The notes under the pieces were generated by a model. The model saw nothing but the letters and a program-made list of their open reading frames with translations, did not search any database and was not told where the DNA came from. Both the position numbers and the translations under genes were made by a program. From a virus: a stretch of 25,755 nt of DNA. Positions 1-25,755 of this stretch are shown in pieces; within the stretch, counting starts at the first letter, position 1, and every line of letters starts with the position of its first letter. The DNA is taken from positions 1 to 25,755 of IMG/VR virus record IMGVR_UViG_3300023174_000590; one strand, 5' to 3'.

Positions 1-1320
1 CAAGCGCAGAGCAGGTCGCAACTCAATCCAGACGGCTCTCCAGCTACCACGGAACAGGGCGCAACAACGGATGGCTCGCCTACTCCTACTGGTCAAGAGG
101 CTCTCATCGACTACTCCCTCAATGGGGCGCAGATTTCCTCTCTTATTCAAATCATCAATGCAGTTGCCGCTGGTGCAATTACTCAAGAGGGAGCGAATGC
201 AATCATCCGTGGAGCATTCCCCAATATTCCAGATTCAGTTATTCAAAGCATTGTAGGTGGAATTAATGTCGGAACCCTTGCCCCCACAGGTAAAGTTTCT
301 GTTGCAGAGGCGGCACAAGCACCAGCAGAACAAACCAAACCAGAAAAACTTGGCTCAAATGATGTTCCTCCGATTGGAGAGCAAGACACAGAAACAGGCA
401 AATACGAATCTGGCGGTGATGGGGATATTGATGTGGGTGAAGTGCGTGAACCAACCGAAAAAGGCGCAGTTGAAAACCTTCCTACTGGTAGCACAAAAGA
501 GGGCAAACTAACCCCTAAAGTTCCAAGTATTTTAAGTTCCTTAGACAGGCAAAGCGTTGAACTATTGGTTAAAGGAATGCTTAATGCTTGCGAGCTTGGA
601 AAGTATTCAGACATTGATTTTACCCCACCACAGGGCGTAAAGGAAGCGGCCAAGAGAGGGTTAGAAGTAAGAGCAACTAAGCCAGCTAGTCAGCGCGGAG
701 GCACGCCAGTTGGGATTGCTAGGGCTAGGGATTTGTCTGGGGGCAAGGAAATTTCTCCCGACACGGCAAGGCGCATGAAGGCTTTCTTTGATCGGCATGA
801 AGTGGACAAGGAAGGATCGACTTGGAGCGAGAAAGGCAAGGGGTGGCAAGCATGGCAACTCTGGGGCGGTGACGCTGGATATGCTTGGGCAAAGAAGCTG
901 GTCAAACAAATGAATAGCCGAGACGAACAGCTTGAAGAACCCGCCGCTTGCCCCATCGCCACGCAAGACATCAAGACCAATTTAGAAAACAGGCAGAACG
1001 CCGTGGACGATGCAAACTATGGCCCCGCCAATCCCAACGAGCCAAATGAGGATTACTGGAAGGCGAAAGCTGGTGAATTTCAAGGCGATGTAGCCACGGC
1101 CAAGAAGATGCTTTGCGGTAATTGTGCCGCCTTTAATCAAACCAAGAAGCTACTAGGTTGCATAAGCAGGGGAATTGGAGAGGATGCTGGTGAGGTGGAA
1201 ATGGGCGGGAATCTTGGGTATTGCGAAATTTTTGACTTTAAATGTGCGGCCAAACGGACTTGCGATGCTTGGATTGTTGGTGGGCCGATTACTGACAAGA
1301 AGATTGACAAGAAAGTATAA
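1..1320 (+). CDS. C-terminal part of a probable portal protein fused to a Cys-rich domain (5' end outside window)
   Basis: The reading frame is open from base 1 to the TAA at 1318-1320, so the start lies upstream. Three parts are visible. First is a Gln/Ala/Thr-rich stretch and a helical segment (bases about 100-260) of the kind seen at the C-termini of phage portal proteins. Second is a segment (about 600-910) with the sequence features PPQGV, RARDLSGG, RHEVDKEG and LWGGDAGYAWAKKL; I have seen this arrangement in phage head proteins next to prohead proteases. Third is a Cys-rich end (about 1100-1290) with CGNC followed by four more cysteines, which could bind a metal or an Fe-S cluster. The position directly before protease and capsid genes supports portal. 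The portal core itself is not in the window, so a separate minor head protein remains possible. Confidence 0.5.
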   Translation, partial: QAQSRSQLNPDGSPATTEQGATTDGSPTPTGQEALIDYSLNGAQISSLIQIINAVAAGAITQEGANAIIRGAFPNIPDSVIQSIVGGINVGTLAPTGKVSVAEAAQAPAEQTKPEKLGSNDVPPIGEQDTETGKYESGGDGDIDVGEVREPTEKGAVENLPTGSTKEGKLTPKVPSILSSLDRQSVELLVKGMLNACELGKYSDIDFTPPQGVKEAAKRGLEVRATKPASQRGGTPVGIARARDLSGGKEISPDTARRMKAFFDRHEVDKEGSTWSEKGKGWQAWQLWGGDAGYAWAKKLVKQMNSRDEQLEEPAACPIATQDIKTNLENRQNAVDDANYGPANPNEPNEDYWKAKAGEFQGDVATAKKMLCGNCAAFNQTKKLLGCISRGIGEDAGEVEMGGNLGYCEIFDFKCAAKRTCDAWIVGGPITDKKIDKKV

Positions 1321-1324
1321 CCTT

Positions 1325-1705
1325 ATGGAAAGCGCCAACGGCGAGACAATCCTGACCAATCTTCTGACCTATCAGAATCAGCTTCGCATATTCCATTGGC
1401 AGACAAAAAGTTATAGTCAGCATAAGAGCTTTGGGAAAGCGTATGAGATGCTCGATGAAAAGATCGACAATTTCCTAGAGACATTCTTCGGAAAGTATGG
1501 GCGCATCCTTTCGGCCTCTGTATTTGGCATTGAGCTAGACAACTTCTCGCCAGATTCTTTTGGGGAATATAACGATGAGTTCATCGCTTTCTTGTCGGAC
1601 GAGCTTCCCGGCTATCTTTCCGAAGGCGACACCGACTTGCTTAATATCCGAGACGACATTCTTGGCGCAGTTAATCGCCTCAAGTATCTCCTAACCCTAG
1701 CCTAA
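1325..1705 (+). CDS. Small ferritin-like/DUF5856-type phage protein
   Basis: A 126-residue protein starting at ATG 1325, five bases after the previous stop. An in-frame upstream extension would run inside the portal-like gene and is not needed. Near the N-terminus it has the helical pattern QLRIFHWQTKSYSQHK followed by an acidic helix (EMLDEKIDNFLETFFGKYG). This resembles the phage family DUF5856, whose first helix recalls the HW-containing helix of Dps/ferritin-like proteins. Nothing here shows a complete di-iron site. It lies between the portal-like gene and the prohead protease, so it is probably made late with the head genes. Its function is unknown; a virion-associated or host-interaction role is a guess. 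Confidence 0.55.
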   Translation: MESANGETILTNLLTYQNQLRIFHWQTKSYSQHKSFGKAYEMLDEKIDNFLETFFGKYGRILSASVFGIELDNFSPDSFGEYNDEFIAFLSDELPGYLSEGDTDLLNIRDDILGAVNRLKYLLTLA

Positions 1706-1706
1706 T

Positions 1707-2906
1707 ATGCCCCTCCCTAGCCCAGAGAAAAAAGACAAGATCAAGGATTTTGTTAGTCGCTTCATGGGCAACGAAACAGCTATCAAGGATTTTAAGGATG
1801 TGAAACAAAGGGCGGCGGTTGCCTATCAGACCTATCGGGACTGGAAAAAGAAGCAGAGGCGCAACAAATCCCTAGAGGATGCCAGCATCATCCCAGATGT
1901 ATATATCTTGAGCCAAGGCGAGGCTAAAGGACACGATCTTTATATTGATAAGACCAGCCTTGAACAAGCCTATCAGTTAATGAAAGCCGCCCCGAATGGA
2001 ATTAAATGTAAGCTCAATCATGGATCGGGACTGGACGCAGTAGTAGGTTATGCTCGCAATCCCCGCATCGAGGGGGACAAACTTAAAGCCGATCTTCACT
2101 TGCTGAAAAGCTCGCCCCATTATGGCTTAATCAAAGAGATGGCAGACGAAGCTCCAGATCAGTTCGGGGTTTCCTTGGCTTTTATGAACGAATCTGAAAC
2201 CATTGGAGGCAAGGACTACATTCGTCCCCAGAGCATCGCTTCCGCTGATTTAGTTAGTTCCCCGGCATCCAACGAAAGATTTAGGGATTTTGCAACCACA
2301 GAAAGCGAAATGCTTGTCTTTGCGGTAGGCACAAAATTAAGGTGCTGGGAAGGCTACAGGCCAGCCAAGGGTGTCGAGGCTTATGCCCCCGGCTCTTGCG
2401 TGAAGGCCGAGGCTAAAGAAAATTTGGGCTACAATGCGGGAGGCCAGAGCGTCCCCGCTGATATTAAACAAGCAGTTGTTGAGTCCGACCCAAAACTTGA
2501 CAATAAAGGAAAATCTAACATGGACGAATATAAAACTCAGATGGAAGGCTTGATGAAGCGTCTGGAAGCTCTCGAAGCCATCGTAACCCCGAAAACTGAA
2601 AACAAGGATGTCGTTGCCGAGGGCGCAAAGGCCGAGGGTGAAACCCCTGCCGTTGAGACCAAGGAGGACACCAATATGAGTGAGCTTGTGAAAAAAGCCC
2701 TCGTTGAATTTGGCATTAAGCCCATCCCCGCCAGCCCCGCTGTAGAGGAAAAGGTCGAAGCCAAAGTCGAACCCAAAACTTTTGAAGCTCTTGTAGCGGC
2801 TCATGCCGATTACGGAACATCAAAGCTCTCGGCTATGAAGGCCGTGATGCTCTCCAACCCCAACGAATATGCCGAAGCTCTTAGCCGTGGCATTAGCAAA
2901 ATCTAA
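1707..2906 (+). CDS. Prohead protease with C-terminal scaffold-like region
   Basis: A 399-residue protein whose ATG follows the previous stop by one base. Residues about 50-200 form a protease-like domain. H105 in LNHGSG and S156 in FGVSLAF are the candidate catalytic pair, and the following SADLVSSPASN is typical of phage prohead proteases that cut the scaffold and capsid N-termini during maturation. A short CWEGYRP...PGSC insert (about residues 213-233) is a recurrent phage head motif. From about residue 272 on, the protein is acidic and Glu/Lys/Ala-rich with a coiled-coil-like start (MEGLMKRLEALEAI), as expected for a scaffold. This matches the lambda C/Nu3 design of a protease fused to a scaffold, and two internal in-frame ATGs have good Shine-Dalgarno sites (entered separately). 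The capsid gene follows one gene later. Confidence 0.75.
   Translation: MPLPSPEKKDKIKDFVSRFMGNETAIKDFKDVKQRAAVAYQTYRDWKKKQRRNKSLEDASIIPDVYILSQGEAKGHDLYIDKTSLEQAYQLMKAAPNGIKCKLNHGSGLDAVVGYARNPRIEGDKLKADLHLLKSSPHYGLIKEMADEAPDQFGVSLAFMNESETIGGKDYIRPQSIASADLVSSPASNERFRDFATTESEMLVFAVGTKLRCWEGYRPAKGVEAYAPGSCVKAEAKENLGYNAGGQSVPADIKQAVVESDPKLDNKGKSNMDEYKTQMEGLMKRLEALEAIVTPKTENKDVVAEGAKAEGETPAVETKEDTNMSELVKKALVEFGIKPIPASPAVEEKVEAKVEPKTFEALVAAHADYGTSKLSAMKAVMLSNPNEYAEALSRGISKI
2520..2906 (+). CDS. Candidate nested scaffold protein, in frame inside the protease gene
   Basis: An internal ATG at 2520, codon 272 of the protease gene, is preceded by AAAGGA at 2505-2510 with nine bases of spacing. It begins exactly where the protease domain ends and the coiled-coil, acidic scaffold-like segment starts. 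Independent translation would give 128 residues of scaffold, as with lambda Nu3 inside C. The leader (CTTGACAATAAAGGAAAAT) also resembles those of stand-alone genes in this window, for example at 12418. This is inference from the start signals and architecture; it could equally be only the C-terminal part of the fused protein. Confidence 0.42.
   Translation: MDEYKTQMEGLMKRLEALEAIVTPKTENKDVVAEGAKAEGETPAVETKEDTNMSELVKKALVEFGIKPIPASPAVEEKVEAKVEPKTFEALVAAHADYGTSKLSAMKAVMLSNPNEYAEALSRGISKI
2661..2678 (+). promoter_or_regulatory. Strong internal Shine-Dalgarno before an in-frame ATG
   Basis: AAGGAGG at 2661-2667 stands eight bases before ATG 2676, which is in frame with the protease gene (codon 324). 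It is one of the best ribosome-binding sequences in the window, yet it lies inside a coding region. Use would give a 76-residue C-terminal fragment ending at 2906. It could make a second, shorter scaffold form. Confidence 0.4.
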
Positions 2907-2922
2907 CAAAGGACAATAAAAA

Positions 2923-3285
2923 ATGAGTTCACAAATTGACGGACATTTTCGTACCTTCGGTTTCTCCACGGCTATCTCGGCCTACCGCTTGGTAATCCCC
3001 TCCACCACCACGGCTGGAAACGCTGATGTGGCGGTTACTGGCACGCCTCGCGCCATTGGCGTAGTGCAACAGGATGTTGCCGCTGGTGACGCTGGCACGG
3101 TTAAGCTGTTCCACCCCACCTTCTTCGCCACGGTTTCTGGAACCTGCGCGGTTGGTGATGTGGTTAAATTCGACAACGGCGGTCAGGTGACCACACTGGC
3201 GGCGAACATCGGCACGGCTGGCATCGCTCTGGAAGCGGCCACGGCAACTTCGGCGGTTATTGAAATCGCTGTTCCGTTGTACTAA
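2923..3285 (+). CDS. Putative capsid decoration / DUF2190-like head protein
   Basis: A 120-residue Ala/Thr/Val/Gly-rich protein of predicted beta structure. It starts at ATG 2923 after AAAGGA (2907-2912). It sits between the protease-scaffold gene and the major capsid gene, where lambda gpD-like and DUF2190-like cement proteins are coded. The middle motif PRAIGVVQQDVAAGDAG and the later TAGIALEAAT fit the DUF2190 pattern of a small beta barrel with an AIGVA-type strand. It would trimerise on the outer capsid surface after expansion. The assignment rests on position plus pattern. Confidence 0.6.
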   Translation: MSSQIDGHFRTFGFSTAISAYRLVIPSTTTAGNADVAVTGTPRAIGVVQQDVAAGDAGTVKLFHPTFFATVSGTCAVGDVVKFDNGGQVTTLAANIGTAGIALEAATATSAVIEIAVPLY

Positions 3286-3321
3286 ACAATCGTAACAACA
3301 ACCAAGAAAGAATAAAATAAT

Positions 3322-4284
3322 ATGGCATTTGTAAGTGGCGGAACAACGATTCGGGCGGACATCAACCAAGCGTTGATCGAAGGCCCAAGTGATGTCGGAT
3401 TGATCGGTGCGGAAGCTCTCCCCCTGCTCAACGTCCCGGCTAAAAGCGGAATTTATCTAAAAGCGACTCTCGCTGGTGCTGATCTGCGTAATGCAGACGC
3501 TCTCAAGCGTGATATTGCTTCCGAATATGCGGCGATCACTCGCTCATACAATTCGGCAACCTACGCAACTCAGGAATACGGATTGACTGAATATCTGGAC
3601 GACTCCTTCAAGTCGGACATGAACAGGTTCTTCAGCATCGAGGCTTCCTCGGCGAAGTTCCTGCTCCGTCAGTTGAAACTCTCCCACGAGAAGCGGGTTT
3701 CCGATCTTCTCTGGGCGAGCACGACTCCGTTTGCTACTGCCGATCAAACTCGCGCAGTTGCCTACACCGAAGCTCTCTTGACCACCATCAACGCCCCTGC
3801 GGACGTTGCGGCGGCCAAACTCGCTCTTAATAAGTTAGGGTATAGTCCGAACGCCGTGCTCATGAGTGCTAACGTGTTCGAGCGTATCCGCCGCTCCACC
3901 CTCCTCCAGAATATGTTCTTCGGAGTTATCTCCGATGTCGGCCCTCGCTTGCTCGATGAGAAGCAAGTTGCCGCTGGTCTGGGTGTGGAGAAGGTTCTGA
4001 TTGGTCGCGCGGCTCGTAACGCCTCAAACAAGAACATCGCCTACAGCGGCTCGTTCATCATCCCAGATTCGCAAATTATTGTTGCGGATTTGCAAGGTGG
4101 CGAGTTCACCGCTGGCGGAATTGGTCGCACCCTCGTGTGGGCTGATGACGCTCCCGGTGGCTTTATCTCGGAAACCTTCCGTGATGATTCCCGCCGCTCC
4201 AACGTCCTCCGTGTTCGCATGAACACCGCAGAAGTTGTGATTGATGCGAATGCTGGTGTGCGTATCACCACGAACTACGTCTAA
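3322..4284 (+). CDS. Major capsid protein (HK97-fold candidate)
   Basis: A 320-residue protein coded right after the protease and decoration genes, with a G+C-rich, highly regular codon choice expected of an abundant protein. The N-terminal part (DINQALIEGPSDVGLIGAEA) looks like a helical arm. The middle holds a long helix with LRQLKLSHEKRVSDLLW, resembling the spine helix of HK97-fold capsids. Residues after about 260 give beta strands ending in TAEVVIDANAGVRI, as at the end of many phage capsid proteins. The start at 3322 lies nine bases behind an A-rich leader (AACCAAGAAAGAA) seen before two other genes here. A strong terminator follows the stop by about 30 bases. Confidence 0.8.
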   Translation: MAFVSGGTTIRADINQALIEGPSDVGLIGAEALPLLNVPAKSGIYLKATLAGADLRNADALKRDIASEYAAITRSYNSATYATQEYGLTEYLDDSFKSDMNRFFSIEASSAKFLLRQLKLSHEKRVSDLLWASTTPFATADQTRAVAYTEALLTTINAPADVAAAKLALNKLGYSPNAVLMSANVFERIRRSTLLQNMFFGVISDVGPRLLDEKQVAAGLGVEKVLIGRAARNASNKNIAYSGSFIIPDSQIIVADLQGGEFTAGGIGRTLVWADDAPGGFISETFRDDSRRSNVLRVRMNTAEVVIDANAGVRITTNYV

Positions 4285-4315
4285 AGTCTCGGTTCTGGTT
4301 CTGGTTCCTCTGAAG

Positions 4316-4356
4316 AAGGGGGAGTGAGTGAATAACTTGCTCCCCCTTTTTCTTTC
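4316..4356 (+). terminator. Rho-independent terminator after the capsid gene
   Basis: AAGGGGGAG (4316-4324) pairs perfectly with CTCCCCCTT (4340-4348), with a 15-base loop, and a T-rich run follows to 4356. This is the strongest terminator in the window. It would end or attenuate the head transcript before the glycosyltransferase cassette. A threefold GGTTCT repeat precedes it (4291-4308). Confidence 0.85.
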
Positions 4357-4401
4357 TATTGACATCCAAAAGTAACTAGAAATCCTATCTGAAATCCTTG
4401 C

Positions 4402-6060
4402 GTGAAACACGATTTATCCATATATCTAATCGCTGGTAATGAAGAAGCCTACATTGAGCGTTGCCTTAAATCGTTTGCCCCAGCCGCAAAAGAAATGGTT
4501 GTTTGTATTGCTAGGGGGTCAGCTAGTCCCGACAAAACCGAAGAGATTGCATTGGCTCTCGGTGCTCGAATCGTTCACTATCAGAATAAAAAATCTGATT
4601 GGCCTTTTATAGACGACTTCGCAGGGGCAAGGAATTTAGCCTTAAACGCCTGTTCCTGTGAGTTTCAAGCGTGGGTAGATGCTGATGATGTTATGGCCGA
4701 GGATGGGGTGGCTACGATTGAATATGCCATCGATCAGCTAATAGAAAGGGACGGACATTTAGTGGCTCTAAAGTATTGGGTGGAGAACGCCTCTTTATGC
4801 CCATTGAGGGAAGAAGTTTCTAGGAAGGGAACTTGTGAATGGAAAAGCCGAGTGCATGAAATCTTAATGGCTTTTGATGAAAAGAAGATGTTTGGGCTTG
4901 ATAAGATTTGGCGCATTCACAAGCCACACGGTTACAAAAAGGCAAGCGCAGATAGAAATTTTAAGATACTAGAAGACGAACTAAAAGAAGCTCCTAAATC
5001 CCTTTACTATACCCAGCAAGAGTTTTTCTTGTCTGGGCAACACACTAAGGCAATTGAATACGGAAAGAAGGCTTTGGCATTCCCTGACCTAGATGAAACT
5101 CTAAAATACGATGTTCTTTTGAACCTTGGGCGATGCCATCCAGAGGAATCTGAAAGGCTTAAATACTTGGGCGAGGCCATCACTTGCCAACCAGAGAGAC
5201 GAGAAGCCCACTATTATGCCGCCTTGCTCTACGCCTCGAAGGGTCAATGGGTAAAGGCTTGGGGATCGGCTCGCTCTGCAATCTCGCTTCCACGGCCATC
5301 CACTCACTACTGGAATCTTCAAGAGCCTGTCTATCGATGGCAGACTTTGGACATTTATCGGACGGCCTCAATATGCGTAGGCAACACCGCTGAAATCGAA
5401 AACGCAAACAAGGCATGGACTAACCCACCCAAAATTACGCTAGTTCATGCAACTAGGGGCAGGGCTAATGTGGCCTATCAGCGGAGGTTCCAATGGCTTT
5501 CCTTGGCCGCAGAGCCATTGGCAATCGAATGGCTTTTTATGGTAGACCACGATGACCCAGAAAACTATGTGCCTCACGGCGCAATCCGTTGCAACCCCGG
5601 AGGCATTATTAACGCATGGAACGAAGGGGCAAAGAGGGCTAGAGGCGAGGTGATTATTCAAATGAGCGATGATTGGAGCCCTCCCCGCAACTGGGATGCC
5701 CTAATTTTGAGCGCAATAGGGGATACAAGGGCCGAGAAAGTGCTGGCAGTATCAGATGGGCACAGGCAGGACAAACTCCTTTGTATGGCGATCCTGACGC
5801 AATCTAGGCTCAAAAAGCAGGGTTATATGTTTCACCCAAGCTACCAAGAGTCGGACGGCATCTATTCAGACAACGAATTTACCCAGAGAGCCTATGACGA
5901 TGGCGTGGTGATTGAAGCGAAAAACATTGTTCTAACTCACGAGCATCCATTTTTCGGGCATGGAGAAATGGATGAACAATTAAAATATCACAACAAACCA
6001 GAGCATTATGAGAAAGGAAAGGCGATCTATGAAAAACGCAAAGCAGATAATTGGGTGTAG
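4402..6060 (+). CDS. Two-domain glycosyltransferase (GT2-like) with a central TPR-like region
   Basis: A 552-residue protein starting at GTG 4402; there is no Shine-Dalgarno, but GAAATCCT stands three bases upstream. Residues 1 to about 190 form a GT-A/GT2 domain with an N-terminal LSIYLIAGNEEAYIERCL strand-helix and the metal-binding D93-A-D95-D96. Residues about 190-300 look like helical repeats of TPR type (QTHKAIEYGKKAL-like helices and REAHYYAALLYASKGQW). Residues about 345-552 form a second GT-A-like domain with D382-H-D384-D385 and a second acidic pair D423-D424 before WSPPRNWD. It probably transfers sugars to a protein or glycan acceptor in the host cytoplasm. Donor and acceptor cannot be read from sequence. 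It heads the cassette right after the capsid terminator. Confidence 0.75.
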   Translation: MKHDLSIYLIAGNEEAYIERCLKSFAPAAKEMVVCIARGSASPDKTEEIALALGARIVHYQNKKSDWPFIDDFAGARNLALNACSCEFQAWVDADDVMAEDGVATIEYAIDQLIERDGHLVALKYWVENASLCPLREEVSRKGTCEWKSRVHEILMAFDEKKMFGLDKIWRIHKPHGYKKASADRNFKILEDELKEAPKSLYYTQQEFFLSGQHTKAIEYGKKALAFPDLDETLKYDVLLNLGRCHPEESERLKYLGEAITCQPERREAHYYAALLYASKGQWVKAWGSARSAISLPRPSTHYWNLQEPVYRWQTLDIYRTASICVGNTAEIENANKAWTNPPKITLVHATRGRANVAYQRRFQWLSLAAEPLAIEWLFMVDHDDPENYVPHGAIRCNPGGIINAWNEGAKRARGEVIIQMSDDWSPPRNWDALILSAIGDTRAEKVLAVSDGHRQDKLLCMAILTQSRLKKQGYMFHPSYQESDGIYSDNEFTQRAYDDGVVIEAKNIVLTHEHPFFGHGEMDEQLKYHNKPEHYEKGKAIYEKRKADNWV

Positions 6061-6283
6061 AAAAACCAAAAAGGGGGAGGATACCAAGGAGCTTGGTATA
6101 ATTAAATTTGGGAAGTCTCGCCCCGACCCCACCAAGTATGTGAAGGTTGATATTACCTATGACGAAAAAGCAGAGAAAGATTTGTATGAGTGTGGGATGA
6201 TTGCATTAAAGCACGACAAAGAGGCCGTGATTGAATATGTGATTTGCAAGGCTTTAAAGGAAATGGCGAAATGCAAAAAGTAA
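6029..6283 (+). CDS. Small hypothetical protein
   Basis: An 84-residue basic protein. ATG 6029 is chosen over the in-frame ATG 6008 because AAAGGAAAGG (6013-6022) stands six bases before it. It overlaps the end of the glycosyltransferase gene by 32 bases. An N-terminal Lys-rich part is followed by beta (KYVKVDITYD) and two helices (EKDLYECGMIALK and AVIEYVICKALKEM). This could be a small beta-helix-helix fold of ribbon-helix-helix type, but I do not recognise it. Its function in the sugar cassette is unknown. Confidence 0.6.
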   Translation: MKNAKQIIGCRKTKKGEDTKELGIIKFGKSRPDPTKYVKVDITYDEKAEKDLYECGMIALKHDKEAVIEYVICKALKEMAKCKK

Positions 6284-6792
6284 TTAAGAGCGAAAACCCG
6301 GAAGATCATTGGAAACATCTAAGATGTTTTAATGACAGGGTGCTAGATTTGGGATGTGCATATAATGACATTGATGCGGAAAACACAAGACAAAACAAGC
6401 TGGGGACTCCTCACTTTATCATTAACCAATGTCCCTCTTTTTATGTTGGGGTTGATTCATATTTGCCAGACATAGAGGAATTAAAAACAGAGTTTTCCGC
6501 AAAATCAAAACAAGTAGAATTTTATTGTGATGTTATAGATTCAACGGAAAAACTAATTCACTACACAAAAAAAGCAGAACCCACAATTATTAAATGCGAT
6601 ATTGAGGGGGCAGAAACATTCTTTTTTGGCATTAAGTCAATGCCAAGTGTTCTACAAATTGCGGTTGAGCTACACAGCTTAGCAATCGAAAAGGCTTTTA
6701 CTGAATGGGCGGAAGCACAAAACTTCAAATCATTTTCAAGGGAGGTTTTGGAACAACATCGTCATATTTCGGTAATGTATTTTTCTCGATGA
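6271..6792 (+). CDS. FkbM-like SAM-dependent methyltransferase
   Basis: A 173-residue protein. ATG 6271 is preceded by AAAGGA at 6256-6261 with nine bases of spacing. An upstream in-frame ATG at 6244 would add nine residues but lacks this signal. The SAM-binding motif is VLDLGCAY (D26, G28). The hallmark KCDIEGAE lies at residues 108-115, and an AVELHS strand follows, all in the FkbM order. FkbM proteins O-methylate sugars or polyketides, so here it may cap a glycan made by its neighbours. The gene is strikingly A+T-rich compared with the head genes, pointing to a separate origin. Confidence 0.72.
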   Translation: MQKVIKSENPEDHWKHLRCFNDRVLDLGCAYNDIDAENTRQNKLGTPHFIINQCPSFYVGVDSYLPDIEELKTEFSAKSKQVEFYCDVIDSTEKLIHYTKKAEPTIIKCDIEGAETFFFGIKSMPSVLQIAVELHSLAIEKAFTEWAEAQNFKSFSREVLEQHRHISVMYFSR

Positions 6793-7337
6793 ATATTATC
6801 ACCGCAATTCAAGATTCAGATAATCCTAGAATAATGCTGGCCCAACGCTTGTGTCTTTCCTCTCTGTCCAGATTTGCGTTAAATATTATAACAATACCCG
6901 GACAACCAAGACCGTTGTTTAATAAAATGCTAGAACAAGCAAGCAGATATGGTGAATGGTTTGGATGGGTAAATTCGGATTGTCAGTTGTTAATGCCGCC
7001 ATCTGAAATTATTTCTAATAATTATGATGTTGTTGGTTTAAGAAGAATGGAAATTGGAAACGGGGAAAAGTGCGGTGGGGTGGATGGTTATTTTATTAAA
7101 AAATTATTTTGGGAAACATTATCAAAAGATGCGCCAGATATGTATGTTGGTGGAACTCATATTGATTGGTGGATAACAAGAGCAACTCAAAAATTTGGAA
7201 AATATGCCGAAGGTTTTTATCTTTCGCACATTCCCCACGCAAGAACACAGGCTAGTTGCGGAACGGATTATCATGGGCAATGGAACCTAAATAAATACAA
7301 TGAATGGGCAGACCGCAACGGAGTTTCAAAATGCTAA
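6789..7337 (+). CDS. Putative glycosyltransferase-like protein
   Basis: A 182-residue protein. ATG 6789 overlaps the previous stop (ATGA), which favours this start over longer in-frame versions. The N-terminal MNIITAIQDSDNPRIMLAQ and the central GWVNSDCQLL suggest a GT-A-like Rossmann core with an NSD in place of the usual DxD. The later GVDGYFIKKLFWE and HIDWWITRA are common in phage or capsule transferases of this type. It is A+T-rich like its upstream neighbour. The acceptor is unknown, and a catalytically inactive member is possible because the metal motif is not canonical. Confidence 0.5.
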   Translation: MNIITAIQDSDNPRIMLAQRLCLSSLSRFALNIITIPGQPRPLFNKMLEQASRYGEWFGWVNSDCQLLMPPSEIISNNYDVVGLRRMEIGNGEKCGGVDGYFIKKLFWETLSKDAPDMYVGGTHIDWWITRATQKFGKYAEGFYLSHIPHARTQASCGTDYHGQWNLNKYNEWADRNGVSKC

Positions 7338-8098
7338 CCATCTTTACCATCGTTCTAAATGGGATGCCTTACATCAAAAGGCACATAGATGAATTTACAA
7401 AACTAAAGATTCCTTGGCAATGGCGCATTGTTGAGGGAGTTTCGCTTCCTGTTAATTGTACTCGCTGGTGCAACGAAATCACCTATAAGTATCACAAAAA
7501 CTATATGTCAGTTGATGGAACGCACGAATACTTAAACAACATATCTGGTGGCAATGTTTCCGTGTATTGGCAAGCCAAGCCATTTGCGGGTAAAATTGAA
7601 ATGATTAAAGAGGCATTGCAGGGAGTGGATCATGGCGTTGTCATGGAAATAGACGCTGACGAAATCTGGACAGCCGACAAGCTGGATGCGGTTTATGGTC
7701 TATTGAAAGATGGTGATTACGGAAAGGCGGCGCAGTTTCATTGTAACTATTATGTTGGGGAAAAGAAAAAGGTTGTGACTAGGGAAGGATTTGGGTCGAA
7801 CTGGTATGAATGGTTTAGGGCTTGGAAGTGGGGGCCAAATGTCGAGTTTATCAGCCACGAACCGCCCAAACTAAATGTTCAAGCCCCATTCGTTCCAAGG
7901 GGGGTGACGGAAGCGATGGGGCTAGTATTCGATCATTATGCCTACGCAACCAAAGAACAGGCGCAATTTAAGCAAGACTTTTATGGCTACAAGGGGTTGG
8001 TTGAGGGATGGGAAGAATTGCAAAAAACAAGTGGCCCGGTAAGGCTCTCAAACTATTTCCCATTCTTACACGACAAGAGCGTAGCCGATGACTGTTAA
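7331..8098 (+). CDS. Glycosyltransferase (GT2/GT-A-like)
   Basis: A 255-residue protein starting at ATG 7331, overlapping the preceding gene by seven bases. It starts with a GT-A strand, MLTIFTIVLNGMPYIKRHID, then has the EIDADEIW motif with D108 and D110 as the metal and nucleotide-sugar binding residues. The remainder is Trp/Tyr-rich. It resembles phage and capsule GTs that begin with the 'FTIVLNGMPYI' pattern. It probably works in the same glycan pathway as the other transferases of the cassette. Confidence 0.68.
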   Translation: MLTIFTIVLNGMPYIKRHIDEFTKLKIPWQWRIVEGVSLPVNCTRWCNEITYKYHKNYMSVDGTHEYLNNISGGNVSVYWQAKPFAGKIEMIKEALQGVDHGVVMEIDADEIWTADKLDAVYGLLKDGDYGKAAQFHCNYYVGEKKKVVTREGFGSNWYEWFRAWKWGPNVEFISHEPPKLNVQAPFVPRGVTEAMGLVFDHYAYATKEQAQFKQDFYGYKGLVEGWEELQKTSGPVRLSNYFPFLHDKSVADDC

Positions 8099-8762
8099 AA
8101 CAATCAAATACTCGCAAAGGCTAGGGGATGTGCTTCGATGCCTACCTGCCGCAAAGTATTTGTCCGATAAGGGACATGAGGTTTTTATAGATTGCTTTGC
8201 CCAATACCACGGAGTCTTTGAAATGACTTCTTATGTAAAGGCTGGGCATAGGCAAGGGGACATTATTGATTTGGAGATTTGGCCCAATCGCTATGAGGCT
8301 TTTATTAAAAGCAAAAAGACATGGCATGATTTTGTATATAGCCATCCAGAGATTAAGGGCGCAGACAAGACAAACATTGTATTGGATCGGCTAGATTCTG
8401 AGCGAATCAAGGGAATGCCAGAAAAGTACAATCTAGTGGCTCCATTTGGCATAAGCCAAAGCGACAAAAGAAACCCCATCGAAATTATTGTTGAAGCCAG
8501 AAAGCAGATGGGCGAAAAGGATTTTTATGTGCTTTGCCCGGAGGGACTAGCAATCAGCGGATTAAATTGCTACACCGCCCCCACGATTACGGATATGGCA
8601 AAGATCATAAGGGATGCCGATGGGTTTTGGACAATCAATAGTTCCCCGGTGATTCTTGCTTCGGCGGTTAGGAGGGGGAAAGAAACAATCTTTTACCCAG
8701 AACGAGGCGCAAGTGAGGTTCAGAATGTGTGGAGATTTGACGGCTTGGTTAGGGCTGATTGA
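8088..8762 (+). CDS. GT9/heptosyltransferase-like GT-B protein
   Basis: A 224-residue protein overlapping the previous gene by 11 bases. The start MTVKTIKYSQRLGDVLRCLPAA has the GDVLRCLPAAKYL pattern of ADP-heptose:LPS heptosyltransferases (GT9). The C-terminal half has NLVAPFGIS and later TDMAKIIRDADGFWTINSSPVILASA, a GT-B nucleotide-sugar site in which a Ser/Thr-rich loop follows a strand. At 224 residues it is shorter than the usual GT9 of about 320-350, so domains are reduced. It would add a sugar within the cassette's glycan. It is the last gene of the cassette and ends in TTGACA. Confidence 0.62.
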   Translation: MTVKTIKYSQRLGDVLRCLPAAKYLSDKGHEVFIDCFAQYHGVFEMTSYVKAGHRQGDIIDLEIWPNRYEAFIKSKKTWHDFVYSHPEIKGADKTNIVLDRLDSERIKGMPEKYNLVAPFGISQSDKRNPIEIIVEARKQMGEKDFYVLCPEGLAISGLNCYTAPTITDMAKIIRDADGFWTINSSPVILASAVRRGKETIFYPERGASEVQNVWRFDGLVRAD

Positions 8763-8777
8763 CACTAAGAAAGGACT

Positions 8778-9095
8778 ATGGGCGGCTCCATAGAAACTTC
8801 CTATTTTGGCAAAGATTTGACCTACATGATTGGCGATCTTTGGTCAGCCGTAACAGGACTAGGAACAAACACGGCATCGGCAAGCGTGACTGACTTAGCC
8901 AACGCCTCTGAATTGGATGTAGGCGGAGAGGTGTTTAGAATTACACAAAATATGGTTGTGAGTGCATCGGCTGTTTCCACGCCCTCAATCGGTTCCCTTT
9001 GCACCGTGTCCGGGGTAGAACGCATGGTTGGCTCTTATTCAGTCAGTCCAGACGGCCTTTCCTATTCCATCGACCTAGCCGGAATCACCACCTAG
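8778..9095 (+). CDS. Putative head-tail joining protein
   Basis: A 105-residue protein. AAAGGA at 8770-8775 is close to ATG 8778, so spacing is tight. The C-terminal half (IGSLCTVSGVERMVGSYSVS then PDGLSYSIDLAGI) matches the pattern of lambda FII-like head-tail joining proteins, in which a beta strand 'V-x-G-x-x-Y-x-V' leads to PDG-x-(G/S) and a final strand. Its position, first after the sugar cassette and before tail genes, fits. Evidence is positional and pattern-based. Confidence 0.4.
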   Translation: MGGSIETSYFGKDLTYMIGDLWSAVTGLGTNTASASVTDLANASELDVGGEVFRITQNMVVSASAVSTPSIGSLCTVSGVERMVGSYSVSPDGLSYSIDLAGITT

Positions 9096-9097
9096 TC

Positions 9098-9511
9098 ATG
9101 GCATCCATCGAGAGGGAGTGTGAACTTGCCCTAATCAATGCCGTAAGCGCGGCATCGGTTACAAGCTATACAAGCGAAAGGGACACGGCCAGATTGCTCC
9201 CGAATGTCACCGCCAAGGCCACCCTAACAAACGAGCTTCTAGGGCCATTTACAGGCGTTTTTGGCCTATCTGCGACCCTTACTTACGCCGCAAAGGCAGA
9301 CACAGGGAGCCGGGCAGGATTCGATAACGAGTTTGAAAGCATTGTTCAAGAGCTTTATCAGTCCCCCAATTTGGCTTCCTACATGACCTCAAACTCCAAT
9401 CTAACTGTTTATAAGGCATCCATTAACTCAGAAACAGGAAGCATTGTCGCAAGCAATAGGACTTGGAAAAGGGATATTGCTTTGAGCATTCAAGCGAGTG
9501 CCAAAAAATGA
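9098..9511 (+). CDS. Tail-completion-like protein, first of two tandem paralogues
   Basis: A 137-residue protein. ATG 9098 is two bases after the previous stop; a longer frame exists upstream but overlaps that gene. It shares its whole architecture with the next gene: RLLPNVTAKA, LLGPFTGVFGLSATLTY, FDNEFESIVQELYQ and a final RTWKRDIALSIQAS. Position before the tail tube suggests a tail terminator or neck protein, but I know no named family from the sequence alone. Confidence 0.5.
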   Translation: MASIERECELALINAVSAASVTSYTSERDTARLLPNVTAKATLTNELLGPFTGVFGLSATLTYAAKADTGSRAGFDNEFESIVQELYQSPNLASYMTSNSNLTVYKASINSETGSIVASNRTWKRDIALSIQASAKK

Positions 9512-10002
9512 GCCAATCAGTATCCTATTACGTCGAGAACGCCGTAGCCGACCTATTGGATAACGTGGCTGGGCTGAATGTCTATGTGTCCAATCGCAAG
9601 GGCGGGAGGCTTTTTCCCTATGTAAGCATTAAGGCCGATGTTAATAATCAAATGCTTGGAAATTATACAGGCGTTTATGATATGTCCGTGGCCGTGAACT
9701 ATTCAGATACAGCGGCAAAGGTTTCCCAAGAAGATTTTGATGGGGAATATTGCAACATATTTGAAGCGTTCTATGAGGAAACTCCTACTTTGTCCTCAAA
9801 GCTAAATGCCGTAGCTAGTGGAGTTTTCATTTATATGGCAAGAATAACCAGCCAAAATCCGACTATACGAACACCAAAAAGAGCATGGCAAAGGGGCTTG
9901 ACCCTTAATATATATGCCACACCTACCCCGGCTTCACCTACTTATCTTGCATCTCTAGACTTCTCCGATCATCGAAATTCCATGTATATTGGCTTAATTT
10001 AA
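9508..10002 (+). CDS. Tail-completion-like protein, second tandem paralogue
   Basis: A 164-residue protein whose ATG 9508 overlaps the previous stop. It aligns along its length with the preceding protein: RLFPYVSIKA, MLGNYTGVYDMSVAVNY, FDGEYCNIFEAFYE and KRAWQRGLTLNIYA. It has an extra C-terminal tail of about 30 residues. Two adjacent copies suggest a duplication with divergence, possibly one copy as tail terminator and one as neck or stopper. The pair is specific to this part of the map. Confidence 0.5.
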   Translation: MSQSVSYYVENAVADLLDNVAGLNVYVSNRKGGRLFPYVSIKADVNNQMLGNYTGVYDMSVAVNYSDTAAKVSQEDFDGEYCNIFEAFYEETPTLSSKLNAVASGVFIYMARITSQNPTIRTPKRAWQRGLTLNIYATPTPASPTYLASLDFSDHRNSMYIGLI

Positions 10003-10018
10003 CAAAGGATAATCAGAT

Positions 10019-11014
10019 ATGGCACTCCGCATTCTTGACGGCAATCAGACCTCTACCACGCTTGCAACCACAGTATCTGGTGGGGCGCATTATCCTAATC
10101 ATATTATTGCAAGTTCCGTCACCATCTCCTCTCTCCCCGCCATATCTGGCACGGTCACGGCGAATGTGCCAGTCCTTGGTTTTGATGTAGATACTTACGG
10201 AACTTTACCTCAATGGTTTGGTGGAATAGATACGGTTGGAGTTCATACAAAATTAGTAATGTATGATCCAGTAACAACAGATAATAATTTTGTAAGCGCA
10301 TCAAATCCACTACCCATATCTGGCACGGTCACGTTCGGCAACTCCGTCACCATCGGCTCCCTCCCCGTCCAACTCTCCACCACCACCATCGGCGGGACGG
10401 CTCGGCTTAACGTCACTCTCTCCTCGGCCACTACGATAGGCGCAACGGCTCCTAGCTATGGGAATCTTTACGGCGGATCGGATGGGACAAATCTAAGAGC
10501 CATCAGCGTGGATACCTCTGGTCGCACGGTTGTAACTGGATCTGTAAGTGTTGCAAACACCGTTCCGGTCAGCGGAACATTCTGGCAAGCAACCCAGCCT
10601 GTAAGCGGAACCGTTACGGCTAACATCAGCGGAACCGTGCCAGTAAGCATTTCCTCTGTAACCATCGGCAACACGGTAACCGTGGCTGGAACAGTTACGG
10701 CCAACGTTGCCAGCACCACGGTCACCATCTCGGCGCAACCCTCTGGCGCTTTAACCACTCGCTTTGGCTCCGTGACTACTGCGAACACATCGCAGATTAC
10801 CACCGCAGTCACCAACACATCCCGCAAGTATCTCCTAGCTCAAAATATCTCTACTGGAACGGTGACGATTGGCATTGGCTTTTCTCCCACCACCACGCAA
10901 GGCATTCAGCTTACCGCCGGAGCCGGGCTGACGTTTGATTCGTTCGTGCCTACTGGAGCCGTCTATTGGCTAGGGGCAACTACAGGCGCAACTTGGACTA
11001 TCCTTGAAGGATAA
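10019..11014 (+). CDS. Repetitive beta-rich tail fibre or virion protein
   Basis: A 331-residue Thr/Ser/Val/Gly-rich protein starting at ATG 10019 after AACAAAGGATAATC. Residues about 35-240 consist of imperfect repeats with the themes ISGTVTANV, SSVTIGN and SGTVPVS, which fit an elongated beta structure. The C-terminal 100 residues lose the repeats and have a conserved-looking end with TNTSRKYLLAQNISTGTVTI, a globular tip domain. Proteins of this kind are fibres or decoration proteins of siphoviruses. Its place before the tail tube gene is not usual for a distal fibre; it may instead decorate the head or neck. Confidence 0.6.
   Translation: MALRILDGNQTSTTLATTVSGGAHYPNHIIASSVTISSLPAISGTVTANVPVLGFDVDTYGTLPQWFGGIDTVGVHTKLVMYDPVTTDNNFVSASNPLPISGTVTFGNSVTIGSLPVQLSTTTIGGTARLNVTLSSATTIGATAPSYGNLYGGSDGTNLRAISVDTSGRTVVTGSVSVANTVPVSGTFWQATQPVSGTVTANISGTVPVSISSVTIGNTVTVAGTVTANVASTTVTISAQPSGALTTRFGSVTTANTSQITTAVTNTSRKYLLAQNISTGTVTIGIGFSPTTTQGIQLTAGAGLTFDSFVPTGAVYWLGATTGATWTILEG
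10140..10333 (+). repeat. Direct repeat copies inside the beta-repeat gene
   Basis: An identical 20-base run beginning CCATATCTGGCACGG lies at 10140-10159 and 10314-10333, 174 bases apart. Shorter GGAACCGT(T/G)-type variants follow after 10560. The repeats encode SGTV units and probably arose by unit duplication. Confidence 0.75.
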
Positions 11015-11017
11015 GGC

Positions 11018-11710
11018 ATGAGCGGCTTTTTTGGAGGAGGAGGGACGGCTCCTGTGAACATGACAGGAGCAACAAGTAGCGTTACTGGAACGGCTGGGTA
11101 TGTTCCTGCTCCTGCGGCTGGGCAAGATCGTCATGTGTTAGCTGGTAATGCAACATTTATTCCAAATGTCCCGCTTGTTAGGCCAACTTCTGCAAGTGGA
11201 AGGCTGATTGGTTGCATTGGAGCCAATACAAGAGCCAATCAAGTATATGGAAACTCACAAACAAACACTATTTTTTCTCCCATATTTCTTCCTAGCGGAA
11301 CAATTACGGCAATCGGATTAACCTTTTTTTCTCAAATCACTGGGAATGTAAGATATGGGATTTATGACTCAACTTCTGGTGATGCACCAACGACACTTCT
11401 AGGAAGCGGAACTGCATCAACACTTACTGCGGCGGCGGCAAATGCGGCTGTTGTGGTGTCTAGTTTATCGATTGCAATAGTTGGTGGCCTTTATTGGATT
11501 GCCTTGCAACAAGATCAGGCAAATAGCGTAAATCATGTAACCGCTGGAAACGGATGGGCATATCAGTTTGCTGGATTTACAAGTGCTGGATTACTTACAG
11601 GACAAACTCTTTCTTGCGCCAGAAGCTATTCGTCTGGGCTAGAAACAACTAGATCGGTGGCAATCGATTATACTTACAATGCTTGGCCGCTTTTCTATGT
11701 AACAATATGA
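11018..11710 (+). CDS. Putative tail fibre or receptor-binding protein
   Basis: A 230-residue Gly/Ala/Thr/Ser-rich protein starting three bases after the preceding stop. The N-terminal part GTAGYVPAPAAGQDRHVLAG follows the 'GTAGFVPAPAAG' theme frequent at the N-terminus of siphophage tail fibres, where it attaches to another fibre protein. The rest, from about residue 70, has GGLYWIALQQDQ and similar strands of a globular beta-sandwich like a carbohydrate-binding tip. It forms a pair with the repetitive gene before it. Confidence 0.55.
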   Translation: MSGFFGGGGTAPVNMTGATSSVTGTAGYVPAPAAGQDRHVLAGNATFIPNVPLVRPTSASGRLIGCIGANTRANQVYGNSQTNTIFSPIFLPSGTITAIGLTFFSQITGNVRYGIYDSTSGDAPTTLLGSGTASTLTAAAANAAVVVSSLSIAIVGGLYWIALQQDQANSVNHVTAGNGWAYQFAGFTSAGLLTGQTLSCARSYSSGLETTRSVAIDYTYNAWPLFYVTI

Positions 11711-12036
11711 AGCAATATATTTATGAAAATGGTCAGTTTGTTTCGGTTGTAGACAATAGAAGTCTAGCTGAAGCCATAAGGCTTAATGTTGAAGTTAACA
11801 GAGAAAAGGCAAGTCAGGCTATTCAAGCGGCTGGCCTAGACGAATCCACCCAACAAAACGCCGCCCTTGGCATCTATTCGGCAGAACGTTGCGAGGCTAT
11901 CAAATCCTACATCGCCGCTTGTCGTAACGAATACCTACGGTGCAAAGCTCTCATCCTAGCCGCCCAGACCAACGATGAGTCCGATGCGGTGCAGTTTGTG
12001 GCTCCAAGTGTTCCAGAAAATTTATGGACTCGGTAG
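11707..12036 (+). CDS. Hypothetical protein after the fibre genes
   Basis: A 109-residue protein whose ATG 11707 overlaps the preceding stop (ATGA). The N-terminal MKQYIYENGQFVSVVDNRSL is a beta hairpin-like start; the rest is helical and rich in Ala, Glu and Asn with three cysteines. Its size and its place directly after a fibre gene would fit a fibre-assembly chaperone, but no family is recognised. Confidence 0.5.
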   Translation: MKQYIYENGQFVSVVDNRSLAEAIRLNVEVNREKASQAIQAAGLDESTQQNAALGIYSAERCEAIKSYIAACRNEYLRCKALILAAQTNDESDAVQFVAPSVPENLWTR

Positions 12037-12170
12037 ATGGCTTGGAAGAATTTACCCAAGACGAAATTATGAGGGCATTGGATTATCTTTTACAAGAGGG
12101 ATTTGTAAAAGCCGTGATTCGTAATGGCGAGCCTTACCTTGTTATCACTGATGAGGCGCAAAACCTATGA
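12024..12170 (+). CDS. Very small helical protein
   Basis: A 48-residue ORF from ATG 12024 to TGA 12170, overlapping the preceding gene by 13 bases and the next ATG by four. It reads as helix (TQDEIMRALDYLLQEG) followed by a two-stranded wing (VKAVIRNGEPYLVITDE), so it looks like half a winged helix. It fills the only gap between its neighbours. No function can be given. Confidence 0.55.
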   Translation: MDSVDGLEEFTQDEIMRALDYLLQEGFVKAVIRNGEPYLVITDEAQNL

Positions 12171-12412
12171 GTGACGATAAAAGCATAGGTGATATTCGCG
12201 AAAGAATTGCCCGGATGGAACAAAGACAAATTCAGCTTCACGAAATGATTACGCTTTCATTAAGCAATTTTGGAGACCTAGCCAATCGCACCCGAAAATT
12301 AGAAGAGGATGCCCATGCCATTAAGACAAAATTATGGCTGGCCGGGTTGGTTGGTGGAGCAATTTTTAGTACCGCTTGGGCGGTATTTAAGAGAAGAATC
12401 GGAATTGAGTAA
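12167..12412 (+). CDS. Holin-like membrane protein (XhlA type)
   Basis: An 81-residue protein with an N-terminal coiled coil (IGDIRERIARMEQRQIQLHE and a continuing heptad pattern to about residue 52). It has one hydrophobic segment (LWLAGLVGGAIFSTAWAVF, residues 56-74) and a short basic tail (KRRIGIE). This is the layout of haemolysin XhlA-like holins. It lies before the tail tube gene and away from the endolysin at 20169, so it may be a membrane protein with another role. A second small membrane protein stands at 19423. Confidence 0.5.
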   Translation: MSDDKSIGDIRERIARMEQRQIQLHEMITLSLSNFGDLANRTRKLEEDAHAIKTKLWLAGLVGGAIFSTAWAVFKRRIGIE

Positions 12413-12444
12413 GAAAACTTGACATAAAAGAAAGGATAACAATT

Positions 12445-12792
12445 ATGGCCGCTACAACTATCGGAACTTCATCGTTGGTATTTGGATTAACCGCAGAAAC
12501 AGGTGGACTTGTGCAGTCCTTCTCGGAAGTGCGTAATGTTGAGAAACAGGAAGTTCGCAATCAAGTTGGTGATATTACTGGCGTTGCTTTCTATAACGCC
12601 ACAACCGCTTATAGCCTCAGCATCACCACTACCGGGGGATATCTAACCACCACGGCTGGCGCGGCGATCTCTCTTGCTAATGCGGTTTCCTCGACTGGTT
12701 CGACCCGCATCGACTCGCTGACGATCAACCGATCCAATGATGGTTTCGTCACGGTGGACATCTCGGCCACAGGCTATCCGAACGTAGTTTAA
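12445..12792 (+). CDS. Putative major tail tube protein
   Basis: A 115-residue beta-rich, Thr/Ser/Gly-rich protein with codon use like the capsid gene. The leader (AAAGAAAGGATAACAATT) has a strong GAAAGG nine bases before ATG 12445. The segment FSEVRNVEKQEVRNQVGDIT and the following YNATTAYSLSITTTG look like tail-tube proteins that stack as hexameric rings. The gene precedes the chaperone pair and the tape measure, as in most siphoviruses. It is short compared with the usual 150-250 residues, so a tube without extra domains is assumed. Confidence 0.55.
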   Translation: MAATTIGTSSLVFGLTAETGGLVQSFSEVRNVEKQEVRNQVGDITGVAFYNATTAYSLSITTTGGYLTTTAGAAISLANAVSSTGSTRIDSLTINRSNDGFVTVDISATGYPNVV

Positions 12793-12793
12793 T

Positions 12794-12822
12794 AGAGGTT
12801 TTAATCCTCTAATTGAAATCCT
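12794..12822 (+). other. Small hairpin plus AATCCT pair before a gene without Shine-Dalgarno
   Basis: AGAGG (12794-12798) pairs with CCTCT (12806-12810), right after the TAA at 12790-12792. AATCCT occurs at 12803 and again in GAAATCCT at 12815-12822, eight bases before ATG 12831. No T-run follows, so it is not a standard terminator. Two other genes here (4402, 18856) have GAAATCCT before their start. Confidence 0.45.
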
Positions 12823-12830
12823 AACAGCTT

Positions 12831-13205
12831 ATGTCGGAACTTTCTTGGGGAACAACCAATATCAAAGTGGCATCTGCCGTTGCCGCATTTGGCGGAAAAT
12901 TGCGGCAAAACGATCCTGTAACCACTCAAGTATTTGAGGGTGGGCGCAGGCAAGTCACGTTCTGGTTTGAGGCTGGCATGGCACAAGAGACAAAGGCTGA
13001 AATGGAATGCTCTTGGCCCGATATGAAAAGCGACAATGAAAGCCCTATTCGCTACGTTCGAGCCGCCTTGGAAAACAGAGAAACGCTTCTAGGGCTTGTT
13101 AAAAGAGCCGAACCCATCCGGGTGATACAAAGGGGCGGGCAAACCCTCTTAGTGCCAGAGAATGCCCGCCCAGAGCTAAAGAAGGCACTCTTAAACAAAC
13201 TATGA
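12831..13205 (+). CDS. Hypothetical tail-module protein
   Basis: A 124-residue protein overlapping the next start by four bases. The N-terminal TTNIKVASAVAAFGGKLRQ and the charged C-terminal half (RAALENRETLLGLVKRAEP, then NARPELKKALLN) are visible, but I recognise no family. It lies between the tube and the chaperone pair, so it probably works in tail assembly. It has no Shine-Dalgarno; a hairpin and GAAATCCT precede it. Confidence 0.5.
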   Translation: MSELSWGTTNIKVASAVAAFGGKLRQNDPVTTQVFEGGRRQVTFWFEAGMAQETKAEMECSWPDMKSDNESPIRYVRAALENRETLLGLVKRAEPIRVIQRGGQTLLVPENARPELKKALLNKL

Positions 13206-13576
13206 ATGACATCCTAAATGACGAACTAAATTCAGCTTTTATTGCCAATGATAGGCAATTCAAGGGAGAAGCGATTGCGCCCTATACCGAGGGTTCTAGA
13301 TTGCTTCTTTTGCAAGTAAGAGACGAACAAGATAGCTCTGTATTCTTTATTTGGGCGTTTCTCTATATGCACATTCAGCTTGCCAAGAGCAAGAAGGACG
13401 CAATCAAACTGGCTTGGAACAAGGATTTATTTAGGGAAAAGGTGATGGATTGGATTGAAAATAAGAACGAGCAAGACCGGGCAGAGGCCACGAACATCGT
13501 TTCATCCATCATTGAGCAATCCCAAAAAGGACAGGTAGAGCCGATTGGAAGTAATTCAGAATTGGGAAACGCCTAA
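13202..13576 (+). CDS. Tail assembly chaperone, gpG-like
   Basis: A 124-residue acidic protein (MNDILNDELNSAFIAN..., then a helical middle, then EQDRAEATNIVSSIIEQS). It lies between the tail tube and the tape measure, as lambda gene G does. Its last codons contain the slippery heptamer G GGA AAC (13564-13570), from which a -1 shift would fuse it to the next frame as a 194-residue gpGT-like protein (13202-13785). The chaperone would bind the tape measure and the tube during assembly. The short form would be made in excess, as in lambda. Confidence 0.72.
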   Translation: MNDILNDELNSAFIANDRQFKGEAIAPYTEGSRLLLLQVRDEQDSSVFFIWAFLYMHIQLAKSKKDAIKLAWNKDLFREKVMDWIENKNEQDRAEATNIVSSIIEQSQKGQVEPIGSNSELGNA

Positions 13577-13614
13577 TGCCAGCAGGGACAGCCGCCCACG
13601 TTTTCTTGCTGGCA
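13564..13614 (+). promoter_or_regulatory. Programmed -1 frameshift signal in the tail chaperone
   Basis: GGGAAAC at 13564-13570 is in the X XXY YYZ register of the upstream frame (codons end g|gga|aac), and the upstream stop TAA follows at 13574. TGCCAGCA (13577-13584) pairs perfectly with TGCTGGCA (13607-13614). The stem begins six bases after the slippery heptamer and can be lengthened inward by pairs 13585-13588 with 13603-13606 (two of them G-U). The spacing and stem are those of known stimulatory structures. Confidence 0.8.
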
Positions 13615-13785
13615 GAAAAGACCGGGTGGACGATTGACTATATTTTATGGGAAGTGCCTTTATCTCTTATGTGCCAAGCAAGCCATGTCTGGATGTGGAT
13701 GAATGGGGCAAAAGTAGTTAGACGCAAGTCTGGAACCACTAAGGATAAGCAAGAACTTGCAAACATTCTAGGTGTAGAGATTTAA
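13576..13785 (+). CDS. Tail assembly chaperone T-like extension (made by -1 frameshift)
   Basis: A 69-residue frame whose ATG 13576 shares its first base with the upstream stop (TAATG). The frame itself is open from 13555. Trp/Met-rich helices (GWTIDYILWEVPLSLMCQAS, then HVWMWMNGAKVV) match the T part of lambda-type GT proteins. It is in the -1 frame relative to the gene at 13202, so frameshifting would make a fusion; separate initiation at the TAATG overlap cannot be excluded. In lambda, the GT fusion binds the tape measure and recruits tube subunits. Confidence 0.65.
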   Translation: MPAGTAAHVFLLAEKTGWTIDYILWEVPLSLMCQASHVWMWMNGAKVVRRKSGTTKDKQELANILGVEI

Positions 13786-13800
13786 CAAGAAGCAAAAGTT

Positions 13801-14613
13801 ATGCCACTCGCCAAATCAGTAAGCGCATCTGTGCAAGGTGGCGGGATTGTGTCCAATATTCCAGAGCTACAGGCATGGCTTAAGGAATATGTAAAGGTTC
13901 GCAATCAAACAGTTTATCAATCCGTAATGGAAAAGATGCGAAATATAGCATATAAGGCTTGGCAATATACATATTATTCTGAACCATCAAACATTAAAGC
14001 ACAGCTATCCAGTCTTCCGATTACCAAAGATACTGCAAAAAGAGGCGGGAATACGCAATTTGTCGGACTTTATAAGCTCATTAATTGGGAAAGAAAGAAT
14101 AAGGGGCTTGATCCGCTTGGTGGTTCAAGGAAAAGAATTAAGGGTAAGAAGAAATACCTTGTAAGACAAACAAAACCAACTGCATTATATATGCAGGGCA
14201 AATATAAAGGGTTTTTAGCGGCTAGAGCCAGATCCGCAAGATGGTTAAGATTAGGATGGATGGCCGCGCTCAAGTCTATGGGAGTAAGCGGAACAAGGGG
14301 AAAGAATTGGGGTGGTGGAGAGGATGCTACTTTAGACAGAATAACTGGTAAGGCTTATGGGGGAGGGTCAAGCATTAAAAAAATTGGCCCCGGAAATACT
14401 GAATTTATGATTTATAATGGCGTGGGTGTTTTTGACCATAGATATAAACCAGTTAGATCAAGGCCAGATACAGATGTACAAAAAGCTAGATCCGTTCAAA
14501 ATGCTGGCCTTAATAAAGCTATTGAGGAAGAAATTAAAAACATGGCAAAATTGATTATTCAAAGATCATCTGACATTTGGAATGGAAAAGAAGTTAAAGT
14601 AAAAGTTGTTTAA
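13801..14613 (+). CDS. Basic hypothetical tail-module protein
   Basis: A 270-residue, strongly basic protein (Lys/Arg/Gly-rich, for example KRIKGKKKYLVRQTKP). It lies between the chaperone pair and the tape measure. A helical N-terminus (IPELQAWLKEYVKVRNQTVY) recalls minor tail or HK97 gp10-like proteins, followed by a lengthy, low-hydrophobicity core. It is A+T-rich, as is the tape measure. I do not recognise a family. Overlap with the next gene is avoided (stop at 14613, next ATG 14615). Confidence 0.5.
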   Translation: MPLAKSVSASVQGGGIVSNIPELQAWLKEYVKVRNQTVYQSVMEKMRNIAYKAWQYTYYSEPSNIKAQLSSLPITKDTAKRGGNTQFVGLYKLINWERKNKGLDPLGGSRKRIKGKKKYLVRQTKPTALYMQGKYKGFLAARARSARWLRLGWMAALKSMGVSGTRGKNWGGGEDATLDRITGKAYGGGSSIKKIGPGNTEFMIYNGVGVFDHRYKPVRSRPDTDVQKARSVQNAGLNKAIEEEIKNMAKLIIQRSSDIWNGKEVKVKVV

Positions 14614-14614
14614 T

Positions 14615-16054
14615 ATGCCAGAACCACTTACATTTAAAATCATAACGGATGCCGATGATTCGGGAATTCGCAAATATGATAGGAGTATGGAGGGACTTAA
14701 TGTTTCCTCTCGCAAGGCAAGTTCTGCATTAAACTCTTTTTCTAGAGAGCTTTTACAAGCTAAATCTGGGGCTGATGTTGCTTCCGCTGGGGCAGAGTCT
14801 TTGGCTCATGTGTTTCATCAGGGCATAGCAGGCGCATTGGTTATTGGAGGATTCAAGATTGTGTCCGACCAAATCAAGGCAATGGGAGAAATGATACATA
14901 GTGTCGGAGAAGAAACTGCATCAGCCGTCAAGCAGCTACAAAGAATGGGAGAGCCGGGAAATCTGCAAGAAGCCGTAAAAGGCGCAGATATGCTAGATCA
15001 AAAATTGGATGCAGTAACCAAAAAACTAGAAGGAATTAAGGGAGGAAACTTTTTCTCAAAGTTTTTGTCCGATGTTACTGGAACCACTACTGAACTAGAA
15101 AAGACACAAAAGACAATTCAGTTAATGGTTGACTCACAATTAGCTCTTGGGTTTGCCACAGAAAAACAGAATGCCCTGAGAACAGCCGGAGCCACGGATG
15201 AACAAAAATCAATAGAAGCTATTAATCAAAAATACCTAGAGCGCGTAAAAATTGCTGAACGCATAACCGATGCAAACGCAAGGGCTGGCGCGATGGAAGA
15301 TATTCAGGCAATTAAGTCTGCTGAAACATACGATCTCAAAACAAAACTACTAACAAAACAAGAGGATCAGCTTAATAAAATTACAGACACAAACGAAAAA
15401 CTAGACAAAGCAAGAGAAGCATCAGCAATAAAAGAGGGGCAAATAGCGCAACTTTTGGGCGCGGCGGGAGGATCGGCAAGGGGGCCGGGGCAAAGAAAAA
15501 CATCATTTGAAATTGGGATGGAAAGAAATATTGCTCAAGCAAAATTGCAACAAACTAAAATATCTCAAGAAAATGCAATGTTTCAAATAGCTAAAAAAAT
15601 TGGCGCAACGACAAAGGATGTTTCTGGAAAAGAAGTTATTTCAGACCGTAACAAGGTTCAAAACGCTTTGATTGCGGCGGCTAGGGGAGGAGCGCAAGTT
15701 GAGGTGGCACAAAAATATAAAAATGATCAGGTAAAAGCGGTTCAAGACGCAACCAAATCACAAACGGATGCCTATAAAGCATATAATGAAACAACTCAAG
15801 CTGTTAGTCAGTTAAATGGAGTATTTGTAAAAACAGATAAAACTCTTCAAGATCTAAACACAACCATTGAAGATGGTGCAAAAAATATGGAATTGTTTAA
15901 TAAGGCGACTAGTGGTGGACTTTCGGCAGAATCTGCCGCAGGCGTTGCGGGGAAATCCGATTCTTTTGGAGAAATGGCAGGTGTTTTGGTTGAAATTTAC
16001 GAAGTTTTGAGTAACACTTTAGACGAACTGAAAACCTACGCTCACGCCGCTTAA
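14615..16054 (+). CDS. Tail tape measure protein (short)
   Basis: A 479-residue protein. ATG 14615 is chosen over a TTG at 14606, because the next codons (PEPLTFKI) begin the ordered part. The N-terminal beta-start 'LTFKIITDADDSGIRKYDRS' and the alternating Ala/Lys/Gln/Glu helices with repeated GAAEVA-like runs are typical of tape measures. A short hydrophobic segment (AGALVIGGFKIVSDQIKAMG, about residues 72-92) may be its membrane-active part. At about 1.5 angstrom per residue, tail length would be near 70 nm. The gene is A+T-rich. Confidence 0.72.
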   Translation: MPEPLTFKIITDADDSGIRKYDRSMEGLNVSSRKASSALNSFSRELLQAKSGADVASAGAESLAHVFHQGIAGALVIGGFKIVSDQIKAMGEMIHSVGEETASAVKQLQRMGEPGNLQEAVKGADMLDQKLDAVTKKLEGIKGGNFFSKFLSDVTGTTTELEKTQKTIQLMVDSQLALGFATEKQNALRTAGATDEQKSIEAINQKYLERVKIAERITDANARAGAMEDIQAIKSAETYDLKTKLLTKQEDQLNKITDTNEKLDKAREASAIKEGQIAQLLGAAGGSARGPGQRKTSFEIGMERNIAQAKLQQTKISQENAMFQIAKKIGATTKDVSGKEVISDRNKVQNALIAAARGGAQVEVAQKYKNDQVKAVQDATKSQTDAYKAYNETTQAVSQLNGVFVKTDKTLQDLNTTIEDGAKNMELFNKATSGGLSAESAAGVAGKSDSFGEMAGVLVEIYEVLSNTLDELKTYAHAA

Positions 16055-16058
16055 TTAT

Positions 16059-16862
16059 ATGCCAACATCAACCACATCCGGGCTAAACATTATTGGCACA
16101 TATCCAATTATTAATAAGCAGTTATCGTCTATTGATGATAATGGAATTCAGACAATTTCTTATGTTTTTACGGTTAAGACAACCAATGCCTTTAATTACA
16201 TTCCTAAAAAAGATGATGAATATTATGGGCCGGGAGACCTTGCAGCTTCATCATCCACGCTTTTTAATCCAAACCTGCCACCATCATCAAGGTCAAAGTA
16301 TTTGGTAACAAACGTAAATATAGATAATCTGAATGGTGGCCTTACGCAGATTGTGGTAAATACTGCTGGAAGCCAAAATCTTGTTTCCCCTCCAAAAGTG
16401 CGAATCCTTCCAAATTATCCTTTGTTATTTGGATTAAGCGGGATTTCCATTACAAATTCATCATCGTTTTTGGGGGGTGGAAATGCTCGTTCGGGATATG
16501 GAATAATGGCAACATTTATAACTGCATCAACACCACAATCAGAGGGCGTTGTTTTTACTAATTATTCAAACAAATTGATGCCAGCAAATCTGCTTGGGAC
16601 AGCGATGCCAACACCAGCAAGAGAATCATTCTACAAGGTAGAAAATAATCCCAATGATCCCAATGATCCCAATGGTGCGGGTGGATCAACTGGTTTTATA
16701 TCTTCATATCAAGGATTTATTTGCACAGAAACAACCTTGCAAAGAATAGGTGGAGTAACTTTATTTCAATTAATATATAAAGAACTTGGATATTATTATA
16801 GCGTTAGTTGTCCTGCGGGTGGGGGGACTTGCCAAACAAATCAAATTTATAATTTTGAATAA
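16059..16862 (+). CDS. Putative distal tail protein
   Basis: A 267-residue, Asn/Ser/Pro/Gly-rich protein directly after the tape measure, the position of distal tail (Dit) or baseplate hub proteins. It has beta-rich segments (YPIINKQLSSIDDNGIQTIS, FNYIPKKDDEYYGPG, then NVNIDNLNGGLTQIVV). At about residues 197-206 it contains a short Asn-Asp-Pro repeat coded by a 9-bp tandem repeat. Two late cysteines (SCPAGGGTC) may form a disulfide. Family is not recognised. Confidence 0.45.
   Translation: MPTSTTSGLNIIGTYPIINKQLSSIDDNGIQTISYVFTVKTTNAFNYIPKKDDEYYGPGDLAASSSTLFNPNLPPSSRSKYLVTNVNIDNLNGGLTQIVVNTAGSQNLVSPPKVRILPNYPLLFGLSGISITNSSSFLGGGNARSGYGIMATFITASTPQSEGVVFTNYSNKLMPANLLGTAMPTPARESFYKVENNPNDPNDPNGAGGSTGFISSYQGFICTETTLQRIGGVTLFQLIYKELGYYYSVSCPAGGGTCQTNQIYNFE
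16650..16674 (+). repeat. 9-bp tandem repeat inside a tail gene
   Basis: CCCAATGAT is present twice exactly (16650-16658, 16659-16667) and a third time in part (16668-16674). It codes Asn-Asp-Pro units. It is a short slippage-type coding repeat, not a regulatory array. Confidence 0.85.
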
Positions 16863-16865
16863 TTT

Positions 16866-17117
16866 ATGCCGCGCCTAAATAAAATTATAGGAAAAGTTGC
16901 GCTTGGGTCAAAATGGTTTTCTAACCTAGTGGATCGTGTTGAGGAAATAAAGCCTCTGGCTGGTGATGGAATTAAACTTGAGCAAACATCTGATGGAATA
17001 ACTATAGGCATTGATAGCGGAAGTCAAGGTAAGGGCGGATTTCAAATTTATGAAATTAATGTTTGTATTAATGGCAAACCATCAACACTCGACTTATATG
17101 GCCCGGAAGATCAGTAG
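16866..17117 (+). CDS. Small hypothetical tail-associated protein
   Basis: An 83-residue protein with no Shine-Dalgarno; the start ATG 16866 is four bases after the previous stop. Its N-terminal basic helix (PRLNKIIGKVALGSKWFSNL) leads to a beta-rich end with GDGIKLEQTSDGITIGID, a pattern seen in the attachment parts of tail fibres. It lies between the two tail genes, so it may connect a fibre. No family is recognised. Confidence 0.5.
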   Translation: MPRLNKIIGKVALGSKWFSNLVDRVEEIKPLAGDGIKLEQTSDGITIGIDSGSQGKGGFQIYEINVCINGKPSTLDLYGPEDQ

Positions 17118-17139
17118 GCTTAACAAGGAATAATCTAAT

Positions 17140-18825
17140 ATGGCTACAACTATTGACATCAATTTAGATCGCTCTGGTGGTCTTTTACCCGGCGGATCAT
17201 GCCCCTTTTCTGCGCTTCCTAAGCTAACTCGAAACGATCAATACCTTGTTCGCCTTCGTGTTTTAGAAAGAAATTTGAATGGAGCCTACACGGATTCGGT
17301 TCTTTCTAGTCCATCATTTAAGATTGGAATAGGCTCTTTGGGCGATGTTCCGACAACTGGTGAATTTAAGTTAACCATTGGAGCCACTACCTCTTCGGCC
17401 ATCTCCTACAACGCAACAACCACACAAGTATTGACTGCAATTTCTGGCATAGCTGGGAATGCCCTAATAGAGCTTTATGGGAATAGCGGATCGGGATGGT
17501 TGGTTACTGCGGCCACGGCCAATACTGCCCTATCTTTTGGAGGAGTTCCCTATACGCTTTTCCCCACAAGTTCAGTTCTTATCAATACCCGCCGCAACCC
17601 CGGAACAGACATTAAAGCACAGCAAGTCATTGAACTTTCCCGCAACCCAGCCGTGTTCTCAGATACATTTACGGCTGTTTCTGGCGATGTTCTTGCGCTT
17701 AATAAAATTCAAGATGGAAGCGCAACGCAGAATGAAGTGTATGAATTAACCGTTGGAAACGATGTTTTGGGCGGTTCATTCTCGCTTTCTTATGGTGGTT
17801 ATTCTATTGCTTCGGATGTTTCAAATACTGCCGCCTCGTTAAATACTCAACTTAATGCAATTACTGGTATTGGTGTTGGCAATTTAGATGTAAAAAGCAA
17901 TTCTAAACGTGGATTTGTTTTTACTTTTGTCAATCAGCTTGGCTTGCAAAATGTAAGCACGGCATTAGTTCTTGACCCAACTGGAATCGTTTCTCCCAAC
18001 TACTATCAAAGCACACTCACAATGGGAACGGTTCAGCTAGACGAGCTTTTTGTCGAGGCTGATGCAGACGTTATCACGCCCACGATTGCTTTCTCCATGT
18101 CGGAAACTGGTAAAACTAAAACCCTTTATCAAGGAAGCGTAACGATTGATAGGGATTTGATTGCATCTGGTTCCGCTGTCCCGGCTCCAACTAGTCAATA
18201 TTACACAAAGGCTGAAACTGATTCTGGATTTGTGGCAAATAGTTCTTCCAATGTAAATTCCACGGCAAGAAGCCTCAACGATTCTTCTTCGATCACCTCG
18301 TTAAATTATGGATCGAGAACGCTTAACAATAATTCTGGGACGCAGGTTGTAAGTTATGGAACAGGAATTGCGTTTTCCAATACGCCAATGGGATTCTTTG
18401 GGTCATCCGTTACGGCCAAGCCTAGCGGAACAAACATTGTGTCTGGCCTAACAAACCTTGGCCTTCTTTCCTACACTCAGCCAACTTCTGCTAATGTTGT
18501 TTCTGGGTTAATCAATACCGGACTAATCGCAAGTGGAGTTAGTTACGGCGTTCTTCCGCAATCTTCCTATACCGTCACCACTCTTACCTCGGTAAGTTTT
18601 GGAACTCTAGCTGCAAACGATCAGCATTATCGAGGCGTTGTCGTTACTGGCGCAACCGTGAATGGAATTGTTTTGGTTGGCTTGCCCTCGGCAGTTTCAG
18701 CGGGAGCAATTATCCAAGGCGTGGTTTATCAAGCAAATACCGTATGCCTCTCTTGTACAAATGCCGATAGTGCTTCGATTGATGTGAACACCGCCACCTA
18801 CCGAATCACCGTCATGGGATATTAA
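17140..18825 (+). CDS. Large tail fibre / baseplate protein
   Basis: A 561-residue beta-rich protein that starts after AACAAGGAATAATC. Two copies of a domain of about 75 residues are visible (about 74-146 and 211-287), each with the theme G-x-F-x-L-x-x-G followed by a YNATTTQVLTAISGI- or AASLNTQLNAITGI-type helix and a closing strand. This repeat type occurs in many phage and Planctomycete-type surface proteins. From about residue 345 comes a fibre region with QYYTKAETDSGF, then NDSSSITSLNYGSRTLNN, a common pattern in siphophage fibres and BppU-like proteins. The last 90 residues form a globular tip with VNGIVLVGLPSAV. The protein probably contacts the host surface. Confidence 0.7.
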   Translation: MATTIDINLDRSGGLLPGGSCPFSALPKLTRNDQYLVRLRVLERNLNGAYTDSVLSSPSFKIGIGSLGDVPTTGEFKLTIGATTSSAISYNATTTQVLTAISGIAGNALIELYGNSGSGWLVTAATANTALSFGGVPYTLFPTSSVLINTRRNPGTDIKAQQVIELSRNPAVFSDTFTAVSGDVLALNKIQDGSATQNEVYELTVGNDVLGGSFSLSYGGYSIASDVSNTAASLNTQLNAITGIGVGNLDVKSNSKRGFVFTFVNQLGLQNVSTALVLDPTGIVSPNYYQSTLTMGTVQLDELFVEADADVITPTIAFSMSETGKTKTLYQGSVTIDRDLIASGSAVPAPTSQYYTKAETDSGFVANSSSNVNSTARSLNDSSSITSLNYGSRTLNNNSGTQVVSYGTGIAFSNTPMGFFGSSVTAKPSGTNIVSGLTNLGLLSYTQPTSANVVSGLINTGLIASGVSYGVLPQSSYTVTTLTSVSFGTLAANDQHYRGVVVTGATVNGIVLVGLPSAVSAGAIIQGVVYQANTVCLSCTNADSASIDVNTATYRITVMGY

Positions 18826-18827
18826 AC

Positions 18828-18853
18828 TAGGGCTAGCTCCCTAACGAAATCCT
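18828..18853 (+). other. Short hairpin and GAAATCCT leader
   Basis: TAGGG (18828-18832) pairs with CCCTA (18839-18843), after the TAA that ends the fibre gene. GAAATCCT (18846-18853) stands two bases before ATG 18856. No Shine-Dalgarno is present. The order stop, hairpin, GAAATCCT, start is shared with the gene at 12831. Confidence 0.45.
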
Positions 18854-18855
18854 CT

Positions 18856-19407
18856 ATGGCATTTCTGCACCCAAGTTATTTTCCGTTTTGTCCCAGAATT
18901 GGATTTGATGGGACTGGCTTGGTTAATCGCCGCAGATATCAAGGGCCATTCTCCCTAAAACAAGCGATGGCCTTATTTTGGAAAGTTGCCTCAGTCTCAA
19001 TTTCTGGAACGCAAAAGGGGCTGGAAGATTTTCCCTATTCATTTACTTGGTCGGGGCCGCCCACCATGTCTGGAATGCTTTGTCCTCCGTGGGGATGGGA
19101 GGTTGAGTTACCAGCACCACCCTTAACTGTATTTGATGATCCTGTTTCTTTTTCCACTCTTTCTGGCAATCCCTACGATGATAGAAATGTAGTATTTTCT
19201 GGCGGGTCATATTATGTTGTATTTGATATTTATTGTGCGGTCAATGAGGGCGCACCAATTATATCTGATTCCCAAAACTCAAACACAACTGCTTCTTTGC
19301 AAATTGATGACATTAGTGTTCCCATTGCATTTAGAACAAAAGATGCTATTTCGTTATATACATCTATTATAGATTCCTTAACCTGCACGCTTCGTGACCC
19401 CTCTTGA
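18856..19407 (+). CDS. Hypothetical structural protein
   Basis: A 183-residue protein, aromatic- and Pro-rich (YFPFCPRIGFDGTG, then PYSFTWSGPPTMSGMLCPPW). The C-terminal half is beta-rich, for example GGSYYVVFDIYCAVNEG. It follows the tail fibre gene and precedes the lysis genes, so it is probably a virion protein of the tail tip. Its stop lies within TTGACA (19404-19409). No family is recognised. Confidence 0.5.
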   Translation: MAFLHPSYFPFCPRIGFDGTGLVNRRRYQGPFSLKQAMALFWKVASVSISGTQKGLEDFPYSFTWSGPPTMSGMLCPPWGWEVELPAPPLTVFDDPVSFSTLSGNPYDDRNVVFSGGSYYVVFDIYCAVNEGAPIISDSQNSNTTASLQIDDISVPIAFRTKDAISLYTSIIDSLTCTLRDPS

Positions 19408-19422
19408 CACTAGGCTCAAAGC

Positions 19423-19584
19423 ATGAACTGGATCACCGAGAATTTCACAAATATTATGGCCGTAATTGGAGCGGTGATTGTGCTGGCTCGCCTTATCGTA
19501 AAGCTCACTCCAAGCAACATTGATAATGTCTGGCTAGACCGAGTGGTATCAGTTCTTAAAACTCTCGGCTTACACATCGACTAA
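19423..19584 (+). CDS. Small holin-like membrane protein
   Basis: A 53-residue ORF from ATG 19423 to TAA 19584. One hydrophobic helix (about residues 9-28, NIMAVIGAVIVLARLIVKL) is followed by an amphipathic end (VWLDRVVSVLKTLGL). The pattern 'hydrophobic helix - LTP - short amphipathic helix' appears in small membrane proteins next to phage endolysin genes, where holin is the usual label. It overlaps the next start by one base. It begins the lysis module. Confidence 0.55.
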   Translation: MNWITENFTNIMAVIGAVIVLARLIVKLTPSNIDNVWLDRVVSVLKTLGLHID

Positions 19585-19751
19585 TGCTTGGTGCGCTCCT
19601 CACAATCGGAGCGAGTTTGGTTGGAGCTTGGCTTTGGTGGCTTAAAAATCGTGCAAAGACCAGAAGGCAGATTGACGATGAGCAAATTGAGTATGCTAGG
19701 CGATTGCGTGAAAAAGAGTTGGATTCTTGGTGGACTCGCAATCATCCTTAG
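19584..19751 (+). CDS. Small membrane protein of the lysis cluster
   Basis: A 55-residue ORF starting at the last base of the previous stop. Residues 3-20 are hydrophobic (GALLTIGASLVGAWLWW), followed by a highly charged helix (KNRAKTRRQIDDEQIEYARR). Positive charges directly after the membrane segment suggest the C-terminus stays in the cytoplasm, so the classic inner-membrane spanin orientation is not clearly supported. Alternatives are a second holin or an inner spanin of unusual length. Its 3' end overlaps the lipoprotein gene by 74 bases in another frame. Confidence 0.45.
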   Translation: MLGALLTIGASLVGAWLWWLKNRAKTRRQIDDEQIEYARRLREKELDSWWTRNHP

Positions 19752-19950
19752 TGGGTGCGCCTCGACCTCTTACACTTACAAATACCCCAGCGAATCGGAC
19801 ATCCAAGAGCTAGTCATGGAATGGGATGCCATCGAGCGAACGAATGGCAAATGCCCGGAAGCGTATAGGACGCAGTATGTAAAGGCTTTGAAAGAATTAA
19901 ACAACGCCATCGCTGAATCCGAGAGGTGGAGAAGCAGGGCAGAACAATGA
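19678..19950 (+). CDS. Lipoprotein, candidate outer-membrane spanin (Rz1-like)
   Basis: A 90-residue protein with a signal peptide and lipobox: VKKSWILGGLAIILSGC, with Leu-Ser-Gly-Cys as cleavage site. ATG 19678 has AGAAGG 10 bases upstream; an in-frame GTG at 19708 would give the shorter signal alone. Mature protein: Ser/Thr-rich start, then a charged coiled-coil-like helix (RTQYVKALKELNNAIAESER). It starts inside the small membrane protein gene in another frame, as Rz1 genes do within Rz. It would join the outer membrane and help lysis of a Gram-negative cell. It is larger than many Rz1 proteins and not Pro-rich. Confidence 0.55.
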   Translation: MSKLSMLGDCVKKSWILGGLAIILSGCASTSYTYKYPSESDIQELVMEWDAIERTNGKCPEAYRTQYVKALKELNNAIAESERWRSRAEQ

Positions 19951-20168
19951 GTTGTTCTGTTTGCGGGAAGGCCAAGGGACTAGCGAAGAGCGTGGGGGGC
20001 TGGATTGGCGCAGGGATGCCCCTAGCGCAAGCGCAATTAATAAACAATAGAATGACCCTATGCCGCGCTTGCGAGCACTTTAATGGGCATCTGTGCGCTA
20101 AATGCGGGTGTTTAATGGCGGTCAAGGCAAGAATGGCAACCACTAAGTGTCCAGAGGGGAAGTGGTAG
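19947..20168 (+). CDS. Small zinc-ribbon-like protein
   Basis: A 73-residue protein whose ATG 19947 overlaps the previous stop. Cysteines are grouped as CSVC near the N-terminus, CRAC, then CAKCGC, then a final C in KCPEGKW. The C-terminal pattern CxxC...HLCAKCGCLMAVKARMATxxCPxGKW is known from many phage small proteins (DUF6171-like zinc ribbons). Two zinc sites are possible. It sits between lipoprotein and endolysin genes; its job is unknown and may be unrelated to lysis. Confidence 0.6.
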   Translation: MSCSVCGKAKGLAKSVGGWIGAGMPLAQAQLINNRMTLCRACEHFNGHLCAKCGCLMAVKARMATTKCPEGKW

Positions 20169-20675
20169 ATGACGCTTAAAGATGCCGTAGAAAGATCGCA
20201 AGGGCATATTGCCAAACTAGAACCCACCTTCGGGAAGCGAGTGGGCGATTGGTTTAGCGAGCTTTTAGAAAAGAAGATTCCTGTTTTAATTTACTGCTCA
20301 GTAAGAACTCCTCAAGAACAGGAAGAACTTTATGCAAAGGGACGCACCGCCCCCGGCCCCAAGGTTACGAACGCCAGAGGGATTCCGCCTCAATCTTTAC
20401 ACATTGATCAAGGCAAGGGGGGACACGCAATCGACTTCGTTCCCTTGGCTCGCACTCCTACTGGTCAATTTGTAGCAAGCTGGGACGATGACCAGACCTA
20501 CGCTATCTGCCAAAAGATTGCCGAGAAATACAATCTTCGACATCTAGAATGGGAAACTCCACATCTTGAGGATGGAACAATATCTGGATGGCGTGAACTT
20601 GTATCCCCACAAAAGCAAGAAGTGAAAAAAGAAAAGATTTCGCTGGTCAGCAAGCGGCCTTGGTCTAGCAGATAA
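20169..20675 (+). CDS. Endolysin, M15-type peptidase (L-Ala-D-Glu or D-Ala-D-Ala specificity)
   Basis: A 168-residue protein starting at the base after the preceding stop. It has the M15 metallopeptidase signatures: SVRTPQEQEELYAKGR, then S-x-H78 with D89 in GGHAIDF, and the late E127-W-E129-TPH132. H78, D89 and H132 would bind zinc. The distance from H78 to D89 is four residues longer than in the usual SxHxxGxAxD pattern. The C-terminal tail (about 25 residues, Lys/Ser-rich) is a possible wall-binding or disordered part. It would cut the peptide part of peptidoglycan at lysis. Confidence 0.75.
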   Translation: MTLKDAVERSQGHIAKLEPTFGKRVGDWFSELLEKKIPVLIYCSVRTPQEQEELYAKGRTAPGPKVTNARGIPPQSLHIDQGKGGHAIDFVPLARTPTGQFVASWDDDQTYAICQKIAEKYNLRHLEWETPHLEDGTISGWRELVSPQKQEVKKEKISLVSKRPWSSR

Positions 20676-20677
20676 AT

Positions 20678-21022
20678 ATGACATCGCACAAGATTGTGCC
20701 GATCAAAGAAGGGGAACTTACCCCAAAGCAACAATATCACATGACCTCGATTCAGCTTGCAACGGCTGAAGGTATTGAAAAGAAATACACCAAGGGTGCT
20801 TTAGAGCATCGTTCAAACCTTTGGGAGATGTCCACCGCGAGAGTGGTTGAATCTATTATTGAGGAGGCACTAGATCAAAACACATATGCTTTTACCTTAC
20901 GCCAACAAATGCACGCTTTGATCTGCCTATTAAAAGACGGAGCCGAAGATTCGTCACTCTGCGCTACAACTGCCAGAGAAAATTGTCGGTTGGCCTATGA
21001 GATGTTGGTGGGCAAGGAATGA
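20678..21022 (+). CDS. DUF5664-like small protein
   Basis: A 114-residue protein, largely helical. The block KKYTKGALEHRSNLWEMS followed by IIEEALDQNTYAFTLRQQ resembles the phage family around DUF5664, which in some members is fused to dATP/dGTP-hydrolysing domains. The conserved features are the LEH-x-x-NLWE stretch and the E-EALDQ-x-x-YAF-TL helix. No catalytic residues can be named. Overlap with the next ATG is four bases. The late cysteines are not part of the family pattern. Confidence 0.45.
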   Translation: MTSHKIVPIKEGELTPKQQYHMTSIQLATAEGIEKKYTKGALEHRSNLWEMSTARVVESIIEEALDQNTYAFTLRQQMHALICLLKDGAEDSSLCATTARENCRLAYEMLVGKE

Positions 21023-21750
21023 AGGGGTGGAAGAAATTCATGGCGGTATCCTGTTCCCACGGACATCTTGCAGATGCCAAGGCTACCAAGGCCGCGCTTG
21101 AATTTAAGAAGCGATGGAGGCCAGACCTTACCCTGCACTTGGGCGATGCGATAGACCTAGCGGCCCTTCGTGCCGGGGCGATGCGGAATCCAGACGCAGG
21201 GGATCGGGCCGCAAACATCTCCGAGGACTTTCGCGCGGGGTTAAACTTTTTACGCCTTTTAGAACCCCAAGTTTTTCTGGTGGGCAACCATGAATTTAGA
21301 TTGTATGAACATCAATACAGTCCAAATGCCATCGTTTCGCATTGTGCAACCTCGGCTCTTGCAGAGTTGCACCAGCACTTAAAAGATTTGCGATGCCAAA
21401 GAATTGACTACGATATCGAGAAGGGGTGGAAAGAGGTTGGAGGAACTTTGTTTGGTCATGGCTTTATGTATAATCGCAACGCCTGTTCTGACCATGTGGA
21501 ATCTTTACGCAAGCCAATAGTTATCGGCCATCTTCACCGAGTGGATAGACAAAGCGGAAGAAGCATCGGCGCACCTGTTGGCTGGACGATTGGATGTTTG
21601 GCAAACATAGGGGCGATGGGATATGCCCGGAGAAATAGAAGCACCTTGGCTTGGCAACACGGCATAGCTTGGGGAGAATACAATGATCGAAACTGCATCG
21701 TGAATGTTCTTTCGCCTACGGCTGATGGCGAGTGGAGATTCCCGGTATGA
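21019..21750 (+). CDS. Metallophosphoesterase-like protein
   Basis: A 243-residue protein with the calcineurin-like phosphoesterase motifs in order: S-C12-S-H14-G-H, G42-D43-A-I-D46, G89-N90-H91-E92, a later GHG, and G170-H171-L-H173. In the first motif the usual Asp is replaced by Cys (SCSHGH for SDxHGH). The fold binds two metal ions and cuts phosphomonoesters or diesters; possible substrates are nucleotides or 3'-5' cyclic compounds. It overlaps both neighbours by four bases. Confidence 0.72.
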   Translation: MKGWKKFMAVSCSHGHLADAKATKAALEFKKRWRPDLTLHLGDAIDLAALRAGAMRNPDAGDRAANISEDFRAGLNFLRLLEPQVFLVGNHEFRLYEHQYSPNAIVSHCATSALAELHQHLKDLRCQRIDYDIEKGWKEVGGTLFGHGFMYNRNACSDHVESLRKPIVIGHLHRVDRQSGRSIGAPVGWTIGCLANIGAMGYARRNRSTLAWQHGIAWGEYNDRNCIVNVLSPTADGEWRFPV

Positions 21751-22028
21751 AGTCTAAAAATAGTTGGGGAGACAAAAAGTTTGTAGGGGAATGGGGGAAG
21801 GCTCTTGAGAATTACATCCACAGAAAAGCAGACGTTGTGCCGAAAGGCTTCTTAACTGCACCCGAAGCCTTAAAGAAAATGGGACTGCATGGATCGAGTA
21901 GCGGTCAGCGAACGGCACTTCTCGGCGAGATGGTAGAAGCGGGTGCGCTAATCAAAAAAGAATTTAGAATCATTGACGCAACTGGACGGCGCATCTCCTC
22001 AATCGCTCATTACGCCATAGCCAAATAG
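21747..22028 (+). CDS. Small protein with a likely winged-helix fold
   Basis: A 93-residue basic protein. ATG 21747 overlaps the previous stop. Residues about 33-90 read as helices and a wing: GFLTAPEALKKMGLHGSSSG, then QRTALLGEMVEAGALIKKEF, then a strand pair ending SSIAHYAIAK. It is the last gene before the operator-like inverted repeat at 22061-22106, so it may control that region, but no DNA-binding site is proven. Confidence 0.55.
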   Translation: MKSKNSWGDKKFVGEWGKALENYIHRKADVVPKGFLTAPEALKKMGLHGSSSGQRTALLGEMVEAGALIKKEFRIIDATGRRISSIAHYAIAK

Positions 22029-22060
22029 CCTAACATCAGGCACTTACAACTATTTACAAA

Positions 22061-22106
22061 AATCTTTATTTTAGTGCTTTACATAAGGTTCAATAAAGAT
22101 TAAAGT
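22061..22106 (+). promoter_or_regulatory. Promoter candidate inside a 10-bp inverted repeat (operator-like)
   Basis: AATCTTTATT (22061-22070) and AATAAAGATT (22092-22101) are exact inverted repeats, 31 bases apart start to start, about three helical turns. Between and within them lies TTTACA (22078-22083), then 17 bases, then TAAAGT (22101-22106), which match -35 and -10 boxes at five and four of six positions. This is the only clearly A+T-rich intergenic stretch of this kind. A dimeric repressor could cover the -10 box. Confidence 0.55.
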
Positions 22107-22139
22107 CGAAACATGATAAACCAAGAAAGAACAATAACA

Positions 22140-22307
22140 ATGCAAACAAAAAGTTGGAATGAAATGAGTCACAAAGAACAACAAGAAGAATTAATGCGAG
22201 TTCAGAAAGCGGATTGCTTGTTTAATAATCAAGCCCGAACGCCAACAACGCCCTACAAAGAAGATGCAGACGCGGAATTCTTTGCCCCCCTTACTCACAT
22301 CCTCTAA
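22140..22307 (+). CDS. Small hypothetical protein
   Basis: A 55-residue hydrophilic protein. ATG 22140 is preceded by AACCAAGAAAGAA (22119-22131), the same leader as the capsid gene and the next ORF. An in-frame ATG at 22113 would add nine residues. The N-terminus is Lys/Glu-rich (SWNEMSHKEQQEELMRVQK), the remainder is Pro/Thr/Asp-rich. It is the first gene after the operator-like site, so it is probably early. Function unknown. Confidence 0.5.
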   Translation: MQTKSWNEMSHKEQQEELMRVQKADCLFNNQARTPTTPYKEDADAEFFAPLTHIL

Positions 22308-22328
22308 CCAAAGAAAGAACTAAACTAA

Positions 22329-22415
22329 ATGAACAAAATACTAATCGCCTATATAGTTGGTTTGGTTGTTGGTGCTGGCGCGTTTTATGTTGCGCTGGAA
22401 ATCATATTAAAATAA
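22329..22415 (+). CDS. 28-residue predicted membrane peptide
   Basis: An ORF from ATG 22329 to TAA 22415. It codes one hydrophobic helix almost end to end (ILIAYIVGLVVGAGAFYVAL). The leader AACCAAAGAAAGAA (22306-22319) stands nine bases upstream and matches two other gene leaders. It is short, so it could be random, but leader and position between two genes support it. Confidence 0.45.
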   Translation: MNKILIAYIVGLVVGAGAFYVALEIILK

Positions 22416-22424
22416 AACAAGTCG

Positions 22425-22976
22425 ATGACATCCTTCCCACTTCCAGCAAGACCCCAAGGATGCACCGCCCCGGCATGGGATTCGTCTTACTCCGATCACG
22501 CCATCGAGCCAAAGTTCAACGGCTGGCGCATGGTGATAGACCAACAAGAGCGTAAGGTGTTTAACCGCCACGGAGAGCGAGCCAAATATGAGTGGGATAT
22601 TCTCAAGACACTAGGGCGCACTAAAATTGCATCTCGATTCCTTGATTGCGAATGGATGGGCAACCGCACTCGCACTGGGCAGAACACGCTTATCCTAATC
22701 GATGTGATGGAGCCGTTGCCTTATGCCGAGAGGCGCAAGGTTTTCTCAAAGATCAAACCAGCATCCTTTGAGCTTCCCGACAACTCCTTACTAAGAATGC
22801 CAACCTTCAAGCACGAGCGACTAAAAGCAATCTGGCAAGAGATGGAGTTTCAGAATCGCAAAGCTGGCGAGACGATCTTTGAAGGATTTGTAATGAAGAA
22901 GGATGACCGTTACCCAAGCCAGACCGACCCACATTCTTACTGCGGTGCATGGCACAAAATGAGGATTCGGGAATGA
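22425..22976 (+). CDS. Minimal ATP-dependent ligase-like nucleotidyltransferase
   Basis: A 183-residue protein with the covalent nucleotidyltransferase motifs in order: motif I EPKFNGWR with K30 as the AMP-binding lysine, then NRHGER (motif Ia), LDCEW with E76 (motif III), E153-G-F-V-M-K158 (motif IV) and WHKMRI with K178 (motif V). Motif I has Asn32 where DNA ligases have Asp (KxDG). No OB-fold follows; the protein ends at motif V. It may seal DNA or RNA nicks, or be a capping-like enzyme. It lies among recombination and replication genes, so nick-sealing is the likelier role. Confidence 0.65.
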   Translation: MTSFPLPARPQGCTAPAWDSSYSDHAIEPKFNGWRMVIDQQERKVFNRHGERAKYEWDILKTLGRTKIASRFLDCEWMGNRTRTGQNTLILIDVMEPLPYAERRKVFSKIKPASFELPDNSLLRMPTFKHERLKAIWQEMEFQNRKAGETIFEGFVMKKDDRYPSQTDPHSYCGAWHKMRIRE

Positions 22977-23182
22977 TTACCTTTGCCGTCATCTTTGCGG
23001 TGCTTATGATTTACTTTGGCTTAAAGCACCTTATTAAAAGCCTAGACCAAGCCAACTATGAGAGGCGTAGGTTTCATCTTATGGTGGCCGAGGAGCTTAA
23101 AAGACTGGACGATCTTTATAAGGAAAAGGAATCATGGGGTGAGGTGCAGTATAAAGAGAAGAAGTGGTGGGGACGGAATTGA
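22973..23182 (+). CDS. Small membrane-anchored protein
   Basis: A 69-residue protein whose ATG 22973 overlaps the preceding stop. A membrane helix (ITFAVIFAVLMIYFGLKHLI, residues 2-21) is followed by a charged coiled-coil-like part (QANYERRRFHLMVAEELKRL) and a Lys/Trp-rich end. No family is recognised. It lies between the ligase-like and nuclease-like genes, an unusual spot for a membrane protein. Confidence 0.5.
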   Translation: MITFAVIFAVLMIYFGLKHLIKSLDQANYERRRFHLMVAEELKRLDDLYKEKESWGEVQYKEKKWWGRN

Positions 23183-23487
23183 AACCAGCCACAAAGTTTG
23201 AAATCCTCTGGCGTTCCCTTGGTGGGTGCGAGCTTACCAAGGAATACCAGTTTGCTCCTAATCGCAAGTTCCGAATGGATTACTACGGCGAGACCAACAA
23301 CAAAAGATTTTGTGTCGAATTGGAGGGTGGAATTTATGTGCGTGGTCGCCACACGAGGCCATCCGGGTTCTTGCGGGATATGGAAAAATATAACCTTGCC
23401 GCACAAATGGGCATCTTTGTCTTTCGCATCCCCTCCCACAACATCAGCGCAGAATGGATTGTTCCAATCTTAAAAGGACTAAAATGA
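23164..23487 (+). CDS. PD-(D/E)xK-like endonuclease
   Basis: A protein of up to 107 residues. GTG 23164 overlaps the preceding gene by 19 bases; an in-frame TTG at 23179 is an alternative start. The core is RKFRMDYYGE (Asp) then RFCVELEGGIYVRGRHTR (Glu-x-Glu), followed by RDMEKYNLAAQMGIFVFRI. This order of acid, acidic strand, GxRHtR and KYN helix is seen in small phage nucleases of the PD-(D/E)xK/DUF559-like group. It would cut DNA in recombination, repair or packaging. The ExK lysine is replaced by Glu, as in some members. Confidence 0.55.
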   Translation: MVGTELKPATKFEILWRSLGGCELTKEYQFAPNRKFRMDYYGETNNKRFCVELEGGIYVRGRHTRPSGFLRDMEKYNLAAQMGIFVFRIPSHNISAEWIVPILKGLK

Positions 23488-23720
23488 CCAAAGAACAAAT
23501 TGATCAAGAGTACGCAAAGCATTATCCGCATAATCCCCCTAGGCTACCAAATGAAAGCCTTGATGATTATGTGGTGCGTGTTTGGGGGTCGATCCCCGAC
23601 ACAGAATTGGATGAGGCCAGAGATTTCAAATCACTAAACTTGCCCAAGTCAGGAAGCATAGAAGATCGTCAGTCACTTGGGGACTGGGATCGAGAACCAA
23701 AGAGGATACCAATAAAATGA
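23484..23720 (+). CDS. Small hypothetical protein
   Basis: A 78-residue acidic protein; ATG 23484 overlaps the previous stop (ATGA) and is preferred over an upstream ATG at 23454. The sequence is Asp/Pro-rich (SLDDYVVRVWGSIPDTELDE). No family is recognised. It overlaps the following gene by four bases, so translational coupling to the annealing protein is likely. Confidence 0.5.
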   Translation: MTKEQIDQEYAKHYPHNPPRLPNESLDDYVVRVWGSIPDTELDEARDFKSLNLPKSGSIEDRQSLGDWDREPKRIPIK

Positions 23721-24493
23721 GCGAGAACCAACTAGCAGTAACCAATAATGGAGTGGCAAACCAAATCAGACAGGCTACGGATGTGGCCGGGGCTTGCCGC
23801 GAGATCGTAATGAAAACCGCACAGCAGATCGGAAGAGGCGATAAGAAATATGTGCGTGTCGAGGGCTGGCAGTCCATCGCAGTAGCGCACGGATGCGTTG
23901 CTTCGGCAAGGGATGTCGAGCGTGTTGAGGATGGATACCGATGTATTGGTGAGGTCAAGAGAATGGACAACGGCCAAGTAATTTCTCAAGCCGAGGGATT
24001 CTTAGGCGATGATGAGGAAATGTGGAGCAAGCGGCCAGTCTATGCTCGCAGGGCCATGGTTCAGACCAGAGCTATAAGCCGAGCGTGTCGATCGGCATTC
24101 GCCCACGTTGTAGTATTAATTGACTCCGGGTTAAGCACAACTCCGGCAGAGGAAGTTCCGCACGGAGGGTTCGAGGACATCAACACCGACAAATACGAGG
24201 CTCCACCTAAAGAGGCGGTCAAGATCGTGACCGAAGTTACAAACGAAAAGACAACCGAAGAGCGAGACATCGTATTGAAGTTTGGCAAATGGAAAGGTGT
24301 ATCAGTTCGCCAGATTGCTAGAAGCGAGGATGGCTTAAATTATTTAGAATGGCTAGCCAAACAACCCTTGAAAGAAGCCGCCGATGGCAAGCCATACAAG
24401 AACGACATCGTGCGTAACGAGATCATCGCCGAGGTGCTCATGGCGGCAGAAGGAAAGGAGGTGAAAGGTGAAGGAGACGACATCCCATTCTGA
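23717..24493 (+). CDS. Single-strand annealing/ERF-like protein with SSB-like acidic tip
   Basis: A 258-residue protein. The N-terminal 150 residues have RGDKKYVRVEGWQSIAVAHG, then RAMVQTRAISRACRSAFAHV, patterns known from a large group of phage proteins next to nucleases and often classed near ERF/single-strand annealing proteins. Residues about 186-215 (KFGKWKGVSVRQIARSEDG and NYLEWLAKQ) match the exonuclease-X-C-terminal-like / DUF3820 segment. The last residues, GEGDDIPF, copy the acidic tip of bacterial SSB. It probably binds single-stranded DNA in phage recombination. The exact family needs profile searches. Confidence 0.55.
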   Translation: MSENQLAVTNNGVANQIRQATDVAGACREIVMKTAQQIGRGDKKYVRVEGWQSIAVAHGCVASARDVERVEDGYRCIGEVKRMDNGQVISQAEGFLGDDEEMWSKRPVYARRAMVQTRAISRACRSAFAHVVVLIDSGLSTTPAEEVPHGGFEDINTDKYEAPPKEAVKIVTEVTNEKTTEERDIVLKFGKWKGVSVRQIARSEDGLNYLEWLAKQPLKEAADGKPYKNDIVRNEIIAEVLMAAEGKEVKGEGDDIPF

Positions 24494-24683
24494 TCTAATC
24501 AAATCATTCAGCGATCAAATACCGGGCATCCTTCGTGAGAACTTTCGCAAGGTGGCACAAGCCGAAAGAGATCGCGTTGCAGAACTTGTGCAGACTTTGG
24601 CAGATGGTTCCGAGGATGCTATTCAGAAAAACATTTTGGAGGAAGTGGCTACGGCCATTCGGAGGTTACCAGATGTTTATTGA
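24468..24683 (+). CDS. Small hypothetical protein with a perfect Shine-Dalgarno
   Basis: A 71-residue protein starting at GTG 24468, overlapping the annealing gene by 26 bases in another frame. AAAGGAGGTGA (24454-24464), fully complementary to the 16S 3' end, stands just before it, inside the codons for the SSB-like tail. The protein is helical (DQIPGILRENFRKVAQAERD, then EDAIQKNILEEVATAIRRL). Family unknown. Confidence 0.55.
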   Translation: MKETTSHSDLIKSFSDQIPGILRENFRKVAQAERDRVAELVQTLADGSEDAIQKNILEEVATAIRRLPDVY

Positions 24684-24888
24684 TGTTGAGGTTCCAGTTG
24701 TGCGCTGGTCAATGCTGGAATGGAGAAGCAAGCGAGACAAGCCAAAGGAGAATTCCAAAGTGCTGATTGATACTGGAAGCGATGTGGTTGGAGGTAGGTA
24801 TCTGTCTGGCAACTTCTACTCAAATGGGTGGCAAGTCTGCACGGAGCTAACCCAATGGGCCGAGTGGCCCAAGGCTCCTCGACTATGA
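24673..24888 (+). CDS. DUF551-like small protein
   Basis: A 71-residue protein; GGAGG (24661-24665) precedes ATG 24673 by seven bases, so the longer upstream frame is not used. It has the layout of DUF551: an N-terminal W, a PKE-SKVLIDTG strand, GGRYLSGNFYSNGWQV and a C-terminal WAEWPKAPRL resembling the 'VTHWMPLPEPP' end. These are common small phage proteins of unknown function. It overlaps the previous gene by 11 bases. Confidence 0.55.
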   Translation: MFIDVEVPVVRWSMLEWRSKRDKPKENSKVLIDTGSDVVGGRYLSGNFYSNGWQVCTELTQWAEWPKAPRL

Positions 24889-25091
24889 GCGTCAAGAGAT
24901 TAAAACTTGTCGATGAGTTTCACGGCTATATCCGGGGAAGGCTCAAGGAATTATTCAACGAGTTCAGCCATGCCCAGCACCAGAACTATAAAGACATCAT
25001 AACTCAGCTAGAGTTCAGCCATCGAGTCACTAAAGAGCTATTGGCACGAGCCAAGAAATATCAGAAGCGGGATAACGAGGCTAAGAAGTGA
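24885..25091 (+). CDS. Small hypothetical helical protein
   Basis: A 68-residue, Lys/Arg-rich, fully helical protein. ATG 24885 overlaps the previous stop. The sequence reads as two helices (EFHGYIRGRLKELFNEFSHA, then DIITQLEFSHRVTKELLARA). It stands directly before the replication initiator, with which it overlaps by four bases, so it may act in replication. No family is recognised. Confidence 0.5.
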   Translation: MSVKRLKLVDEFHGYIRGRLKELFNEFSHAQHQNYKDIITQLEFSHRVTKELLARAKKYQKRDNEAKK

Positions 25092-25755
25092 AGTTGCTTT
25101 GGATCAAATGGTTTCCCTCAGATTGGCTGTCCGATGAGTCTTTGCGTGGATGTTCAATCGAGGCTCGCGGCCTTTGGGTGGATATGCTTTCCCTTATGGC
25201 AAAGTCAGAAAGGGAGGGTTATTTGCTTGCCGGGAAATCTGCCATGAATGCTAATCAACTATCCAGAATTGCCGGGATATCCTTCGACAAGTGCGAGGAA
25301 TTGCTGGCCGAGTTAGGCATGAATGGTGTCTATTCAGTCGATGACGGAACCATATTTAGCCGCCGAATGGTCAAGGATCACGGCTTGCGTAAGTCTAGCA
25401 GGGACAGGATTTTGCGCTGGCGTAACGCAAATGTAACGCAAAAGAAACATGAATGTAACGCAAATGTAACGCCTCAGAGGTTAGAGGTTAGAGGTCAGAG
25501 GTTAGAAGAGAGAGAGAGGCCGCTACCGCGTCCCACTCGCGCGGACTGGATTGCTTACGCAACGGAAATCAAATGGAACCAGCGGGATGCTGAATCGGCT
25601 TTTGACTATTATGAGAGCAACGGATGGAAGGTGGGAGGCCGTGCCCCGGTAAAGGATTGGAAGGCTTGCGCTAGAAATTGTCAGCGGAGGAACCAAACAA
25701 CCAACACGAAAGGAAACCAGCCAATGAAACCAGCACCACGAAGCCAATGCGAATC
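25088..25755 (+). CDS. Replication initiator-like protein (3' end outside window)
   Basis: An open frame of 222 codons from GTG 25088 to the window end. The N-terminus (KLLWIKWFPSDWLSDESLRG then IEARGLWVDMLSLMAKSERE) matches the winged-helix start of phage O/DUF1376-type replication proteins. A Gln/Arg/Glu-rich linker (about residues 110-140) follows, then DWIAYATEIKWNQRDAESAF and YYESNGWKVGGRAPVKDW, a C-terminal segment common in this group. The linker codons contain the repeats at 25422-25510. Initiator genes of this class often hold the origin inside themselves, as lambda O does. Confidence 0.65.
   Translation, partial: MKLLWIKWFPSDWLSDESLRGCSIEARGLWVDMLSLMAKSEREGYLLAGKSAMNANQLSRIAGISFDKCEELLAELGMNGVYSVDDGTIFSRRMVKDHGLRKSSRDRILRWRNANVTQKKHECNANVTPQRLEVRGQRLEERERPLPRPTRADWIAYATEIKWNQRDAESAFDYYESNGWKVGGRAPVKDWKACARNCQRRNQTTNTKGNQPMKPAPRSQCE
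25422..25473 (+). repeat. Iteron-like repeats GTAACGCAA (candidate origin)
   Basis: GTAACGCAA occurs at 25422, 25433 and 25455, and GTAACGCC at 25466. Spacings are 11, 22 and 11 bases, so all lie on one helix face; the missing unit between 25444 and 25454 is degenerate. They are inside the replication initiator gene, as lambda iterons are in gene O. Confidence 0.6.
25476..25510 (+). repeat. 7-bp purine-rich tandem repeats beside the iterons
   Basis: AGAGGTT, AGAGGTT, AGAGGTC and AGAGGTT follow one another at 25476, 25483, 25490 and 25497, then AGAAGAG and a GA run to about 25519. One strand is almost all purine. It could be a helix-destabilising or protein-binding part of an origin, or only slippage in a linker. 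Confidence 0.7.

What the first reader, a model, noticed from the sequence alone, without database searches (positions are those of the whole stretch)
25422..25510. Phased iteron array inside the replication initiator gene
GTAACG repeats at 25422, 25433, 25455 and 25466 keep an 11-bp phase over 50 bases, and a 7-bp purine repeat follows. Both are coding. The layout resembles lambda ori inside gene O and could be the origin, with the initiator N-terminus binding the iterons.
Basis: partly seen in the sequence, partly recalled or inferred. Interest (0 to 1): 0.6.

Follow-up and report, generated by a model that had tools for sequence, protein, structure and literature searches.

The report
Phage origin hidden inside initiator gene
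A bacterial virus appears to carry the DNA switch that starts its genome copying inside the very gene whose protein throws the switch, written across the protein's floppy linker, and the same layout turns up in three separately collected families of phage replication genes.

Summary
The repeats are real. Five 11-bp units (25421-25475), four matching TGTAACG and one degenerate, abut a 7-bp AGAGGTT array (25476-25510). Both lie in the disordered linker of a winged-helix phage initiator and exceed a protein-preserving null. In 24 non-redundant relatives chosen by protein only, synonymous shuffling leaves sharp peaks at lags 11, 22, 7 and 14. Arrays of that strength occur in 16/24 (11 bp) and 19/24 (7 bp) linkers and nowhere in 110.7 kb of flanking DNA. 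The 11-bp unit changes together across copies read in different frames (TGTAACG, TGTAACC, TGTAATG, TGTCACG, TGTCCAG). The degenerate copy is the one where the consensus would write an in-frame TAA; relatives whose consensus lacks that stop keep it. So the constraint is on DNA, not on the linker peptide. Two further N-domain families (FEPNRWL type and DUF1376) show the same 11-bp phase followed by 6- or 7-bp arrays. It differs in helical-pitch iterons and a heptamer array that is not AT-rich. Initiator binding and origin activity are inferred, not shown; GC skew was uninformative.

The parts
25088..25753 (+). Initiator-like ORF (GTG start, runs off the contig end; about 23 further codons in near-identical relatives)
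   Evidence: ORF; PHROG replisome organizer 13246 (E 3e-4) over residues 13-115 and phrog_15768/28809 over the C-terminal part; full-length copies in L002-L005
25115..25423 (+). N-terminal winged-helix domain, residues 10-112
   Evidence: AlphaFold2 pLDDT mostly >90, helices 10-15, 24-38, 55-62, 66-78 and a beta wing 83-90; only generic winged-helix matches in PDB; weak HTH Pfam hits in relative L007
25421..25475 (+). Iteron array: five 11-bp units (25421, 25432, 25443 degenerate, 25454, 25465)
   Evidence: conserved phase in relatives; concerted change; stop avoidance in unit 3
25476..25510 (+). Heptamer array: AGAGGTT, AGAGGTT, AGAGGTC, AGAGGTT, AGAAGAG, directly abutting the iterons
   Evidence: lag 7/14 peaks in relatives; arrays only in linkers; stop avoidance at the C of unit 3
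25430..25522 (+). Protein linker, residues 115-145, predicted disordered, encoded by the iterons and heptamers
   Evidence: pLDDT < 50 for residues 115-145
25535..25708 (+). C-terminal helical domain (PxxxWxxYAxEI...DYYxSNGWKVG...PVKDWKAC), residues 150-207, shared with initiators that have other N-domains
   Evidence: alignment A2, PHROG 15768/28809 on proteins with different N-domains, AlphaFold2

Best explanation
This is an intragenic phage replication origin. The N-terminal winged-helix domain of the initiator binds five helically phased 11-bp iterons lying on one face of the DNA inside its own gene. The nucleoprotein complex opens or loads onto the adjacent 7-bp array, and the C-terminal domain recruits the replicative helicase. 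The linker peptide is mainly a by-product of the DNA: its residues follow the repeat, and copies deviate where the repeat would write a stop codon. Shown: the repeats, their phase, their conservation as DNA, their unique place in the gene, and the domain layout. Inferred: binding by the initiator, opening at the heptamers, helicase recruitment, and origin activity.
For: Repeat above a protein-preserving null in the window. In 24 non-redundant relatives: lag 11 z 12.1, lag 22 z 7.9, lag 7 z 9.5, lag 14 z 5.5, lags 10 and 12 near 0. Arrays in 16/24 (lag 11) and 19/24 (lag 7) linkers, 0 in 110.7 kb flanking. In six 31-39 kb phage contigs the only lag-7 array in each is in the linker. Concerted change across reading frames, 0 of 2000 permutations. 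In AAC/AAT-type arrays the frame-1 unit, where the consensus would give TAA, departs from consensus, mostly as TGAAAC; frame-2 units match 28/28, 14/14 and 4/4; C-type arrays keep the consensus in frame 1. Two further N-domain families show lag 11 z 9.5 and z 9.6. Disordered linker between two folded domains. PHROG annotation as replication proteins. Same position as the annotated lambda iterons and as SPP1 oriL inside gene 38 (PMC6316719). Pam1 homologue lies beside a replicative helicase gene.
Against: No binding or replication data. No AT-rich unwinding tract: the heptamers are 53% A+T, and helix stability there is average for the window. GC skew is positive throughout most of the relatives' contigs with no switch at the gene. 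No recognised helicase or loader gene was seen in the short stretch downstream in close relatives. Distant prophage relatives have weaker 11-bp signal and often 12-bp units.
Confidence: 0.77

Rival explanations
1. The iterons are real initiator-binding sites but serve autoregulation (a roadblock in the initiator's own gene), and the origin is elsewhere.
For: Initiators often repress their own genes (general knowledge); binding inside a gene could block transcription.
Against: No second cluster of the motif upstream or elsewhere in the window, nor in the three relatives' contigs where the scan had power (G001, G005, G007); a separate short-period array is usually attached; lambda and SPP1 precedents are origins.
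Confidence: 0.1
2. The repeats are selected for the peptide: the linker needs repeated NVT/QRLE motifs and the DNA follows.
For: The array is coding and the linker joins the two domains.
Against: Protein-preserving shuffles do not reproduce the 11- and 7-bp periods. The same base change is silent in one frame and replaces residues in another, yet occurs in both. In prophage relatives the motif uses AGA 20/20 and CCA 19/19 where the same genes otherwise use 11% and 21%.
Confidence: 0.03
3. The arrays are neutral tandem repeats from slippage, tolerated because the linker is disordered.
For: Heptamer arrays also occur outside initiators: most AGAGGYT hits sit in short-ORF or apparently non-coding DNA. 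Units are homogenised within a locus, as slippage would do.
Against: Slippage does not hold an 11-bp phase with degenerate spacer bases through deep divergence. Arrays of this strength are absent from the other 110.7 kb. Phase survives where single units are degenerate only to avoid stops. A heptamer control gave 17 stretches, none with an N-type A initiator. It remains possible for the heptamers alone.
Confidence: 0.08

Closest known systems
oriLambda inside gene O of phage lambda and Stx phages
   Same: Iterons in the middle of the initiator gene, after an N-terminal DNA-binding domain, with a second element adjoining them; codon position nearly the same (PMC7466680).
   Different: Lambda has four 18-bp iterons 20-24 bp apart and an AT-rich tract; here there are five 11-bp units in helical phase and a 53% A+T heptamer array. 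The window protein matches no lambda O-like family.
SPP1 oriL inside gene 38
   Same: Direct repeats bound by the initiator gp38 inside its own gene (PMC6316719).
   Different: SPP1 has an AT-rich DUE and a second origin oriR; neither was seen here.
P1 oriR-type iterons plus heptamers
   Same: Iterons beside a set of heptamers (recalled from general knowledge, not tested).
   Different: From general knowledge: P1 iterons are longer and outside the repA coding frame, and its heptamers carry GATC. Here GATC is seen only in relative L006 among the close relatives read.
DUF1376 / primosomal protein family of phages
   Same: Same layout of N-domain, iteron/short-array linker and C-domain; structure search of the window protein returns DUF1376 and Lin1244 proteins.
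   Different: The window's N-domain has no Pfam match.

Membership tests
Lambda-type intragenic origin | Direct repeats inside the initiator coding sequence | tested here: met
Lambda-type intragenic origin | Repeat constrained as DNA, not only as protein | tested here: met
Lambda-type intragenic origin | AT-rich tract adjoining the iterons | tested here: not met
   Heptamers 53% A+T, stability average for the window; type-B relatives do have AT-rich AATAGT arrays
Lambda-type intragenic origin | Initiator binds the iterons | not testable with these tools
   needs EMSA or footprinting
Lambda-type intragenic origin | Replication starts there | tested here: inconclusive
   GC skew has no switch and is confounded by gene orientation in Pam1
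Lambda-type intragenic origin | Initiator homologous to lambda O | tested here: not met
   No O-like family matches the window protein; Vibrio relative L025, sharing the C-domain, does match O-like phrog_345
Phage replisome organizer / primosomal initiators | Profile match to the family | tested here: met
   phrog_13246 E 3e-4 over the N-domain, stronger in relatives L007 and L024
Phage replisome organizer / primosomal initiators | Winged-helix N-domain, disordered linker, C-domain | tested here: met
   AlphaFold2, generic winged-helix PDB matches, BFVD hits to initiators

The most novel reading that the evidence does not exclude
A large share of phage initiators with different N-terminal domains (this type, FEPNRWL type, DUF1376, and others) share one composite origin module written into the linker: helically phased 11-12-bp iterons specific to the N-domain, followed by a short-period 6- or 7-bp array (CAGAAGC, AGAGGTT, CAAGGAC, AACCAAG, AATAGT, ATACCA) that acts by its period or strand bias as a new kind of opening or loading element in place of an AT-rich tract.
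Probability: 0.35. Interest if true: 0.8.

Novelty: new variant of a known kind. Interest (0 to 1): 0.58.

Why it matters
Origins of most uncultured phages are unmapped. If the linker rule holds, origins could be read directly from initiator sequences across Pfam/PHROG families now labelled unknown function or DUF1376, and each iteron set gives the binding site of its initiator. It also gives a clean case of DNA function dictating protein sequence, with stop-codon avoidance showing which constraint yields. The heptamer array poses a testable question: what opens an origin that has no AT-rich tract?

Tried and rejected
GC skew in the window, Pam1 and six relatives' contigs: no usable switch. 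A permuted heptamer meant as a negative control (AAGGACY) was not negative: 8 of 19 hits lie in linkers of another initiator family, two of which were checked as PHROG replication initiation proteins; a second control (GACGACY) was negative. DnaA-trio reading of the AATAGT arrays: dropped because the iterons lie on the wrong side of the repeat (inference). Specificity residues in the N-domain: iteron type follows clade, so columns that separate types cannot be told from descent; L055 is the clearest exception. Downstream genes of close relatives that were tested have no Pfam or PHROG match. An alignment of diverse DUF1376 domains had no stretch conserved enough to search with. Literature searches found no description of this linker arrangement in the open-access library.

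Full report
THE OBSERVATION. GTAACG occurs at 25422, 25433, 25455 and 25466 as reported, in one 11-bp register. Laid out in register the array is CGTAACGCAAA TGTAACGCAAA AGAAACATGAA TGTAACGCAAA TGTAACGCCTC (25421-25475), and a 7-bp array AGAGGTT AGAGGTT AGAGGTC AGAGGTT AGAAGAG (25476-25510) follows without a gap. The full unit is found nowhere else in the window. With the protein held fixed and codons resampled from the window's own usage, the lag-11 identity has P = 2e-4 and the lag-7 identity was not reached in 20,000 resamples.

THE GENE. The ORF 25088-25753 runs off the contig. PHROGs call its N-terminal part a replisome organizer and its C-terminal part phrog_15768/28809. AlphaFold2 gives a confident winged-helix N-domain (10-112), a linker with pLDDT below 50 (115-145) and a helical C-domain (150-207). 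The iterons and heptamers encode almost exactly that disordered linker. PDB matches are generic winged-helix proteins, none significant; predicted viral structures return DUF1376, Lin1244-like and replication initiator proteins.

RELATIVES. IMG/VR gave close full-length relatives, 80 by the N-domain and 80 by the C-domain; 54 more came from bacterial genomes, mostly alphaproteobacterial. From the N-domain set I kept 24 loci whose linkers are under 85% identical. Against shuffles of synonymous codons within each gene, autocorrelation peaks at lag 11 (z 12.1), 22 (7.9), 7 (9.5) and 14 (5.5), with lags 10 and 12 near zero. Strong lag-11 arrays are in 16 of 24 linkers and strong lag-7 arrays in 19 of 24; neither occurs in the other 110.7 kb of the same loci. 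In six contigs of 31-39 kb, the lag-7 array occurs once per contig, always in the initiator linker; lag-11 arrays are at the linker in four of six, with three elsewhere in total.

DNA, NOT PEPTIDE. The iteron core differs between relatives (TGTAACG, TGTAACC, TGTAATG, TGTCACG, TGTCCAG) but changes together within a locus. Eleven is not a multiple of three, so neighbouring copies are read in different frames, and one base change is silent in one copy and alters a residue in the next (AAC to AAT keeps Asn in one frame while ACG to ATG turns Thr into Met in the other). Copies in different frames are 84% identical within a locus and 74% between loci, with 0 of 2000 permutations reaching the observed value. 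The degenerate unit is explained: in its frame TGTAACG or TGTAATG would write ATG-TAA. There, none of 29 frame-1 copies in AACG, AATG and AACC arrays carries the consensus, most reading TGAAAC (a few of the 29 are blocks at the array edge), while frame-2 copies match 28/28, 14/14 and 4/4; where the consensus is TGTCACG or TGTCCAG, which has no stop in that frame, the in-array copies mostly keep it. The heptamers behave alike: the base before AGA is T in 127 of 163 cases in the two harmless frames and never in the frame where it would write TAG, where it is usually C (80 of 88). The absence of stops is of course trivial; the information is that the consensus holds elsewhere. Counts are over related sequences, so formal P values overstate.

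THE HEPTAMER IN DISTANT RELATIVES. In 19 prophage relatives, mostly from high-GC bacteria, the peptide QKPEAR uses AGA 20/20 and CCA 19/19, against 11% and 21% elsewhere in the same genes. A blind scan of all IMG/VR for AGAAGCYAGAAGCYAGAAGCY gave 106 stretches. Of 83 non-redundant ORFs of at least 110 aa, 61 match a profile of this N-domain at E < 1e-5; I judged 16 more initiator-like from Pfam DUF1376 and PHROG tallies and by eye, and 6 not. A control heptamer GACGACY gave 17 stretches and no N-type A initiator. Two cautions: a permuted heptamer CAAGGAC also sits in linkers of another initiator family, and AGAGGYT arrays are also found outside initiators, mostly in short ORFs or apparently non-coding DNA. 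So heptamers may arise by slippage, but their fixed place beside the iterons and codon-level conservation argue for use.

GENERALITY. A second N-domain (FEPNRWL type, same C-domain) has lag 11 z 9.5 and lag 22 z 8.4, with CCAT-type iterons and AT-rich AATAGT/AATAAC hexamers. A third, DUF1376, sampled by protein only, has lag 11 z 9.6, lag 22 z 7.2 and lag 7 z 4.7, with GCAATGCGAAC-type iterons followed by ATACCA hexamers or AACCAAG heptamers. Distant prophage relatives of the first type often show 12-bp units instead, which stay in frame, so the synonymous-shuffle test is weaker there.

MECHANISM. By analogy with lambda O (PMC7466680; iterons at codons 117-145) and SPP1 gp38 (PMC6316719), the N-domain should bind the phased iterons on one DNA face, strain or open the adjacent array, and present the C-domain to the helicase. 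Binding, opening, recruitment and origin activity are inferred. No AT-rich tract adjoins the iterons here, so which DNA opens is the least certain step. GC skew does not help. No recognised helicase or loader was seen just downstream in close relatives, though Pam1's homologue lies next to a replicative helicase gene.

VERDICT. As an intragenic iteron origin it belongs to a known kind; the 11-bp helical phase, the abutting short-period array in place of an AT-rich tract, and the recurrence across N-domain families make it a variant that I did not find described in the papers I could search.

Noticed in passing
L279:1362-2378 (-) and L311: An HNH endonuclease domain appears inserted in frame in the initiator linker, between the N-domain and the QKPEARSQ heptamers; Pfam HNH hit in one member of A4.
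   Followed up: no
L040:3244-3711, L062:3205-3687, L091:3211-3672: The gene directly downstream of the initiator in relatives ends in a motif like RRWAMWRDQYNAGVPASVIARAWGCDHSTI that recalls DnaA domain IV; no Pfam or PHROG match was found for the two tested, L040 and L091.
   Followed up: partly
L195-L219, L096-L103: Many prophage initiators of other bacteria have a TTC/TCA trinucleotide array (peptide TPSSSSSSSS) where the heptamers would be, suggesting that the short array differs by host group.
   Followed up: no
L024:2989-3696 (Pseudanabaena phage Pam1, gene Pam1_56): Annotated as hypothetical; it is a homologue with 12-bp CCTAATAGGTCA-type units followed by CAGAAGCCAGAAGCCAGA, next to a replicative helicase gene.
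   Followed up: partly
window 16643-16687: A 9-bp tandem repeat (peptide NDPNDPND) in a structural-type gene is the strongest short-lag repeat in the window outside the initiator.
   Followed up: no
L055:2501-3241: This relative has the N-domain core of the TGTAACG clade but TGTCACG iterons and a different basic tail at residues ~104-112, a natural chimera that may show where iteron specificity lies.
   Followed up: no
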